Shown: positions 1 through 64,000, counted from the first letter of the stretch. The stretch: DNA of 64,000 nucleotides from Bacteroidota bacterium (GCA_019695345.1 JAIBAE010000009.1:1-64000), one strand, 5' to 3'. The notes: generated from the sequence alone by a model not told the origin. A program made the numbers and translations.

Positions 1-114
1 TACCAGTTGTACCTTCCTACGGAGCAGCAGTTGATTGACGAGGTAAAAAAGGAAATAGAAAAATTAGATACACATCAAAATGATGAAAGTGAAAATGACG
101 ATGACAAAGGATAA
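1..114 (+). CDS. C-terminal tail of an unidentified protein (5' end outside window)
   Basis: An open frame runs from the first base to TAA at 112-114 and gives 37 residues. They start YQLYLPTEQQL, followed by a charged helix and an acidic D/E/N-rich tail. The ending loosely recalls the C-termini of DUF1016/YhcG-type PD-(D/E)XK nucleases, which would suit the nuclease-rich neighbourhood, but so short a tail cannot settle the family. The next complete gene on this strand starts about 400 bp away, so this is probably not co-transcribed with the HNH cassette. Confidence 0.5.
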   Translation, partial: YQLYLPTEQQLIDEVKKEIEKLDTHQNDESENDDDKG

Positions 115-136
115 AGTAAAGAAAGCAGCTATTGTA

Positions 137-223
137 AATATGATACACATGTAAGGTGCGCACACTTACACCCGATATCAATGCCACTTGTTTAACCGTA
201 TAGAGTTTTGTATCGCTCTCCAC
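137..223 (-). pseudogene. Truncated MerR-family regulator (N-terminal HTH stump)
   Basis: Read on the minus strand from a GTG at 223, the frame encodes ESDTKLYTVKQVALISGV followed by SVRTLHVYH. This matches the start of MerR-family winged-helix domains, where YTVKQVAxLxGVSVRTLHYYD is typical. Similarity stops within a few residues of the arginine-threonine-leucine-histidine stretch, and the frame then runs into the tail of the neighbouring gene. I read it as the remnant of a regulator cut off when the adjacent island was acquired or rearranged. A chance match is possible but unlikely over about 22 positions. Confidence 0.55.
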
Positions 224-329
224 CGATGTGTTCCTTCCCGAATAACGTACGTATAACAATTGGGTACAAATATCGGCTATCACCTAAGGTAAGAGTCAAG
301 AAGTATTTTGTGGTATGCGTAATTTTTTT

Positions 330-390
330 TGCTAACGCCCGACCGCAACGCACGGCATACAACAACACAGCGTTGGCGGGCGGGAAGGAA
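330..390 (+). repeat. R1 repeat, copy 1
   Basis: Left box GCTAACGCCCGACCGCA at 331-347 and right box GGCGGGCGGGAAGGAA near 375-390, with a variable core. It lies between the MerR stump and the HNH cassette promoter, not directly after a stop codon. Confidence 0.7.
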
Positions 391-420
391 GGGTGCGGGG
401 TGTGAGAGTGTGGTAATCCC

Positions 421-428
421 TATATTTG
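421..428 (+). promoter_or_regulatory. Putative -7 box of the HNH cassette promoter
   Basis: TATATTTG fits the Bacteroidota -7 consensus TAnnTTTG and lies 83 bp before the HNH gene start. No good TTG -33 element is seen 19-21 bp upstream, so the assignment is tentative. Confidence 0.4.
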
Positions 429-511
429 CAGGCATTTCATTTAATATACTTGGGGAATTTGTGAACTTTACGTTTTCGGGGCATGAGTCCTAAACATAAT
501 ATCAAACAGCT

Positions 512-1555
512 ATGGAACTCCCTTATAATAACAACCTACCAATAACAAAACTTGCGCAATGTTTTAATAACACAGTTGCCACTTATAAATTCTATTGGCT
601 ACTTTCAATCATAGAAGAAATTGAAAAAGAGAATAAAGTAATTCCTAAAATGTTTTTGTTTGCCCGGATGGTAGCCAATGCTTGGTATATAACAAACTAC
701 TTTCATGTTTCATTTGGTAAACAAGACTTAATCCAAGAAGTTATCAAACAAATTAATAAAGTAGAGAGCGTTTCAGTAGATGAGAAAAAAGAGATAGTAT
801 TTCAAAGGCTCTCCACCGCAACCAATCAAATAACTCAAAATCAACTTTGGCATTTTAATAAGAACGTTCCGCATTGGTTTTTAAGTCCTTGGTTCCCTGC
901 AATGAACAGAAAGGACATTTACAATAAATCTGAAATATTCGACAACGATTGTCTCTATGCCTTGTATGATGATAGAATAGAAATGAATCCAAAGTGGATA
1001 AACTATTTGTTGCTAAACTCTAAGGTATTAAAAGATTTTTGTTATTGGAATCTTACATTGTTTTTACAGACAAGAAATCCAAATGTTCCTGATATTCCGA
1101 ATAAGCTTATTCGCCCTGCTGAAAGAAATAACTTAGCTAAACAAAGAAGAAATTTTTGGGATGTAGTTATCAATGAGTTAGGCTCTGTTGAATGTATTTA
1201 TACTGGAAAGAAGCTCATTATAGGTAACTATTCTGTAGAACATTTTGTACCATATAACTTCGTTGCACATGATTTAATATGGAATTTGATTCCATCTGAT
1301 AAAACATTTAATAGTGTAAAGAGCGACAAACTACCACCGCTTGATAAATATTTTAATGCGTTTTTTGAATTACAAAGAACCGCATTTGAGATTGTATCAA
1401 CTAAGCAACCTAACAATACAATGCTTGTTGATTATCTTACGATATTCCCCGATTTAGATGTTAATGCAAGTAACTTCACAAAAGTCAGATTCCGAGAAAG
1501 CATTCAACCGCTTATTACAATTGCTCATAATAATGGCTTTGAATACATGCGATGA
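512..1555 (+). CDS. HNH endonuclease domain protein (defence-type cassette, gene 1)
   Basis: This 347-residue protein has a long helical N-terminal part (about 1-220) and a C-terminal HNH nuclease module. The module reads CIYTGKKL near 228, then SVEHFVPYNFVAHD at 241-254 with E243-H244 and H253, then WNLIP with N258, then a lysine/asparagine-rich NSVKSDKLP. This EHF-P-FVAHD-WNL pattern is typical of HNH enzymes found beside methyltransferases in mobile bacterial islands. It probably cuts DNA, but no substrate can be named. Its stop overlaps the start of the next gene by an ATGA, so the two are translationally coupled. The cassette is visibly more A+T-rich than the crt operon downstream, which suggests horizontal transfer. 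Confidence 0.75.
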   Translation: MELPYNNNLPITKLAQCFNNTVATYKFYWLLSIIEEIEKENKVIPKMFLFARMVANAWYITNYFHVSFGKQDLIQEVIKQINKVESVSVDEKKEIVFQRLSTATNQITQNQLWHFNKNVPHWFLSPWFPAMNRKDIYNKSEIFDNDCLYALYDDRIEMNPKWINYLLLNSKVLKDFCYWNLTLFLQTRNPNVPDIPNKLIRPAERNNLAKQRRNFWDVVINELGSVECIYTGKKLIIGNYSVEHFVPYNFVAHDLIWNLIPSDKTFNSVKSDKLPPLDKYFNAFFELQRTAFEIVSTKQPNNTMLVDYLTIFPDLDVNASNFTKVRFRESIQPLITIAHNNGFEYMR

Positions 1556-2412
1556 GATATGAGAATATATATAGTCACCTAACAGCTAAGGAACGAACAT
1601 CGCTTTCATTTCCTGCCAGAGTAATACATGAAAATGGATTATTACTTGGAGATATATTAGACTATGGTTGTGGATTAGGTACAGATGTATCGCTACTAGC
1701 CAATGTTGGTTACAATATCAAAGGTTATGATCCTTATTACTTTCCTTCTAAGATTGAGAACAAGTTTGATACAATATTATGTTTTTATGTTTTGAATGTG
1801 TTAATGCCCGAAGAACAAAGCAATGTATTACTTGAAGTTTCTCGTTTACTAAAACCAAATGGTAAAGCGTACTTTGCAGTACGTAGGGACATAACATACG
1901 AGGGATTTCGACTTCACAAGGTTCATAGAAAACATACATATCAATGTCGAGTGAGGTTGCCTTATAAACCTATATTGAAAAATGATAGTTGTGAAATTTA
2001 TGAATACCAACACTATAATACACTATCACATAAAGAAAATTCTGATTGTCCTTTTTGTACCCCAAATGCTTTACAACAGTTGATATTAGAATCTGCAACT
2101 GTATTTTCACTTTACGATAAATTTCCAGTTAGCAAAGGTCATGCTTTAATTATACCCAAGAAGCATATACCTAATTACTTTGATTTGAATTTTAAAGAGC
2201 AGTCGGCATGTTTTTATATGGTTAATAAGGTGCAACAGATTTTATTAGCAGAGTATAAACCAGACGGATTTAATATTGGGATTAATGTAGGTAGCACAGG
2301 TGGGCAGACTGTACCGCATGCACATATCCATCTAATGCCTAGATATAATGGTGATGTAGAGAACCCTCGCGGTGGTGTTCGGGGAGTTATACCCGGTAAG
2401 CAGAGTTATTAA
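1552..2412 (+). CDS. SAM-dependent methyltransferase fused to HIT domain (cassette gene 2)
   Basis: A 286-residue two-domain protein. Residues about 1-150 are a class I methyltransferase: motif I DYGCGLGT at 37-44, an acidic D60 at the end of strand 2, and the helix-rich LEVSRLLKPNGKAYFAV at 94-110. Residues about 160-286 are a complete HIT domain with the CPFC start at 166-169 and the nucleotide-binding triad HAHIH at 256-260. HIT proteins hydrolyse or transfer nucleotidyl groups. The methyltransferase part lacks DNA-methylase motifs such as DPPY or PCQ, so it is more likely to modify a small molecule, nucleotide or protein than DNA. It overlaps the HNH gene by 4 bp and precedes the DUF559-type nuclease by 17 bp. 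The joint function is unknown; a role in phage defence is an inference from the company it keeps. Confidence 0.8.
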   Translation: MRYENIYSHLTAKERTSLSFPARVIHENGLLLGDILDYGCGLGTDVSLLANVGYNIKGYDPYYFPSKIENKFDTILCFYVLNVLMPEEQSNVLLEVSRLLKPNGKAYFAVRRDITYEGFRLHKVHRKHTYQCRVRLPYKPILKNDSCEIYEYQHYNTLSHKENSDCPFCTPNALQQLILESATVFSLYDKFPVSKGHALIIPKKHIPNYFDLNFKEQSACFYMVNKVQQILLAEYKPDGFNIGINVGSTGGQTVPHAHIHLMPRYNGDVENPRGGVRGVIPGKQSY

Positions 2413-2429
2413 TTTTATGAAAGCTAAAG

Positions 2430-3269
2430 ATGAGTAATCAGGAGGTAAAAAAAGATACTCTTGTAGCCATGGTTCCAACACAGAAGGATTGGTTAATTGT
2501 AAAAAATGATAATTGGTACAGAATTCCTGTTGTAAGTGCTCCTAATATTGTAAAAGATTCTGAAGCACAGTACATTGCATTCTACCATCCAAAGGTTTTT
2601 AGGGAAATGCCTTGGTCAATCAAATACTATGGGAAGATAGAAAGGGTTGAGATTAAAAAACGGATTGAATTACTTCCAAATGAAACATTACACAAAAGGA
2701 AGGACGAGAGTTATTATCAGATTTATTTAAAGACAATTGATGAGTGCCCAAATAACATTGTGAGTTATAAAGGGCGGAGAACAACCTTCATTGCAACTAC
2801 GTATGACAAACTTATTAATGCAAAAGAATATAATGATTTGTTTATTGGAAGTTATTTGGAAGAAATAATGTGGCAGGCGTTGAAGGAGGTCAAGATACAT
2901 GCTGAACGAGAATATGAAGTAACATTAACTAATGGTAAAAGATACTTCATTGATTTTGCAATTTTCTGCCGTAAATCAAACCTCGCAATTGAGTGTGATG
3001 GAGATCAATATCATTTAAAACTTGAAGTTGTACATAGAGATAAAGACCGTGACAGGCATTTATCGGAACTTGGCGGATATGAGACTCTTAGATACTATAC
3101 GAAAAAGATATGTAATGAGATGTCTGATGTTATTGAAGAAATATCGATGGCAATTAATAACAGAGGAGGTTTGGTGAAATTGCATCCAAATCAAGTTGAT
3201 TACATAAACATTGAAGATAAAAAGTGGCAGTTAACTTTGTTTGGTAATAGTCAAAACAAAATAGACTAA
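2430..3269 (+). CDS. DUF559-like PD-(D/E)XK nuclease (cassette gene 3)
   Basis: This 279-residue protein has an N-terminal domain (about 10-130, with the landmark QYIAFYHPKVF near 47-57) that is normally joined to a Vsr/DUF559-type nuclease. The nuclease core follows: YFIDFAIF with D175, then LAIECDGDQYH with E188 and D190, and then a downstream RDRHLSELGGYETLRYYT segment. The order D...ExDGD...H is the signature of very-short-patch-repair-like or DUF559 endonucleases. It is probably the third gene of the cassette that starts with the HNH protein, since only 17 bp separate it from the methyltransferase-HIT gene. The next gene is convergent. Confidence 0.75.
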   Translation: MSNQEVKKDTLVAMVPTQKDWLIVKNDNWYRIPVVSAPNIVKDSEAQYIAFYHPKVFREMPWSIKYYGKIERVEIKKRIELLPNETLHKRKDESYYQIYLKTIDECPNNIVSYKGRRTTFIATTYDKLINAKEYNDLFIGSYLEEIMWQALKEVKIHAEREYEVTLTNGKRYFIDFAIFCRKSNLAIECDGDQYHLKLEVVHRDKDRDRHLSELGGYETLRYYTKKICNEMSDVIEEISMAINNRGGLVKLHPNQVDYINIEDKKWQLTLFGNSQNKID

Positions 3270-3292
3270 AAAAGTCTAAATAGGTGTGTAGT

Positions 3293-3523
3293 TTAATTGT
3301 TATCATCTTTCTTGCGTTCGTCAAGTATGATTTTGGTTAAATCAGTTGTTGTGTCGAGTGTTCCTACAAATTGATGGAAATATTCTCTAGTTAATGGTGT
3401 AAGAGTTAGGTGTTCGTTAAGTTCAGTAATACCGACGGTACCTCCAGGCTTTATACCATATTTATCACGTAGCTTTTTGGGAATTGTAATATATCCGTTT
3501 CGAGTTATAGTGGAAGTATTCAT
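3293..3523 (-). CDS. AbrB/MazE/SpoVT-family DNA-binding protein, antitoxin-like
   Basis: Starting at the ATG ending at 3523, the 76-residue product opens with MNTSTITRNGYITIPKKLRD, a swapped-hairpin AbrB fold, followed by the GIKPGGTVGI strand. The acidic/basic C-terminal half would bind a toxin in VapB-type antitoxins. A longer frame begins 13 codons upstream, but the SITRNGxIxIPKxLR motif normally starts at the chosen methionine. No toxin gene (PIN, MazF or similar) is adjacent on either side, so it is either an orphan antitoxin or a stand-alone regulator. It is convergent with the nuclease cassette. Confidence 0.75.
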   Translation of the reverse strand: MNTSTITRNGYITIPKKLRDKYGIKPGGTVGITELNEHLTLTPLTREYFHQFVGTLDTTTDLTKIILDERKKDDNN

Positions 3524-3621
3524 GGTTAGAGTCGATATACAAATTTTATTGATTCGGTTCAAAAGTAATGTTTATACTGCATTTCACAACCCTCACGGTT
3601 CCCCTTTTTACTTGTGCGTGG

Positions 3622-3684
3622 TTATGTCCCGCAAAAACAAGCGCCCTGCATTGCTGCAAGGCGCGGTGCGGTTTGCGTTAGCAT
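3622..3684 (-). terminator. R1 repeat, copy 2, with intrinsic terminator core
   Basis: On the minus strand the left box TGCTAACGCAAACCGCACC is followed by the stem GCGCCTTGCA...TGCAGGGCGC and the run TTGTTTTTG, then the right box TGCGGGACATAA. It lies about 165 bp beyond the stop of the AraC-type gene and could end its transcript. The core is nearly identical to those of copies 18 and 20. Confidence 0.7.
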
Positions 3685-3777
3685 AAAACTTACTACAGGT
3701 GGTAGGTGACACTTCGTTTAACTCCTTGTGCAACTTTACATGTACATTATGATATTCGGAATTTCTAATATCAGCTA

Positions 3778-3797
3778 AGGCGCGAAGCATCGCGCCT
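3778..3797. repeat. Short perfect palindrome
   Basis: AGGCGCGA and TCGCGCCT form an 8-bp stem around an AGCA loop, without a T-run. It is about 50 bp after the stop of the AraC-type gene on the minus strand. Its role is unknown. Confidence 0.5.
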
Positions 3798-3848
3798 CTA
3801 CGAAAAATTAAGAAATTCAGAATTGCTCATTCTTACATCATTTCGGTG

Positions 3849-4757
3849 TTATTCTATGGGGATGCAGATGTCCACAATGCATTTGCCTTCGGGGTGTTCA
3901 AGATAATTGTTGTGGTAGATTTCGTACGGGTTGTTGTTAGATTTTTTGTAGCCCTTTTCGTTCATCCAGATAAAGAGTCCGTCCCACGCTTGTTCAAACT
4001 GCGCGGGTTGTATTTGGAAACTGCCAACTATACAGCGTCCGCCGGGAATAGTGGTGATGCTTACCTCGCCATCGGGTTTGGTGGCGGGGCTAACGGTAAC
4101 ACCAATACTCATGCGTACTTTGTTGGCATCGGTTACTTTAAAGCTATCGTGAAAGATGCGGACTACATTGGCATCGGGCTGATGTAATATATTTTTTGGT
4201 AACGCCCACCGTACAATTTTTTGGAATGTTTGTTCAATTCCTTCGGTGCCAATGTGGGTAAGGTATGCCACGTGTTGTGCGGGCATTGTTTGTACTTCTG
4301 TTGTTGCGTTCATAGTAATCCATGTATAGTGATTGTTAACGTTGCAAAGATATTCCGGGGTGATGTAGTTCTTTTTCCCGTTCTTGCTATCTGTTTTACC
4401 AATCTTGCTAAAGTTGTTGGCGTTTGCGTTGCGGAACTGCGTTGGGCTCTCGCCGTACACTTTGTTAAACGCCCGCGTAAACGATGAGTTACTTGTATAC
4501 CCGCATTGGAAGGCGATATCGGCCATGGTGAGTTCGGGATGATGTATCAGATACAGTGCGGCGCGCTCTGCACGTTTGCGTGCAATGTAGGTGTTAAGTG
4601 GCTCGGTTGTTATTGCCTTAAACAACCTGTGCAGATGAAACGGCGAGTAGTAGGCAACCTTTGCAAGAGTTTGCAGAGATAAATCGGAATTGGTGTGCAG
4701 GTTACGTTCGATGTATTCTAATACGTTGTTGATGCGTTTGATGTATTCGGGTTTCAT
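3849..4757 (-). CDS. AraC-family regulator with GyrI-like ligand-binding domain
   Basis: The ATG ending at 4757 gives 302 residues. Residues about 8-105 are two AraC-type helix-turn-helix motifs, visible as LSLQTLAKVAYYSPFHLHRLF and MADIAFQCGYTSNSSFTRAF. Residues about 145-300 are a GyrI-like/effector-binding domain. This layout (HTH first, then GyrI) is that of Rob/SbmC-type regulators that sense small amphipathic molecules. The frame can be extended upstream by 46 codons, but that part is low-complexity and crosses a repeat, so it was rejected. It diverges from the carotenoid operon across 213 bp, so control of crtI is possible but not shown. Confidence 0.88.
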   Translation of the reverse strand: MKPEYIKRINNVLEYIERNLHTNSDLSLQTLAKVAYYSPFHLHRLFKAITTEPLNTYIARKRAERAALYLIHHPELTMADIAFQCGYTSNSSFTRAFNKVYGESPTQFRNANANNFSKIGKTDSKNGKKNYITPEYLCNVNNHYTWITMNATTEVQTMPAQHVAYLTHIGTEGIEQTFQKIVRWALPKNILHQPDANVVRIFHDSFKVTDANKVRMSIGVTVSPATKPDGEVSITTIPGGRCIVGSFQIQPAQFEQAWDGLFIWMNEKGYKKSNNNPYEIYHNNYLEHPEGKCIVDICIPIE

Positions 4758-4833
4758 GGATGATGTGTTTGTAAGAGTTGTTCCAAAGTTAGCAGGTGTG
4801 GTAGAATTTCCAAAAGGTTGTGTTAGCGGGTGG

Positions 4834-4898
4834 CTATGTCCCGCACGGGAACGCTGTGTAGAAGTATGTGATGTGGTACGGCTGGGCGATAGCAAAAG
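4834..4898 (-). repeat. R1 repeat, copy 3
   Basis: On the minus strand: left box TTTTGCTATCGCCCAGCCGTACC, right box GTGCGGGACATAG. It sits between the divergent AraC-type and crtI genes, so it may lie in their control region. Confidence 0.7.
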
Positions 4899-4970
4899 AA
4901 TTTACCCATAGGTGGAACTTGATGTACCGTTGTTGCTGTTATAGATGCGTACTAATATTTACAGAGAAGT

Positions 4971-6446
4971 ATGGCAACAAAACACATTGCGGTGATTGGG
5001 TCGGGGTTTAGCGGGATTTCTGCCGCGTGCGAGCTTGCACGCCAAGGTATGCGTGTTACTGTGTACGAGAAAAACGAAAGTGCCGGCGGCAGAGCATCGG
5101 CGTTTACCAAAGATGGGTTTATGTTTGATATGGGTCCAAGCTGGTACTGGATGCCCGATGTGTTTGAATGGTTTTTTGAAAAGTTTGGTAAACGTGTTGA
5201 AGATTATTACCGCTTAGAGCGTTTAGACCCTTCGTACAGAATTTACTTTGGTAAGAATGATGTTGTGGATATTCCCGCCGGTGTTGAGCCGCTAAAAGAT
5301 TTGTTTGAACAAATCGAACCCGGAGCCGCTTCCAAGCTTCAGGAGTTTTTAGATGATGCAAAATATAAGTATGATGTTGGTGTTAAGGAGTTGATTTACC
5401 AACCCTGCCACTCGGTTATGGAATTTGCCGACCGACGCTTGTTAAAGGCGTTGTTTTCTATTCAGTTGTTTAGTTCGTTACGCACAGAGATTTATAAAAA
5501 GGTACGCCACCCAAAACTTAGGGCTGTGTTAGAATTCCCTTCGTACTTTTTGGGGGCATTACCGCAAAACACACCTGCGTTGTATTCCATATTGAATTAT
5601 GCCGACATGGTTTTGGGTACGTGGTATCCGGTAGGCGGTTTTGTAAAAGTGATAGAAGGAATGGTTCGTGTTGCAGAAGAATTGGGTGTTGAGTTTAAGT
5701 ATAACTCGCCTGTTCGTTCTATTATTACAGTTGGTTCTGTTGCAACGGGTGTGTTAGTAAACGATGATGTGTTTATGCACGATGGCGTTGTTTCCTCGGC
5801 CGATTATCATCACTCGGAGAGAGTCCTACTTCCCGACGGCTTACGGAATTACAACGAGAACTTCTGGCAGGCAAAAACGTTTGCTCCATCGTGCATTATC
5901 TTTTATTTGGGTGTTAAAGGCAAGGTAAAGAACCTGCTGCACCATAATTTGTTTTTTGATAATTCGTTTGAGCAGTTTGCCAGTGATATTTACACAACGC
6001 CGAAATGGTCGGAGAATCCGTTGTTCTATGTGTGCTGCCCTTCTAAAACCGATAGCACTGTGGCACCCGAAGGCGATGAAAATGTATTTGTGTTGATTCC
6101 TGTTGCACCGGGCTTAACAGATACACAAGAGATACGAGACCAATACTTTACTACCGTATTACAACGCTTAGAAAACCACACCGGAGAAAACATACGGGAA
6201 CGAATTGTAGTGAACGAGTGTTTTGCCCCTACGGATTTTATTGACAGGTATAACAGTTACAAAGCAAACGCATATGGTTTGGCAAACACGTTATTCCAAA
6301 CGGCTGTGTTTAAACCTAAGATGAGGAATAAATACATCAGGAATTTGTTATACACCGGACAGCTAACTGTGCCGGGTCCGGGTGTGCCGCCATCGTTAAT
6401 AAGCGGACACATTGCGGCAAATGAAATGATAAAGATAGTTGCTTAA
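4971..6446 (+). CDS. crtI: Phytoene desaturase (CrtI-type)
   Basis: This 491-residue flavoprotein introduces double bonds into phytoene, probably four to reach lycopene, since a lycopene cyclase follows. The N-terminus holds the FAD-binding Rossmann motif VIGSGFSGISAACEL followed by the acidic E and GGRA of bacterial-type desaturases. The C-terminus has the second dinucleotide segment, GQLTVPGPGVPPSLISG, near 467-483. The length is normal for the family. It is the first of four genes that are coupled or nearly so; the best crtB start is 28 bp after its stop. A CrtN- or CrtD-like variant cannot be excluded by eye, but the pathway context favours CrtI. Confidence 0.93.
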   Translation: MATKHIAVIGSGFSGISAACELARQGMRVTVYEKNESAGGRASAFTKDGFMFDMGPSWYWMPDVFEWFFEKFGKRVEDYYRLERLDPSYRIYFGKNDVVDIPAGVEPLKDLFEQIEPGAASKLQEFLDDAKYKYDVGVKELIYQPCHSVMEFADRRLLKALFSIQLFSSLRTEIYKKVRHPKLRAVLEFPSYFLGALPQNTPALYSILNYADMVLGTWYPVGGFVKVIEGMVRVAEELGVEFKYNSPVRSIITVGSVATGVLVNDDVFMHDGVVSSADYHHSERVLLPDGLRNYNENFWQAKTFAPSCIIFYLGVKGKVKNLLHHNLFFDNSFEQFASDIYTTPKWSENPLFYVCCPSKTDSTVAPEGDENVFVLIPVAPGLTDTQEIRDQYFTTVLQRLENHTGENIRERIVVNECFAPTDFIDRYNSYKANAYGLANTLFQTAVFKPKMRNKYIRNLLYTGQLTVPGPGVPPSLISGHIAANEMIKIVA

Positions 6447-6474
6447 GTTTTTTACAACGTACTATATATTACCT

Positions 6475-7320
6475 ATGATAGATTTGTTTAACACAACTGC
6501 GTTTGCTTGCAGCAAGAAGGTGACGGTGCTGTACAGCAACTCGTTTTCTATGGGCATTAAAGCGTTGGATAAACGTTTGCACGATGCTATTTACGGCATC
6601 TATGGTTTTGTCCGTTTTGCCGATGAAATTGTGGATACCTTCCACAACCACAACAAACACGAATTGCTTCAGGAGTTTAAGCGCGATACATACAAAGCAA
6701 TTGAGCAACGTATATCGCTGAACCCCGTGTTACATGCGTTTCAACTTGTGGTACACCAATACAACATTCGTCCGGAGTATATTGAAGCGTTTTTCCGAAG
6801 TATGGAAATGGATTTGTATAATGTGGCGTATGAACCCGAAAATTATAACGAGTACATCTATGGCTCGGCAGAAGTTGTTGGATTAATGTGTTTGCAGGTA
6901 TTTTGCGAAGGCGATGAACAGTTGTTTACCAAACTGCTTGAGCCGGCACGTGCATTAGGCGCTGCATTCCAGAAAGTAAATTTTCTGCGCGATATAAAAA
7001 GCGATTTTGAAGAGCGCGGCAGAGTGTATTTCCCCGGCATTAACTTCCATGCATTCGATGCACAGTCCAAAAAACTGATAGAACAGGATATAGAAAACGA
7101 TTTTAAGGCGGCGTATGCAGGAATAGTACAATTGCCAAGTACATCGCGCTTTGGGGTGTATCTTGCGTATACGTATTACCTAAAATTGTTTAATAAAATT
7201 CGCAACACTCCGGCCGAACGGGTTGCCAGCGCACGTATACGTATATCAAACGCACGAAAGGTGTGGCTGTTGGCAAAAGCATATTGGAACAAAACGCTCT
7301 TTGGTTTTTACGCGCAATGA
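6475..7320 (+). CDS. crtB: Phytoene/squalene synthase family, phytoene synthase
   Basis: A 281-residue prenyltransferase that should condense two GGPP into phytoene. Both Asp-rich motifs are present: DEIVD at about 50-54, and RDIKSDFEERGRVYFP about 120 residues later. I chose the ATG at 6475. A TTG 12 codons upstream would overlap crtI by 8 bp, but the added residues are not family-like. Its stop overlaps the ATG of the cyclase gene (ATGA), so the two are translationally coupled. Confidence 0.93.
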   Translation: MIDLFNTTAFACSKKVTVLYSNSFSMGIKALDKRLHDAIYGIYGFVRFADEIVDTFHNHNKHELLQEFKRDTYKAIEQRISLNPVLHAFQLVVHQYNIRPEYIEAFFRSMEMDLYNVAYEPENYNEYIYGSAEVVGLMCLQVFCEGDEQLFTKLLEPARALGAAFQKVNFLRDIKSDFEERGRVYFPGINFHAFDAQSKKLIEQDIENDFKAAYAGIVQLPSTSRFGVYLAYTYYLKLFNKIRNTPAERVASARIRISNARKVWLLAKAYWNKTLFGFYAQ

Positions 7321-8030
7321 AATACACGTACCTTACTATAAACATCCTAACAATTCTTTTCCCGTTTCTGTTTAGTTTCGAGCGGAGAATAGCATTTGCT
7401 ACGCGGTGGAAATATTTGTTCCCTGCAATGGCAAGTACTGCTGTGGTGTTTTTAGTGTGGGATTATTTTTTTACCCAGTGGGGCGTGTGGGGATTTACCG
7501 ATGCCTATATAACAGGCATTAAAATTCTTGGCTTACCCATAGAGGAAATGCTGTTCTTTTTTACGGTGCCGTATTCGTGCGTGTTTATATACGATGCCAT
7601 GAATTACGCATTTCCCTCGGCAACAAAATACAATACTGCGGCAAAGTATGCGGGTTCAATGGTAGCTGTTGTATTACCGGTGTTGGCAATAGTATTCTAC
7701 AACCGGCTGTACACATCGGTTAATGCTATTGTGTGTTTGGTGTTGTTGGCGTTGTTTGTAAAATTCTACAAGCAGAAGTCCGGCACATTTTTCCGGTTTT
7801 ACCTGGTGCATCTTATTCCATTTTTTATAGTAAACGGAATTTTAACCGGTACCGGACCTGCACAACCCGTAGTGTGGTATAACAACGCACATAATCTTGG
7901 CGTGCGACTACTAACAATTCCCGTGGAAGACACATTGTACTCGCTTTCCATGATGTTCATGAACATTATGCTGTACGAATACTTCCGGCAACGTTTTCAA
8001 AACAAAACTCAACCAAACAGAATTTTATGA
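7317..8030 (+). CDS. crtYcd: Lycopene beta-cyclase, fused CrtYc-CrtYd type
   Basis: A 237-residue membrane protein with about seven hydrophobic segments and two repeated halves. Each half carries the acidic motif of the lycopene cyclase domain: GLPIEEMLFFFTVPYS in the first and PVEDTLYSLSMMFMN in the second. In Gram-positives the two halves are separate proteins (CrtYc, CrtYd); in Bacteroidota and Archaea they are usually fused. It should convert lycopene to beta-carotene. The ATG at 7317 overlaps the crtB stop. A GTG 18 codons upstream is possible but lies deep inside crtB. Confidence 0.9.
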   Translation: MKYTYLTINILTILFPFLFSFERRIAFATRWKYLFPAMASTAVVFLVWDYFFTQWGVWGFTDAYITGIKILGLPIEEMLFFFTVPYSCVFIYDAMNYAFPSATKYNTAAKYAGSMVAVVLPVLAIVFYNRLYTSVNAIVCLVLLALFVKFYKQKSGTFFRFYLVHLIPFFIVNGILTGTGPAQPVVWYNNAHNLGVRLLTIPVEDTLYSLSMMFMNIMLYEYFRQRFQNKTQPNRIL

Positions 8031-8482
8031 TGATACTTCTTAACATAGTTGTTTGTATAGCAGCGTTTTTCTTTATGGAATTCTTTGCATGGTTTGCCCA
8101 TAAATACATTATGCACGGCGTGGGCTGGTTTCTGCATAAGTCTCATCACGAGCCGCACGAAGGATTCTTTGAACTGAACGACGTGTACGTACTGTTGTTT
8201 GCATTACCGGCTATCATCCTGATGTACATTGGCTCGTCCAGTTGGGGACTTCTCTTCTGGTGTGGTACAGGCATCAGTGCCTACGGAATTTCCTACTTCA
8301 TATTTCACGATGTAATTGTGCACCGCCGCATGGCACATGGATACCGACCGCGGTGGGCGTACATGAAACGTCTTATCCGCGCACACAAAATACACCACAA
8401 AAACCTTGGCAAAGAAAACGGAACATCGTTTGGATTTTTGGTAGCTTCATCCAAGTACGATGTAAAACCCGAGTCGGAATAA
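8027..8482 (+). CDS. crtZ: Beta-carotene hydroxylase (CrtZ-like, fatty acid hydroxylase superfamily)
   Basis: A 151-residue di-iron membrane hydroxylase. The histidine clusters are all visible: HKYIMH near 26, HKSHHEPH near 37, HDVIVHRRMAH near 90, and HKIHH near 123. It would hydroxylate the beta rings of beta-carotene to give zeaxanthin in the membrane. Its ATG overlaps the cyclase stop, and it closes the crt operon. R1 copy 4 begins 4 bp after the stop codon. Confidence 0.92.
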   Translation: MMILLNIVVCIAAFFFMEFFAWFAHKYIMHGVGWFLHKSHHEPHEGFFELNDVYVLLFALPAIILMYIGSSSWGLLFWCGTGISAYGISYFIFHDVIVHRRMAHGYRPRWAYMKRLIRAHKIHHKNLGKENGTSFGFLVASSKYDVKPESE

Positions 8483-8485
8483 GTT

Positions 8486-8552
8486 TTTGCTATCGCATTG
8501 CCGCACCAAAGGGCAGTATATCACACAGCCCTCACACTGCGGGAGAGAAAGT
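8486..8552 (+). repeat. R1 repeat, copy 4 (3' end of crt operon)
   Basis: Left box TTTGCTATCGCATTGCCGCACC, right box CTGCGGGAGAGAAAG. It begins 4 bp after the crtZ stop with the left box facing the gene. The core has no strong T-run, so terminator function is not evident here. Confidence 0.75.
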
Positions 8553-8637
8553 CGCATTGCTTCTATATAACCTTAACTGTGTTTGGAAAGGTTTGATAAT
8601 TACAGGATGTATAGAACAACTATACATCCTATCTCCG

Positions 8638-8645
8638 TAAGTTTG
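8638..8645 (+). promoter_or_regulatory. Putative -7 box
   Basis: TAAGTTTG fits TAnnTTTG and lies 31 bp before the start of the beta-barrel-like gene at 8677. No clear -33 element is seen. Confidence 0.4.
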
Positions 8646-8676
8646 TACAGCACACACACAAAGAACGAGGTGTTGT

Positions 8677-9192
8677 ATGAAAACCGTATCGCTTGTTCCG
8701 CTTCTTGTTGGGATGTTCCTTACCTGTACCACAACATACCTTACAGCACAAAACCATACATACGTTAGTGCCGCCGCAGGAATCCCCGAGTTATTAAGCA
8801 TTGGTATGCGTTATCAAACTGTGGGAATAAATATTGGTGCATCGGTTAGTACATTTCCAACAGCTACTACCAATTTATCGGTTATGCTTGATGCCATGAT
8901 ATTGTTTGGCGCACCACAAAGGGAAGCACCGTATGGCAGATGGTATGTGCGCCCGGGCGTGGCATATCTGTACGACGATGGCGAGTATAAAACTGAATCA
9001 TACATCTATGCAAACGGACGTGTGGGATATGTACTCTTGCTAAACAATCCTGTATCGCTCTGTTTTGATGCGGGTGTAATGGTAGAACTGCAAAAAACAT
9101 CGGTACAAAAGAAACCAAGCTCAGGGTGGAATTTCAATTTTGAGTTTCCCGTTTTGCCAAGCATTGGTGTTACAGTGTTGTATGAGTTGTAA
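8677..9192 (+). CDS. Exported outer-membrane beta-barrel-like protein, unknown function
   Basis: A 171-residue protein with a clear Sec signal peptide (MKTVSLVPLLVGMFL..., likely cleavage after LTA near 24). The mature part alternates polar and hydrophobic residues and has glycine/tyrosine-rich strands ending VTVLYEL, as in small outer-membrane barrels whose last residue is hydrophobic. I do not recognise the family. It has its own promoter-like box and is convergent with yciO; R1 copy 5 lies between the two. Confidence 0.65.
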   Translation: MKTVSLVPLLVGMFLTCTTTYLTAQNHTYVSAAAGIPELLSIGMRYQTVGINIGASVSTFPTATTNLSVMLDAMILFGAPQREAPYGRWYVRPGVAYLYDDGEYKTESYIYANGRVGYVLLLNNPVSLCFDAGVMVELQKTSVQKKPSSGWNFNFEFPVLPSIGVTVLYEL

Positions 9193-9230
9193 TACCATCA
9201 CTTCACGATAACAAGTGGGGTAATGTGGCT

Positions 9231-9294
9231 ATTCTTTCCCGCTGGTAGTGGTACTATATTGATGTGCCGTTCGGCGCGGCAATGCGATAGCAAC
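9231..9294 (-). repeat. R1 repeat, copy 5 (3' end of yciO)
   Basis: On the minus strand: left box TTGCTATCGCATTGCCGCGCC, right box CCAGCGGGAAAGAAT. It begins 13 bp after the stop of the yciO-like gene with the left box facing it. Confidence 0.75.
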
Positions 9295-9307
9295 AATATT
9301 ACATTTC

Positions 9308-9970
9308 CTATTCTGCTTCCTGCCCAATTAGTTCCAATACTTCACTGGCGTTTGCACCTGCACGAAGAACGGTGAAGTCGTTTGATGTCATGTCTATAAT
9401 AGTGGATTCGCCGGTAAAATAGTCGTCCTCCATCCACGAGAATTTTTGCATAATTACTACAACATCTACGGTTGTTCCAATGGATTCCACTGCTTGCTGT
9501 ACAGTTGCAAATTCGTTGCCATCGGCATCTTTTGCCGTAATGGAAATAAGCGGCTCGGCAAGCGATGTTAATATTGCATTGGCAATGGTTGCATGTGGTA
9601 CGCGGATACCTACGGTGTTACGTTTAGGGTCGTGCGCGTAATTGGGTACGGCTTTGGTACACGGTAAAATAAAGGTGTAGGGTCCGGGTATTAAGCGTTT
9701 AATTAGCCGGTATGCCGAGTTACTTACTTTGGCGTATTCGGAGATATTGGAGATGGAATCGCACAGGAACGTCATGCTTTGTTGTGCAGGAAGATTACGA
9801 ATGCGGCGGATACGCTCGATACCGTTTTTATTGTTAAGCATACACCCTAATGCCATGCCGGTATCGGTTGGATACAACATTACCGCGCCTTTGCGTAACT
9901 GTTGTACTATAATATCAATGTTGCGTTGTTCCGGTGTTTGCGGATGAACAGGAATAACAAGTTGTTGCAT
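9308..9970 (-). CDS. yciO: YciO-like protein (Sua5/YrdC/YciO family)
   Basis: This 220-residue protein follows E. coli YciO closely: YPTDTGMALGC near 37, the IERIRRIRNLP helix near 51, GPYTFIL near 96, and STIIDMT near 190. The family binds ATP and double-stranded RNA. TsaC/Sua5 members make threonylcarbamoyl-AMP for tRNA t6A, but the YciO branch has poor or no such activity, and the true TsaC may be elsewhere. It runs convergent to the beta-barrel gene and lies 41 bp downstream of the sensor kinase gene, so they may share a transcript. Confidence 0.85.
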   Translation of the reverse strand: MQQLVIPVHPQTPEQRNIDIIVQQLRKGAVMLYPTDTGMALGCMLNNKNGIERIRRIRNLPAQQSMTFLCDSISNISEYAKVSNSAYRLIKRLIPGPYTFILPCTKAVPNYAHDPKRNTVGIRVPHATIANAILTSLAEPLISITAKDADGNEFATVQQAVESIGTTVDVVVIMQKFSWMEDDYFTGESTIIDMTSNDFTVLRAGANASEVLELIGQEAE

Positions 9971-10011
9971 ACGTACTGTGTGCCTTAGTTGTGAACATGA
10001 GGCCGTAAAGG

Positions 10012-11301
10012 TTATACACCTGCTTCGGTTGGGGTAACAATTGGTAAGGTAATGGTAAATGTAGTTCCTTTGCCAAGACCGGAGCTTGTTACCGAAACAT
10101 CACCACTATGCATTTCAATAATTTTCTTTACAATGTACAATCCTAAGCCGGTACTTGTTTCGCCGCCGGTTGGTTGTGCAGATAGCCGTGTAAATTCCTG
10201 AAATGCTGAGTTGATGTCGTCTTGGGTCATCCCTAACCCTGTATCTTTTACTTCCAGTATAAGGTACGTTCCTTCGGTGGCAGCGCGGAGAAAAACCGAG
10301 CCGCCGTTGGGTGTATATTTTATGGCGTTACTTACAAGATTATCGAGTGCTTTACGCAGTTGTAAAGCATCGGCAACAAATACAGGTGCGGGTTCTGCAA
10401 TTTCTACATTTACCCAGATGTTTTTCTTTTCGGCGTTACTTGCAAAGGCACGTGCCGATGAACGCAGAAGGTTTCCAACTTCTATAACATCGTGCCGTGG
10501 TTTTATATCGGGTTTACTAAGCACTGCAATAGATAGCATATCTTCCACCAGCGAGCGCATCATGGCCGATGAATGTTGTGCAATCTCAATCAGCTCGTGC
10601 ATTTCCGATTGTTCACCGCCAATTTTTTCGAGCTCGTTTAAGATTGCATCAAGGTTGTTCAGCGGGTTTTGTAAATCGTGTACAGCCATGCGCACAACTT
10701 GCTCGCGCGATTGTTGTAATGTGCGCAGGTTATCGTTAGCACGTTGTAGCTCGCTGCTTCGCAGGGCAACAAGTTTTTCTAAATGCAGGTTGTGTTCCTG
10801 AACGCGGTGCATTAACTCGGCGTTGTGGTTGCGGAGTTTTATCATCTCGCCAACACGCTCAAGCATTATGCGCAACTGAAGTAAATCAACCGGCTTGGTA
10901 AGATAGTAGGCAATACCGGCTTCGTTAATGGATTTAATCAGAATTGCCGTATCCATAAATCCCGTCATTAAAATACGCTCGCATTCGGGGCGTACTTCGC
11001 GGAATTCGGTTAGCAGTTCAGCTCCGTTATCACTTCCAAGTTTCAGGTCGGCAATAACAAGATCAAAATCATAAGCAGTAAAAAGCTTACGCGCCTGGTC
11101 AACAGTTTCGCACGTTATTATCTCATGCTCTTCCTGAAAGAAAAGAGAGATAGCATCTAACATTGCAGGTTCATCGTCAATCAATAATATACGCAAGCGC
11201 GATACCTCGGTATTTGCGTAATTGTTTTGTGTGAGCTGAGCCGCAACAGTGTGTTTAACCCTGTGGTCGTCCTGACGTGGTTTGGCTGCCGTCCTATTCA
11301 T
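10012..11301 (-). CDS. Receiver-histidine kinase hybrid (receiver domain first)
   Basis: A 429-residue soluble signalling protein. Residues about 36-155 are a CheY-like receiver with acidic pair D42-D43, phospho-acceptor D85 in LVIADLKLG and K136 in YYLTKPVD. A coiled coil follows (about 155-200), then HisKA with the H-box MAVHDLQNP (H208), and HATPase_c with the N-box NLVSNAIKYTPNGG, G1 KDTGLGM and G2 GLGLYIVKKI. There is no membrane segment or separate sensor domain. Such receiver-kinase proteins usually act mid-way in a phosphorelay. Its partner is not evident nearby. The start is the first methionine; the 30 residues before the receiver look disordered, so a later start is possible. Confidence 0.88.
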   Translation of the reverse strand: MNRTAAKPRQDDHRVKHTVAAQLTQNNYANTEVSRLRILLIDDEPAMLDAISLFFQEEHEIITCETVDQARKLFTAYDFDLVIADLKLGSDNGAELLTEFREVRPECERILMTGFMDTAILIKSINEAGIAYYLTKPVDLLQLRIMLERVGEMIKLRNHNAELMHRVQEHNLHLEKLVALRSSELQRANDNLRTLQQSREQVVRMAVHDLQNPLNNLDAILNELEKIGGEQSEMHELIEIAQHSSAMMRSLVEDMLSIAVLSKPDIKPRHDVIEVGNLLRSSARAFASNAEKKNIWVNVEIAEPAPVFVADALQLRKALDNLVSNAIKYTPNGGSVFLRAATEGTYLILEVKDTGLGMTQDDINSAFQEFTRLSAQPTGGETSTGLGLYIVKKIIEMHSGDVSVTSSGLGKGTTFTITLPIVTPTEAGV

Positions 11302-11436
11302 AATTCCTGCCGTTCGGTAATTTCATTCAACACAAGCTACAAAATACAAAACAAAAACAGTGCGGCATAGATAAATAGCTACATATTTTGCCGTAAATTG
11401 TATCCCGAAAAGGAAATATGTATAATCAGGGATGGT

Positions 11437-12099
11437 ATGATTGCACTTATAGCAGGGATAGTAGCAGGATTTGTTTTGTCTATTCCGCCCGGGCCGGTTG
11501 CAGCGTTTGCCATACAAAGCACATTAACCGGAGGCAAGCGGAATGGAGTAAGTATTGCGGTTGGAATTGCCGTTGTTGATATGATATTTTGTTTGCTGGT
11601 TGTATTTGCATCAACGGCATTACTAAGTCAGTTAGAGACAATGGTTGCAGCACACCCGTATGTTTCGTTTAGTACAAAAGCACTTATTATTCTTGGTATC
11701 ATTATTTATGGGGTGTTGCAGTTCCGCAAACCCGAACTTGGTGCCGATAGCCACCCTCGTATTCATCTGGAAGAAAAGGTACACTCATCCAAACCGTTTA
11801 TCGTTGGCTCGGCAACAGCATTAAGTAATGCCTTTAACCCAACCTTTTTGCCATCACTCACCGCGCTTGTAACTGCAATAACATCACAAATACCAATATC
11901 CCCCAACCCACTGCTCGATAAACTCTTTTTTGTACTTGGCTTTGGCGCAGGAACTTACGGATGGTTCCATAGCTTGGCAAGTTTTGTACACAGGCATCAT
12001 GCAAAGATTTCTCCGCAAACAATGCTGCTGATACGCCGTATTGGTGCGTTGATTCTTATTGGGTTTGCTGTGTATCTTGGAATAACAATTTGTATGTAG
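11437..12099 (+). CDS. LysE/RhtB-family amino-acid exporter
   Basis: A 220-residue inner-membrane protein with about six hydrophobic segments. The N-terminus carries the hallmark SIPPGPVAAFAIQ of the LysE/RhtB superfamily (about 13-25). NAFNPTFLPS near 130 matches the second conserved Asn-Pro loop. The substrate is likely an amino acid or derivative, not determinable here. The ATG at 11437 starts exactly at the family N-terminus; a TTG 13 codons upstream was rejected. R1 copy 6 abuts the stop codon. Confidence 0.85.
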   Translation: MIALIAGIVAGFVLSIPPGPVAAFAIQSTLTGGKRNGVSIAVGIAVVDMIFCLLVVFASTALLSQLETMVAAHPYVSFSTKALIILGIIIYGVLQFRKPELGADSHPRIHLEEKVHSSKPFIVGSATALSNAFNPTFLPSLTALVTAITSQIPISPNPLLDKLFFVLGFGAGTYGWFHSLASFVHRHHAKISPQTMLLIRRIGALILIGFAVYLGITICM

Positions 12100-12164
12100 T
12101 TGCTATCGCCGGACCGCACCAAATGTTGTGCTACAGTACACCCATCTTATGCGGGAGAGATTCT
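12100..12164 (+). repeat. R1 repeat, copy 6 (abuts LysE stop)
   Basis: Left box TTGCTATCGCCGGACCGCACC follows the TAG stop at 12097-12099 with no gap. The right box is TATGCGGGAGAGATTC. The sequence beyond (ACAACGTACATCGTGAG) resembles the linker seen in the paired copies at 41 and 57.7 kb. Confidence 0.8.
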
Positions 12165-12256
12165 TGCACAAGCAACAACGTACATCGTGAGTAAGGAAAT
12201 ATAGAACGAAGCGGACTAATTTTATCAACCCAATACTTATAAAAGGAACATACACC

Positions 12257-12670
12257 ATGAGTAATACAAAACTTACTGTTAGCGCAACTATAGATGCAGA
12301 TAAAAACAAAGTGTGGAACTGCTACACACAACCGGAACACATTACCCAATGGAACTTTGCCGACCCAAGCTGGCACTGCCCACATGCCGAAAACAACATG
12401 ACCGTTGGCGGCAGATATGTAGCGCGTATGGAAGCAAAAGACGGCAGCTTTGGGTTTGACTTTGATGCTACGTACACAAACATTGTTCCCGGCAATGAGT
12501 TTACCTACGAGTTTGGCGGACGTTATGCAACTATAGTATTTACAGAACAAGAAAATCAAACCACAGTAACCGTAACATTCGACCCCGAAACTCAAAACTC
12601 GTTAGAGTTACAACAAGCCGGTTGGCAGGCAATACTCAACAATTTTAAGCAGTACACCGAAACACACTAA
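12257..12670 (+). CDS. SRPBCC/AHSA1-like START-fold protein
   Basis: A 137-residue protein beginning TVSATIDADKNKVWNCYTQPEHITQWNFADPSWHCP, the entry strand and helix of the activator-of-Hsp90 ATPase 1-like branch of the SRPBCC superfamily. GGRYVARMEAKDG and the closing helix LQQAGWQAILNNFKQYTE complete the fold. These proteins form a hydrophobic pocket for small ligands; the ligand here is unknown. The gene stands alone with a purine-rich stretch (AAAAGGAA) upstream of the ATG. Confidence 0.85.
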   Translation: MSNTKLTVSATIDADKNKVWNCYTQPEHITQWNFADPSWHCPHAENNMTVGGRYVARMEAKDGSFGFDFDATYTNIVPGNEFTYEFGGRYATIVFTEQENQTTVTVTFDPETQNSLELQQAGWQAILNNFKQYTETH

Positions 12671-12726
12671 ACACGTAAGGCATTCATATCCAATCCATCA
12701 CGGTAAACGGTGTTTCTTGCTGTAAG

Positions 12727-12791
12727 GTTCTTATCCGCATGGTAACGGTGTTTGGAAGAATATCCATACGGCGCGGCAATGCGCAAGCAAA
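12727..12791 (-). repeat. R1 repeat, copy 7 (degenerate)
   Basis: On the minus strand: left box TTTGCTTGCGCATTGCCGCGCC, right box CATGCGGATAAGAAC. Both boxes are recognisable but mutated. It lies 56 bp after the SRPBCC gene, with its right box facing that gene. Confidence 0.55.
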
Positions 12792-12814
12792 GAACAACAA
12801 CACGGTAAACTCCG

Positions 12815-12822
12815 TAATTTTG
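12815..12822 (+). promoter_or_regulatory. Putative -7 box
   Basis: TAATTTTG fits TAnnTTTG and lies 34 bp before the DUF1566 gene. Confidence 0.4.
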
Positions 12823-12856
12823 TAGCGCAGTTTACTCACCAAATGAAGGTGATGAT

Positions 12857-13771
12857 ATGAAATGGTTTAGTGTATCGGAGAGGCTGCAACATTGGTTTGG
12901 ATGGGCAGCCGTTATTATTACGGCGGTGTTTACATCGCTATGGGCGTTTTGGGGAATTATTGAAAACTTCCACGAAGGTTGGTGGTACAACGATGTCTGG
13001 AAAAATATCGGGGTGATGTTTTTACAGTACTTATCGCTTGCCATTGTGTTTTATGTGCTTGGTGTTATTGCCGTGTGGAAACAAAAGGTTGGCGCAATTC
13101 TATTTTTAATACTTTCAATTTGTGCATTTCTCTTTTTTGATGAAGGTGCGGGGCGTTTTCTTGCTGCACTTCCGTTGTTGATGTTATCGTTATTGTGGTT
13201 ATTGGGAAACCCAACACCGCGAGTGTGGGTATGGCGAGTTATGTTGTGGCTTGCACCAATAGTAATGGTTGTTTCGGGTGCGGAACCGTTTTGGCGTGTA
13301 GTACTTGTTGGCAGAACAAACGACGGTAACTTTGGCGAACGTACTGTTAAGGGAAATGGAGTAACGTTAACATGGGCACCGCGTGGTCCCGGCTTCCCCG
13401 ATAGTGGTGTATCGTGGTTTAGGGCTAAAGAACTATGTGCGCGTTTAGACAGCACTGGAACTACCGTTCTGGATTCCGATGTACATTACTGGCGTTTGCC
13501 AACTGTACAAGAAGCAGTTGCATCGCTCACAAGGCATAACCAAAATGCCGGCGGTGTGTGGAATGACTCTACACATACAGCTACGTACAACACCATGCCC
13601 GATAAAGAAACACCATTGTGGGATCCACATTCGCAGGTTATCTATTGGTGGACTTCAACCGATGCGGATTCCATAAGGGCTTACAGAGTTGTATATAACG
13701 GTTTGGTAACGCCAACACCCAAAAGGTTGTATCCTGCTTATTTTGGTTTCAGGGCGGTGCGGAATAAGTAA
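12857..13771 (+). CDS. Membrane protein with C-terminal DUF1566 (Lcl C-like) domain
   Basis: A 304-residue protein. The first 150 residues contain four to five hydrophobic helices rich in tryptophan. The rest is extracytoplasmic and matches DUF1566: LTWAPRGPGFPDSGVSW near 174, AKELCARLD near 194, WRLPTVQEAV near 215, YWWTSTDADS near 262, and the ending FGFRAVRNK. The pattern W-R-L-P-T and WTS is diagnostic of this C-type-lectin-like domain, often found in surface proteins. Function unknown. A hairpin terminator follows the stop directly. Confidence 0.75.
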   Translation: MKWFSVSERLQHWFGWAAVIITAVFTSLWAFWGIIENFHEGWWYNDVWKNIGVMFLQYLSLAIVFYVLGVIAVWKQKVGAILFLILSICAFLFFDEGAGRFLAALPLLMLSLLWLLGNPTPRVWVWRVMLWLAPIVMVVSGAEPFWRVVLVGRTNDGNFGERTVKGNGVTLTWAPRGPGFPDSGVSWFRAKELCARLDSTGTTVLDSDVHYWRLPTVQEAVASLTRHNQNAGGVWNDSTHTATYNTMPDKETPLWDPHSQVIYWWTSTDADSIRAYRVVYNGLVTPTPKRLYPAYFGFRAVRNK

Positions 13772-13774
13772 ACA

Positions 13775-13804
13775 AAAAGCTACGTTCTACTGAAGGTAGC
13801 TTTT
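13775..13804. terminator. Intrinsic terminator, probably bidirectional
   Basis: AAAAGCTAC and GTAGCTTTT form a 9-bp stem around a 12-base loop, with A- and T-runs on the two flanks. It lies between the convergent DUF1566 and PhnA-like genes and could serve both. Confidence 0.75.
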
Positions 13805-13825
13805 ATAGAACTATGGCAGCTACTG

Positions 13826-14404
13826 TTATACCTTACGCACATACTTAGTAAGAATAACAATCAACTGTCCTTCTATTCTTCCTTCAATTTGCTCGGTGTT
13901 GTTGCGCACCAACTTAATGTTGTGAACAACGGTGCCAAGCTTTGCATTCACGGTGCTTCCTTTTACATCTAAACTTTTAACCAGAGCAATGTTATCGCCA
14001 TCGTGCAAGATGTTGCCGTTACTATCTAAGTGAAATCCCTCGTTAGCGGCTTGTTCGTGGTCGCCCGATTGTTTTGCCCACGCAAGCACATCGTCTTCCA
14101 TATACAACATATCAAGCGCATCGGAAGCCCAGCTTTCGGTGCGACAGCGGTTAAGCATTCTCCACGCAACAACCTTAACGGCAGGATGTTCGCTCCACAT
14201 ACTTGAGGTAAGGCATTGCCAATGGTTAGTATCAAGAAATTCTTTTTTCTCTATTTGGTTAAGGCATTTGGCGCAAACAAGAATACATTCATCGGGGTTG
14301 TTTTTGCCCTCGGTTGCAACAGCATGCACCTGAAGATTCTCGGTTGAAGAACATAATTCACAACAGTTGTTACTGCGTTGTTGTAATGCGGATTCTACAC
14401 TCAT
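13826..14404 (-). CDS. PhnA/YjdM-domain protein, long form
   Basis: This 192-residue protein has a zinc ribbon (C15ELC18 and C44AKC47), a middle part with WASDALDMLYMEDD, and a C-terminal PhnA domain: GFHLDSNGNILHDGDNIALVKSLDVKGS, then LGTVVHNIKLV near 156. Short YjdM proteins consist of the ribbon plus this domain; the longer form seen here is common in Bacteroidota. Despite the old name, a role in phosphonate use is doubtful for the family. It is convergent with the DUF1566 gene. Confidence 0.85.
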   Translation of the reverse strand: MSVESALQQRSNNCCELCSSTENLQVHAVATEGKNNPDECILVCAKCLNQIEKKEFLDTNHWQCLTSSMWSEHPAVKVVAWRMLNRCRTESWASDALDMLYMEDDVLAWAKQSGDHEQAANEGFHLDSNGNILHDGDNIALVKSLDVKGSTVNAKLGTVVHNIKLVRNNTEQIEGRIEGQLIVILTKYVRKV

Positions 14405-14475
14405 GATAGTGATAATTTGGTAATGAATAGTAATAAAGACTGCAAAGGTACAAAGAAGTTAGAAGATTATCTTTT

Positions 14476-14533
14476 TGGTATGGGCACCGTACGTCCAGAT
14501 TATGCTACATGTACATCTTGCCGGAAAGAACCG
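14476..14533 (+). repeat. R1 repeat, copy 25 (decayed)
   Basis: The right box TTGCCGGAAAGAACC (14519-14533) is clear. Only GGGCACCGTACG remains of the left box near 14481. It lies between divergent genes. A frame of 76 codons that spans it is not considered real. Confidence 0.45.
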
Positions 14534-14650
14534 TACGCAACTCAAACCGTGTATCGTGATGTACTGTGTTGAAAAACCAAAAAGAAGTAGTAGTTTAGAA
14601 CCAAGCATAACAACCCGCACATTATGTAGTACACAACAAAGGAATATACT

Positions 14651-14995
14651 ATGCCGCAGTATATGTTATTTATGCGTGGAGATCAATCCCGCTTTCAATC
14701 TTTAACCCCGGAAGAACAACAGCGGGTAATAAACACTCACCGTGAATTTGCAGGCTCACTACATAACAAGCAAGCATTGGTAGAAGGCAATGGCTTTGCG
14801 TTCCAGACAACACTGCTAACAAACAACAATAACACCATCGAACAAACTTCATCGCCATTTGCAAACACCGAGAACCAACCATCGGGTTTTTATATCATAG
14901 AATGTGATAGTACAGAGCAGGCTATTGAATACGCAAAACAATGCCCTGCGTTGTTACACGGTGAATCCGTTGAGGTAATAAAATTGGGGCATTAA
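14651..14995 (+). CDS. YciI-like (YCII/DGPF domain) protein
   Basis: A 114-residue dimeric alpha/beta-barrel-type protein. It starts MPQYMLFMRGD, continues LTPEEQQRVINTHREFAG, and ends with GFYIIECDSTEQAIEYAKQCPAL...VEVIKL. These are the sequential landmarks of the YCII-related domain, which occurs alone or beside ECF sigma factors. No sigma factor is present here. The biochemical role of stand-alone members is largely unknown. A DUF4349 gene follows after 28 bp and could be co-transcribed. Confidence 0.85.
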   Translation: MPQYMLFMRGDQSRFQSLTPEEQQRVINTHREFAGSLHNKQALVEGNGFAFQTTLLTNNNNTIEQTSSPFANTENQPSGFYIIECDSTEQAIEYAKQCPALLHGESVEVIKLGH

Positions 14996-15023
14996 CAATT
15001 GTTAAATAACGAAGGGTTATACG

Positions 15024-15905
15024 ATGAATAGTACGTTTATGAAACGATTTTGGAAATCAAGCAAATGGTTTATTGGTCTATTTATATTGATGTTTTTATT
15101 TAGAATTCTATATGGATATACAACATCTGATGTAAACCCAAGCGGTGACTATAGCGACGATTTCTTTAGCAGTATAAATAATCTGCGGAAAAATTATGCA
15201 TCTGAAAAATTTGTAATGAAAGATGACATAGCAGCTATATCAAATAATGCAGCAAACCAAAAGTTTGAAAAAACAGCTACCGTGAAATCAAAAACTTCAG
15301 AGTTTGAACAAGATGAACTAAAGATAAAGGAGCAAGTCAAACAGTTTCAATCGGTTATTCAATATGAACAAAATTTAGGTCAAAAGGAAAACAGGCAAAT
15401 TCATCTATTAATTGGTGTGCCGCCTACGTTGTTTGACAGCTTCTATGTAGAAATACAAAAGATTGCAGTAATTAAGGCAACTCAAATAACCAAAGTTGAT
15501 AAAACAAATGAGTACAGGCAACTAAATGCTAAGAAAATTTCAATTGAAAAAACACTTCAATCGTTAAATGAACTTAAAACAAAAGGCGGACAAATTTCCG
15601 ACTTTGTACAACTTAATGATAAGATATTAGAGGTCGAAGAAAAGCTTCAAGAACTTGGCGTTGAACTTGGAAACTTTGATACAGAAAATGAATTCTGTAC
15701 GGTAAAATTATCACTATACGAGGGAACAGCTGAAAAGGGAATAAGTTTTATACACAGAGTGAAGATTGCTTTAGAGTGGACTATTAAATATTACGCTATA
15801 ACTCTGTTTACGTTTTTATGTGTAGCTATTACTGTATTTGTATTGCTGCTAATTGTTGACAAACTCAAGTTACTTAAGACAATAGCAAACAAGATTGGAG
15901 AATAG
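15024..15905 (+). CDS. DUF4349-like membrane protein with coiled coil
   Basis: This 293-residue protein has an N-terminal membrane anchor (about 13-32), a periplasmic coiled-coil region (residues about 60-245) and a C-terminal membrane helix (about 254-282). The segment from RQIHLLIGVPPTLFDSFYVEIQ through ISIEKTLQSLNELKTKGGQISDFVQLNDKILEVEEKLQELG matches DUF4349. Its biochemical role is unknown; the layout suggests an envelope protein anchored at both ends. The gene is more A+T-rich than its neighbours. Confidence 0.75.
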   Translation: MNSTFMKRFWKSSKWFIGLFILMFLFRILYGYTTSDVNPSGDYSDDFFSSINNLRKNYASEKFVMKDDIAAISNNAANQKFEKTATVKSKTSEFEQDELKIKEQVKQFQSVIQYEQNLGQKENRQIHLLIGVPPTLFDSFYVEIQKIAVIKATQITKVDKTNEYRQLNAKKISIEKTLQSLNELKTKGGQISDFVQLNDKILEVEEKLQELGVELGNFDTENEFCTVKLSLYEGTAEKGISFIHRVKIALEWTIKYYAITLFTFLCVAITVFVLLLIVDKLKLLKTIANKIGE

Positions 15906-15910
15906 AATAT

Positions 15911-16462
15911 CTATTTAATACTGTTAGGATTAAGTTCATCAAGATGCCACTGACGTGGGTTATTAAGGATATACGTTCGCACATTATGTAGGTCATGTTC
16001 ACTACGAAGAACGTGTTCGTAATAATTACGTTGCCATACAGGTTCCTTGGGTGTATTTCTATCGGTATTAATCTGAGCTGTTGCACTTGATTTAATTCCT
16101 CGTACAATCGAACCAATTGTTCTACTGGGTGATGTAAATCTGTTAAGTGTATGCTCTTCTATAGTAGTAATATCATCAGTGGTGGTTGAAGATGAGTATG
16201 TATCAGAATCAAGCATCATAACTAACGCGTGAAAATGATTTGGCATTACCACAAAACAATCTACGTATACATTCGGACGTATTGTGCTTGTTTGCTCTAT
16301 AGCTCGTTGTACGTAATTGCCAAAAGTGTTGTTCACCATTAAGCCGTTTATTACTTCGCCAAATAAGCAGTTTCTTTCATGTGTGCAAACGGTTATAAAA
16401 TAACCACCGGGTTGAGAGTAATCATAATGTTTAAGCCGGATAGAGCGTCGCGAAGATTCCAT
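15911..16462 (-). CDS. REP-associated tyrosine transposase (RAYT, Y1_Tnp/HUH)
   Basis: A 183-residue single-strand transposase. The HUH motif lies in VVMPNHFHALVMM (H76, H78) and the nucleophilic tyrosine in QRNYYEHVLR near 147-148. Before these are GGYFITVCTHER and, at the end, YILNNPRQW, all typical of RAYTs. The ATG ending at 16462 gives the normal N-terminus; the frame extends 20 codons further upstream, without similarity. Four GTAG-headed REP hairpins lie just upstream (16502-16870), the usual arrangement of a RAYT with the repeats it acts on. It is convergent with the DUF4349 gene, with only 5 bp between stops. Confidence 0.92.
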   Translation of the reverse strand: MESSRRSIRLKHYDYSQPGGYFITVCTHERNCLFGEVINGLMVNNTFGNYVQRAIEQTSTIRPNVYVDCFVVMPNHFHALVMMLDSDTYSSSTTTDDITTIEEHTLNRFTSPSRTIGSIVRGIKSSATAQINTDRNTPKEPVWQRNYYEHVLRSEHDLHNVRTYILNNPRQWHLDELNPNSIK

Positions 16463-16501
16463 AATCGAAACCGTAAAAAGAGAACAAACATTACCCAAAC
16501 T

Positions 16502-16528
16502 GACGTAGGGGCGAATAGACATTCGCCC
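16502..16528 (+). repeat. R2/REP hairpin 1
   Basis: GACGTAG head followed by the palindrome GGGCGAATAGACATTCGCCC. GTAG at the foot of a hairpin is the known RAYT recognition signature. Confidence 0.85.
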
Positions 16529-16594
16529 AATTCTAACAAATTATCCTATTGCCCAATACATATTGTTCTAAACAATCACTATAAAAAACCAACC

Positions 16595-16621
16595 GACGTA
16601 GGGGCGAATAGTTATTCGCCC
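16595..16621 (+). repeat. R2/REP hairpin 2
   Basis: GACGTAG head and the palindrome GGGCGAATAGTTATTCGCCC in direct orientation to hairpin 1. Confidence 0.85.
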
Positions 16622-16713
16622 AAAGTAAGATTTGATGTTGTATCAATACAACTATAAATTCTCTACATTCTGTATTATAAATTTATACCTAATTCTTACT
16701 GTATTCATACTGT

Positions 16714-16739
16714 GGGCGAATAACTATTCGCCCCTACGG
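16714..16739 (-). repeat. R2/REP hairpin 3
   Basis: Inverted copy: palindrome GGGCGAATAACTATTCGCCC, then CTACGG, followed by TTGTAATGCATGAAG shared with hairpin 4. Confidence 0.85.
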
Positions 16740-16844
16740 CTTGTAATGCATGAAGAATTGGTACATGGTTATCGAACTTGTTGTGTTAATACTAACATAA
16801 TAATACAACATTCTGTTTTGCTTATCTCTACTTATTCTTGGGGT

Positions 16845-16870
16845 GGGCGAATAACTATTCGCCCCTACGG
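16845..16870 (-). repeat. R2/REP hairpin 4
   Basis: Identical in palindrome and orientation to hairpin 3, including the downstream flank. Confidence 0.85.
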
Positions 16871-16950
16871 ATTGTAATGCATGAAGTACTCGTTTAGTAC
16901 CTCTCAGGGTAAGGTAGGATGTAATACACCAATACACATCCACCACCACA

Positions 16951-17811
16951 TTATTGCGATAACGCTAACAACCGCTCTAAACGTGGTTGCTCGTTGGCTT
17001 GAAGCCAAATGTCTTTAGAAAGTAACTCGTGTGCTTTGGCAAAGTGTGGTTTAGCTTCATCGGGTTTGCCTAAGGCAAGCAGACACTCGCCTGTTTCCTC
17101 GTAGATGTATCCGTCATCCTGAATGTTCTTCTCGGCGCGTTCGGCAAGCATGGCACGTTGCATGGAAAGAGATTCTTCTACGTTGCCCAGCATACGCAAT
17201 GTTTTGGCAACGCACCATTGTGCTATGTGAATTTCTACAATGTTGTTTTGTTTGCAGCGGAACTCAAGTGCATCCTTAAAAAGCTCTAATGCGCGGGTGT
17301 AGTTGCCCATAGAAAAGTACGTCCACCCGGTGTTGTTTAACAGCGATGCAAGCCAACGCTTTGCCATTTCCTGTTCGGTGTTTTGCGCAATACTAATTGC
17401 AAGTTCATTCCATTGCAGCGATTCTTCTGCCTTGGTGATAATACCCATCATGTGCGCGGCATCTACGGTGTAATCGTCGTGGTTGCATTGTTTGCCTGCC
17501 TCAAACGCAGCTAGAAAATACTCGCGCGCTTGCTCAGCATTTCCCAATGAGTTATACACTCTGCCGCGCTCTAACAATGCGCGAACCTTAACAACGGGCA
17601 TATCGTTGGTAATCTGTGCATCGGCTTGGTTTAATATTTCGTGAGCTTCATCAAAGCGGCGTTGCAAGCCAACCGAGCGGGCAAGTTGTGTGCGTATCTC
17701 TGCTTGCTCGGCGGGTGATGTTGCCTCCGTTAAAAACTCTCTGAACCGAACTTCGGTTTCGGCGGGCTTGCTGTAATTCCATGCGCTGTACAGTTTGTCG
17801 GCAATGTTCAT
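16951..17811 (-). CDS. TPR-repeat protein
   Basis: This 286-residue, all-helical cytoplasmic protein has about six tetratricopeptide units. Examples are VRALLERGRVYNSLGNAEQAREYFLAAFEAG near 77 and LLNNTGWTYFSMGNYTRALELFKDALEF near 161, with the usual W/L-G-Y-A-F-A-P spacing. There is no signal peptide or enzymatic domain. TPR proteins mediate protein contacts; no partner can be inferred. Confidence 0.85.
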   Translation of the reverse strand: MNIADKLYSAWNYSKPAETEVRFREFLTEATSPAEQAEIRTQLARSVGLQRRFDEAHEILNQADAQITNDMPVVKVRALLERGRVYNSLGNAEQAREYFLAAFEAGKQCNHDDYTVDAAHMMGIITKAEESLQWNELAISIAQNTEQEMAKRWLASLLNNTGWTYFSMGNYTRALELFKDALEFRCKQNNIVEIHIAQWCVAKTLRMLGNVEESLSMQRAMLAERAEKNIQDDGYIYEETGECLLALGKPDEAKPHFAKAHELLSKDIWLQANEQPRLERLLALSQ

Positions 17812-17895
17812 GGCTGTAAGTGTTGGTTGTTGTACTATACCCGAAAACTACAAAACACAACTCATTACGCGCACAAGTTTTTGTAATATGGTACT

Positions 17896-17959
17896 TTGCT
17901 ATCGCAAGACTGCACCGCACAACATACTTCCAAACACAGTTGCCTTGCAGGAGAGATGG
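17896..17959 (+). repeat. R1 repeat, copy 8
   Basis: Left box TTGCTATCGCAAGACTGCACC (one C to T change), right box CTTGCAGGAGAGATGG. It lies just upstream of the TPR gene start. Confidence 0.65.
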
Positions 17960-18062
17960 TGAGGAAAAGTGCGTGGTATGCTGTACTACATGTATACACC
18001 TAACAGGTAAATATTCTGAGTCCTATAGCTCTTGACAGATACTGATTATAAAGAATTCATCT

Positions 18063-20063
18063 TTAATCATTATAGGGATCCATAATCCCGTTTGGATAAT
18101 AATCTTGCTTTCTCCAAAGCTGGCCAGGGTTAATACTTCCAATATATTCATTGCTGTAAATAGTAATTTCCTTTTCGTCTCGACGTTTTTCTGAGTGATC
18201 CAAAGGATCAATATACTTTAACTCAATTCGCAATCTTGTTTTGTAATCTCCATCATAAATGGGAGTTGTAAATGTCCAGTAATATCGTGGCTCAAGTGTC
18301 AGAGTGTGATAACTGTTACCACACCAACTACTCGGTAAGTATTCAATATCCACCCATGTATCTTTGTTATCGTCATTGTTAATTAATGCTTGGACTTTCA
18401 TATAAAGTCTGCTGTCTTGTGCATTGAATTGAATGTTACTTTTAGTGTTGTTTGCCACACAAACAGCAAGTACATTATAAGGCGTAGAAAAAGTATTACT
18501 GGTGGCCGGCTTAACAACAACACTAACAGAATTCTCAATAAAATCTGAAGAACTATACATCTTTTTTGGAATGTTTTGTGATTCTGCCCAACCGCCACTT
18601 TGTACATTTTCTTTGGGTAAAGAATATGCATAGAAGTGTCCTCTATTCATATAGTCAATATTCAGATTTGAAAGTTCTTTTGATTCATTAGTTATTTCTT
18701 GCCAAACAATTTTACCATTTATGGTAATGTATGTTAACTTTTTATCAATAATACATTTCAGTAATCCATTTCTGAAACCTTCTTGGTCGAATCGTTCAAT
18801 GATTGGTTTAACTAGAATTTTACCATTCTTGCTAGCAATCCCTGTAAGATTATTATAGGGATTGTTTGTATCGGGATTAGGTTCTTCAAAAAAGAAATAG
18901 TCATCAATCATACCAATATCATTAATTCTGTAAAATAGCGGGTTGATGATAAAATGTGCGTTGGTATCAATTAGTCCCCATTTTTGATTTACTGCTACAA
19001 ATGCAACACCATTATAAAATCCATTACCTAGTACATTATTAAATGAATTCTTAGCGACAAACTTACCATGTGTATTTAATATTGAATAATGCCCATTCTT
19101 GTTTTTTACAAAAGCCCTCCCATCTGAAAAATCCTTAACTGCTTCTAAGGTTGTGTCATTAATTATAATCTCACCTTTTGTGTTCATGTAACCTTGATAT
19201 GAATTCTCAGATGAGGAATAAACTCCTCTTTTTTCTGGAATCCAGTATTTATATAAATGCATCTTAGCTAAACCGCAGTGTAATGTGCCCTCAAGATAGC
19301 ATTGATTCCGGTGATCTTTAGAAAGAATAGCTCTTCCTGTTTTATCAAGGATTACTGTTCTACCTGTATAACCATCGATAGAATTCCAAGGTTCTTCCGG
19401 TGTTGTAGCCAAGAAGTAGCCGTTATCATAGCGAGTAATATCAATAAATTTACCGTAAGGAATTATAAAGTTACCTAACGAATCGATTACACCCATCTCG
19501 GAGTAATTTGTAATTCCCTTTTCTTTGTCTGTGTACGGATGGTGATTAATGCCCTGAACAATAAACATTCCGTCAGGAATGGATTTTAAACGAGAGTAGA
19601 CTGTATCAATAATGAGTTCGCCTCTCTTATTGATGACTCCAAATTTTTCTGTTGTTGTTTTTACGACTGCTCTACCATTGTTAAATTGTCCAAGTAAATG
19701 AAAATTGCATTCAAAAGCCTTTTGTCCTAATTTGTTAATAAAAAAGGGCTTCCCTCTCTTATATACGATGGCAAGCCCATCAGCAAATGGAGTGGCATAA
19801 TCATACTGTGGTTGAATAATAAATTCTCCAGTATAATTTATATATCCATAAGTACCGGATATTCTTGCATGTGCAAGTCCTTCTGTAATCTCGCCAAGTA
19901 CAATGAATTTGGGTTCAACTACAACTTGTCCAATAGAATCAATAAATCCGAACTTATTATGATCTGATATTAAAAAAAGAGGTTCTCCAGGCTTAGCTTG
20001 TTTGATTTGTCCCATACAGCTAATAAGTGTAAGGGTTAGTAAGATGATACCTAAGTTTTTCAT
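18063..20063 (-). CDS. WG-repeat lipoprotein
   Basis: The ATG ending at 20063 gives 666 residues with a lipoprotein signal peptide, MKNLGIILLTLTLISC (lipobox LISC, Cys16). The body to about residue 470 is built of WG/KWGV-type repeats, seen as FGFIDSIGQVVVEPKF, YGYINYTGEFIIQPQYD, FGVINKRGELIIDTVY and WGLIDTNAHFIINPLF. The last 200 residues form a different, immunoglobulin-like region with TLTLEPRYYWTFTTPI. WG-repeat proteins are common envelope proteins of Bacteroidota with no general function assigned. A frame with 15 extra codons upstream was rejected because the lipoprotein signal starts here. The gene is A+T-rich compared with its neighbours. Confidence 0.85.
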   Translation of the reverse strand: MKNLGIILLTLTLISCMGQIKQAKPGEPLFLISDHNKFGFIDSIGQVVVEPKFIVLGEITEGLAHARISGTYGYINYTGEFIIQPQYDYATPFADGLAIVYKRGKPFFINKLGQKAFECNFHLLGQFNNGRAVVKTTTEKFGVINKRGELIIDTVYSRLKSIPDGMFIVQGINHHPYTDKEKGITNYSEMGVIDSLGNFIIPYGKFIDITRYDNGYFLATTPEEPWNSIDGYTGRTVILDKTGRAILSKDHRNQCYLEGTLHCGLAKMHLYKYWIPEKRGVYSSSENSYQGYMNTKGEIIINDTTLEAVKDFSDGRAFVKNKNGHYSILNTHGKFVAKNSFNNVLGNGFYNGVAFVAVNQKWGLIDTNAHFIINPLFYRINDIGMIDDYFFFEEPNPDTNNPYNNLTGIASKNGKILVKPIIERFDQEGFRNGLLKCIIDKKLTYITINGKIVWQEITNESKELSNLNIDYMNRGHFYAYSLPKENVQSGGWAESQNIPKKMYSSSDFIENSVSVVVKPATSNTFSTPYNVLAVCVANNTKSNIQFNAQDSRLYMKVQALINNDDNKDTWVDIEYLPSSWCGNSYHTLTLEPRYYWTFTTPIYDGDYKTRLRIELKYIDPLDHSEKRRDEKEITIYSNEYIGSINPGQLWRKQDYYPNGIMDPYND

Positions 20064-20165
20064 TGATTGTAGAATTAGATTGTTGTTAGCGGAGTTGACG
20101 TATGTCATTTAACATTATTCATTACTTATATATACAGATATTTTTCCATCATCTTAAGCAGACGG

Positions 20166-20225
20166 CAATTACAACACTGAAACCTTTGCTTCTTTGCAAC
20201 CTCTGCGACTTTGCGTGAATTGTAA
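20166..20225. repeat. CTTTGC-type dispersed repeat in a hairpin
   Basis: AATTACAA at the left and TTGTAATT at the right enclose TTTGCTTCTTTGCAACCTC and TGCGACTTTGCGTGAA. I recognise the inner CTTTGC/CTCTGCG wording as a repeat common in intergenic DNA of this group; only one copy is seen in this window. Confidence 0.5.
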
Positions 20226-20239
20226 TTTCAGCTCAACAC

Positions 20240-20310
20240 GCGCGACGCTGAAGAATCGGTTCCGCCCGGGTGACGGCGCAGAAGGATTGCTTCGGCATGT
20301 GAGGGGAACC
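20240..20310 (+). repeat. R3 repeat, copy a
   Basis: GCGCGACGCTGAAGAATCGG, TTCCGCCCGGGTGACGGCGC, then AGAAGGATTGCTTCGGCA. It matches the copies at 24.1, 24.5, 36.5, 37.0 and 61.7 kb. Confidence 0.7.
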
Positions 20311-20394
20311 AATATTTTGCAACCTGTACAACGTTTGCGCAGGTGATTGACACACTCGTTTTATATTGCATCAAATTACCCCACGGAAAATATC

Positions 20395-23300
20395 ATGAAA
20401 CCACTTGCATCACCATTTACGCGCGAACAAACCTTAGCATTGGCTACCGACCGACACCTGATAGTAAGTGCCGGTGCCGGCTCGGGGAAAACACGTGTAC
20501 TTGTTGAACGCTATGTGCAACTGTTGGTTCATGGTGTAGAGCCGCGCAATGTTGTTGCTATTACGTTTACCAAAAAAGCCGCAGCCGAAATGCTTGCGCG
20601 TGCCGCCAAAATCTTGGACGACCGTTTTGATAGAGCTACCACGCCTGCCCAGCTAAAACGATTACTGCATGTTCGCGAACAGTTAACCAATGCACGGATT
20701 TCTACTATCCATAGTTTTTGCGATCAGCTTCTGCGCACATACCCAATTGAAGCGCGGGTATCGCCTAACTTTACCATTATTTCCGAAAGCGATTTAGCCG
20801 AGATGCGCGCACGTGCGGTAACTACCACAATGGAAGAATGGTTGGAAGACGATGAACGTCGCCACGATGCAAAAGATATTATCCTAACAGTAGGTCACCG
20901 CACGGTAGAAAATTTTCTGAACACACTATTGCGCAACACCGAACAACTTACGCAGTTGGATGAATTGTACACGCACCATACCGATGAACAGTTATTGGAA
21001 CTTCGCGGAAAGTTCTTCCGTGATTTTCTGGCGAATGATGTTGATACACTTTTGCAAACATTGCCCGAGTTGTTTGCTTCGGTGATGGATGGAATTAAAA
21101 AGGATAACAAAACACTTCCTAAGATTAAAAGCGCTGAGGCGCTGTTTGCACAGTCGTTACCGGAGTTAAGAAGATTAAATCAGTCGGTGCGGTTTGATGA
21201 TGTAGCCCGTATGGCTGAGTTGATAGATGAAATAGTTGGCTTGTTACTTACAAAAGCAAGTGAGCCAAGTTCGCTTGTTAGAAAGCTTGTTACTATACCC
21301 AATGATGTATGGAGTGCAATAAGCGGTGCAGCTAAGCGCATACGTGAGTTTAGAGAATCGTTAGAGAGTGAAGACTCGGATGAGAGGATGATTCGATACG
21401 CGCGTATTCTGTTCAATATGGCAAAGTATGCCATGCAACTTGTGAATAAAGAAAAGGAAGAAACTGCATCGTTGGATTTTGATGACTTGCAATTAAAGGT
21501 GCTGGACTTACTGCATAACCCCGATGTGTGTGCATCGCTACGGAAGCGTATCCGGTATTTAATGATGGATGAGTTTCAGGACACCAACGCAATGCAATAC
21601 CTTATTGCAAAACGATTAGTAACTGCCTTACAAGAAGAAACTGATACAGAAAACTCTCCTAACATATTTATAGTGGGCGATGCCAAACAAAGTATCTACG
21701 GATTCCGTAAAGCAGATGTGCGTGTATTTGCGCAAGCACAACAAGATATTATGCGTGCAAATATGAAGGTACGTACTAATGGTGGTATTACCGATGTTGT
21801 TAGCAATGTTGAATACGGAGATGTTCAGGCAAATGAGAATGAGCGCGATGGTGATATTCATCTTTCGGCATCGTTCCGCCTTGTGCCGCAGTTGTGTTCG
21901 TTTGTGAACATAGTGTGTAGTGCCGTAATGCCACAAGAATCGCACGGGTACGAGGTTGCTTACGAGCCAATTATATCTGCCCGGAAAGACAAGACGTACG
22001 AAGGTATTGAAAGTACTGTTGAGATTCTTGTAGCGCACCGGTTCAAATCACAACATAATTCTCAGCGTGCGCGAGAGGCTAACCAACAAACCATAACCGA
22101 AAGCGATTTACTTGCCGGAAGAATTGTAGAGTTGATTGAAGGAAAATCCTTAACGGTGTGGGATGAACACAAAGAACAGTTCCGTCCGGCGGAATACCGC
22201 GACATTGCTATTCTTGCCCGCCGCAGTTCCCGTTTTGAAGAAATGGCATCGGCGCTACGTAAAAAAGGAGTGCCGTTTATTATTCATAGCGGACGTGGCT
22301 TTTTTACAACGCAGGAAGTAACCGATGTAATATCATTTCTGAAATTCCTGCACAACACAAATAATGATATTGCTCTGGCGGCAACAATGCGCTCGCCATT
22401 TTTTGCACTAAGTGATTCGCAGTTGTACCGAATTGCTCACACAAACCCAACCGAGAGTTTATGGAAGCGTTTCCAAACATGGATGCAGGAAACACACGAA
22501 CAATTCCCCAACGATGAACGCATTCAACGTTGTTACAGAATACTTACTACCATTCTGCCACTTGCCGCACGTATGCCCGTACCGCAGTTGTTACGAATGA
22601 TATTCCGCGAGTGTGGCTGGCATGGCGTTATTACGTACAGTCCGCGTAAAGAACAAATAGAAGCAAACATTGAAAAGCTGATGCAGGTTGCACGTGCATT
22701 CGAGAACCGTGGCTTTAAAAACCTATTCGACTTTGTGGAAGAACTTACACGCATGCAACAAACAAGCAGCAAAGAGGCCGAAGCGGCTGTTCTTGGCGAA
22801 GGAAATGTTTTGAATATCATGACTATACATGCCTCTAAAGGATTAGAGTTCCCTATTGTGGTAATGTTTGATACAAACTTTAGTAACAACAACAACGATG
22901 CACTGCAAATACACGAACAGTTTGGTATCACGTTTACTGTAAGCGGTGATGACGATGATGATGAATACAACAAAAAAGTAAAATCACCCATTCGGTTTCT
23001 TACAGCAAACTCGTTAAAGGATTCCGAACACGCCGAAGACAAACGCTTGCTGTATGTTGCACTTACCCGCGCAAAGGAGCATTTGCTAATTAGTGCAACA
23101 CAACAAGTAAACATCAATACCGAAGGTGAGTTCAGTTCATCCGAGCCAAAGTCGTATTTCAAAATGATAGCCGATGGCATTGTGTTTCAGCCCGAGTTCC
23201 CGTTACTCAATTCATCAATACCATTACACGATACAGTTCAACGCTTAGATGGAACACAGGTGCATTTGCGCTACGAAGTACAAGTACGAACAAACAACGA

Positions 23301-24123
23301 ACACACCGACGTAGTTGCAACAAAACAAGAACAGCAACAACCATTGCCACGAGCACTACAACTGGAAACAATTACAAGTACAACATCGGGCGAAATCTTT
23401 TCTGCATCTCAGTTGATGTTATTCCAACAAAACCCCGATGAATACATCCGCATGTATCGTTTGGGAATGCAAAGCAGTGACGACGACATGTTACAGGCAC
23501 GCGCAGTACATGCAGAACACGATAACGACGATGTAAGTGGTACACTTGCCGGAACGCTGATTCACAATGTTCTAAGCAACGTGGCAAACTGGCTTCATGC
23601 AGATGGAACCATTAACGAGCAAAACCTAAAACAAAGCATAGAAGAAACGTTTCATGCACAGCAAGTTGCAAAGCGCGCACCGTTAATCGAACGCATTACA
23701 AACGATGTTCGTGCGGTTGTTACTATTCCGCTGGTGCGCAACAACACACAGGCAGTACGCACAATGCTTACCGAACACACACTTACCATGCCTGTTGCAA
23801 CAGATTACTTTACTGGCACAATGGATGCAATTGTGCAACTGCCAAACGGCACGCACGAAATCTGGGATTGGAAAACAAATAAGCTTACAACAAAATCGGC
23901 TGCGGAGTGGCTTGCATACTACACATTACAACTGCACTCGTATTGTTTTTTATTGGCGCATAAGTTTCCTAACCAAGAAGAATACAACGCACGGCTCATC
24001 TTTACCCGCACCGGAGAAACCCAAACAGTAACGCTTACAAAGCAACAAGCATTGCAATACGGTAACACCATTGCCTCAACAATTCGCGCTATAAAACAGC
24101 GGTGTGGTCTGTTACCGGAATAG
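20395..24123 (+). CDS. addA: AddA-like UvrD-family helicase with C-terminal nuclease
   Basis: A 1242-residue protein from the ATG at 20395; a TTG 16 codons upstream was rejected. It is a superfamily 1A helicase: Walker A SAGAGSGKT at 25-33, AITFTKKAAAEM near 62, DEFQDTNAMQY near 395, GDAKQSIYGFRKAD near 435, TIHASKGLEFPIV near 810, and LYVALTRAKEHL near 885. The C-terminus has the RecB-type nuclease: DAIVQLPNGTHEIWDWKTNK with D1158 and K1160, then QLHSYCFLL near 1179. This is the AddA/RecB-like architecture that resects double-strand breaks. No AddB/RexB-like gene adjoins it, which is unusual. Confidence 0.88.
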   Translation: MKPLASPFTREQTLALATDRHLIVSAGAGSGKTRVLVERYVQLLVHGVEPRNVVAITFTKKAAAEMLARAAKILDDRFDRATTPAQLKRLLHVREQLTNARISTIHSFCDQLLRTYPIEARVSPNFTIISESDLAEMRARAVTTTMEEWLEDDERRHDAKDIILTVGHRTVENFLNTLLRNTEQLTQLDELYTHHTDEQLLELRGKFFRDFLANDVDTLLQTLPELFASVMDGIKKDNKTLPKIKSAEALFAQSLPELRRLNQSVRFDDVARMAELIDEIVGLLLTKASEPSSLVRKLVTIPNDVWSAISGAAKRIREFRESLESEDSDERMIRYARILFNMAKYAMQLVNKEKEETASLDFDDLQLKVLDLLHNPDVCASLRKRIRYLMMDEFQDTNAMQYLIAKRLVTALQEETDTENSPNIFIVGDAKQSIYGFRKADVRVFAQAQQDIMRANMKVRTNGGITDVVSNVEYGDVQANENERDGDIHLSASFRLVPQLCSFVNIVCSAVMPQESHGYEVAYEPIISARKDKTYEGIESTVEILVAHRFKSQHNSQRAREANQQTITESDLLAGRIVELIEGKSLTVWDEHKEQFRPAEYRDIAILARRSSRFEEMASALRKKGVPFIIHSGRGFFTTQEVTDVISFLKFLHNTNNDIALAATMRSPFFALSDSQLYRIAHTNPTESLWKRFQTWMQETHEQFPNDERIQRCYRILTTILPLAARMPVPQLLRMIFRECGWHGVITYSPRKEQIEANIEKLMQVARAFENRGFKNLFDFVEELTRMQQTSSKEAEAAVLGEGNVLNIMTIHASKGLEFPIVVMFDTNFSNNNNDALQIHEQFGITFTVSGDDDDDEYNKKVKSPIRFLTANSLKDSEHAEDKRLLYVALTRAKEHLLISATQQVNINTEGEFSSSEPKSYFKMIADGIVFQPEFPLLNSSIPLHDTVQRLDGTQVHLRYEVQVRTNNEHTDVVATKQEQQQPLPRALQLETITSTTSGEIFSASQLMLFQQNPDEYIRMYRLGMQSSDDDMLQARAVHAEHDNDDVSGTLAGTLIHNVLSNVANWLHADGTINEQNLKQSIEETFHAQQVAKRAPLIERITNDVRAVVTIPLVRNNTQAVRTMLTEHTLTMPVATDYFTGTMDAIVQLPNGTHEIWDWKTNKLTTKSAAEWLAYYTLQLHSYCFLLAHKFPNQEEYNARLIFTRTGETQTVTLTKQQALQYGNTIASTIRAIKQRCGLLPE

Positions 24124-24131
24124 TGTGCTTC

Positions 24132-24198
24132 CCCGCTACTGCCGCAGCGCGCCTTGTGCGCGGTAACCCAGTCCGCTCCAACCGTTCAGCGGCGCGAT
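24132..24198 (-). repeat. R3 repeat, copy b
   Basis: On the minus strand: ATCGCGCCGCTGAACGGTTG, GAGCGGACTGGGTTACCGCG, then GCGCGCTGCGGCAGTAGCGG. It is closest to copy c at 37.0 kb. Confidence 0.65.
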
Positions 24199-24235
24199 GT
24201 TTAATTACGTATTTGTCAACATAACCAAAGTTGTT

Positions 24236-24261
24236 CGTAGGGGCGAATAGATATTCGCCCG
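24236..24261 (+). repeat. R2/REP hairpin 5
   Basis: CGTAG head and palindrome GGGCGAATAGATATTCGCCC, the same REP as beside the RAYT, about 7.5 kb away. Confidence 0.85.
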
Positions 24262-24305
24262 TGATTTTGATTATTACAAATTCCCATTATCATCCCTAAC
24301 AATCA

Positions 24306-24417
24306 GAGAGATTCTTCGCGTTGCTCAGAATGACAAACCGGAATGTTGTGGTTGTCATGCTGAACGGAGTGAAGCACCTACCGTTGTTTAGATTTTTCGC
24401 GTTGCTCAGAATGACAA
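24306..24417. repeat. Three units of a CTCAGAATGACAA repeat family
   Basis: Units at 24306-24335 (AGATTCTTCGCGTTGCTCAG, then AATGACAA), 24353-24376 (inverted: TGTCATGCTGAACGGAGTGA) and 24390-24417 (TTTTTCGCGTTGCTCAGAAT, then GACAA). I know this motif as a dispersed repeat in many environmental bacteria. Confidence 0.65.
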
Positions 24418-24478
24418 AAGTAGCGCGGTATAAAACACACGACCACGTATTTCGTAATCCGTCATTCGTAATTATTCT

Positions 24479-24543
24479 GCGACGCAGAACGTGCGGTTCG
24501 CACCGGGTTGGCGCGCTTGAGCATTGCCTCGGCAGAGGTGGAA
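24479..24543 (+). repeat. R3 repeat, copy d
   Basis: GCGACGCAGAACGTGCGGTT, CGCACCGGGTTGGCGCGCTT, then GAGCATTGCCTCGGCAGAGG. It resembles copy e at 36.5 kb most. Confidence 0.65.
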
Positions 24544-24613
24544 ACCATATTTAATTTCAGAATTATAAATGTGTTTTGTAGATTCCCAATAGTATCAACC
24601 TTTGGGATACATA

Positions 24614-25300
24614 ATGAAACAATTACGGTTGTTTACAACACGGTTATTGTGCTTGTTCGTGGTAACGTTATTGAACTCGTGCACGGCATTTTTTTTACAA
24701 GAGCCGCATCCGCGTCACCTGCCGCCGGTTCCGCTCATAGATAGCGATACTGCAAAAGTTATTGAATACAAAACAGTAATTGTATCTCATCAGTTAAATG
24801 TTGCGTGGGCTTTGGATACCAAGTATAGTGCGTTGGTATCGGCTAACTATAACACTTATCGTGGAAGCTCCTACGGACTTGATGCGGCATTAGGACGATG
24901 GTGGAGTAATAAAGGTGGCAGAGCAGAAATTTATGCAGGAATCAGTACTTCGTTATCAAATTTGGAAATGGGACCTGTAACCGAGAAGTATAAAGTGGCA
25001 GGAAGATTTGCGCAAGGGTGTATGGCATTGTCATCGCTTGTGGGCAAACGGTTACTTTTTCAGACAGGTATAGTTGCGCGGGCAAATTATGATGTACTAT
25101 TAGATTACTCTGATATATATAAAAACAAAACACCTTCAAAAACAGCAACCTATAGTACGGTGGTCTGGTTTTTTAAATTACAAGGAACACACTTTGGATT
25201 GCAACTTGAGCCGGGGGGTACTTTCTCGGACAGTAGTTCACCGTTATTTAATGAGACGGCTGAATACTCCATGACATTAGGTTGTACTATACGATTTTAA
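24614..25300 (+). CDS. Lipoprotein, paralogue A of a tandem pair
   Basis: From the ATG at 24614, a 228-residue lipoprotein with lipobox LLNSC after a hydrophobic signal. Its body shares a run of landmarks with the next gene: HLPPVPLIDSDTAKVIE, LNVAWALD, YGLDAALGRWWSN and GRAEIYAG. These look like beta-strands of an outer-membrane protein. No known family is recognised. The paralogue starts 12 bp downstream. Confidence 0.7.
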   Translation: MKQLRLFTTRLLCLFVVTLLNSCTAFFLQEPHPRHLPPVPLIDSDTAKVIEYKTVIVSHQLNVAWALDTKYSALVSANYNTYRGSSYGLDAALGRWWSNKGGRAEIYAGISTSLSNLEMGPVTEKYKVAGRFAQGCMALSSLVGKRLLFQTGIVARANYDVLLDYSDIYKNKTPSKTATYSTVVWFFKLQGTHFGLQLEPGGTFSDSSSPLFNETAEYSMTLGCTIRF

Positions 25301-25312
25301 ATTGTTACTACT

Positions 25313-26008
25313 ATGAATGATGTACAGATTATTTCTCAATTGAAGTATTATGCAGTGATACTAATTACTGGAATCAGTATTATATTCCTCTCTTCCTGCG
25401 CTACACCGGTGCAACCGCACATGCCACCCACGCCATTGATTTCAAGTGATTCGGATAAAGTTGTTGAAGTACGATTAACATCGCAAAACGTTCAGGGGAA
25501 TGTTGCATGGGCTTTGGATAAAGAGCTTTGTGCATTTGTATCGGGGAATGTGTACTTTAGCGATATGCGCGGGTTTGGCGGCGATGCTGCCATAGGTAGT
25601 TGGTGGAGTGGCGGTGTTGGCCGCGCCGAGGTGTATCTTGGTGGTGGTTTTGCGCAATCGCACACCAGCGGAGTTGATAACCCAAATACCTATAATTTAC
25701 TTTCCGGATTTGTTCAGGGTAATGTAGCGTTGTCTACTGTACGTTCTTCGTCGATTCAGGCACAACTTGGGCTGTCGTGCAGATTAAGTTATACCTCGTT
25801 GCTGAGTGCTACATATTACAATCCTGCCGACCCCACTAAACAACCTGATAAACGTGTTACCCACCAGATAACAAGTTTGTTCTTGCGGTTAGGATATAAG
25901 CCCATAGTCATTGACGCTGGCACGGCAATTATGTCGCCGCTTATCCAGTCTAACCTTTTAGATAAGCCATACTTTTTAGTATATATTAGTTGTGCCGTAC
26001 AACTGTAA
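25313..26008 (+). CDS. Lipoprotein, paralogue B of a tandem pair
   Basis: A 231-residue protein with signal and lipobox LSSC near 29. It shares HMPPTPLISSDSDKVVE, GNVAWALD, FGGDAAIGSWWSG and GRAEVYLG with the preceding gene, which points to tandem duplication and divergence. Its function is unknown. Its stop is 1 bp from the stop of pyk on the other strand, leaving no room for a dedicated terminator. Confidence 0.7.
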   Translation: MNDVQIISQLKYYAVILITGISIIFLSSCATPVQPHMPPTPLISSDSDKVVEVRLTSQNVQGNVAWALDKELCAFVSGNVYFSDMRGFGGDAAIGSWWSGGVGRAEVYLGGGFAQSHTSGVDNPNTYNLLSGFVQGNVALSTVRSSSIQAQLGLSCRLSYTSLLSATYYNPADPTKQPDKRVTHQITSLFLRLGYKPIVIDAGTAIMSPLIQSNLLDKPYFLVYISCAVQL

Positions 26009-26009
26009 G

Positions 26010-27470
26010 TTATAATGTTTCGATAGAAAGCATGTTTGTACGCGAGCGTGCTACCAACGGACGTCCAATGGTAAACACAACAGTTGCACCTTTTTCAAAA
26101 TAGCTTCGTGCAACAAGAAGCTTTTTGATGTGTTCTATGGTATCGTCGGTTGTAGTAATCTTTTCTACATGAAATCCTGTAACGCCCCAATACAACCCAA
26201 CGCGGCGCACTGTACGCAGCATAGATGTAACGGCAAGAATTGGTGCGCGCGGCCTGCGGTTAGAAATAAGGTGTGCAGTTTCACCCGAGTAACTAAGCGT
26301 AGCAATACAATTGATGTTTTGTTCTTCTGCAATGGTGGATGCAGCTGCGGCAATGGAATCGGTATTTTGCTCTTTGGTTACCTTGATACCAAGTTTGCGC
26401 GTAAACAGTTTGTTATCGTTGAACATACTCTTCTCGGCTTCGGTGCAAATCATACGCATGTAGCTAATGGCTTCTATTGGGTATGCACCAACCGAGGTCT
26501 CGGCACTAAGCATCACGGCATCGGTTCCATCTAACACAGCATTGGCAATATCGCTTGCTTCTGCACGGGTAGGACGCGGATTCTTTATCATGCTTTCCAG
26601 CATCTGTGTTGCTGTAATTACGGGCTTTGCGTAGTTATTACACAGCGATATAATTCTCTTTTGTTCCATTGGTACATTAGCCGCCGGAATCTCTACACCA
26701 AGGTCGCCACGGGCAACCATAATTACATCGCTTGCCTGAATTATTTCTTCGATGTTTACTAACGCTTCGGGCTTTTCAACTTTTGCTATAATGCGTATAT
26801 CGCTGTTGTGTTGCTCTAACAATTTGCGTACGGATTTTACATCATTAGCCGACCGTACAAACGACACAGCTATATAATCAACATCGTTCTTAATGGCAAA
26901 CAGAATATCTTCTTTATCCTTACGGGTAATAGAAGGAACGCTAACTTTAATGTGTGGCAGGTTTAATCCCTTACGCGATTTTAACAACCCGCCGTTTATC
27001 ACAACTGCTTTTACAAACACACCATCGCTTGCTACAACTTGTGCCGAAAGTAAGCCGTCATCGAACAATAACGTATCACCCTTTTTTACATCGCGTGCCA
27101 GCGAAGGATACTCCAACGGAATGTATCCGCCTTCGGGAGCTTTTACGCGTTTACGTTTCAGTACATTAGGGTCGGCAATAATTATGGTTTGTCCGGTCAT
27201 TAACATCACACCGTCGCCAAGTTCGCCAACACGAAGTTTAGGTCCCTGCAAGTCGGCGATAATCGGCACAAACATATTCGTTTTCTTTTCCGCCTTGCGG
27301 ATATACTGAACATATTGCGTGTGAGTTTTATGGGTGCTGTGGCTCATGTTTAACCTAAATGCCGAAGCTCCGGCAAACAATGCCTCTGCAATTTTATCTT
27401 CGGAACCGATAGCCGGACCCATTGTGCAAAGAATCTTAGTTTTATAGGATAGATGTCGTGGTGTTTTCAT
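26010..27470 (-). CDS. pyk: Pyruvate kinase
   Basis: This 486-residue protein catalyses phosphoenolpyruvate + ADP to pyruvate + ATP. Landmarks in order: TKILCTMGPA near 10, FRLNMSHSTHKTH near 37, DLQGPKLRVGEL near 72, VSFVRSANDV near 204, IIAKVEKPEAL near 226, VMVARGDLGVEI near 249 with the catalytic-site MEQKRII, and TATQMLESMIKNPRPTRAE near 286. The C-terminal domain is complete. The ATG is the first codon of the conserved part. Normal family length. Confidence 0.96.
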   Translation of the reverse strand: MKTPRHLSYKTKILCTMGPAIGSEDKIAEALFAGASAFRLNMSHSTHKTHTQYVQYIRKAEKKTNMFVPIIADLQGPKLRVGELGDGVMLMTGQTIIIADPNVLKRKRVKAPEGGYIPLEYPSLARDVKKGDTLLFDDGLLSAQVVASDGVFVKAVVINGGLLKSRKGLNLPHIKVSVPSITRKDKEDILFAIKNDVDYIAVSFVRSANDVKSVRKLLEQHNSDIRIIAKVEKPEALVNIEEIIQASDVIMVARGDLGVEIPAANVPMEQKRIISLCNNYAKPVITATQMLESMIKNPRPTRAEASDIANAVLDGTDAVMLSAETSVGAYPIEAISYMRMICTEAEKSMFNDNKLFTRKLGIKVTKEQNTDSIAAAASTIAEEQNINCIATLSYSGETAHLISNRRPRAPILAVTSMLRTVRRVGLYWGVTGFHVEKITTTDDTIEHIKKLLVARSYFEKGATVVFTIGRPLVARSRTNMLSIETL

Positions 27471-27567
27471 AATTCAATACTATCGTTGTTGGTGCTCTTT
27501 ATGTGTTGTATCTTTTGGCAACATGCAAGATACGCAACGGAATAATAAACTGAGTTGGTATTATGTG

Positions 27568-27631
27568 TTGCTAACGCGGGCCGCACCGTATGGCAATGCA
27601 CCAACCACCCGCCACCTTCGGGAGAGAAAGC
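27568..27631 (+). repeat. R1 repeat, copy 9
   Basis: Left box TTGCTAACGCGGGCCGCACC, right box TTCGGGAGAGAAAGCC. It lies between the divergent pyk and GNAT genes. A 91-codon frame through it is not a gene. Confidence 0.7.
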
Positions 27632-27723
27632 CAACTTTACAAAAGGAGGATTATCGTATTTGATGGTATGTAAAAACGTAGTATGTTTGGTAGTAAACGT
27701 AACGCAGAAACATTTAGAAGACT

Positions 27724-28200
27724 ATGGACAACACGGTACTACACATCAATGTCGTAGAACTCTCAACCCGTATGGATTTGTTAGAAAAAGCAATATTGTA
27801 CTTTTGGAATTGCTGGGGAAATCAGGATAACTATAAGTTCTATGCCGATTGTATCACCCATTCTGTTGATGCAAACAAAGCACTCCCCAAGTTTTATGTA
27901 GGGTTACATGAAAACGAGATAGTTGCATCGTATGCATTACTAACAAACGATATTATAAGCCGACAGGATTTGTACCCGTGGTTTGCATGTTTGTTTGTAA
28001 ACCCCGAACACAGAAACAAAGGATACGCAACACAATTACTGCAACACGGACTCAGCCAAGCAAAACAAAAAGGATTTAGCGAACTTTATTTGTCATCGGA
28101 CATGGAAGACTTTTACGAGAAACAAGGATGGACACATATAGCAATTGGCTATGGCACAACCGATGGTGAAATAAAGATATATAGTAGAATTACTTTATGA
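27724..28200 (+). CDS. GNAT-family N-acetyltransferase
   Basis: A 158-residue protein with the GNAT core: NEIVASYALLTND (strand 2-3), then PWFACLFVNPEHRNKGYATQLLQHGLSQAKQKG with the acetyl-CoA pyrophosphate loop R/Q-x-x-G-x-A, then LYLSSDMEDFYEKQGW. Substrate unknown. The gene is alone, and R1 copy 10 separates it from the convergent methyltransferase gene. Confidence 0.88.
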   Translation: MDNTVLHINVVELSTRMDLLEKAILYFWNCWGNQDNYKFYADCITHSVDANKALPKFYVGLHENEIVASYALLTNDIISRQDLYPWFACLFVNPEHRNKGYATQLLQHGLSQAKQKGFSELYLSSDMEDFYEKQGWTHIAIGYGTTDGEIKIYSRITL

Positions 28201-28241
28201 TAAAAAGTGTATTCAGATAACTATGTACTTGTTATTATAAG

Positions 28242-28304
28242 GTTCTTTCCCGCAGTATGAATACTTAAACGTAGTTGAGGTTCGGTGCGGTCATGCGATA
28301 GCAG
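28242..28304 (-). repeat. R1 repeat, copy 10 (3' end of DNA methylase gene)
   Basis: On the minus strand: left box TGCTATCGCATGACCGCACC, right box TACTGCGGGAAAGAACC. It begins 1 bp after the stop codon of the methylase gene. Confidence 0.8.
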
Positions 28305-28305
28305 A

Positions 28306-29118
28306 TTATACTATTAACGGTAACTCGTAATTACTGATAAATAGTTCTCGTGCTTTTTGAGTTGAGTTTGTTGTTACGTTGCGCATGCCGTACACAATGT
28401 TCCATTCGCGGATGTTGGCAAACGAATATAACGAGCGTATAAACGGAGATTCATCGTAGGTTATTAACCAACGGTGTTGTGTGGCGCGTAAGTGTTCGGC
28501 AAGACGTTCGTGGTTAAAGCCCGTGTGGAGTTTCCCGTTTTTACCATAGAGTGCCGAACTGCGTGCGCTGTAATATGGTGGGTCCAAATACATAACAACA
28601 TTATTGCCTTGTGCAGTAAGAACGTCGGTGTAATCGAGATTGGTGATGCGCACGTTACGCAACAGCGCGGCAACAGGTGTAAGGCGTTCTATACTGCTTG
28701 GGGTAAACCTGCCGTTAAATGCTTGCTCGGAGTAGCCGCCACTTTCGCTTGTGCCGGAGAATGTTATGCGGTTGATTATAAAAAACGCTGCGGCACGCTC
28801 GGCATCGGGTAATGTGCGGATGTGTTCCATAATGTGCCCGTAGAGTTCTTTGCCATTATGGTAGCGTTGGCGGTAGCTGATGATGTATTCAATTACTTGT
28901 CTGCTGTCTTTGGCAAGCATGCTCCAAAACGTAGCAAGTTCCGGATAGACATCGTTTATCCAGAATGTTTTTTCGGGAAACTTTTGGCGTAGCAATAGGA
29001 ACACCGAAGCACCACCGGCAAAGGGTTCGCGGTATTCATCAAACGCGGGAAGCAGTTCTGCAATGCGTTCTGCAACGCGTGCCTTGCCTCCGGGATATCG
29101 TAATGGACTTTTTATCAT
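28306..29118 (-). CDS. D12-class N6-adenine DNA methyltransferase
   Basis: From the ATG ending at 29118, 270 residues. The order of motifs is that of the Dam/DpnM (alpha, D12) class: motif X SPLRYPGGKAR at the N-terminus, motif I REPFAGGASVFL, and motif IV YLDPPYY near 190. It transfers a methyl group from SAM to adenine N6. A 16-codon upstream extension enters a repeat and was rejected. The probable restriction enzyme gene is upstream on the same strand, separated by 170 bp that hold a palindromic repeat. The recognition site cannot be read from sequence. Confidence 0.92.
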   Translation of the reverse strand: MIKSPLRYPGGKARVAERIAELLPAFDEYREPFAGGASVFLLLRQKFPEKTFWINDVYPELATFWSMLAKDSRQVIEYIISYRQRYHNGKELYGHIMEHIRTLPDAERAAAFFIINRITFSGTSESGGYSEQAFNGRFTPSSIERLTPVAALLRNVRITNLDYTDVLTAQGNNVVMYLDPPYYSARSSALYGKNGKLHTGFNHERLAEHLRATQHRWLITYDESPFIRSLYSFANIREWNIVYGMRNVTTNSTQKARELFISNYELPLIV

Positions 29119-29149
29119 GCTTAGTTTTAATACTGCGTGGAAACGTTCT

Positions 29150-29238
29150 GTCATACCCGAGTTCATCGGGTATCCAAATTCCGCAAAGAGAGATTACTGG
29201 ATTCCCGATAAACGCTCTCTCGCGTTTTCGGGAATGAC
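29150..29238. repeat. Palindromic CATTCCCGA-type repeat
   Basis: GTCATACCCGAGTTCATCGG pairs internally, and ATTCCCGATAAACG pairs with CGTTTTCGGGAAT; the ends GTCAT/ATGAC are also complementary. It lies between the restriction enzyme and methylase genes. A widespread type of intergenic repeat. Confidence 0.65.
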
Positions 29239-29288
29239 ATTCCGAATACTATTACTACACAAAAAATGTTGTTTGGTTGTGTAGATTC

Positions 29289-30380
29289 TTATTCGGCATG
29301 ATGTAATCGTATTTCAATTCCATTTGCTTGTGCTTCCTTAAACAGATGTTCTATCAATTGTTGTTGCGCAGGTTTTAGATTGTTCTCGGCAACAAACTGT
29401 ACGATGTTGGCAGAGTTATCGGCAGTTGTGATAGAAGTAACAAGTCGGCGCGATGTTAACGCTACCGTTGGTATATGTTTCATGGGGATACCATCGGCCG
29501 CTACACCCGTCATGTTTTTGTAGAAAATCATTTTCAGCAAACCGTCTTTTATATCACTAATGTTTGGGATAACACCATGTACAGTGTGTTTATCTTCAAT
29601 CATATATACTGTGTTGTCTTCAACAGAAACTTCATCAACGGTAAAGTAATACAGTCCGCCCCATGCATCGTGAATTGTTACCTTAGCTTTTGTTGCCGAT
29701 GAAAGTGCTTCTTTGGGTTGAATGGTATTGAACTCACGGTTTTGTGCTTGTACCGATTTCTTCCGCGAGAACTCCATAAACGTTTCAAGGTTATCGTGCA
29801 TGCTCCGGCGGAATTGTTCAATCCCAGCGTTATCGTGAAATGCTACTCCTGTCTGTTGCGCAATAGTGGTATATCCTTCTACCACACGTTCCAACAACCC
29901 CGATTGCAATTGTTGTAGTTGTGCAATGTTCCATTCCCGTGCCTGTGGTTTGGAGCTTAATAGTTCCTTCAGTTGCTTCCCAACGTGTACGGCATCAAAC
30001 ATGAAATTAGAAACCTTGTTTCCCCGTGCTGTTGCCCGGTTGTAATAGCCAAGAATAACATGCACATCCAATAGCGACATCAACATCACCGTATCCCATT
30101 GCAAAAAGTCCCGCTCGCCGCTCGCACCTTCATCTTTCAACACCGGAATCACCGTAACACGCATCGGATATTGTAACGTATTATACACGCGCTCGTACGG
30201 ATACGACCGCGTACGTTTGGGCGAAACCCATTTGGATAATGCAAGTCCGGTTCCACCAGACGTTACCACACACGCCGGTGGCGATGTATTAATATCAAAC
30301 GTATCGAACGCAATAGTGCGGAGTTTCTCTGCACATTGCACCGAGTACGTAATGCTGTTTATGGTTCCTGTAATTTCCAT
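29289..30380 (-). CDS. Probable type II restriction endonuclease
   Basis: From the ATG ending at 30380, 363 residues. Two segments stand out: VIPVLKDEGASGERDFLQWDTVMLMSLL near 78-105, and YMIEDKHTVHGVIPNISDIKDGLLKMIFY near 259-287. E262-D-K264 fits the ExK half of a PD-(D/E)XK site, and the rest resembles restriction enzymes I have seen annotated next to adenine methylases. It lies directly upstream of a D12 methylase on the same strand, which makes a restriction-modification pair the simplest reading. The exact family and cut site are unknown. Confidence 0.7.
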   Translation of the reverse strand: MEITGTINSITYSVQCAEKLRTIAFDTFDINTSPPACVVTSGGTGLALSKWVSPKRTRSYPYERVYNTLQYPMRVTVIPVLKDEGASGERDFLQWDTVMLMSLLDVHVILGYYNRATARGNKVSNFMFDAVHVGKQLKELLSSKPQAREWNIAQLQQLQSGLLERVVEGYTTIAQQTGVAFHDNAGIEQFRRSMHDNLETFMEFSRKKSVQAQNREFNTIQPKEALSSATKAKVTIHDAWGGLYYFTVDEVSVEDNTVYMIEDKHTVHGVIPNISDIKDGLLKMIFYKNMTGVAADGIPMKHIPTVALTSRRLVTSITTADNSANIVQFVAENNLKPAQQQLIEHLFKEAQANGIEIRLHHAE

Positions 30381-30399
30381 GCAAGGATAGATGTAGTAT

Positions 30400-30461
30400 G
30401 TTGCTATCGCCTGACCGCACCAAATATACAGCACAACAAACCCTTGTGGTGCGGGAAAGTA
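30400..30461 (+). repeat. R1 repeat, copy 11
   Basis: Left box TTGCTATCGCCTGACCGCACC (20 bp before the restriction gene start on the other strand), right box GTGCGGGAAAGTACC 7 bp from the stop of the protease gene. The right box faces the stop here, the reverse of most copies. Confidence 0.8.
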
Positions 30462-30468
30462 CCGCAGT

Positions 30469-31020
30469 TTACTCCGTAACCTTCACGCGAACAAGCCAGT
30501 ATGCCGCCGCTTTTTTTAAGATGTCTTGCGGTTTGTATTCTCTGCGTCCGTTGAGTTTGAGGTTCTTTGGATATGGCGATGGGTCGCGCACAATTAGCGA
30601 TTTCATCCGTAACGAGTTTCCTTCGGGTACAAGTTCGGCACCGGTAATTACTACAGCATGGTTCATACGTGGGCGGCTTTGGTACGATAGTAATACGGGG
30701 CGTTTATTTATCAACTCTTCCACTATCACATCAAGCGGTGGTGCGCCGGGCATAAGTACCGATTTTATTACATAATGCTTGCCACGGCGGTCAATGCCCC
30801 AGTTGTTTAAGTGTTGGGTAATGTGCATAAAGTCGCCGGGTTTGTTGGGCAACATTCCCCATGTATCAACGCCAAATGTACGTTTAACAATCATTTCCTG
30901 GGTAACTGCCAATCCGTAATTCCTGAAAATCATTTGTAATGCCGCAGCCCAACACCACATGGTATTACGTTGTACGGCAAAGCGTTTATTCATGATATCC
31001 GATTGAATTCCTATAAACAT
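30469..31020 (-). CDS. Papain-like cysteine protease (C39-like)
   Basis: This 184-residue protein has all the parts of a small papain-fold peptidase: QRNTMWCWAAALQMIFRNYG with the catalytic Cys near residue 22, then RPVLLSYQSR, NHAVVITGAE with the catalytic His near 116, and VRDPSPYP with an Asp near 139. There is no signal peptide. The start is uncertain: ATGs ending at 31020 and 30993 are both possible. I prefer the longer one because GIQSDIMNKRF looks like part of the family. The gene is upstream of the restriction pair on the same strand. Confidence 0.75.
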   Translation of the reverse strand: MFIGIQSDIMNKRFAVQRNTMWCWAAALQMIFRNYGLAVTQEMIVKRTFGVDTWGMLPNKPGDFMHITQHLNNWGIDRRGKHYVIKSVLMPGAPPLDVIVEELINKRPVLLSYQSRPRMNHAVVITGAELVPEGNSLRMKSLIVRDPSPYPKNLKLNGRREYKPQDILKKAAAYWLVRVKVTE

Positions 31021-31157
31021 ATATGTTTTTTTGCTGTTGTTAATAATGGTAGCACGCCATAGACGCAATATATGGTATCTCATTGCCTTATCACGATATA
31101 CATTAGGTTGCGTCGGAGGTTTTTTTCGGCAAATATGCGGTGAAATAGTACACATAC

Positions 31158-31184
31158 ATCCGGAGCCGTCCGGCGGTAGCAAAA
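31158..31184 (-). repeat. R1 repeat, copy 12 (left box only)
   Basis: On the minus strand: TTTTGCTACCGCCGGACGGC. No convincing right box is found, so this is a fragment. Confidence 0.5.
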
Positions 31185-31217
31185 GCAAATATTTTACATG
31201 TAAATAGAAAAACCCTA

Positions 31218-31247
31218 TTGCCTGTTTGGGGAAAACTTTTATTTTTG
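31218..31247 (+). promoter_or_regulatory. Promoter of rplU-rpmA
   Basis: TTG at 31218-31220, a 19-bp spacer, and TATTTTTG at 31240-31247 match the Bacteroidota TTG-N19-TAnnTTTG promoter. It ends 43 bp before the rplU start. Confidence 0.65.
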
Positions 31248-31290
31248 CCGTTCGATTTTGTAATGCACCTCATTATTTAGAGTTATAGTC

Positions 31291-31602
31291 ATGACAGCAT
31301 TAGTAGAAATTGCGGCATCGCAATTCCCAGTAAAACAGTCCGACGTAGTTACAGTACCGTTACTTAGCGGTAATGTTGGCGATACGGTAGAGTTCAACAA
31401 CATCCTTTTAACAATGGATGGCGATTCTACAACAATCGGTACGCCGTACATCAGTGGCAGTGTTTCCGCAAAAATCCTTGAGCACGGCAAAGGCAAAAAG
31501 GTTCTTGTATTCAAGAAAAAACGCCGTAAAGGATATCAGAAAATGAACGGGCACCGCCAACAATTCACCAAAATTGAAATTACAAATATTTCTATAGCGT
31601 AA
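31291..31602 (+). CDS. rplU: Ribosomal protein bL21
   Basis: A 103-residue protein of the large ribosomal subunit. It begins MTALVEIAASQFPVKQSDVV; typical L21 features are GDTVEFNNILLTMDGDSTTIGTP and the basic C-terminus KKRRKGYQKMNGHRQQFTKIEI. It forms the usual pair with rpmA, 12 bp downstream. Confidence 0.96.
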   Translation: MTALVEIAASQFPVKQSDVVTVPLLSGNVGDTVEFNNILLTMDGDSTTIGTPYISGSVSAKILEHGKGKKVLVFKKKRRKGYQKMNGHRQQFTKIEITNISIA

Positions 31603-31614
31603 GGAGTTTATAGC

Positions 31615-31878
31615 ATGGCACATAAAAAAGGAGCCGGCTCTACCAAGAACGGTCGCGATTCAAATGCGCAGCGATTAGGAGTAAAACGTTTCGGCGGACA
31701 ATCGGTTGTTGCCGGTAATATTATTATTCGCCAAAATGGAACACGTTGGCACGCAGGCAAAAATGTTGGCGTAGGTAAAGACTACACCTTGTTTGCTTTG
31801 ATTGACGGCGTTGTAACGTTTGAACGTAAAGACCGCTCGCGCCAAAAGGTATCCGTATATCCGGCGGCTCAGGCATAA
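31615..31878 (+). CDS. rpmA: Ribosomal protein bL27
   Basis: An 87-residue protein beginning [20 protein letters not shown] with RLGVKRFGG, the hallmark of bL27, whose N-terminus reaches the peptidyl-transferase centre. The N-terminus starts directly with AHKKG and lacks the cleaved extension found in Firmicutes. The SD sequence AAGGAG precedes the ATG. An intrinsic terminator follows. Confidence 0.97.
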
Positions 31879-31908
31879 TTCTATGCAAGAAATTCTTCGT
31901 TGAGTTTT

Positions 31909-31946
31909 TAACGCCTCGTCAATTACTATTGAACGGGGCGTTTTTA
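31909..31946 (+). terminator. Intrinsic terminator of rplU-rpmA
   Basis: AACGCCTCGT and ACGGGGCGTT form a stem around a short A+T-rich loop, followed by TTTTTATTTT. Confidence 0.85.
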
Positions 31947-31952
31947 TTTTGA

Positions 31953-32924
<972 letters not shown>

Positions 32925-32944
32925 TATAGAACACTGTAATTTGT

Positions 32945-32981
32945 AAAGCCGCTTGATGCAATGTATCAGGCGGCTTTTTTA
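32945..32981 (+). terminator. Intrinsic terminator of mdh
   Basis: AAAGCCGCTTGAT and ATCAGGCGGCTTTTTT form a stem with a T6 run. R1 copy 13 begins immediately after it. Confidence 0.85.
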
Positions 32982-33045
32982 TTTGCTATCGCCGGACGGC
33001 ACCCAACGTACACAACTGCCTACCCTTAATGTTGCCGTAAAGAAT
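32982..33045 (+). repeat. R1 repeat, copy 13
   Basis: Left box TTTGCTATCGCCGGACGGCACC, right box GTTGCCGTAAAGAATG. The following bases contain ACGTTGTTCGTGAAC, the linker wording of the paired elements, but no second copy follows. Confidence 0.7.
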
Positions 33046-33132
33046 GATTGTTGTAAAAACAACGTTGTTCGTGAACACTGTGCGTAGTATGTTTGGTATG
33101 AAATGCAGCATCGTACACAAATACAATACATT

Positions 33133-33537
33133 ATGCGCTATATACTAATCTTACTTATACTGTTTATCAGTTGCGGTACACCAAGAGTTGCCAATATCAG
33201 CATGTTACAAGGCACATGGATTCCTGTTCAGCAGGAAATGGGAGGCAAGCAATTACCGCAATCGGTATACGAAAAACAGCGTCTTGTAATTACAGACACG
33301 CTGTACACATTCACTGCCGAGAGCGTAGATAAAGGAACTCTTGCAGTGCAGGATTCCACTATGGATATTTACGGCAAGGAAGGTGTAAATGCCGGAAGAA
33401 AAATACCTGCTAAGTATAGAATAGAAGGTAATAAATTATACATCTGTTATAACTTATCGGGTAGTGGATACCCCGAGGTGTGGGAAACCAAAGGAAAGCC
33501 AATGTATTTTCTTTCGGTGTTCAAAAGAGCTGAATAA
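33133..33537 (+). CDS. Small lipoprotein, TIGR03067-like
   Basis: From the ATG at 33133, 134 residues with a short lipoprotein signal (LFISC). The remainder follows the TIGR03067 pattern: MLQGTWIPVQQEMGGKQLP, then a middle strand ITDTLYTFTAE, KIPAKYRIEGNKLYICYN, and ending FLSVFKRAE. The family is a lipocalin-like fold of unknown role. The frame begins 10 codons earlier, but the signal peptide fixes the start. Confidence 0.75.
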   Translation: MRYILILLILFISCGTPRVANISMLQGTWIPVQQEMGGKQLPQSVYEKQRLVITDTLYTFTAESVDKGTLAVQDSTMDIYGKEGVNAGRKIPAKYRIEGNKLYICYNLSGSGYPEVWETKGKPMYFLSVFKRAE

Positions 33538-33583
33538 CCTGCGCTACGTATATCCGCGATAGCCGTACTTTGGAGTGTATGGA

Positions 33584-33646
33584 TTTTATCCGCACGTGGT
33601 TGGGTGTTTTTTGCAAAACGTTAGGCGCGGTCGGGCGATAGCAAAA
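33584..33646 (-). repeat. R1 repeat, copy 14
   Basis: On the minus strand: left box TTGCTATCGCCCGACCGCGCC, right box ACGTGCGGATAAAATC. It lies between the lipoprotein stop and the nuoC start, right box towards the stop. Confidence 0.7.
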
Positions 33647-33721
33647 AACTACCCGTGTATAACTATGCGATGTTGTATTTTCGCGCCATACAGATATGTA
33701 CAAACACCATACGGTTACGTT

Positions 33722-34318
33722 ATGTCGCTTTCTAAAGAAACTATTCTTGATGTATTACGCCCGGTTGTTGGCGAAGCACAAACCTACGAGCATCATAATC
33801 AGCTTTCGGTTATTGTTGGGCGCAGTGAAATTGTTGATGTATTACGCGAGTTGCGTGATAACCCGCTTACAAAGTTTGAACAATTGGTTGATATTACCGC
33901 CATTGATTGGCTAAAGAATAAACAAGACCGTTTTGAGGTTGTGTATTTTCTGTATTCCATTAGCAATAAAGCACGTGTTCGTATTAAGATTGCCGTGCCC
34001 GAAAAAGATGTACATGTGCCTACCGTTACCGATATTTACGAAAGTGCCAACTGGTACGAGCGCGAAACATACGATATGTACGGTATCCGTTTTGACGGTC
34101 ACCCGGATTTACGCCGCTTTTATATGCCGGAAGATTATGTTGACCCCGAAACCAAAGAGCCATTATATCCGCTTCGTAAAGATTACCCGTTAATGGGTAT
34201 TCCGGGTGCGGCTATTATGCCGGACTTCCCCGAAAAGGAAGATTGGAAACGGAAAAAAGAAGCGTATCTTAAAGAGTTTCCTGCTAACCCGTTGGATACT
34301 TCCTACTCTAAAAACTAA
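33722..34318 (+). CDS. nuoC: NADH-quinone oxidoreductase subunit C
   Basis: This 198-residue protein is the 30-kDa subunit of respiratory complex I. Landmarks: FEQLVDITAIDWL near 49, RFEVVYFLYS near 65, then the signature ESANWYERETYDMYGIRFDGHPDLRRFYMPEDY at about 105-137 and PLRKDYPL near 149. The ATG at 33722 matches family length; a much longer frame exists but crosses an R1 repeat. The neighbours are not nuo genes, so the rest of complex I must be elsewhere. Confidence 0.94.
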   Translation: MSLSKETILDVLRPVVGEAQTYEHHNQLSVIVGRSEIVDVLRELRDNPLTKFEQLVDITAIDWLKNKQDRFEVVYFLYSISNKARVRIKIAVPEKDVHVPTVTDIYESANWYERETYDMYGIRFDGHPDLRRFYMPEDYVDPETKEPLYPLRKDYPLMGIPGAAIMPDFPEKEDWKRKKEAYLKEFPANPLDTSYSKN

Positions 34319-34415
34319 TATACTTCTATATATAGAGAGAGAACCACGTACACCGCTATGCAATTTGCATTCGGTGTATTCTTTTTGTTCATACTTGTAA
34401 CTTGGGGAATTTATT

Positions 34416-35543
34416 ATGAGTGTTACCGTTCGCCCTATCGAATCGAAAACCGATGTGATGAAGTTTATCAAAAGCCAGTGGAATTTTTACAAAGGCGATC
34501 CGAACTTCGTTCCCCCACTTATCATGGACAGAGAGAAGTTATTAAACAAACAAAAGAATCCGTTTTATCAACACGCAGAAATGCAGTTGTTTCTTGCGGA
34601 AGAAAACGGAACAGTTGTGGGTAGGATTGCCGCAATTATCAATCATAACCACAACAAAACTCATAACGACAAAATTGGCTTCTTTGGTTTTTTTGAATGT
34701 GTACATAATCAGCAGGTTGCAAACCAATTGTTTGATGTTGCATGTGCATGGTTGCGCGAGCGTGGCATGACGGATGTTCGCGGCCCGATGAATCCATCTA
34801 TAAACGACGAATGTTCGTTTTTGGTAGATGGCTTTACATCTCCGCCGGTTATGCTTATGGCATATAATCCACCTTACTATGCTGCACTTGCAGAAGGATA
34901 CGGATTCCACAAAGAAATGGATATGTACGCGTATTACTTGCGCCAAGAGAATTTCCGTAGCGAGAAAATGCAACGCCTGGTGGGAATGTTAGAGCAACGT
35001 TCCAAGGTTAAAATCCGCCAAATGGATTTTAAAAACAAAGCGCAGTTTAACCGCGATGTTGCCGCACTAAAAAAGATTTACGACGAAGCATGGGAGCACA
35101 ACTGGGGCTCTATCCGTTTTACCGAAGCAGAGTTTGACTTTTTAGCCAACGACCTAAAACAAATTGCCGAGCCGGCGTTAGCATTAATTGCTGAAATTGA
35201 CGGAGAAGTAATTGGATTTGGATTAGCATTACCCGATATTAATCAGTGTTTAATCCATAACAAAAATGGTGGGATACTTGGCGGTGTTTGGCATTTACTT
35301 ACCAAAAAGAAAAAGATAAACCTCTGCCGTATTATTGCACTTGGCGTATTACCCGAACACCGTAAAAGTGGAATAGAGACAATCCTGTATAACTACATTG
35401 GTACAAACGCACAGAAGCTGAATAACATGAACGGCGAGGCATCGTGGATTTTGGAAACAAACGACATGATGAACCGCGGTCTGCAACAAACAATGCACGG
35501 CGAGCGATACAAAACATATCGTATCTACCAGAAACCATTGTAG
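34416..35543 (+). CDS. GNAT-like acyltransferase, large Bacteroidota type
   Basis: A 375-residue protein starting SVTVRPIESKTDVMKFIKSQWNFYKGDPNFVPPLIMD. This N-terminus and the later GFFECV, GPMNPSINDECSFLVDGF and NPPYYAALAEGYGF mark a two-lobe GNAT-like family common in Bacteroidota and Chlorobi. The C-terminal half has the acyl-CoA site region IIALGVLPEHRKSGIETILYNYIG near 304. Its substrate is unknown. The ATG is preceded by a GGGGAA-type SD. A 27-bp gap separates it from the CPBP protease, suggesting co-transcription. Confidence 0.78.
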   Translation: MSVTVRPIESKTDVMKFIKSQWNFYKGDPNFVPPLIMDREKLLNKQKNPFYQHAEMQLFLAEENGTVVGRIAAIINHNHNKTHNDKIGFFGFFECVHNQQVANQLFDVACAWLRERGMTDVRGPMNPSINDECSFLVDGFTSPPVMLMAYNPPYYAALAEGYGFHKEMDMYAYYLRQENFRSEKMQRLVGMLEQRSKVKIRQMDFKNKAQFNRDVAALKKIYDEAWEHNWGSIRFTEAEFDFLANDLKQIAEPALALIAEIDGEVIGFGLALPDINQCLIHNKNGGILGGVWHLLTKKKKINLCRIIALGVLPEHRKSGIETILYNYIGTNAQKLNNMNGEASWILETNDMMNRGLQQTMHGERYKTYRIYQKPL

Positions 35544-35569
35544 TAACTATATATTACACGCACACAACA

Positions 35570-36451
35570 ATGCAAGAAGAACCAAACAATTATAACGAGT
35601 TCCCTTTCCCGCATACGGTGTTTGGTTTTGTTGCTACTATCTCGGTTATTATCCTCTATTTTATTGGCGGCAGTTACTTAACGTTTGCGTTAGCTCCTGC
35701 CGGTAATATCGAGACAAACCCAACGGCAATGCGCTTGGCGCAAACATTGGCGCAAGTGCTGTTTATGTTATTGCCCGCATTTGCTGTTTCGCGGTTATCA
35801 CCCATTGGAACAAGAGCATTATTAAGGGCAGACTCTCCATCAATACAACTAAAACACTGGATCGTAGTTCTACTTGCTATACCATTAGTACAAATGTTTG
35901 CGTATGGCTGGGAATCATTCCAAAGTGTTGTAGCACCGCCGCAACTTGCGCAGTGGCTTGCCGAACAAGAGCAATCAACACAGCAAACATACATCACCTT
36001 ATTAGGTGGAAGTGGCGCAGGAGATTTTCTTACCGCATTAGCAGTAGGTGCATTAATTCCGGCAATTGCCGAAGAAGTATTATTCCGCGGGGTAATGCAA
36101 CGTTCGGTAGAACAACACTCGGGTGTTCCGGTTGCCATAGTGCATACGGCAATGTTGTTTACGTTTATACATTTTAATCCGGCACAAAGCATTCCGTTGT
36201 TAGCATTAGCAGTGCTGTTAAGCGTTGTTGCCGCGTCGTCCCGTTCGTTGATACCCGGTACAATTATCCATTTCCTAAACAACGCATTAGCAGTGTCTTC
36301 TATTCATATTGCTCAAGTACAATCACTCGATACCGCCGGGAACAATCTGCCATTACCCGTTGCAATACTCTTGTTGCTGCTTAGCGGAGCAAGTATTGTT
36401 GCATGTGCGTGGTGGTTACTCCAAAAACCTAAACCAAGAATTATAGTCTAA
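35570..36451 (+). CDS. CPBP-family intramembrane metalloprotease
   Basis: From the ATG at 35570, 293 residues with about eight hydrophobic helices. The Abi/CAAX-protease motifs are IAEEVLFRGVMQRS (EExxxR) near 164, FTFIHFNP near 199 and GTIIHFLNNALA near 233. These conserved Glu, His and Asn residues bind the metal in the membrane. The family includes prenyl-protein proteases and bacteriocin-immunity proteins; no specific role can be assigned. Confidence 0.85.
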   Translation: MQEEPNNYNEFPFPHTVFGFVATISVIILYFIGGSYLTFALAPAGNIETNPTAMRLAQTLAQVLFMLLPAFAVSRLSPIGTRALLRADSPSIQLKHWIVVLLAIPLVQMFAYGWESFQSVVAPPQLAQWLAEQEQSTQQTYITLLGGSGAGDFLTALAVGALIPAIAEEVLFRGVMQRSVEQHSGVPVAIVHTAMLFTFIHFNPAQSIPLLALAVLLSVVAASSRSLIPGTIIHFLNNALAVSSIHIAQVQSLDTAGNNLPLPVAILLLLLSGASIVACAWWLLQKPKPRIIV

Positions 36452-36459
36452 ATCTTTTT

Positions 36460-36529
36460 GTTTCGCTCTTCTGCCGAAGCAATCCTTCAACGCGCAAACC
36501 CGGTGCGAACCAAGCGTTATGCGGCGCAT
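36460..36529 (-). repeat. R3 repeat, copy e
   Basis: On the minus strand: ATGCGCCGCATAACGCTTGG, TTCGCACCGGGTTTGCGCGT, then TGAAGGATTGCTTCGGCAGA. It starts 9 bp after the CPBP gene stop. Confidence 0.65.
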
Positions 36530-36734
36530 ATAATTACCAGATTGTATAAATATTATTACACGAAGGATTGTTTGTAATTGGGCGAATGTCTTGTCACTGG
36601 CTGTAGAGATATGCCCCATATCACTACAACAAAGATATGCCTCATATTTCACTTGACTTAATTGTACTTCTGTTTGGTAGTGCATTGGAGTATTGCTCGC
36701 AAAGTGCGCAAGGGTTCGGACAAAGGTTCGCAAT

Positions 36735-36910
36735 GAACTACCTTTTACGGGACACTCCTACGGAGCTATGAGAGCTGTGTTTTATCATCAATATTACAAA
36801 CAGTACACTCCTACGGAGTTAAGGCAAAACGATGTAGTTCCGAAGGAACGACCTGTTTGTAACAAAGAAGAGTCAACAAGAAGAAGCTCCGTAGGTGCGC
36901 CCTGTTGGGG
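36735..36910. repeat. Cluster of TCCTACGGAG-type repeats
   Basis: Units include ACACTCCTACGGAGCTATGA (36752), ACACTCCTACGGAGTTAAGG (36805), GTAGTTCCGAAGGAACGACC (36835) and AGCTCCGTAGGTGCGCCCTG (36885). The units are short palindromes and a type common in Bacteroidota and Chlorobi intergenic DNA. Confidence 0.6.
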
Positions 36911-36962
36911 CATAGCTATTATATTGCTTACACAGAGGCATACCTCTACACTTGGTGACAAG

Positions 36963-36980
36963 ATATTCGCCCCTACGTAC
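36963..36980 (-). repeat. R2/REP half-site
   Basis: ATATTCGCCCCTACGTAC is the right half of the REP palindrome with its GTAG foot (inverted). The matching left half is missing locally, but GGGCGAATGTC at 36579-36590 could be its separated partner. Confidence 0.55.
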
Positions 36981-37016
36981 ATGGGTAATTGTAATTGGTA
37001 CTTCGTAATAATTTAC

Positions 37017-37082
37017 TGCGACGCTGCAACGGTTGGTTCCGCCTTTGTGACGGCGCACGCGGCGCGCTGCGGCAGATGTGGG
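37017..37082 (+). repeat. R3 repeat, copy c
   Basis: TGCGACGCTGCAACGGTTGG, TTCCGCCTTTGTGACGGCGC, then GCGCGCTGCGGCAGATGTGG. It ends 14 bp before the glycosyltransferase stop. Confidence 0.65.
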
Positions 37083-37095
37083 AATACAAAAAAAC

Positions 37096-38232
37096 TTACC
37101 GGATTTCTTGTTCTATAAGATGAACGATTGCACCGAATGAGTTTGCTTCTTTTGCGGCATGTGAACCGTTAATGTAGATGTCGAGATTTGGTGCATTAAG
37201 CATGGTGCTAATGCCACGGATAAGTTCTGCGTTGTTTTCCGGCTCAACAACAATACCTGCATTCCATTGAAGGATTTCTTCGGTTAAACCACCAACGTTG
37301 GTTGCAACTACCGGTTTGCCAAAGCCAAAGGCAATCTTAACAATTCCCGATTGCGTGGCAGAGATATACGGTAATACTACAATATCGGCTGCATTGTAAT
37401 ACATGCTTACATCTTCGGCTGGCACGTATTCGTTTATCCAACGGATTCTATTGGCTACACCTGTTTGGTTGATGAGCGAAGTGTATTCGTTTGCGTCTTC
37501 GTAACACTCGCCTACTATTAACAGTTCAACATCGTTGAATTGTTGTGCTATGGTAGCAAACGATGTTATGAGATTTCGTAAACCTTTGTATTTACGGATA
37601 TACCCAAAGAACAGCAGAACGCGTTTTCCTTCCAGACCAAGATGCGCCTTTGCCGATTGTTGCGTCCATTCTACGGGCGAGGATTCTTGTGTGTAGAATA
37701 GCGGCAGTGTTGTGCGTGTAACATGTTTTGCAGGATACCACTGTTTGAGAGATTCTTCTACCGACTGCGAGAAGGTTATGTATGAATCGGCTTGAGAGAG
37801 TGCCATGTTGGTTAACATGGAATCAACAAACCGTGCTTCGTGCGAGATTACGTTTTCTGCAAGAAAGAGGATGCGTATTCCGGCTTTACGTAAACGGGAA
37901 CAGATAACACGGTAACATGCACCAAAGAACGGTTGATACCAATCTACAAGTACAATATCGGGTTTGTAGGCAATGATTTCTTTTGCAGCACGCAACCACG
38001 TAAATGGATTGATGGAATCTATAATGCGTGTAACAGGATGTTGTTTGGGTGGATGTTTGCTGATGTCTTCCTGGCGTACACCCGGAAACAAGAGTGAAGG
38101 ATATAAGCGCGAAAAGGTAAACACGCGAACATCGTGTTGTTTTTGTACAAGATGTTCGTACACATTGGCAACCACCAAAGCCGGTCCGCCGCGGTACGGA
38201 TATGCCGGACCTATTATGGCTATTTTACTCAT
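37096..38232 (-). CDS. Family 4-type glycosyltransferase (GT-B fold)
   Basis: A 378-residue cytoplasmic enzyme. The N-terminal Rossmann half starts KIAIIGPAYPYRGGPALVVANVYEHL. The C-terminal half has FFGYIRKYKGLRNLITSFA, VELLIVGECYE near 234, YYNAADIVVLPYISATQSGIVKIAFGFGKPVVATNVGGLTEEI with the nucleotide-sugar E-x7-E-like segment, and GIVVEPEN. It retains the sugar donor's anomeric configuration. Donor and acceptor are unknown; surface polysaccharide is likely. The GH2-like gene lies upstream on the same strand, across R1 copy 15. Confidence 0.9.
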   Translation of the reverse strand: MSKIAIIGPAYPYRGGPALVVANVYEHLVQKQHDVRVFTFSRLYPSLLFPGVRQEDISKHPPKQHPVTRIIDSINPFTWLRAAKEIIAYKPDIVLVDWYQPFFGACYRVICSRLRKAGIRILFLAENVISHEARFVDSMLTNMALSQADSYITFSQSVEESLKQWYPAKHVTRTTLPLFYTQESSPVEWTQQSAKAHLGLEGKRVLLFFGYIRKYKGLRNLITSFATIAQQFNDVELLIVGECYEDANEYTSLINQTGVANRIRWINEYVPAEDVSMYYNAADIVVLPYISATQSGIVKIAFGFGKPVVATNVGGLTEEILQWNAGIVVEPENNAELIRGISTMLNAPNLDIYINGSHAAKEANSFGAIVHLIEQEIR

Positions 38233-38267
38233 AGTATATTAACGATGATTGCAAGTAGTTGTACGAA

Positions 38268-38332
38268 CGTTTCATCCCGCAGTACGAGATATGTATAAGT
38301 ACACAAGGTGTGGTGCGGTCTGGCGATAGCAG
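38268..38332 (-). repeat. R1 repeat, copy 15 (3' end of GH2-like gene)
   Basis: On the minus strand: left box CTGCTATCGCCAGACCGCACC, right box TACTGCGGGATGAAA. It begins 18 bp after the stop of the GH2-like gene, left box facing it. Confidence 0.8.
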
Positions 38333-38350
38333 AACACCTAACGTGCCCTT

Positions 38351-40918
38351 TTACACAATAACGTTGAAAAAGAATTTGATGTAGGCGTAGAACGCATACG
38401 TGATATTGTATGAAAGCCCTATGATAAAGAAGAACCCTCCTATTACTAACAGCCCGATGCCATATACAGGAATTGGATTGACATCGAAGACCACCGAGGT
38501 TGCACGAAGTAGGCGGTATATTACCCATAGTGTTACTATAAGCCCAAAGCCCAGCCATAACGATACTGCTGTAAAATCGAGTGCACGATATAACACCGTT
38601 GCAAAAGGCAAGAATAGTACAACAGGCAGTGCAGACCAAACTGTAATGATAAAGGTATCGCTAAAGTAAATACGTGCGCGTACAAATATTGCACTGAGGC
38701 GAAGAAGTAAAGATACAATGATAATGTTTAGAACAACAAAGAGAGTAATTACTGTAACGCCCAATTCCGGACTCCATGCAATGGCGCTTACAAAGCTCTT
38801 CATAGATTCTTGCGGGAACAGGAGCATTACCATGTATTCCGAAACAGGACTCATACGCGAGTGGAACAATAATGTAGAAAGAATTACTCCAATAATTGCA
38901 CTGATAATTGCAGCCAAGGCAACTGTTTGTGCTTGCGATAAAATACGTTGGTCTCGGATATCGGCGTAGAAATTATATGGATGAATTAACGCACGTAACA
39001 AGTACTCGCGGAAACGTCGTGATTGGTTCATCAGAACAATTACAACGATAATGAGAAGTAAGCCACACACAATGTAGATGTATGGAGATGCAATGCTGTA
39101 ATTACCGGGTTGTAAGAGTGGGTCGTTTTCGTTGTTTATCCATGCTTTATACATTTCGAACGCAAGGCGTGGTTGGCGGTTTATATCCGCTAAACCACTA
39201 TAGCAAGAATGTCCGCCCGATGTATTGGTAAGCATGATGGAACGATTGATGGAGTAATCGGTAAGCGACCACACAATGGTTCCGCCGGCGGGTGTGTTTT
39301 TAATGCCTTGGCAACATGTTTGTATAAACCGGGCTTGCGATTCCACCGAAATGGGGTCGGAGTATCCGCTACGGTTATCCGGTTGTATAGGTTTCCCAAA
39401 TACTAATGCAAATGGTTTAGCGGCTATTTGCGATAATCGGGTTAGTTCGTTTGTAATTTCCTCGGGAGTTGTAACAAACTTATCTTCTATAAATATGTGT
39501 ACATCAACATTATCGGTAACTACTGTTTTAGAGCGGAAGCGAACTGCTGTAGAAACAAGACGCGATGATGAAGCATGGAATAAATCGGCAATGGTTTTTA
39601 CGTACAGATATGTTTCGCTTTTATCTTGTTGCAAGCCTTCGCAAATATTCCAGTCAACCAAACTTGAATAGCGCTCGTAGGCAGAAAGCATAAGGTTCGC
39701 AATATTCTTCATACGCGCCATAACTTCTTCGCCACCTAAAATGTTAGCCGGAATGTTATAGCAAGGCATATCTACTACTACCAAAATCCCATATTTCATA
39801 CATAAGTGCATAAAGTACGGATTAGGTGCAAAGAACTTAACGCGAACAAGATTAACGCCAAGCGTTTTAAGCAATTGAACATCGCGTTCCATTTGTTGTG
39901 CGGATACTGTTGCAGTTCCGCCGGGTGCTTCCTCAACATAATCAACACCTTTAATAAAAATGGACTGTCCGTTTAATGTAAGCAACGACTGCGAAGCCAT
40001 GCTTCCTTCTTGTACCGATGTTAAACCTAATGGCGTTGTGTACTCATCAATTGTTTGCCCGTTAGCCATAACTTTAATGGTGAGCGAATACAACGATGGG
40101 TCGGAAGGACTCCATAACGTTGGGTTTGCAATGTCCATTACAAACTTGGCATCAAAGGAACGGTCGTGCTCGGTTGTAAAAGCCTGCGATGCTGTTGCAG
40201 CAATTTCGCCTGTTTCTTGTTTTCGGATTTCTGTAAGTACGGTTAACTGTGCTTTGGTTAAAGAGATTGTTTGGGTTGAATCTACGGTAACTTTATCTAA
40301 AGTGCCGGCAGTAATGTTAGATGAAATTGATACTTTAGCAACACCGTTAATTAGCTGAACACCGGAACGAACATCCTGAACCATAACTTGTGGTGTGCCT
40401 ACCAACAACACTTCGCGGATAACACCACCGTATGCACGCTGGCCAAATAAATCTAATATGCGAGAACGTTGAGCATCATCGGAAGCAGGATACACCATTA
40501 GCTGAATATCGTTTGCGCCTGCACGGATAAACTTATCGGGAATGCGAACCATGTGTGGAACCATTCCGCAAAAGAATTTCCCTACAAGGCGGCCGTTAAT
40601 AGTAACTTCAACAGCATCACTAACGCCAAGGAAATACAAGTTCCACATATAGCGTTGTACAAGTTGTCCGTCAATCTGAAGTTTACGGCGGTAGGTTACG
40701 CTTCCGGGGTAACTCTCGCTCATGGGTAATGTAACAGCTGTCCATTCATTTCCATCGGTACTACGTTCCCAACTTCCGGCAAGCGAAGTAACATACCTTG
40801 TTGAGGATGGCATTATAACCTGTAATTGCTCGGCATTAAACGGCGCATAGTTTTGTGCAACGCTAACCACACTGCATAAGCAAACGCATACCAAAAGAAC
40901 AGAAAGAAAGTGTTTCAT
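38351..40918 (-). CDS. Glycoside hydrolase family 2-like protein fused to a membrane domain
   Basis: From the ATG ending at 40918, 855 residues. A Sec signal peptide (1-21) precedes a GH2-type sugar-binding beta-sandwich (about 40-170: VTYRRKL, EVTINGRLVGKF, GVIREVLL), an Ig-like domain (about 180-300), and a TIM-barrel-like part (about 300-595: FIKGVDYVEE, LKTLGVNLVRVKFF, VDMPCYN, VDWNICEG, GTIVWSLTDYS). E427 in WNICEG could be the acid/base, but the second glutamate expected after strand 7 is absent (ALVFGKP near 504-510). A transmembrane helix (612-630) leads to about five more membrane helices (660-850) resembling a Yip1-type module. The start at 40918 fits the signal peptide and a promoter upstream; 30 extra codons are open but not credible. 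Confidence 0.8.
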   Translation of the reverse strand: MKHFLSVLLVCVCLCSVVSVAQNYAPFNAEQLQVIMPSSTRYVTSLAGSWERSTDGNEWTAVTLPMSESYPGSVTYRRKLQIDGQLVQRYMWNLYFLGVSDAVEVTINGRLVGKFFCGMVPHMVRIPDKFIRAGANDIQLMVYPASDDAQRSRILDLFGQRAYGGVIREVLLVGTPQVMVQDVRSGVQLINGVAKVSISSNITAGTLDKVTVDSTQTISLTKAQLTVLTEIRKQETGEIAATASQAFTTEHDRSFDAKFVMDIANPTLWSPSDPSLYSLTIKVMANGQTIDEYTTPLGLTSVQEGSMASQSLLTLNGQSIFIKGVDYVEEAPGGTATVSAQQMERDVQLLKTLGVNLVRVKFFAPNPYFMHLCMKYGILVVVDMPCYNIPANILGGEEVMARMKNIANLMLSAYERYSSLVDWNICEGLQQDKSETYLYVKTIADLFHASSSRLVSTAVRFRSKTVVTDNVDVHIFIEDKFVTTPEEITNELTRLSQIAAKPFALVFGKPIQPDNRSGYSDPISVESQARFIQTCCQGIKNTPAGGTIVWSLTDYSINRSIMLTNTSGGHSCYSGLADINRQPRLAFEMYKAWINNENDPLLQPGNYSIASPYIYIVCGLLLIIVVIVLMNQSRRFREYLLRALIHPYNFYADIRDQRILSQAQTVALAAIISAIIGVILSTLLFHSRMSPVSEYMVMLLFPQESMKSFVSAIAWSPELGVTVITLFVVLNIIIVSLLLRLSAIFVRARIYFSDTFIITVWSALPVVLFLPFATVLYRALDFTAVSLWLGFGLIVTLWVIYRLLRATSVVFDVNPIPVYGIGLLVIGGFFFIIGLSYNITYAFYAYIKFFFNVIV

Positions 40919-40978
40919 TATCTGATGTAAGAGTAAGAATATAGCTGAATATAGTATGTATCGTGCAGATACAAGGCG

Positions 40979-41010
40979 CAAAAATACGATAGTGCTAAAA
41001 CCTATCACAA
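40979..41010 (-). promoter_or_regulatory. Promoter of the GH2-like gene
   Basis: On the minus strand TTG (41010-41008), a 21-bp spacer, and TATTTTTG (40986-40979) match TTG-N19-21-TAnnTTTG, 60 bp before the gene start. Confidence 0.6.
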
Positions 41011-41123
41011 TAAAGGCATACCCACAGCAACGAAATATTTACAATAATGTCAATTTTATCGCCATTGTTTGCCTAACGTGTGCTAAATTTACTGTATTGT
41101 AAGGATTGCAGTATTAGTTGGTT

Positions 41124-41192
41124 GTTGCTATCGCCTGACCGCACCGGGCGTTGTTACAAGGAACATACTTTCCCATTGCGGGCGGAAAGTAC
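41124..41192 (+). repeat. R1 repeat, copy 16 (left arm of inverted pair)
   Basis: Left box TTGCTATCGCCTGACCGCACC, right box TTGCGGGCGGAAAGTACC. It pairs with copy 17 across a linker containing ACGTTGTTCGTG. Confidence 0.8.
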
Positions 41193-41230
41193 CTTAAGCA
41201 AAGAACATACGTTGTTCGTGCAGAGAGTAA

Positions 41231-41298
41231 AGGTTCTTTCCGGCAAGGGTAACGGTTGGAATGTATACCATGGCAATGGTGCCGTCCGGCGATAGCAA
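41231..41298 (-). repeat. R1 repeat, copy 17 (right arm of inverted pair)
   Basis: On the minus strand: left box TTGCTATCGCCGGACGGCACC, right box TTGCCGGAAAGAACC. Copies 16 and 17 together form a 175-bp element with about 20-bp terminal inverted repeats. Confidence 0.8.
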
Positions 41299-41583
41299 CA
41301 ATAACAGATAATAAAATGTTAAAGGTAACGGGGTGAAACAATGTTAATATATTGTGTTCGTTTCAGTTAAAGCCCGTTACGCAAATTCATTTAACCAAGC
41401 GAGGTTTTATAGCACAATTGCTACACGTATAACAAGAGCATGATGCTCGCAGTATTAAGTAAGGTATTTAATTCACTATAACGGGAACAGGCATATATAG
41501 TTGCTCCGGTGTTACCCCATTTTGCATACAGCAAAACCAACATTCCTACCAGAATGTAGCTGTCCACCACACCAAACACCTAT

Positions 41584-44500
41584 ATGTGCATATTCAGGAT
41601 GAGTTCCGGTAGCAAAAAACGCATGACCCTTAAGAGGAAGTTAACAGCGTTACAGCAAATCTTGTGTGTAAGCATAACTGTTGCAGCAACAGTTACGGTA
41701 GTGTACGCAGGAAGTAGCGCTAATGGTACATCGGTTATTTCGCACAAAACATCTCGGCGCACAAGCAGAGATGCTTTTGCGTATGTTAATTCGATGTACG
41801 CACTTAAAACACTTGTCTGGCAATTACACCCATTCAGCTTAAATACAACGTATTTTTTCTTGCCCGAAGGCGATACAGTTGTACCCAAACGCACAAAATC
41901 TATTATCCCCACTCCGGTTATTGAGCGCGATAAAAATACATCTAAGTTTGATGCACCCCGATATGGCTTACCATCGGGTCTTGATATTTTGCGTACCATT
42001 GATAGCACAGGCGAGTATATAAAAACACAAGAGAGAATAGACGGTGTTGATGTAGGCATACCAAACAGCATAAAACTTGATGACTACTTGTTGCTGCGCC
42101 AACAGCAAATCAGCCGCTCGATGTGGGATTCGTTGATGACAAAGTACGACCTGAAAGCGGCTATGAGTGGCGATCAATTATCTAAGCTTATAAGCCAGGC
42201 AACTAACATTGCAATTCCGTTACCTCCTAACCCGCTTACCAGTATTTTTGGTAAACCCGAAATAAGTATTAACGTTAATGGCGAAGTAACGGTGCGTGGC
42301 GGTTGGCGTTGGGATTCGCAAAACCTTGGTGCATCAAGTGCTTTTGGTCAGTCGCAGTCGGCACCTGTATTTACACAGGATATTCAGATAAATGTTAGCG
42401 GACGTATTGGCGATAAATTAAAATTGGGTACCGATTGGAGTACACGCCGACAGTTTGAGTTTGATAACCGTTTTAAAATTGGGTATGACGGTTACGACGA
42501 TGATATTATAAAACGTATAGAACTTGGGAACGTACAACTACAAACACCGTCGTCGTTTATTCGTGGCTCTCAGGCGTTGTTTGGTGTAAGGGCTGATTTC
42601 CAGTTTGGCCCGTTGTTCTTAAAAACAATTGCATCGCAAAAACGCGGCGAGCAAAAGATAATAACAGTAAACGGTGGTTCATCGCGAACACGGTTTGTAT
42701 TGCGTGGATATGATTACGCGCAAAATCACTTCTTTCTGGATACTGCCTACAAAAGTTTGTACAGAGAATATTGGAAGTATTCAACACCACAAATACCTAC
42801 AACTGCACCGCAACTACGTGTAAAGGAAATTGTTGTTTATGAAAGTTCGGGTGATGTACGCGACCAAGCAGTTGGTGGTGTAGAAGTAATAGCATATGAT
42901 ACACTTTCACCAATTCAGTATGCAAATAACGAACGCTATCCAAATTCTATGAAAGTTGGTCAGTCGCTTTCCGGAAGGATTGAGCGTGGGCGTTTTATAA
43001 AATTAGATGAGACATCCGGACGTTTTACGTACGATAAAAATCTTGGTAAACTTGATATTATTAACATGCGACGCGATAGAACATACGCTGTTGCATACCG
43101 CACAGAAGGTGCAACCAATGCTAAGGAAGACGATTTATACACAGGTAGTTTAGTAAATAGTAAAGATAAGGATACTCTTATCCTGAAGTTGATATACCGC
43201 CCAAATATGCAGCCTGCATATACCAACTTGTGGGCACGTCAAATGAGAAATATCTATTTTATCAATGCAACGAACGTGAATACACAAGATGCAAAGATTA
43301 ACATCTACTATTTACGTACAAATAACGACTCGACCGATGTTCTGGAAGGCACACCTGATAAGATAGTAACCGGTTTACGTGTTGACCAAGTGAATAATGC
43401 AACCGGACAGCAACCCGGCGATGGTGTATTTGACTTTTCGGGTAGCGGCAGTACTGCCGGTTCGCAGGGAACAAGCACTACTTCCCAACAGAGTGTTGGG
43501 TATAGTGGAAGTCCGTTCTTTGATGCGCAACGCGGTGAAATAATTTTTCCTTCGCTTGAACCATTCCGCGAAGGTTTAGATACGGCCTTTGGGCGGCGAG
43601 GCATTCCGGCTACAGCAAAACAGTTTTATTATTCTTCAATCTATGATAATCAGGTTGAACTTGCCAAACAACAAACAGCGCAAGATAGATGGATAATTGT
43701 TGGTGATGTACAAGGGCAAAGTGCCGGGCGCATTCCGTTAGGATACAACATTGCCACCGGTAGTGTAAAGGTTAGATTAGACGGACGCGAACTTCGGGAG
43801 AACGATGACTTTACCGTAGAATATATAAGCGGTATGTTAACATTGCGTAACCCGCAAGCGCAGGTTCCCGGCGCTAATCTTTCTATTGAATACGAGTCCA
43901 ACGATATTATGAACGTAACCACAAAAACACTTGCCGGTATTCGCGCAGATGTTAATGTGTACAAAACAAGAAACTTCAACAGTAGTATTGGTGCAACGTA
44001 CATGTATTATAATCAGGCAATGTTGCTTGACCGTGTACGTATTGGCGAAGAGCCGGTTAGTAATGCTATGGCAGGTGTTGACGGACAAATGCAGTGGACT
44101 GCAAAATGGCTTACTGATGTTCTCGATGCCCTCCCCTTTTACGAAACAAAGGAGAAATCAACCATCAACTTACGTGGCGAGTGGGCACTGCAAATGCCAA
44201 CACCCAACAAACGTATTAGCGATGTTCCTACCGATAACGGGCAAGCAGTTGCATACATAGATGACTTTGAATCGGCACAACGAAGTATTTCGCTTGGGCT
44301 GTCGGCAACACAGTGGACGCATGCTGCGGTACCTGTTGACTCAACTATATCTCCCGATGATAGTATCCGCGGAACATATCGAGGCAAAAATTCCTGGTGG
44401 CAATATTTTATTGGGCGCATTCCAAGTACCGACCCATATCCAAACCGTCAGACTATTCAAGGTAGAAGTAATATATCGGGATTTTATATTGACTTCAATC

Positions 44501-47500
44501 CCGATTTGCGTGGGTTATATAATCATAACATAAACTTCTTGGATAGCTTAAGCCCCAAATGGGATTCAGTAAAAGTTGACCCTTGGGCGAAACGCCCGGA
44601 AAACAGAGAAAAGATTTGGGGTGGGTTCCAACGATTACTTTCATCATTTAACTCAAACTTCGATTTAGAAAATATTGACTACATCGAAATCATGATGCAG
44701 GTAGATCCAGCTACTGAACCAACTGCAAAAATGTATATTGACTTAGGACAGATTAGTGAAGACATTATTCCAAATCATACGTTAAATACCGAAGATGGTA
44801 TAACATCGGCTAATCCGGTTCCTAACGGACGGATAGACCCGGGCGAAGATTTAGGTATTGATGCACAGGCTAATGATAATGAAAAAATTGCATATCAATA
44901 TCCGTTAAACTTAGAAAGCGACCCTGCTCGTGATGATTATTCATTCGACTTCCAGAAAGATGCAAGTGCCCAAAGTGATCTTGATTTTGATAAGTACAAT
45001 AATTATGAAGGGAACTCAACTCAGTCTGAACTAGGGCAATTCCCGGATACAGAAATTTTGAACAAACAGAACGGACAGACAATAGCGCTTGATGATAGTT
45101 ACTTTAGCTACGAAGTTAACCTTGACCCAAGTGCAGGTAACCCGCAAGTTGTTGGTGGTGGTAATAATAACTGGCGATTGTATCGTATTCCATTACGTGG
45201 TGCCAAGAAAACAATAGGTAATCCTCTGTTCTCAAACATTCAATATGTACGTGTTTGGTTTAAGGGTGGAAGACTAAAAGCAACAATTGTTGATTGGCGT
45301 TTTGCAGGTGCGCAATGGCAACGTATTAATTATGCAGCTGTGGCAAATAGCGCAGAAGTAACAGATAACACACTTCGTGTTTCATTTGTAAATAGAGAGG
45401 AACACTACGGTCCGCCCGATTACTATACGATGCCTCCGGGTGTACAAGCTCCGCGTAACCTTGCCAATTCCGATTACAATAGCGACATTCGGTTAAATGA
45501 GCAATCGTTGGTAGTTGGTGTAGATAACCTAAACTGCGGCGAAGAGCGTGCAGCAACACGCTTCTTCCGTACATTCGATATGTTCTATTACAAGTCACTA
45601 AAGTTCTTTGTAAAAGGTATTGGTGGTCAGGATTTCATTCCACCCGATTCGCTCTCGTTAACACCGGCAGATACAACCTTACCTCAATTCTATGTTCGCT
45701 TTGGTACCGATAGTGCAAACTATTACGAGTATCGTGCTCCTATTGTCCGCGAATGGAAGAACGTTGCTATTGACCTTGAAAAACTTACTGCTATAAAACA
45801 AAGGCGCGATTCGCTTGGTCAGTTTACACGAATGGTGTTTGGTGTAGAAAACGAACCACTTGCACGATATGCTATTCTTGGTAATCCTGTTTTAACCCGA
45901 GTTCAATATGTGTCGTTTGGTATTGCAAATCCACGCGAGCGATGCCCCAAAGGATTAAGCACAACAGTATGGATAGACGAACTCCGCTTACTTGACCCGC
46001 TATCGGATAATGATTGGGCAGGAACTGGTGCGTTAGATATTAAACTTGCCGACCTTGGTAACTTCAGGATGGCGTACACACAACTGAACCCTAATTTCCA
46101 CCGGTTAGAAGAACGCTTTGGGAATCGGGAAACTACGCGCGAATTTTCAGCAACATTTGATGCAGGGTTTGAGAAGTTCTTACCAAAGTCGTGGAAAGAT
46201 ACACGTATTCCATTTTCATTCTCGCGCATCACTCGCGAACGAGACCCACAATTTCAGGCACAAAACGATGTAAACATTGAAGCTGCCGCCGCTGTTGCAT
46301 ATAATCAGGCATTGGCAAATGGTGAATCTGAAACACAGGCAACAGATAGAGCAGATTATGTTCGCAGACGTTCGCGTACACGGTGGGCACAAACATCATT
46401 TGGTATTACGGGCTTCAAATTCGGTTTGCCGTCAAACGAATGGTATATCCGCGAAACCATTAACCGTCTTGCGTTAGCATTTACGTATTTCCAGGAAGCA
46501 GAGCAATCACCCGTTGTACAAGAACGTTTTCTGTGGCGTTGGGATTTCTCGGCGCAGTATTCGGTAAATATTCCGGCAATTGCAAGTGTACGGTTAGGCG
46601 GAATCTTTGGAAGTATTCCGTTGATTAAAGAGTACAAAGACTGGAAGATTAACTTTTTACCACAAACACTTTCATTAAGTACTAAGTTTACCCGTTCACG
46701 CAGAACTGAACAATCGTGGTTTCTTCAGTTCCCTACTCCGCCCGAGCGTCACTTCGATGCAACAAACTCCATGAGTTTACAATGGAAATTAGCCGAAGGC
46801 GGACTGCTCTCGCCAACGTTAGATTACAACATGGTACAAGGTAGCACATTGGTGCCATTAGAACTTGATTCGCTTGGTAATCAGTTAACAGGTTCTGATG
46901 TTATGCGCAAAGTGTTATTTACAAACAACAAGTTTATAGACTTCGGAACGCCTAACAATCTATCACAAAATGTAGTAATTAACTTCCGTCCTAAGTTACC
47001 CGATTTTGGTGGTATCAATAAGTACTTCGATGCAAATGGCTCGTTTACCACAAACTATTCGTGGTTCGACCCCATGCAACGCGACCCCGCGTTATCGGAT
47101 GTTGCTAAACAGGTACGCACTACCAATAACATTCGTATAACCTCTAATCTGCGTTTACGCCAAATGACGAATGCATGGTTTGGGATAACACCGCCAAGCA
47201 CCTCTGCTAAACCGGATACAACAAAATCCAGTTCTTTATTTGCCGATATCGCAGATTTATTCCGTTCGTTGATATTCGATTACGAATCCTTTAATATAAA
47301 TTTTACCCAAGGGAACACTGCTAACACACCTGGTGTATTTGGTGGTACAGGGTTCTCTAACTTTTGGGGACGCGGTGCAACATTCCGTGCCAGCGAAAAC
47401 TTCTTAGGACCTTCGGCAGCATATCAATTAGGGTTAGTTCGATATCCGCATGGCTCGTATCGTATTACATCGTCAAGTAAGTTCCCGTTCTTCGGCTTCG

Positions 47501-48612
47501 AGGAAGATTACGGATTACGTCCGCCGAATGCACAGTTACAAGATAACTTTACACAACGCACAAATCTCGAAATGCGCACATCGCGTCCATTGTGGAAGAA
47601 TGCAACGTTAGATTTAAACTGGCGTACAGAGTTTAGCAACAACCGCAATCAGTTAACAACAACCGATGCACAAGGTAACATGACGTTTACTAATGTTATC
47701 TTAACAGAGCAATACAACAGAACATTTTTAACAATGCCGGATTTCTTTTTATTATCGGTATTCAACAATACGCCAGAGAACGTTATCAATCGTTACCGTA
47801 CTGCAAAGAAAGATATCATTGGTAACAAAAACGAAGATTCGCTTTCTATTGATGACCAAATCAAAGTACAAAATGCAATGACCGATGCCTTTATAGGTGG
47901 GCTTCAAGCATTCGAGGCATTCCCCGGAGCGTTGTTACGGTTCTTGCCTGCACTAAACTGGTCGTTCCGTTGGGAAGGTATAGAAAAATATTGGTTCTTT
48001 GGTGGTATTGCCCAACGTGTATCACTCGAACACAATTATCAATCATCATACACCGAAAACGCACGTGTAAACGATAACGGACGCACTGTGGATGCGCAAA
48101 CAGTACAGATGGCATTTCAGCCATTGGTAGGTGTAACCTTTACGTTCGACGAAAAACAAGTAAAAGGAAATCTAACAGGTAATCTGCGCTATAACACACG
48201 TACAAATTATGCATTAGCAGCAGCAGCGCGTACACTCTCGCGCGATATACAAAAAGAGTTCTCGCTCAATGCAACCTATACAATACGTGGGTTTCAATTT
48301 GCTGTACTTGGTATAGACTTAAAGAATGATGTTGAATTTAGTTTCTTATCAACATATCGCCGCACATCGCGCAGTACCTACACACTTAGCGAAGTTCAGC
48401 AATCGCAACAGCAAGGTACAAACGGAAGCGAGCTTGACGGACAAACAAGTATAACTATCGAGCCACGTGCGCGCTACACTGTAAGTAATCGTGTAACTGC
48501 ATCCGCATTCTTCCGCTACGATGGCAACTTTAGCACAGGCGCATCAAACCCCGGTTACAGCACAACGCAGGTAGGCTTAGAAGTTCGCCTTGCAATATCC
48601 GGTGGCAGATAA
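41584..48612 (+). CDS. sprA: SprA/Sov, outer-membrane translocon of the type IX secretion system
   Basis: This 2342-residue protein is the giant beta-barrel through which T9SS cargo leaves the cell. After a short basic N-terminus and hydrophobic signal (about 20-42), the family's conserved stretches follow: PPNPLTSIFGKPEISINVNGEVTVRGGW near 216, IGDKLKLGTDWSTRRQFEFDNRFKIGYDGYDDDIIKRIELGNVQLQTPSSFIRGSQALFGVRADFQFG near 274-340, VAYIDDFESAQRSISLG near 893, and NNIRITSNLRLRQMTNAWFG near 1844. The C-terminus ends with barrel strands. The length is within the family range (about 2000-2500). An ATG five codons later could also start it. Two exported proteins downstream carry matching sorting domains. 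Confidence 0.95.
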   Translation: MCIFRMSSGSKKRMTLKRKLTALQQILCVSITVAATVTVVYAGSSANGTSVISHKTSRRTSRDAFAYVNSMYALKTLVWQLHPFSLNTTYFFLPEGDTVVPKRTKSIIPTPVIERDKNTSKFDAPRYGLPSGLDILRTIDSTGEYIKTQERIDGVDVGIPNSIKLDDYLLLRQQQISRSMWDSLMTKYDLKAAMSGDQLSKLISQATNIAIPLPPNPLTSIFGKPEISINVNGEVTVRGGWRWDSQNLGASSAFGQSQSAPVFTQDIQINVSGRIGDKLKLGTDWSTRRQFEFDNRFKIGYDGYDDDIIKRIELGNVQLQTPSSFIRGSQALFGVRADFQFGPLFLKTIASQKRGEQKIITVNGGSSRTRFVLRGYDYAQNHFFLDTAYKSLYREYWKYSTPQIPTTAPQLRVKEIVVYESSGDVRDQAVGGVEVIAYDTLSPIQYANNERYPNSMKVGQSLSGRIERGRFIKLDETSGRFTYDKNLGKLDIINMRRDRTYAVAYRTEGATNAKEDDLYTGSLVNSKDKDTLILKLIYRPNMQPAYTNLWARQMRNIYFINATNVNTQDAKINIYYLRTNNDSTDVLEGTPDKIVTGLRVDQVNNATGQQPGDGVFDFSGSGSTAGSQGTSTTSQQSVGYSGSPFFDAQRGEIIFPSLEPFREGLDTAFGRRGIPATAKQFYYSSIYDNQVELAKQQTAQDRWIIVGDVQGQSAGRIPLGYNIATGSVKVRLDGRELRENDDFTVEYISGMLTLRNPQAQVPGANLSIEYESNDIMNVTTKTLAGIRADVNVYKTRNFNSSIGATYMYYNQAMLLDRVRIGEEPVSNAMAGVDGQMQWTAKWLTDVLDALPFYETKEKSTINLRGEWALQMPTPNKRISDVPTDNGQAVAYIDDFESAQRSISLGLSATQWTHAAVPVDSTISPDDSIRGTYRGKNSWWQYFIGRIPSTDPYPNRQTIQGRSNISGFYIDFNPDLRGLYNHNINFLDSLSPKWDSVKVDPWAKRPENREKIWGGFQRLLSSFNSNFDLENIDYIEIMMQVDPATEPTAKMYIDLGQISEDIIPNHTLNTEDGITSANPVPNGRIDPGEDLGIDAQANDNEKIAYQYPLNLESDPARDDYSFDFQKDASAQSDLDFDKYNNYEGNSTQSELGQFPDTEILNKQNGQTIALDDSYFSYEVNLDPSAGNPQVVGGGNNNWRLYRIPLRGAKKTIGNPLFSNIQYVRVWFKGGRLKATIVDWRFAGAQWQRINYAAVANSAEVTDNTLRVSFVNREEHYGPPDYYTMPPGVQAPRNLANSDYNSDIRLNEQSLVVGVDNLNCGEERAATRFFRTFDMFYYKSLKFFVKGIGGQDFIPPDSLSLTPADTTLPQFYVRFGTDSANYYEYRAPIVREWKNVAIDLEKLTAIKQRRDSLGQFTRMVFGVENEPLARYAILGNPVLTRVQYVSFGIANPRERCPKGLSTTVWIDELRLLDPLSDNDWAGTGALDIKLADLGNFRMAYTQLNPNFHRLEERFGNRETTREFSATFDAGFEKFLPKSWKDTRIPFSFSRITRERDPQFQAQNDVNIEAAAAVAYNQALANGESETQATDRADYVRRRSRTRWAQTSFGITGFKFGLPSNEWYIRETINRLALAFTYFQEAEQSPVVQERFLWRWDFSAQYSVNIPAIASVRLGGIFGSIPLIKEYKDWKINFLPQTLSLSTKFTRSRRTEQSWFLQFPTPPERHFDATNSMSLQWKLAEGGLLSPTLDYNMVQGSTLVPLELDSLGNQLTGSDVMRKVLFTNNKFIDFGTPNNLSQNVVINFRPKLPDFGGINKYFDANGSFTTNYSWFDPMQRDPALSDVAKQVRTTNNIRITSNLRLRQMTNAWFGITPPSTSAKPDTTKSSSLFADIADLFRSLIFDYESFNINFTQGNTANTPGVFGGTGFSNFWGRGATFRASENFLGPSAAYQLGLVRYPHGSYRITSSSKFPFFGFEEDYGLRPPNAQLQDNFTQRTNLEMRTSRPLWKNATLDLNWRTEFSNNRNQLTTTDAQGNMTFTNVILTEQYNRTFLTMPDFFLLSVFNNTPENVINRYRTAKKDIIGNKNEDSLSIDDQIKVQNAMTDAFIGGLQAFEAFPGALLRFLPALNWSFRWEGIEKYWFFGGIAQRVSLEHNYQSSYTENARVNDNGRTVDAQTVQMAFQPLVGVTFTFDEKQVKGNLTGNLRYNTRTNYALAAAARTLSRDIQKEFSLNATYTIRGFQFAVLGIDLKNDVEFSFLSTYRRTSRSTYTLSEVQQSQQQGTNGSELDGQTSITIEPRARYTVSNRVTASAFFRYDGNFSTGASNPGYSTTQVGLEVRLAISGGR

Positions 48613-48621
48613 TAGTATTCT

Positions 48622-48684
48622 ATGCTATCGCAAACCGCACCACGCCTTGCTTACAAAGCAGGGCGTTTTTTTTGCGGGAAAGAA
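48622..48684 (+). terminator. R1 repeat, copy 18, with terminator of sprA
   Basis: Left box TATGCTATCGCAAACCGCACC, then an 11-bp stem (ACGCCTTGCTT / AAGCAGGGCGT, 48642-48666, with one T-G wobble) and T8, overlapping the right box TTTGCGGGAAAGAATC. It starts 9 bp after the sprA stop. This is a textbook intrinsic terminator inside the repeat. Confidence 0.88.
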
Positions 48685-48849
48685 TCACAACAAAGCAAGA
48701 TACGTTATCGCACTATATATGAAATCAATGTGTATGTGTTGAACTCTACGTAATCTTATTGGATTCTGCATAGTAATAGAATATATTGTTTAACTATATG
48801 TTGTATTTTGTGACGTATAGTATAAATCCACAATACCAAAGATGAAACC

Positions 48850-49905
48850 ATGAGAGACCTTGTTATCTGGAATATCATATTTATAATTTGTACTTCACTC
48901 ACCTTTAGCCAAACCCACACAGACAGCACCGCAATATGGCAACACCAACTTGATGAATGCCATATGGATGTTATTCGATTAGGTTCGGCATATCCAAGTA
49001 ATCATCAACATTTTTGCGATAAGATGGATTCCATCTTTACACTAATGTTTAATCATTATAAAACATCTGCTTCCACTGCCGAAAAAGCAATTGCAATAGA
49101 AGGTATGTTAATGGTAACAAGTAGTGCAGTGGTATGTAATTGTATGTGGAGGCGAAATGCAATTGATACCATATTGCAAAACGAATACAAAGCATTATCA
49201 ACGTTTCAATCAATTATAAAACTTCATCCTACAATTGCAACAACCGGGTATGATGTTGTTTCAAACAAGAGTGTAGCGAGACAATTACTTCTTTGCCTTG
49301 ATGCACTTCCTGATAGTATCAGGCAAGAGACATTAAATAGCGCTGTAACGAATGAGCTATACGGAGTAAATGATTCAAATAAAATACAAAGAGCTCGTTT
49401 TTTTGCTCAAAAGTTAGAACAGGAGTTTCCTACATCATCTGCTTTTTCTGACATTGCCTATTTTGTAGATGTCAATTTCCCGATTCGAAAAGGGAAAAAG
49501 ATTCCCGATTTTTTCCTGTGGTCATTAGATGATAAGGACAGCGTAAGTAATACATCACTTTTAGGTAGATGGTATATGATTGATGTATGGGGAGTTGGGT
49601 GTAAACCATGTTTACAGGCATTCCCACATCTTGCATCCATCTTTGAAAAGTATAAAGGAAAAAAGGGATTTACAATCATTGGTATTGTAACCGACGAGCC
49701 CAAGAGAGCAACAACGATAATTAATCAATATGGTATACAATGGAAACAGTACGATGCTTTCCGTACATCAGTTGTAAAAGATTTAACTGCCGGATGGATG
49801 CCATATTATATCCTTGTAAATGATAAAGGCGAAGTAGCCGCTGTTGACTATGAATTACGCCATCAACATTTAGATGAAACACTCCATAGACTGTTAGAGA
49901 ATTGA
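48850..49905 (+). CDS. TlpA-like thioredoxin-fold exported protein
   Basis: A 351-residue protein with a signal peptide (1-20) and a long helical N-terminal domain (about 25-210). The thioredoxin-like part (215-351) has IPDFFLWSLDDKD, WYMIDVWGVGCKPCLQAFPHL with the redox pair C251-C254, FTIIGIVTDEP and the cis-Pro region AGWMPYYILVNDKGEV. Such proteins reduce or carry thiols in the periplasm. The WGVGCKPC loop replaces the usual WATWCxPC. The gene is A+T-rich and stands alone. Confidence 0.83.
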   Translation: MRDLVIWNIIFIICTSLTFSQTHTDSTAIWQHQLDECHMDVIRLGSAYPSNHQHFCDKMDSIFTLMFNHYKTSASTAEKAIAIEGMLMVTSSAVVCNCMWRRNAIDTILQNEYKALSTFQSIIKLHPTIATTGYDVVSNKSVARQLLLCLDALPDSIRQETLNSAVTNELYGVNDSNKIQRARFFAQKLEQEFPTSSAFSDIAYFVDVNFPIRKGKKIPDFFLWSLDDKDSVSNTSLLGRWYMIDVWGVGCKPCLQAFPHLASIFEKYKGKKGFTIIGIVTDEPKRATTIINQYGIQWKQYDAFRTSVVKDLTAGWMPYYILVNDKGEVAAVDYELRHQHLDETLHRLLEN

Positions 49906-49941
49906 TATTTACTTCGGGCTACACTGTTAGATGTAATAGCG

Positions 49942-50005
49942 CTTCTTTCCCGCAGTACAACTGTGCTACAGAAAGCAAACGTTTGGTGCGGTCGGGCGAT
50001 AGCAA
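49942..50005 (-). repeat. R1 repeat, copy 19 (3' end of thioesterase gene)
   Basis: On the minus strand: left box TTGCTATCGCCCGACCGCACC, right box TACTGCGGGAAAGAAG. It begins 6 bp after the thioesterase stop. The core contains a small CTGT-AGC-ACAG hairpin. Confidence 0.8.
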
Positions 50006-50011
50006 AGAATA

Positions 50012-50479
50012 CTACTGCATAAATTCGCTCATTTCAAGTTCAATTCCTTTGCGTAGTTCCATAAGCCGTTTGGCATATTGTTGCAGTTTAATTTCATCGG
50101 GGGTAGTGGGTGAATAAGGAGCCACCGACGTTGGCGCGCCAGTGCTATCTACTGCAACAAATACTATAATACAGTGTGTGTTGTGGATATAGTTGGTTGC
50201 TTCGGGACGTTTGCTGTATACATCTACGGCAATATGCATAGATGTTGTTCCGGTGTAGATAATCTTTGCACGAATTTCTACGATTGAGCCGATGTGAATG
50301 GGCGACATAAAACGTATGCCGCCAACATATACGGTTACAGCATAACCTCCACACCATTGTGCCGCACATGCGTAACCTGCTTGGTCAATCCATTTCATTA
50401 CCGCGCCGCCATGAACTTTTCCGCCAAAGTTTACATCGGTTGGCTCGGCGAGAAATCGGAGTGTGAGAGTTGTGTTCAT
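50012..50479 (-). CDS. Acyl-CoA thioesterase, hotdog fold (YciA-type)
   Basis: A 155-residue protein with the hotdog signature GGKVHGGAVMKWIDQAGYACA at about 19-39 (Asp32 general base) and the second part GGIRFMSPIHIGSIVEIRAKIIYTGTTSMHIAVDVY near 53-88. It should hydrolyse acyl-CoA, forming hexamers. The convergent TlpA-like gene is separated only by R1 copy 19. The operon to its right reads the same way but ends 54 bp before its start, so joint transcription is possible. Confidence 0.88.
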   Translation of the reverse strand: MNTTLTLRFLAEPTDVNFGGKVHGGAVMKWIDQAGYACAAQWCGGYAVTVYVGGIRFMSPIHIGSIVEIRAKIIYTGTTSMHIAVDVYSKRPEATNYIHNTHCIIVFVAVDSTGAPTSVAPYSPTTPDEIKLQQYAKRLMELRKGIELEMSEFMQ

Positions 50480-50533
50480 GTTGCTTTTTTGATATTAATG
50501 AATAAATTAACAAACTTCAAATTACATGAAATA

Positions 50534-52144
50534 TTATACATGCTTTCTGGTTTGTAATAATTCTTTAGCAGCACGATTCCCTTGATAAAATGCTTCTTCG
50601 AACAAAGATAAGCCACTTAAATCGGAATGGGCAAAGAATATCTTATTATCAATTGGAGCTTTGAGTTTTTCGAGGTGTGTATTTGCGTAAAATCCTACAA
50701 CAGGTGCTATCATACCATGTCCCCACAGAACGGCATCTACATATTCAGTTTCTGAAATAATTCCGGGGTGAACAGATTCAAGTTCCTGCGCCACCTGATT
50801 AACAATTTCTTCTGTGGTACTATGTAGTAGTTGTTTTCTTCCTTCTTGAGGTGCTTGTTTATGGAGAGTGGTATACCAAGTTATTACTGTTTTATTGTTG
50901 TGTGTAGTTAACAACTGTTGGGTATCATTTATATAGCCAAGGCTGTTAGCCCCATATAGTACATTATCCCAATGCACATCACTCAGTATTCCTGAAGTAT
51001 CATTAAGAATAAGAGTTACAACTAACCATGGAGCATACTTAAAATTTTGTGTCCATTGTGTTCTTTCCGGTTGGATGGTTGATAACAAACGTGTAGTAAT
51101 AAACTGCGGCGTTGCAATGATGCACTGTTTAGCATGTAGGATTTTTGAATTATTGCTATCATTTATTACAGCAACCTTTACCTTGGCATTGTGTATCTCA
51201 ATGTTGTATGCAAGGGTATCACAGATTAGGTTTTGCGTAACATCTGTACGTAGAATGTCTACAAGATGTCCGTTGCCGTTAGGCCAAGTAAGGTTGGTAT
51301 CTTCGGGTGCATTCGCCGACTTAGCTCTGCGTGCCACAAAGTATTGAATTCCTGCAAATGCACTTATAGACTCAATACCCATTCCGTATTCATCTCTGCA
51401 ACAATAATCAGCATACCATATCACTTCATCTTCTGTAATTAGATTGTTTTTCAGAAAATCAGCAAACGAAATTCCATCAAGTTCCAAGGATATATCATTT
51501 GTATATCCGTTACATATTGGTAATGCAAAAATGTATTCTCCATTGTCGTTTTTTAGATTTTCGTAGTTGTGTAACAGTTGAACAAATTTATTATATCCCG
51601 CGGGTGAGAATTTTGCTATTGTTGATGCAATTCCATCCCGCCATTTACCACGATAATACAACCTTTCCTGCGGTGCAAAGCAAAGGTCGTTTTCGTTGTA
51701 TACAGGTAGTTCATTTTCAAACCCGGTAATAATATTATGTTCGGATAAGAACTCTATAAGTTCTTTATTATGTAATTCTGCAATAGGAAGATAGTGCGCT
51801 CCATATGGGTAACGATAAGTATTCCGTTTGCCACTTGATGCATTCCCGCCAATGTGATGGTTGACTTCAATTATAGCAACATTGTCAATTCCTTGCCTAC
51901 GTAAATAGCGCGCTGCCGATAATCCCGCAACTCCGCTACCAATTACAATTGTATCATATGTTTCACCTTCACGCTCAGGTAATGGTAGATTTCCAGTTTT
52001 AAGTTTGTGCCCAAGTTTATGAGCAGAAGATATTATGTGAGTAGTGGCTGTTTGCTCTTGTCTTTTACAGGAATTTACTAAGGTTGTACCAAGTGCTGAA
52101 GTGATGCACAGAGAAAGTGATGATAAAAAAGTACGTCTATCCAT
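50534..52144 (-). CDS. FAD-dependent amine oxidase-like protein (polyamine operon, last gene)
   Basis: A 536-residue flavoprotein. MDRRTFLSSLSLCITSALGTTLVNSC looks like a short, RR-type export signal with a lipobox-like Cys. FAD binding is through TIVIGSGVAGLSAARYLRR near 65 followed by the acidic E and GGNASSG. The C-terminus carries KIFFAHSDLSGLSLFEEAFYQGNRAAKELL, the family's second FAD contact. It belongs to the flavin monoamine oxidase/desaturase superfamily. As the last gene after an aminopropyltransferase, a polyamine or polyamine adduct is a sensible substrate, but this is an inference. It starts 3 bp after the previous gene. Confidence 0.8.
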   Translation of the reverse strand: MDRRTFLSSLSLCITSALGTTLVNSCKRQEQTATTHIISSAHKLGHKLKTGNLPLPEREGETYDTIVIGSGVAGLSAARYLRRQGIDNVAIIEVNHHIGGNASSGKRNTYRYPYGAHYLPIAELHNKELIEFLSEHNIITGFENELPVYNENDLCFAPQERLYYRGKWRDGIASTIAKFSPAGYNKFVQLLHNYENLKNDNGEYIFALPICNGYTNDISLELDGISFADFLKNNLITEDEVIWYADYCCRDEYGMGIESISAFAGIQYFVARRAKSANAPEDTNLTWPNGNGHLVDILRTDVTQNLICDTLAYNIEIHNAKVKVAVINDSNNSKILHAKQCIIATPQFITTRLLSTIQPERTQWTQNFKYAPWLVVTLILNDTSGILSDVHWDNVLYGANSLGYINDTQQLLTTHNNKTVITWYTTLHKQAPQEGRKQLLHSTTEEIVNQVAQELESVHPGIISETEYVDAVLWGHGMIAPVVGFYANTHLEKLKAPIDNKIFFAHSDLSGLSLFEEAFYQGNRAAKELLQTRKHV

Positions 52145-52147
52145 ATG

Positions 52148-53656
52148 TTAGTGCAGGTATTCAGACCATTCTTGTTCAAAATATTGTACTAAGATTTGGT
52201 TGTTCAGTTTGTTAATATTAACAGTGTTTGTCTTCATATCCGGTGCAAAGTTTAACATTTGCTGAAATATGGTAGGTGTAAAGTATAACAAAGAGTCCGG
52301 CAGTCTTTCTGAGTGGAACAAATCTGGAATAGCTGAGGGCGAAGCAAGTATATATCCCCATTCACCAAACGATGGAATAAAGGTATGATAAGGTTTTGTA
52401 TTAAAACCGGCACTTTGTAGAGTGGCATTTACGCACCAAAATGACTTTGGAGCAACTAAAGGAGATGTAGACTGAACAACTACGATGGTTGAATCATGAG
52501 TTACTTTTTTCATAGTTCTGTAAAACATATCAGTATATAATTTCCCAACAGAATAATTAGAGGGATCCGGAAAGTCCACAATAATAATATCATACTTCCC
52601 AATATGCGAGCGTAACCAAACAAATGCATCATCATTAACTATCTTTACATGGTTAGACTGCAAAGATTTTTTGTTGAGCTTGGCTAACAGCGGATTTGTT
52701 GAAAAGAGATTAGTCATGTAGTAATCCAGATCAACAAGAGTAATATCTTTAACAGATGGATACTTTAGTATTTCCCTTGCTGCTAAGCCATCACCTCCAC
52801 CAAGAACCAGTACATGTTTGGGATTAGATGGGTACAAGCACATTAGCGGGTGAACAAGCGATTCGTGGTATCGATACTCATCGTTAGTATTAAACTGAAG
52901 ATTCCCATTTAGATATAATTTAAATGCTTTATTAGACCTTGTTAGTATTATGCGTTGATACGGAGAGGATACAGAATAAATTATATTCTCACCCAATGCG
53001 TCAGTTTCAGCCAGATTTGTAATGCTGTCAGAATATAATATCCCCATAAAAAGGAACAAAAAAACAATAATAGATTGTAGTGCCAGTGAGCGCACAAAAC
53101 GAAGTTCGTTGCGTACAACATAACATAAAACCAGGGCTACACTTACATTCATACAACCAAAAAAGAACGAGGTTCTGACAAGTCCTAGATATGGAACCAT
53201 AACCAACGGAAAGATTATGGATGCCAGTAATGCACCGGCGTAATCGTACGAAAAAACTCTGGAAATTAAATTTTGGAATTCAATCTGCTTTTTTAGGATA
53301 TTCATAAGTAAAGGTATTTCCAGTCCTACTAAAATACCAGTGCATGAAACTATAAGATACAAGACAATTCTAAATGAATCTATATGAGGAAATAGAATAA
53401 ACAGAAGAGCTGAACTTGTTCCTCCTACAATACCAACTAATATTTCTGTTTGAATAAAAACATCTAACAGATTCTGCTTAATGAAACGCGACAAATAAGA
53501 TCCTATCCCCATGCAAAACAGATAAGCACCAATAATAGTAGAGAACTGTGTAACTGAGTCTCCTAGTAAGTAACTGGCTAAAGTACCTGCAGCTAATTCG
53601 TATACAAGTCCGCATGTTGCGATTATACTTACAGAAAGCAATAAGAGAAGTTGCAT
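52148..53656 (-). CDS. Membrane-anchored spermidine synthase-like aminopropyltransferase
   Basis: A 502-residue fusion. Residues 1-215 form about seven transmembrane helices. Residues about 240-500 are a spermidine synthase-like domain: YRYHESLVHPLM near 261, VLVLGGGDGLAAREI near 282 (SAM-type binding loop), TLVDLDYYM, NDDAFVWL, and the catalytic IIIVDFPDPSNYSVGKLYTDMFYR near 359. The conserved residues of aminopropyl transfer are mostly present, and the membrane anchor suggests a substrate in or near the membrane. It is preceded by a DUF350 gene (2-bp gap) and followed by the flavin oxidase. Confidence 0.87.
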   Translation of the reverse strand: MQLLLLLSVSIIATCGLVYELAAGTLASYLLGDSVTQFSTIIGAYLFCMGIGSYLSRFIKQNLLDVFIQTEILVGIVGGTSSALLFILFPHIDSFRIVLYLIVSCTGILVGLEIPLLMNILKKQIEFQNLISRVFSYDYAGALLASIIFPLVMVPYLGLVRTSFFFGCMNVSVALVLCYVVRNELRFVRSLALQSIIVFLFLFMGILYSDSITNLAETDALGENIIYSVSSPYQRIILTRSNKAFKLYLNGNLQFNTNDEYRYHESLVHPLMCLYPSNPKHVLVLGGGDGLAAREILKYPSVKDITLVDLDYYMTNLFSTNPLLAKLNKKSLQSNHVKIVNDDAFVWLRSHIGKYDIIIVDFPDPSNYSVGKLYTDMFYRTMKKVTHDSTIVVVQSTSPLVAPKSFWCVNATLQSAGFNTKPYHTFIPSFGEWGYILASPSAIPDLFHSERLPDSLLYFTPTIFQQMLNFAPDMKTNTVNINKLNNQILVQYFEQEWSEYLH

Positions 53657-53658
53657 AA

Positions 53659-53874
53659 TTAGTGTATTGCTGATGCTATAATTATTGCTATTGCTATAAC
53701 ATATGCACCAGCTACTATTGCTATTGCTGTATTGCGTTTATCAATCAGCTCAAGCCAAATATTTTGCGGTGTAATTTTCTCTACGATTATAAAACTGATG
53801 ATAAGTATGAGCATACCTAAAAATGTATATACAACCGAGCCTACGATGTACTTAAGTTGCAAAACGTCTTCCAT
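53659..53874 (-). CDS. DUF350 (YjfL-like) small membrane protein
   Basis: A 71-residue protein of two hydrophobic helices: IVGSVVYTFLGMLILIISFIIV and AIAIVAGAYVIAIAIIIASAI, joined by a loop with TPQNIW and DKRNTAIAI. The NxAxAI/G-x-Y-x-G-type pattern is that of DUF350, whose members are small inner-membrane proteins of unknown function. I recall DUF350 genes near SpeD, spermidine synthase and amidoligase-like genes in other bacteria; this is recollection, not a search. Confidence 0.8.
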   Translation of the reverse strand: MEDVLQLKYIVGSVVYTFLGMLILIISFIIVEKITPQNIWLELIDKRNTAIAIVAGAYVIAIAIIIASAIH

Positions 53875-53886
53875 ATCATGTGTCCT

Positions 53887-54102
53887 TTATTTGTGATAGT
53901 ATCTGTTAGGTTGACCTGAATGGTGTTCTTCTGAGCTAAAACTGAGCATTCTGAGTCCGTAATACTGTGAGTACGAATACCACATTATTATGATAGTAGC
54001 CGGTATTACGAATATCCATATTCTCCTAAAAGAAATGTTCCCGAGTTTACCCGGTGAAAGTTCACTCTTGAATTTTTCAATAATGTGTTCTTGTTTAGTC
54101 AT
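53887..54102 (-). CDS. Small single-pass membrane protein, unknown
   Basis: A 71-residue protein: a polar N-terminus (MTKQEHIIEKFKSELSPGK), one transmembrane helix (IWIFVIPATIIIMWYSY, about 28-44) and a polar His/Ser-rich C-terminus. No family is recognised. Its ATG overlaps the end of the DUF4178 gene by 8 bp and the DUF350 gene starts 12 bp after it, so it is probably a real member of the operon. Confidence 0.65.
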   Translation of the reverse strand: MTKQEHIIEKFKSELSPGKLGNISFRRIWIFVIPATIIIMWYSYSQYYGLRMLSFSSEEHHSGQPNRYYHK

Positions 54103-55339
54103 CGTTGTTCTCGTTGTAACTTATAGGAGGTTGATAAAACGCTATATAATATATCAAACCAATTGCAGCCAAACATACTATAATACTAACAACAACATTT
54201 CTCCAATGACTACGAGATGCCCACACTGATAACATCAGCGGTGCTGAAGTAGAATCGCAGTACGTTTGGGCTTCAATATGATATACACCTTTAGGAACGT
54301 TTTCAAAGTAAAGTTCGGAATGAGAATTGTCTTCAATCCAAGCCCCATCTTCATCAAAACCTGTGTAGTATTCACATGCAACAACACCCGTGCGTTGTTC
54401 ACCTGTCGTGTGGTTAACAAGCGTTATTTCACCTTCAGTCCATGCTTGAACAACATTACTGTATGCATCCACCCTAAGTAACGAGTGCTCAGATGTAAGT
54501 GCAAAAGATCGGAATTCACTTTCTGCGGGTTGTTGTGGGGCAGCATACGAGTCAATGTAATAATCAGACTGAAATCCAAAGCTAATCAGATGTACAAGAA
54601 ATAACGCTATACTTAGAAATACATATCCTAACATTACAAATTTTCCATTCCAATCAAATCTTCCCGGGCGGGCGTGATAAGGACCTGAAGGCAAAGGTAA
54701 AAATACTTTTGTAAGCCCAATACTTTTTTTGAATTCATATCTATAAAGGTATTTACCTATAAAGTACTCGTTTTCTTTGTCGGCGTTTTCTCTAATAGCA
54801 ACAAACGGTGGTGCTGAATATTCATAGTAGCGTTTACTAGTATCTTCTAGGACATTATAATTAAATGCACCAACAACAACATCAATTTGAATCTTATATC
54901 CAAATCCATTGGTGAAGTAAGTGTTGCCAAAATACAACTTCATGCCTCGAAGTCGGGTATCGGTATTATTGATTTGTATTGTAAAAACTGTATGACCAGA
55001 ATATTCGATGAGAAATGCGTATTCTTTATTTTCCGATTGTAAACAATACTCAATCCAACGCTCAACCTCACCAACTTCATGTTTAATCACATAGCCAATA
55101 AATGTATATCTAACAGACTCATAAGTAAATACTGTACCTAACGGTATGATGGTATATTTATATTTATTCAAAAACTTGGATAGTGTTCCGACTTTGTGGC
55201 TGTCCTGATTATCTTGGTTAGATTGATTGAAAATATTTCCACAGTTTCCACATCCAAAAACTTCAAACATCCGACCGGAGTAATCTTCTAATGAAGTTCC
55301 GCAGTTTGGGCATGTTAACGATATTGGTGTGGTACTCAT
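54095..55339 (-). CDS. DUF4178 membrane protein with N-terminal zinc ribbon
   Basis: This 414-residue protein starts with a zinc ribbon, CPNCG (10-14) and CGNCG (30-34). The DUF4178 domain follows (about 60-200), with IPLGTVFTYESVRYTFIGYVIK near 65. A transmembrane helix near 236-258, a beta-rich middle domain and a second helix near 385-405 complete it. DUF4178 proteins have no established activity. It lies 23 bp after speD and overlaps the next small gene, which marks it as part of the same operon. Confidence 0.8.
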   Translation of the reverse strand: MSTTPISLTCPNCGTSLEDYSGRMFEVFGCGNCGNIFNQSNQDNQDSHKVGTLSKFLNKYKYTIIPLGTVFTYESVRYTFIGYVIKHEVGEVERWIEYCLQSENKEYAFLIEYSGHTVFTIQINNTDTRLRGMKLYFGNTYFTNGFGYKIQIDVVVGAFNYNVLEDTSKRYYEYSAPPFVAIRENADKENEYFIGKYLYRYEFKKSIGLTKVFLPLPSGPYHARPGRFDWNGKFVMLGYVFLSIALFLVHLISFGFQSDYYIDSYAAPQQPAESEFRSFALTSEHSLLRVDAYSNVVQAWTEGEITLVNHTTGEQRTGVVACEYYTGFDEDGAWIEDNSHSELYFENVPKGVYHIEAQTYCDSTSAPLMLSVWASRSHWRNVVVSIIVCLAAIGLIYYIAFYQPPISYNENNDD

Positions 55340-55362
55340 TACATTTTAAAACATATCATCTT

Positions 55363-55710
55363 TCAACGTTCAATAAATTGAACATTTACCGATGTTGGAT
55401 TAAAAAAATTTCTAGTATTGATATACAGTTGCTGTGTAATCTGGGAGTTATCCTTACTGTAATTGGATAGATAAATATCGAATGCTACATAATGTATTTC
55501 GGGATATGTATGTATTGATAAATGAGATTCGGTTAAACAGATTACAGCAGTAAACCCGCCGTTATGAAAATCATGATAGACATCTCCTACAGATTGTAGA
55601 GAAAGTTCTTGGATTAATGGAAGTATAAATGATTTCCATTGCTTGTGAGCTTTGAGAAGTGTAGTATCCGGAACCGTAAAGCCCGCTATTATGTGCAAAC
55701 CTGTTACCAA
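55363..55710 (-). CDS. speD: SpeD-family pyruvoyl decarboxylase (AdoMetDC-like)
   Basis: A 115-residue protein, the size of bacterial class 1B SpeD. The self-cleavage motif E61-S62-H-L-S-I-H67-T-Y-P-E is intact, so a pyruvoyl group should form at Ser62. The region after it reads HYVAFDIYLSNYS, where AdoMet decarboxylases usually have VDIFTCG, so the catalytic cysteine position seems to be Ser82. SpeD relatives with changed sites and other substrates (arginine, ornithine) are known. The product is either decarboxylated SAM for the aminopropyltransferase in the same operon, or another amine. It is the first gene of the operon. Confidence 0.85.
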   Translation of the reverse strand: MVTGLHIIAGFTVPDTTLLKAHKQWKSFILPLIQELSLQSVGDVYHDFHNGGFTAVICLTESHLSIHTYPEIHYVAFDIYLSNYSKDNSQITQQLYINTRNFFNPTSVNVQFIER

Positions 55711-55819
55711 TGCAAGAGCAGATATGAATTCATTGAAACTAGAGCAAGATACAGACTAAGTCTTATACAATCAAAATATAATCTTTTATGTAAAGGATGT
55801 AGTGCTTTATTACTACCCC

Positions 55820-55883
55820 TCTCTCCCGCAAAAAAACGCCCTGCTTTGTAAGCAAGGCGCGGTGCGGTCTGGCGATAGCAAAA
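55820..55883 (-). terminator. R1 repeat, copy 20, with terminator of the cytochrome/monooxygenase gene
   Basis: On the minus strand: left box TGCTATCGCCAGACCGCACC, stem GCGCCTTGCTT / AAGCAGGGCG, T7, right box TGCGGGAGAGAG. It begins 7 bp after the stop of the gene at 55891. The stem is nearly identical to that of copy 18. Confidence 0.88.
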
Positions 55884-55890
55884 CAGTATT

Positions 55891-57510
55891 TTACTCTTTT
55901 ATAAAACGTATTGTTTGCGGTGGGGTGTTTCCGGTATCAACACGAACAATATACATTCCGTTGGCAAGGAACTGCGTTGGTAGCGTAAAGGCATTATTAC
56001 CGGACTGCGTATGTATTGTATTTGTTGAAACAGTTTTGCCAAGTGTGTTACTGATAGTAATGCGAGCGTCCGCATCTGTTTCGGTGCGGAAGTACAAAGT
56101 TGCATCGCCAAGTGCCGGTTGCGGATAGATGGCAATGGTAGATTCGTTGTTAGAAACTACAATGTCATTCTCAATTCCGGTTGGCAGTGGCGTTTCCAAG
56201 GAGATGTTTTCGTCGCCGGTGCGGTACGGAACAAACAGAAAGTAGTTTAAAAACATTTCGTCTAATGTAGACTCGCCCCACCGTACGGTTTTAGGCGGAT
56301 TGTTTGGATTTTCGGGATTGTTTGTTGTGTTATCGTACGTTGCTTCGTAGTAGATACTGGAGCTTTTAGGAATCTTTACCAGATTCTTCATCATGTAGTA
56401 TCCCTGCCAATGGAAATCCCAATCATTTATTTTAATGAGTTTAATTGTATCTCCTTTTGGGGTAACTGCATACGCTCTGCAATTTTTACCAAGTAAGTGC
56501 ATGTGTGGCGCAACAGCCAGCACCGAAACATCTGCACGGATGATAGCCGGCTTAAACATTCCAACAAATGTTTTTACGGAATCGGCAGGAATAACAAGTG
56601 GGCCGTTTACCATGTTTAAAGGTCCGATGGATGTTTGCGTAATCTCGCGGTCTGCGGGTTCTTTGGCAAAGAAGATATTGATGGAAGATTGGTCGTCTTC
56701 GGGAGTAGTTGTTGGGGCGTAGTGAAGCTGTAATATGATATCGCAACCTTTTTGCAACGTAATACCAATTCCTTTAGGGAAAAATCTTGCCGTAGCACCG
56801 GGAACCCAACCTAACAAGTTTGTTACCACATCCACGCCGGGTCCGCCAAAACCGGGGTAGCCATATAGTTGGTCTTTTGCATCTTCTTTACGAGCTGCAC
56901 CGGAAGTATCTACAAACATCAGCGCATGGTGTACAACCTTTTTATTACCGGGACGGAATTCAATTGCCGATACCGTTTTGTTTTCTAATAATCCGGATGG
57001 TAGCACAAAGTTGCGGTAAATGTCTTTACCATCGCCCGCCTGGTGCCATACATCACTCATCTTTAACACTAAATCCGGCGTGCCCAATTGCGAGCCACTA
57101 TTAAACTGCGGAAGTGGTGGCGTTTTACTTGCATCGCCTTCGGGTGCGCCACCTTCTACCCATTCTACAATTGTGTTTATTTCCTGACTTGTTAGCCCGC
57201 GTTTATCCGAGAAATCACCGTAGCCTGCTGCGGGCTTCCACGGCGGCATATAGCCCGATGTTACCGCATGTTTAACAGACTCTGCATTTGCAGAAACATC
57301 GCTGTAACTGCTTAACGTAAACGGAGCAATCTCGCCATCGCGGTGGCAACCAACACAATTCTTCCAGATGATTGGTGCAACGTCGGTTGCAAATGTTGGA
57401 ACTCCGGTAGCAGGTTTTACCTTTGCCTTTGCCAATACGCCGGCATGTATAGTATGTGTTAGTACTGTTCCTAACACCACACATAATAGTAGTACACGTA
57501 CGTTATACAT
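55891..57510 (-). CDS. Cytochrome c / copper type II monooxygenase-like protein with T9SS sorting domain
   Basis: A 539-residue exported protein: signal peptide (1-23), a cytochrome c domain with the haem site NCVGCH (C52, C55, H56) and its axial Met probably in SGYMPPW, and a two-lobed copper monooxygenase-like region. In that region VVHHALMF near 192 and VAPHMHLLGKNCRAYAV near 333 carry candidate copper histidines. The last 85 residues (STIAIYPQPALGDATLYF ... GMYIVRVD) are a T9SS type A sorting domain, so the protein probably leaves the cell through SprA. Substrate unknown. Confidence 0.85.
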   Translation of the reverse strand: MYNVRVLLLCVVLGTVLTHTIHAGVLAKAKVKPATGVPTFATDVAPIIWKNCVGCHRDGEIAPFTLSSYSDVSANAESVKHAVTSGYMPPWKPAAGYGDFSDKRGLTSQEINTIVEWVEGGAPEGDASKTPPLPQFNSGSQLGTPDLVLKMSDVWHQAGDGKDIYRNFVLPSGLLENKTVSAIEFRPGNKKVVHHALMFVDTSGAARKEDAKDQLYGYPGFGGPGVDVVTNLLGWVPGATARFFPKGIGITLQKGCDIILQLHYAPTTTPEDDQSSINIFFAKEPADREITQTSIGPLNMVNGPLVIPADSVKTFVGMFKPAIIRADVSVLAVAPHMHLLGKNCRAYAVTPKGDTIKLIKINDWDFHWQGYYMMKNLVKIPKSSSIYYEATYDNTTNNPENPNNPPKTVRWGESTLDEMFLNYFLFVPYRTGDENISLETPLPTGIENDIVVSNNESTIAIYPQPALGDATLYFRTETDADARITISNTLGKTVSTNTIHTQSGNNAFTLPTQFLANGMYIVRVDTGNTPPQTIRFIKE

Positions 57511-57649
57511 TATTTCCCCTTACAGATGATATGATAATTGTAGTAAAATTCCGCTTGTGACCTTGCTTAACACAATTCGGTTTAAGACCAACTTCCCAAC
57601 CGACGCAAGTTAACTTGCTTTGTTTCTGTTTGGTAAATATGCTTAATAT

Positions 57650-57714
57650 TTTGCTAACGCATTACCGCAATTTATGGCAATGCCCAACAACGCCCTTGTC
57701 TTGCGGGATAGAAC
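57650..57714 (+). repeat. R1 repeat, copy 21a (left arm of inverted pair)
   Basis: Left box TTGCTAACGCATTACCGCA, right box TTGCGGGATAGAACC. Confidence 0.75.
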
Positions 57715-57749
57715 CGCATGCAACGATAACCGTTGTTCGTTGATGGGAG

Positions 57750-57813
57750 GTTTTATCCTGCAACGTGAGCTTGTTACAAGCACACCACTTGGTGCAGTCT
57801 GGCGATAGCAAAA
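57750..57813 (-). repeat. R1 repeat, copy 21b (right arm of inverted pair)
   Basis: On the minus strand: left box TTGCTATCGCCAGACTGCACC, right box TTGCAGGATAAAACC. With 21a it makes a 164-bp element like the one at 41.1-41.3 kb. Confidence 0.75.
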
Positions 57814-57846
57814 AAAAAGCCACCTAACATTACATTTGGGTGGCTT
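57811..57846 (-). terminator. Intrinsic terminator of the lipoprotein gene
   Basis: On the minus strand AAGCCACC and GGTGGCTT form an 8-bp stem followed by T8. The T-run joins directly to the left box of R1 copy 21b. Confidence 0.85.
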
Positions 57847-57868
57847 GTGTGTGCATGTATTGTGGCTG

Positions 57869-58339
57869 TTATTTACTTTTTGTGTTTAACTCCGGAAAGA
57901 GTTGAACCGCTGAATAAAGATTGCGTATTGCTGTTGGTATGCTGGTATCGCTTGGATTCCAGTTGATTTGATACACCGTGGAATCTTTACGAACCTCCAG
58001 AAAGTTAACAACATTGGCTGCCGTGTGTAAGGTTAGCGTATCTATGTGCAACGCGCCTATTTGTTGAAACAACGCCTCTATGGAATCGGGCGATGCTTTA
58101 AAAGCAAATAATGCATCTTCCTTGCTAAACCTGCGCGACCAATTATAACACTCGCCACTGTAGTTGACTTTTATTCCGGTACTACCTCCGGTGAATCCAC
58201 CGGCAGTCCCTGCAATGATACTCATTCCTGTATATGGCGAAACTTTTGCCAATGGTTGCACCTCGTTTTTTTTAGATGAACAACATGCCAACACTATAAA
58301 CGGTATTCCGATAAGAGTAATAATGGATAGTATTTTCAT
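57869..58339 (-). CDS. Small lipoprotein, unknown function
   Basis: A 156-residue protein with a lipoprotein signal (MKILSIITLIGIPFIVLACC). The mature part contains a glycine-rich stretch (SIIAGTAGGFTGGSTGIKVNYSGECYNW) and a C-terminal part that reads like a calculation-type beta-sheet domain (LEVRKDSTVYQINW). No family is recognised. It follows the M4 peptidase gene by 3 bp on the same strand, so the two are very likely co-transcribed; an inhibitor or chaperone of the protease is one possibility. Confidence 0.7.
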   Translation of the reverse strand: MKILSIITLIGIPFIVLACCSSKKNEVQPLAKVSPYTGMSIIAGTAGGFTGGSTGIKVNYSGECYNWSRRFSKEDALFAFKASPDSIEALFQQIGALHIDTLTLHTAANVVNFLEVRKDSTVYQINWNPSDTSIPTAIRNLYSAVQLFPELNTKSK

Positions 58340-58342
58340 TCA

Positions 58343-61300
58343 CTACCTCAAAATCATTACCGGCACAGAGCGCTGTGTATTTTGCATTGTAACACGAAGC
58401 ATGTATGCGCCATCGGGACATTGAGAAACAGGTACATCAACATGTGGTTGCAATGGTGATATCTCTGTTTGAATTGTTGAGATGCTGTTGCCAAGAACAT
58501 CAAACAACGTAACTGTTACAGGTATCTGGCGTTCCGTTGGTATTGTTACCGTAAGTTGTGTTGAAGCCGGATTCGGCGCACATTGTATTAGTTGTTGTTT
58601 CACAAATTGCTCTTCCTCTACTGCTACCGGGCGTTGGCCTTGCGTGTAGAACACAGGATACTCGGCATCGGTTGCAAGTACAATGGCATCTGTTCCTAAC
58701 GGACTGATTTTATCGGTTTTGAGTTGTAATATTTTTGCAACAGGTTGATTGTTTGTATTGTACGAGGTAAAGGCGATACGGTTATCGTTTTTACCATAAC
58801 TTGGTGTACCCAAGCGGCTGTTTAATGTTATTACGGCACCATCGGATGTTTCGGTATTCATACCAATAATTGCATAGCGGTCGTTATTGGAATCGAACAT
58901 ATCAAATGCAATAATATTTGGCGAATTCTTTGAGAACGTTGGGTTGCCAACATCTATACCTTGGTCTAAGGTAGGTATGAGATTTAGCACTAAGCCATCG
59001 GAGAATTTTTTACCTGCTACATCAAATGCGCGAAGCATGCCTATGTTCCAATATTCAAGTGTATCGCCTTGGTTGTTGCTTACACTGTTAAAGGCATCAA
59101 ACAGCACAAACTGTCCGGAGAAATCCCACTCAACAGCGTCGGCAAATTGGATTGTGTAATTGCGCACACCACTTCCGGTAGTTGGCGTGTATAAATAAAA
59201 CCGTTGGATTGCCACCGGAGTTACTGCCAGATTATACACCCAGATAGAAGAATCAACCTCTGTAGATACAACTGCCAATCTGTTGCCATCACGCGATACC
59301 GCTACGTTTTCCCACACCGTGCTGGTGCTTAATATACTTTCCTGCGGCGATGTTGTGTTTAATGTAATTGCATGAAGCGTGTTATCGGCTGCTACAAACA
59401 CTGCAACTGAGCCATCATCTACCACACTTGGGCGGCGGTTAACTTTGGTTTTAGAGATTGGATGAAAATCGGATGTTTGTGGATTATCCGGTTTTACAAT
59501 GTATAGCGAATTTGGGTCTGATTGGAAATCGGTGTTATGGAGTAAAATCCATTCGGTACCATTAACAGGTGATTGATCTTTGGGTCCGGTTGAACCGGAG
59601 CCATCGGTTATACCAACAGCGTCAAATGCGTTTCCGGCCGCAGTAACTTCGGAAGTTCCGTACAACTCTTGCGCACTGCGTATAACTGCTCTGCGTAAAT
59701 CAATAAACTGCGAACTTTTTGTTAAGTAGCTTGTAAGTGTGCGGTAATATATTTTTTCTGTTTTTTCTTTGCCAATTGCTTGTGCTAATAAAAAACATGC
59801 TCTGTTTGGGATGCCGCTATTAACATGTACCCCACCATTATCGCCATCTTGTGTTTCGGGAAGTTTTTGATATTCATTCATGTGTGCCGGTTGCCACCCA
59901 CGGTCGTTTAACGAATTGCCACCATTGTGCGGGTTTTCCATATTGCGTAAAGCACCGGTTGGAAATGCTGATGTGCGTACAACATCTTCACCAATTAACC
60001 AATCGTCTCTATCAACCATACAACCAAATACATCAGACATCGACTCGTTGATTGCACCGGACTGGCTAAGATATACTAATGCAGCACTATTTTCGGTAAC
60101 GCCATGTGTCATTTCGTGTGCGGCTACATCCAAACCGCCTGCTAATGGTTTAAAGGCCTGTAAGCCATCGCCGTAAGCCATAAGCTTGCCATTCCAAAAA
60201 GCATTATCCATACCCTGCCCACCTTCGGTAACATGAATTACCGATACAATTGTACCACCGTTACCATCAATAGAATTGCGTGCGTGTACTTGTCTGAAAT
60301 ATTCATACGTTGTAGCACCGTTAGAATGTGCCGATACCGAAGAACGGTCGCTCCAGGAATTCGTTGTTGTTGTTACATTGAAAATATCCTGTAAGTCGGT
60401 TTGTTTGGAATCTAACGTCCAGATTGTTCCAACAGTTTTGTTTGGAAACTGTGATTGCGTGTTGTTAAACATCGGGCGCGATGCATCAATCAACCAGTAG
60501 TTATTCTGGAATTGATAGGTGTTGATAGTTTTGGTAGAACTATTCAAATCCGGTGCCTGTGCAGTTTTAGGTCCATCGGGGCAAGAGTTAGAATACGTAA
60601 ACAATACCTTGCCCGATTTTGCATCAATAAAACACTCCCAACGGCTAACAAGGTTAGGGCGAACTGTAATATGCCATGCTAACGATGGTGGCATACCAAC
60701 CGTGCGCGATGGAAATATCACCAATTCTCTTTGCGGTTGGGTGTAATCTAACAATGTCTGTGCCGTAGCACTTAGCTCATGGATTCTATCAACTGTATTT
60801 ACTTTATCTAATGCAAAATCAACAGCACGTTCGCCTGTAATTTCCGGAACAGTTACATAATTAGCATCAAGCGATGCCACGGTGCGTCCGTTGTATGTTT
60901 CAACTGTTCCATCGGTATTAAAGTGAACAACAGCATCACATCCCCACACAGGAATCTCGTTGTACTGTTGTTGTAAACGTACGTGCGTTTTACCAAGAGC
61001 ATCACGTTCTACCGATGTAACTGCAAACTCTTGGTTTGGGTTCTCTATAGTAAGCACAGGTGCAATACGTTGCAGAAAGTCCTGCGTAGCAGAAACAACC
61101 TGATTGTTGGTTGTAAGCGCATAAGCACGCGAAAGCTTTTGCCCTTGAACAAAAAACGGAATCTTGCTTGTTGCATCAAAATAGAATTCCGGTTTTTGTG
61201 CAGATGGAAACATTGCGTACAGTGCTTCGCGCTGCCTTGCAGAAAGCTGCTCGGTAGTAATATTATGTATAACTGGTGCTGTGGCAAACGAGTACACAGT

Positions 61301-61471
61301 TTTAGGAACAGCCGGCGCAACAGCCAATATAGATGTAGCTACGTGCTTGCGTCCCTTTGCCTGGGTAAACGGATTTTTACGTACGGGAGTTGTTTGTTGT
61401 GTGTATGCAGTTAGCGTGGAAAGAAATAATGCACAAACGGTGCACAATGCTACATACGGATTCTTCTTCAT
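58343..61471 (-). CDS. M4-family (thermolysin-like) metallopeptidase with T9SS sorting domain
   Basis: A 1042-residue secreted zealous zinc protease of thermolysin type. After the signal peptide (1-25) come an FTP/PepSY propeptide (about 60-290), the peptidase domain with H452-E453-M-T-H456 and the third ligand E476 in GAINESMSD, and H549 in VHVNSGIPNRA as the transition-state histidine. Residues about 640-945 form a TolB/WD40-like beta-propeller. The last 85 residues (LIQCAPNPASTQLTVTIP ... GAYMLRVTMQ) are a T9SS sorting domain. A perfect SD (GGAGG) precedes the ATG. It is probably processed and released or anchored on the cell surface. Confidence 0.92.
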   Translation of the reverse strand: MKKNPYVALCTVCALFLSTLTAYTQQTTPVRKNPFTQAKGRKHVATSILAVAPAVPKTVYSFATAPVIHNITTEQLSARQREALYAMFPSAQKPEFYFDATSKIPFFVQGQKLSRAYALTTNNQVVSATQDFLQRIAPVLTIENPNQEFAVTSVERDALGKTHVRLQQQYNEIPVWGCDAVVHFNTDGTVETYNGRTVASLDANYVTVPEITGERAVDFALDKVNTVDRIHELSATAQTLLDYTQPQRELVIFPSRTVGMPPSLAWHITVRPNLVSRWECFIDAKSGKVLFTYSNSCPDGPKTAQAPDLNSSTKTINTYQFQNNYWLIDASRPMFNNTQSQFPNKTVGTIWTLDSKQTDLQDIFNVTTTTNSWSDRSSVSAHSNGATTYEYFRQVHARNSIDGNGGTIVSVIHVTEGGQGMDNAFWNGKLMAYGDGLQAFKPLAGGLDVAAHEMTHGVTENSAALVYLSQSGAINESMSDVFGCMVDRDDWLIGEDVVRTSAFPTGALRNMENPHNGGNSLNDRGWQPAHMNEYQKLPETQDGDNGGVHVNSGIPNRACFLLAQAIGKEKTEKIYYRTLTSYLTKSSQFIDLRRAVIRSAQELYGTSEVTAAGNAFDAVGITDGSGSTGPKDQSPVNGTEWILLHNTDFQSDPNSLYIVKPDNPQTSDFHPISKTKVNRRPSVVDDGSVAVFVAADNTLHAITLNTTSPQESILSTSTVWENVAVSRDGNRLAVVSTEVDSSIWVYNLAVTPVAIQRFYLYTPTTGSGVRNYTIQFADAVEWDFSGQFVLFDAFNSVSNNQGDTLEYWNIGMLRAFDVAGKKFSDGLVLNLIPTLDQGIDVGNPTFSKNSPNIIAFDMFDSNNDRYAIIGMNTETSDGAVITLNSRLGTPSYGKNDNRIAFTSYNTNNQPVAKILQLKTDKISPLGTDAIVLATDAEYPVFYTQGQRPVAVEEEQFVKQQLIQCAPNPASTQLTVTIPTERQIPVTVTLFDVLGNSISTIQTEISPLQPHVDVPVSQCPDGAYMLRVTMQNTQRSVPVMILR

Positions 61472-61609
61472 ACTGTCCTCCGGATAAATAATATATACAA
61501 AATGGTAGTATATAAACGGTACATTATTGTACCTCTAACTGAACCTGCACCGGTTCCTGATGCAATCTACGGTATCTCTGCACCGAATACAATACATTGG
61601 TAAAATATT

Positions 61610-61673
61610 CTGCTATCGCCGGACGGCACCGTGCGGTAATCTAAAGTAAGCCCTGCACTTTGCCGGAAAGAAC
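61610..61673 (+). repeat. R1 repeat, copy 22
   Basis: Left box CTGCTATCGCCGGACGGCACC, right box TTGCCGGAAAGAACA. The GACGGCA/TGCCG change in both boxes keeps the pairing of the boxes (compare copies 13 and 17). Confidence 0.8.
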
Positions 61674-61700
61674 AATGGCATCCTATGATGATAACCTGCG

Positions 61701-61770
61701 CGCGACGCTGTACCGGTTGTTCCCGCCCGTGTGACGGCGCAGAAGGAGTGCTTCGGCAATGGCGGGGAAC
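61701..61770 (+). repeat. R3 repeat, copy f
   Basis: CGCGACGCTGTACCGGTTGT, TCCCGCCCGTGTGACGGCGC, then AGAAGGAGTGCTTCGGCA. Closest to copy a at 20.2 kb. Confidence 0.7.
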
Positions 61771-61876
61771 AATGGAATGAATGGTAAATCGTGTGTGTAC
61801 GGAAAGCAAAATCCAAACTGCATACTGTTACGTATGTATGCACAACAGAGATTTTTTTAACTTTACAACAAATTAC

Positions 61877-62542
61877 ATGAAATACACAGCATTGTTGTTG
61901 CCTTTGATAACGGTAGTAAGCACATTGATTTCGTGCGCGCAGCAACACAACGAGTCCACAATAGTTCCACAGATGAAAGAGAAAGCAAACATGCAAACAA
62001 CAACACATACAGATACAGCAACGTTTGGGGCAGGATGCTTTTGGTGCGTAGAAGCGGTGTTCCAACAGTTGGACGGTGTAATAAAAGTTGAATCGGGATA
62101 TAGCGGAGGTTCTGTTAGTAATCCATCGTACAAGGAAGTTTGTTCAGGCACAACAGGTCACGCCGAAGTATGCCAGATTACCTACAACCCCGCAGTAATT
62201 ACCTACGAAGAGTTACTACAAGCGTTCTGGCAAACGCACGACCCAACCACGTTAAACAAACAAGGTAACGATGTTGGTACGCAGTACCGCTCGGTTGTGT
62301 ATTACCACAACGACACTCAAAAAATGCTTGCAGAAAAGTACAAGAAAGAACTTGATGATGCCAAGCTGTGGCCAAATCCAATTGTAACCGAGATAAGTGC
62401 GTTTACTAAGTTTTATAAAGCCGAAGACTATCACCAAAACTACTACAACGAAAACGGACAGCAACCGTATTGCGCTTTTGTTATCCGCCCAAAGGTAGAA
62501 AAGTTTGAGAAGGTGTTTAAGAACAAACTAAAAAAGAAGTAA
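61877..62542 (+). CDS. msrA: Peptide methionine (S)-S-oxide reductase, exported lipoprotein form
   Basis: From the ATG at 61877, 221 residues. The first 20 are a lipoprotein signal with LISC, so the enzyme acts in the periplasm or on the outer face. MsrA itself starts near residue 46: ATFGAGCFWCVEAVF with the catalytic C54, GVIKVESGYSGG, YKEVCSGTTGHAEVCQITYNP, and the C-terminal FYKAEDYHQNYYNENGQQPYC. It reduces methionine-S-sulfoxide in proteins. The frame is open 32 codons further upstream, but the signal peptide fixes the start. Confidence 0.94.
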   Translation: MKYTALLLPLITVVSTLISCAQQHNESTIVPQMKEKANMQTTTHTDTATFGAGCFWCVEAVFQQLDGVIKVESGYSGGSVSNPSYKEVCSGTTGHAEVCQITYNPAVITYEELLQAFWQTHDPTTLNKQGNDVGTQYRSVVYYHNDTQKMLAEKYKKELDDAKLWPNPIVTEISAFTKFYKAEDYHQNYYNENGQQPYCAFVIRPKVEKFEKVFKNKLKKK

Positions 62543-62547
62543 TTGTT

Positions 62548-62610
62548 TTTGCTATCGCCTGACCGCACCAAACGATGTATTACTTCATAACCTTATGCAG
62601 CGGTCGAGTG
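62548..62610 (+). repeat. R1 repeat, copy 23 (3' end of msrA)
   Basis: Left box TTTGCTATCGCCTGACCGCACC is perfect and begins 5 bp after the msrA stop. The right box is decayed (TATGCAGCGGTCGAG). Confidence 0.7.
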
Positions 62611-62658
62611 TAGCGGTAGTTCTATACACATCAGGTTTATCTACGCTCAAACAATCGG

Positions 62659-63348
62659 TTACGGTTTACTAATAGAAGTTGGAACTACAACAGGTGCTGT
62701 ATCATGTTCTAAGAGAGAATCAAATGCTTTCCTTACATACTCTTTATTTGGTATCTGGTGAGCAATGCCCGGTACTTTTTCTTTACTCACTTGGCAATTA
62801 TTTGTAGTGAGATAGTTTATTGCATCGCGGTGTTGTTGCATGCGCTCATCATTCTCGCCAATCAAAAATGCAAAGCGGGTTTGCTTAACTGTTTGTTGTA
62901 CCTGTGGCAGTCTGTATGTACAACGGCTTCCCATAATAAGTACATGCGTAATAGGTACAACATGCCGTAGTGCTAAGGCAAAAACTACATCACCCCCTAA
63001 CGAGAAACCACAGCAAACGATTTTAGTTGTATCAATGTTATAGTGTTCACGGAATTTAGCTAACTCGGTTTCAATTTGGTGTTCTGCCTTTTGTAATGTA
63101 GCCGAGAATGTTGGGGCTGTACTGTTTGGCTGAGTAAAGCGGACTACGATAGCATCTTCACCTATCATCTCCTGCGTTATAGGTGCGGTATCGCCTTGCA
63201 TTGCCGGGAATACAAATACTACAGGTAGTGGTTTTGATGTTACCTGTTTCGGAAATATATATGCAGCCGTGTAATCATTTCTATACCAAACATAAACAAC
63301 AGCAATTGCAAGAAACAAGAGTATGGATATGAGAAGAGCTTTCCGCAT
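62659..63348 (-). CDS. Membrane-anchored alpha/beta-hydrolase
   Basis: This 229-residue protein has one N-terminal membrane helix (about 4-22) and an alpha/beta-hydrolase domain. The nucleophile elbow is CCGFSLGGDV (Ser near 118), the acid is probably in LIGENDER near 168, and the histidine in PGIAHQIPN near 194. These resemble the phospholipase/carboxylesterase or dienelactone hydrolase branch. The substrate is unknown. The domain faces the periplasm if the helix is a signal anchor. Confidence 0.83.
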   Translation of the reverse strand: MRKALLISILLFLAIAVVYVWYRNDYTAAYIFPKQVTSKPLPVVFVFPAMQGDTAPITQEMIGEDAIVVRFTQPNSTAPTFSATLQKAEHQIETELAKFREHYNIDTTKIVCCGFSLGGDVVFALALRHVVPITHVLIMGSRCTYRLPQVQQTVKQTRFAFLIGENDERMQQHRDAINYLTTNNCQVSKEKVPGIAHQIPNKEYVRKAFDSLLEHDTAPVVVPTSISKP

Positions 63349-63458
63349 TGATTACCTTAAACGCTAATGGAAGTACAACACAAGTTAGCAAGCCTTTGCG
63401 TTTTTACATACAACGTTAACAAACGGGTGTCACGATTAACGTGTGTATTTGCTGTACT

Positions 63459-63522
63459 GTTTTTTCCTGCATTGTAAGGTTGTGTTGTACTGCGCCATAC
63501 GGTGCAGTCTGGCGTAAGCAGA
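63459..63522 (-). repeat. R1 repeat, copy 24
   Basis: On the minus strand: left box TCTGCTTACGCCAGACTGCACC, right box AATGCAGGAAAAAACAG. It sits between two divergent genes. Confidence 0.65.
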
Positions 63523-63583
63523 AGATTACATTAGCCTATGCCCATATTTAGTATGTTGCAGAAAAACAATCTGTACTTTTTGT

Positions 63584-64000
63584 ATGAAAACAAAGCTTAA
63601 CCGGAAACAATTTTTACGCCTAACAGCCGCAGGGGCTCTTGGATACTACGTTTATGGTTGCAACCAGAAAACAGAACAAGCACCGCTTAGTAAAGCGTCT
63701 AAGCAACCACTACCAACAAGTACAAGTAAAGCAAACTCCAATAGTCATGTTCAGTACTTTGCAAAAGGCTCGCGCGATTACGATTACCTTCGCGAAGGAT
63801 TTAACAAACGTGTACAAAAATACCCGGCAGTTATTGCGCAGTGTACAGATGTTGAAGGTGTTGCCGAAGCTGTGCGTTATGCACGCGAACACAGTTTAGC
63901 TGTTGCCGTAAAAAGTGGCGGGCATTGCTTTGAGGGATTTTCGTCGAACAACGGTGGTTTAGTTGTTAACTGTTCCTCGATTGATGCTGTTGAGTGGCTT
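63584..64000 (+). CDS. FAD-binding (PCMH-type) oxidoreductase, 3' end outside window
   Basis: The first 139 residues of a longer protein. MKTKLNRKQFLRLTAAGALG with YYVYGC near 21 resembles a twin-arginine-like or lipoprotein export signal. After a linker, the VAO/PCMH FAD domain begins: YPAVIAQCTDVEGVAEAVRYAREHSLAVAVKSGGHCFEGFSSNNGGLVVNCSSIDAV. SGGHxxxG is the segment that holds, often covalently, the FAD in berberine-bridge-type oxidases. It may oxidise a sugar or aromatic alcohol. The truncated end prevents a closer call. Confidence 0.85.
   Translation, partial: MKTKLNRKQFLRLTAAGALGYYVYGCNQKTEQAPLSKASKQPLPTSTSKANSNSHVQYFAKGSRDYDYLREGFNKRVQKYPAVIAQCTDVEGVAEAVRYAREHSLAVAVKSGGHCFEGFSSNNGGLVVNCSSIDAVEWL

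Follow-up and report, generated by a model that had tools for sequence, protein, structure and literature searches.

Operons that combine DUF350, DUF4178 and a seven-transmembrane (7TM) spermidine synthase have been described as a class, with a variant that also encodes an AdoMet decarboxylase and a polyamine oxidase; their suggested function is either the sensing of polyamines or 'aminopropylation of other substrates' (Ravi et al. 2024, PMC11237479). The text of that paper that was searched does not mention a C-terminal lysine, and no link between DUF350 and such a lysine appears in the searched literature. Bacterial fusions of an aminopropyltransferase (APT) to a membrane domain have been shown to play no part in making spermidine or spermine (Li 2019, as cited in PMC12803844, 2025). 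In Escherichia coli, the yjfIJKLMC and ygiBC operons involve DUF350, DUF1190 and the peptide--spermidine ligase YjfC/YgiC (Pederick 2023, as cited in PMC12270671). Aminopropyl units on peptide Lys side chains are found in diatom silaffins, where AdoMetDC-aminopropyltransferase fusions have been implicated (PMC3820600).

Here, we describe an operon from a 64,000-nucleotide stretch of Bacteroidota DNA (the window) that encodes SpeD, a membrane APT and an FAD amine oxidase, together with a small membrane protein whose C-terminal lysine is conserved. An earlier note on this DNA took the chemistry to be undescribed; this is too strong, as the class is in print and aminopropylation of other substrates has been put forward for it (Ravi et al. 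2024, PMC11237479). We lean modestly towards a reading in which SpeD and the APT aminopropylate the terminal lysine of the small membrane protein and the oxidase edits the product.

Operon layout and distribution

The six genes that were claimed to form one operon are all present, in the claimed order and on the minus strand. They encode SpeD, a DUF4178 protein, a small single-TM protein, a DUF350 protein, a membrane APT and an FAD amine oxidase, and the intergenic gaps in operon order are 23, -8, 12, 2 and 3 nt. The DUF4178 protein (54095..55339, minus strand; PF13785, 28.9 bits) has an N-terminal zinc-ribbon-like CxxC pair, for which the Pfam match is weak, followed by the DUF4178 domain and two hydrophobic segments; homologues were found as 106 ORFs across related loci. 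The DUF350 protein (53659..53874, minus strand; PF03994, 46 bits) is YjfL-like and has a short form of 71 aa.

Relatives of the membrane APT were collected in a genome scan using an alignment as query. The scan gave 544 relatives, from which 80 loci with flanks were retained, and 13 further loci were added via oxidase relatives within the phylum; a scan of the genome contigs with P0002 alone returned no relatives. The gene set and order are found again in about 70 loci from several phyla, and the locus titles include Bacteroidota, Alpha- and Betaproteobacteria, Verrucomicrobia, Nitrospirae, Oligoflexia, Pirellula, Vampirovibrio and Archangium. Judged from gene neighbourhoods, the six-gene arrangement is not a matter of chance, because SpeD (65), DUF350 (73-75) and the oxidase (74) recur near the APT in about 100 loci.

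Bacteroidota loci mostly run SpeD, DUF4178, small ORF, DUF350, APT and oxidase, followed by a gene for a polytopic protein of roughly 355 aa. The corresponding order in Proteobacteria is mostly SPFH-SHOCT, two DUF4178 genes, small ORF, DUF350, APT and oxidase, with SpeD at the end. A search of the window's genome for the polytopic partner (352 aa), run without a positive control, did not find it. Some long ORFs (975 and 1027 aa for the oxidase, 623-625 aa for the APT) were considered as candidate fusions. In three of the four long ORFs that were inspected (L116, L128, L151 and L080), the extra length is due to an open frame that reads through at the 5' end. The remaining one, L080, is a genuine fusion that joins DUF4178 to a third hydrophobic stretch and a tail with the ending SGSHK. 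At another locus (L211), a single protein combines the DUF4178 domain, a TM segment and a tail that ends RGFGK.

A small membrane protein ending in His-Lys

The gene between DUF4178 and DUF350 is easy to miss on account of its size. In the window, it encodes a single-TM protein of 71 aa that ends RYYHK* (53887..54102, minus strand); HK-ending homologues occupy the same position in nearly all related loci, and the protein has no matches in Pfam or NCBIfam. The last codons, CAC AAA TAA (53887..53895, minus strand), specify the C-terminal His-Lys and the stop, and this lysine is the proposed modification site. The tail of the small protein is flexible and rich in Gly, Ser and Asn. Across loci the sequences are divergent, yet their final two residues are nearly always His-Lys.

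For a tally of endings, the ORF with the highest hydrophobicity between DUF4178 and DUF350 was taken at each of 72 loci, by these two properties alone and blind to its ending. The result was a terminal Lys at 68 of the 72 loci and HK at 65. At three of the four loci without the Lys (L075, L089 and L232), a different frame does contain an HK ORF, leaving one real exception (L230), an APT locus with no K-tail candidate. Among other small ORFs on the same strand, none of 3245 ends in HK, and 46 of the 976 that are TM-like end in K. A terminal Lys is also rare or absent in the other families of the operon (oxidase 0/74, APT 0/101, DUF350 0/75, DUF4178 6/106, SpeD 1/65).

Across loci, His is encoded by CAC or CAT, Lys by AAA or AAG, and the stop is TAA, TAG or TGA. 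In some high-GC loci, AAATAGGAG may overlap the ribosome-binding site of the next gene, so that there may be a nucleotide-level share in the conservation of the Lys codon. The conserved C-terminus could also be a docking motif instead of a modification site. About 18 loci have a solo membrane-APT gene, without DUF350, and no such small K-tail ORF; therefore, the APT may have a different acceptor there. The mean charge flanking the TM segment is +1.3 on the N-terminal side versus 0 on the C-terminal side, so the tail is probably outside the cytoplasm. The earlier note had not foreseen a conserved C-terminal lysine that would nominate an acceptor.

The terminal residue changes with the enzyme

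Sister operons with DUF350 and a membrane APT have a non-homologous lipoprotein family, all nine members of which end GK. Tails outside both BLAST clusters likewise end in K (L173 NRVK, L177 ESGK, L211 RGFGK). K-endings by organism include those of an Alteromonas protein of 510 aa (SSGK), an Ensifer TM protein of 78 aa (ESGK), a Tritonibacter ORF of 64 aa (NRVK) and WP_193828724.1 from Novosphingobium sp. ES2-1 (GPSHK). In DUF350 operons where an ATP-grasp GSP_synth enzyme (PF03738) replaces the APT, none of nine tails has the lysine; they end GG, SS, FS, SL or GS, while their R/S/G/F composition is like that of the APT-operon tails. E. coli YjfM and YgiB end GG and adjoin genes annotated 'peptide--spermidine ligase'. 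A terminal Lys supplies the amine needed by an APT and a terminal Gly the carboxylate needed by a ligase. The near-invariant C-terminal Lys and its switch with the enzyme type are new as far as the searched literature shows.

These endings also bear on whether the lysine could instead be the substrate of the FAD oxidase, in a lysyl-oxidase-like or LSD1-like reaction, with the APT acting elsewhere, for example on a membrane lipid amine. The amine-oxidase fold, the predicted Tat export and the joint presence of oxidase and HK protein (63 of 73 loci) would all fit this. However, the lysine persists in APT operons that, as read, have no oxidase gene (L048, L049, L173, L177 and L235-L238), and therefore tracks the APT and not the oxidase. 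We regard direct oxidation of the lysine as quite unlikely.

The three enzymes

SpeD (55363..55710, minus strand) is a class 1b AdoMet decarboxylase-like pyruvoyl enzyme of 115 aa. It scores 71.8 bits against PF02675 (AdoMet_dc) and 67.2 bits against TIGR03330, which is under the cut-off of 75.65; the start codon is probably, though not certainly, TTG at 55710. The pyruvoyl Ser lies in the motif ESHLSIHTYPE. Ser stands in place of the catalytic Cys of AdoMetDC, here as in many homologues from Bacteroidota, which would fit a neofunctionalised arginine or ornithine decarboxylase, a change that has been documented (PMC10407285), or an inactive scaffold. Against this, SpeD has Pro in its H-T-x-P-E motif, and SpeD of the proteobacterial operons retains the Cys. 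A Pro in this region distinguishes AdoMetDC from ADC (PMC10407285), and we read the motif's Pro as the one in question. It seems rather improbable that this SpeD is such a decarboxylase or scaffold instead of an AdoMet decarboxylase.

The APT (52148..53656, minus strand) matches NF002956 ('polyamine aminopropyltransferase') with 629 bits and Pfam Spermine_synth with 123 bits. It is membrane-anchored, as had been claimed: the AF2 model (pLDDT 93) has an N-terminal membrane domain of seven TM helices and then the APT domain, with thermospermine and spermidine synthases as the nearest PDB folds. The catalytic residues are intact, Q234, GGGDG and D361-x-P-D364-P being invariant in 47 sequences. 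In 96 homologues, the charge bias puts the loops that follow TM2, TM4 and TM6 inside; from this we infer an APT domain outside the cytoplasm, a prediction that may be wrong. If it is right, dcAdoMet (decarboxylated AdoMet) would have to cross the membrane.

Fusion of the APT to seven TM helices, in the company of partners that are all membrane proteins, would also suit a membrane lipid such as phosphatidylethanolamine as the aminopropyl acceptor, with the tail as an assembly factor; a lipid was among the acceptors that the earlier note named. The cluster, however, contains no lipid enzyme or lipid-binding domain, the acceptor-site residues of the APT resemble those for linear amines, and the Lys/Gly switch would go unexplained, which together make a lipid acceptor very unlikely. 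The earlier note is probably right that the operon decorates some component of the membrane with a polyamine-like group in place of making free spermidine; the evidence favours a protein, the product of the small TM ORF, over a lipid.

The oxidase (50534..52144, minus strand; PF01593, Amino_oxidase, 59 bits) is a probable lipoprotein (DRRTFLSS..., lipobox VNSC). Most homologues have a twin-Arg N-terminus, often with a lipobox, and export by the Tat pathway is predicted. The nearest PDB folds are MAO A/B, spermidine dehydrogenase and putrescine oxidase.

Polyamine genes elsewhere in the genome

The window's genome (assembly of 4.56 Mb, 99.9% complete) was searched family by family. Its only SpeD and its only aminopropyltransferase are those of this operon, and no NspC was found above the cut-off. 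As a case against its reading, the earlier note had named a genome lacking any other polyamine genes; in fact, a PF02784 protein of 640 aa, the size of an arginine decarboxylase, and three arginase-family genes are present.

Parts of this inventory would favour another function, in which free spermidine or another free polyamine is made at the membrane and the K-tail protein is a structural or regulatory subunit whose HK docks the enzyme or DUF350. The arginine-decarboxylase-size protein and the arginase-family genes could supply agmatine or putrescine, and the spermidine-synthase catalytic residues are intact in the sole aminopropyltransferase. Set against this are the report that bacterial membrane-APT fusions are uninvolved in spermidine synthesis (PMC12803844) and three related genomes (G014, G022 and G029) that have a membrane APT as well as NspC, a separate spermidine route; the APT of G029 is a contig-end fragment. 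Moreover, free-polyamine synthesis leaves unexplained why Lys tails go with the APT and Gly/Ser tails with the ATP-grasp ligase. The view that this is only a spermidine operon is disfavoured, and we consider free-polyamine production with a docking tail unlikely.

Proposed mechanism and significance

In the preferred reading, aminopropylation of the small membrane protein, the operon would be a protein-modifying system. SpeD would produce dcAdoMet, from which the membrane APT would move the 3-aminopropyl group onto the amine in the side chain of the C-terminal Lys; to the APT, this acceptor would resemble one amino end of a diamine. The tail, anchored in the membrane, would thereby gain a cationic, polyamine-like tip that the Tat-exported FAD amine oxidase would probably trim or oxidise. 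DUF350 and DUF4178, joined in other genomes by SPFH/SHOCT or PspA partners, would form the membrane assembly on which the tip acts, and the role of tip and assembly together would probably be control of envelope stress.

More broadly, aminopropylation of a ribosomally encoded C-terminal Lys on membrane-anchored tails may be a widespread post-translational modification in bacteria, in which the last residue of the tail (Lys or Gly/Ser) would match the chemistry of the enzyme in the operon. We put the chances of this at about even; as part of the same reading, the modification would be the amine-side counterpart of the C-terminal spermidine ligation by relatives of YjfC/YgiC. To our knowledge, lysine aminopropylation has no bacterial precedent. 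If the proposal is true, the lysine modification would be chemically related to that of diatom silaffins, and two types of DUF350 operon would share one principle, a membrane-anchored tail that is given a polyamine-like tip.

The searched literature offers no answer as to the target of membrane-fused APTs, a class described as of December 2025 as uninvolved in spermidine synthesis (PMC12803844). The conserved terminal Lys nominates a concrete acceptor from the same operon, and each aminopropyl group would add +57.058 Da, which makes the acceptor question testable by mass spectrometry.

Comparison with known systems

The PspA/CesT-linked 7TM-spermidine synthase operon (group 2 of Ravi et al., e.g. 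AAN56744.1) shares with the window operon DUF350, DUF4178 and a 7TM-fused spermidine-synthase domain. The window operon differs in having the HK-ending TM protein, SpeD and the Tat FAD oxidase, and in its DUF350, which is the 71-aa short form and not the 8TM form. The CesT/Tir-PspA dyad is missing, none of the six genes being PspA- or CesT-like by Pfam; linkage to PspA/CesT was considered for the window operon and rejected, as the genome's PspA is unlinked, on another contig (C144). Also missing is the lipoprotein of the Ctha_1186 type, in whose place stands the small HK protein; no homologue of the lipoprotein of L049 was found in the window's genome.

The E. coli yjfIJKLMC and ygiBC operons likewise pair a tail protein with a polyamine enzyme; the tail is R/S/G-rich, and yjf includes a DUF350 gene (YjfL). 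There, the enzyme is an ATP-grasp ligase and the tail ends GG, a carboxylate, whereas in the window the enzyme is an APT and the tail ends K, an amine; none of the six window genes encodes an ATP-grasp GSP_synth ligase. Unlike the window operon, the diatom silaffin system is eukaryotic, concerns internal lysines and serves silica formation, and no DUF350, DUF4178 or oxidase is known to be involved. With spermidine synthase (SpeE), which works together with SpeD, the window APT finally has the catalytic fold and dcAdoMet chemistry in common; it differs from SpeE in its seven N-terminal TM helices and in belonging to a fusion class reported not to make spermidine.

Loci without the lysine-ended tail protein

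Among the loci that combine DUF350, DUF4178, the membrane aminopropyltransferase and SpeD, only L230 has no visible small membrane tail protein with a C-terminal lysine, the proposed aminopropyl acceptor; its DUF350 starts with a signal-peptide-like extension. DUF350, DUF4178, the oxidase and the small His-Lys-ended protein are all absent around the solo membrane aminopropyltransferase genes of Dechloromonas and relatives (L131, L136, L140-L142, L145-L149, L154-L156 and L158-L161), whose acceptor is possibly a different one. Seven Bacteroidota operons (L212, L214, L216, L218, L219, L240 and L241) pair an 8TM DUF350 with a divergent GSP_synth ATP-grasp protein; they also encode a membrane protein of 459-497 aa whose RSG-rich tail in no case ends in lysine.

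Membrane partners and variant gene arrangements

A polytopic membrane protein of ~340-390 aa (maximum 511) without a Pfam match occurs in 32 loci, in most of them 3' of the oxidase (for example L094:4372-5451, plus strand); a search of the window's own genome, run without a positive control, found no homologue. DUF4178 is preceded in 24 loci, mostly proteobacterial, by an SPFH/Band-7 protein with a C-terminal SHOCT domain (for example L134:4529-5545, plus strand). Short-form DUF350 has a second conserved C-terminus, -HG, in 53 of 75 loci; the window's DUF350 (53659-53874) terminates in IH instead.

On an Alteromonas mediterranea megaplasmid (L174:7944-14602), one cluster holds the membrane aminopropyltransferase, SpeD, a 'toxic anion resistance' protein, DUF4178, a lysine-ended protein and DUF350. 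Three genomes that belong to one taxonomic order (L045, L046 and L047) encode a 445-aa SpeD-aminopropyltransferase fusion, with an arginase-like gene after it.

Elsewhere in the window, a 2342-aa SprA-like protein (41584-48612) and a thermolysin-like protease that carries a sorting-type domain at its C-terminus (58343-61471), both recognised by eye, suggest putative type IX secretion.

SpeD active site

The window's SpeD (55363-55710) and those of ~20 Bacteroidota loci retain the pyruvoyl serine and HTxPE, and carry serine in place of the catalytic cysteine of AdoMetDC; the motif of this branch is DxxLSN, whereas that of AdoMetDC is DxFTCG.
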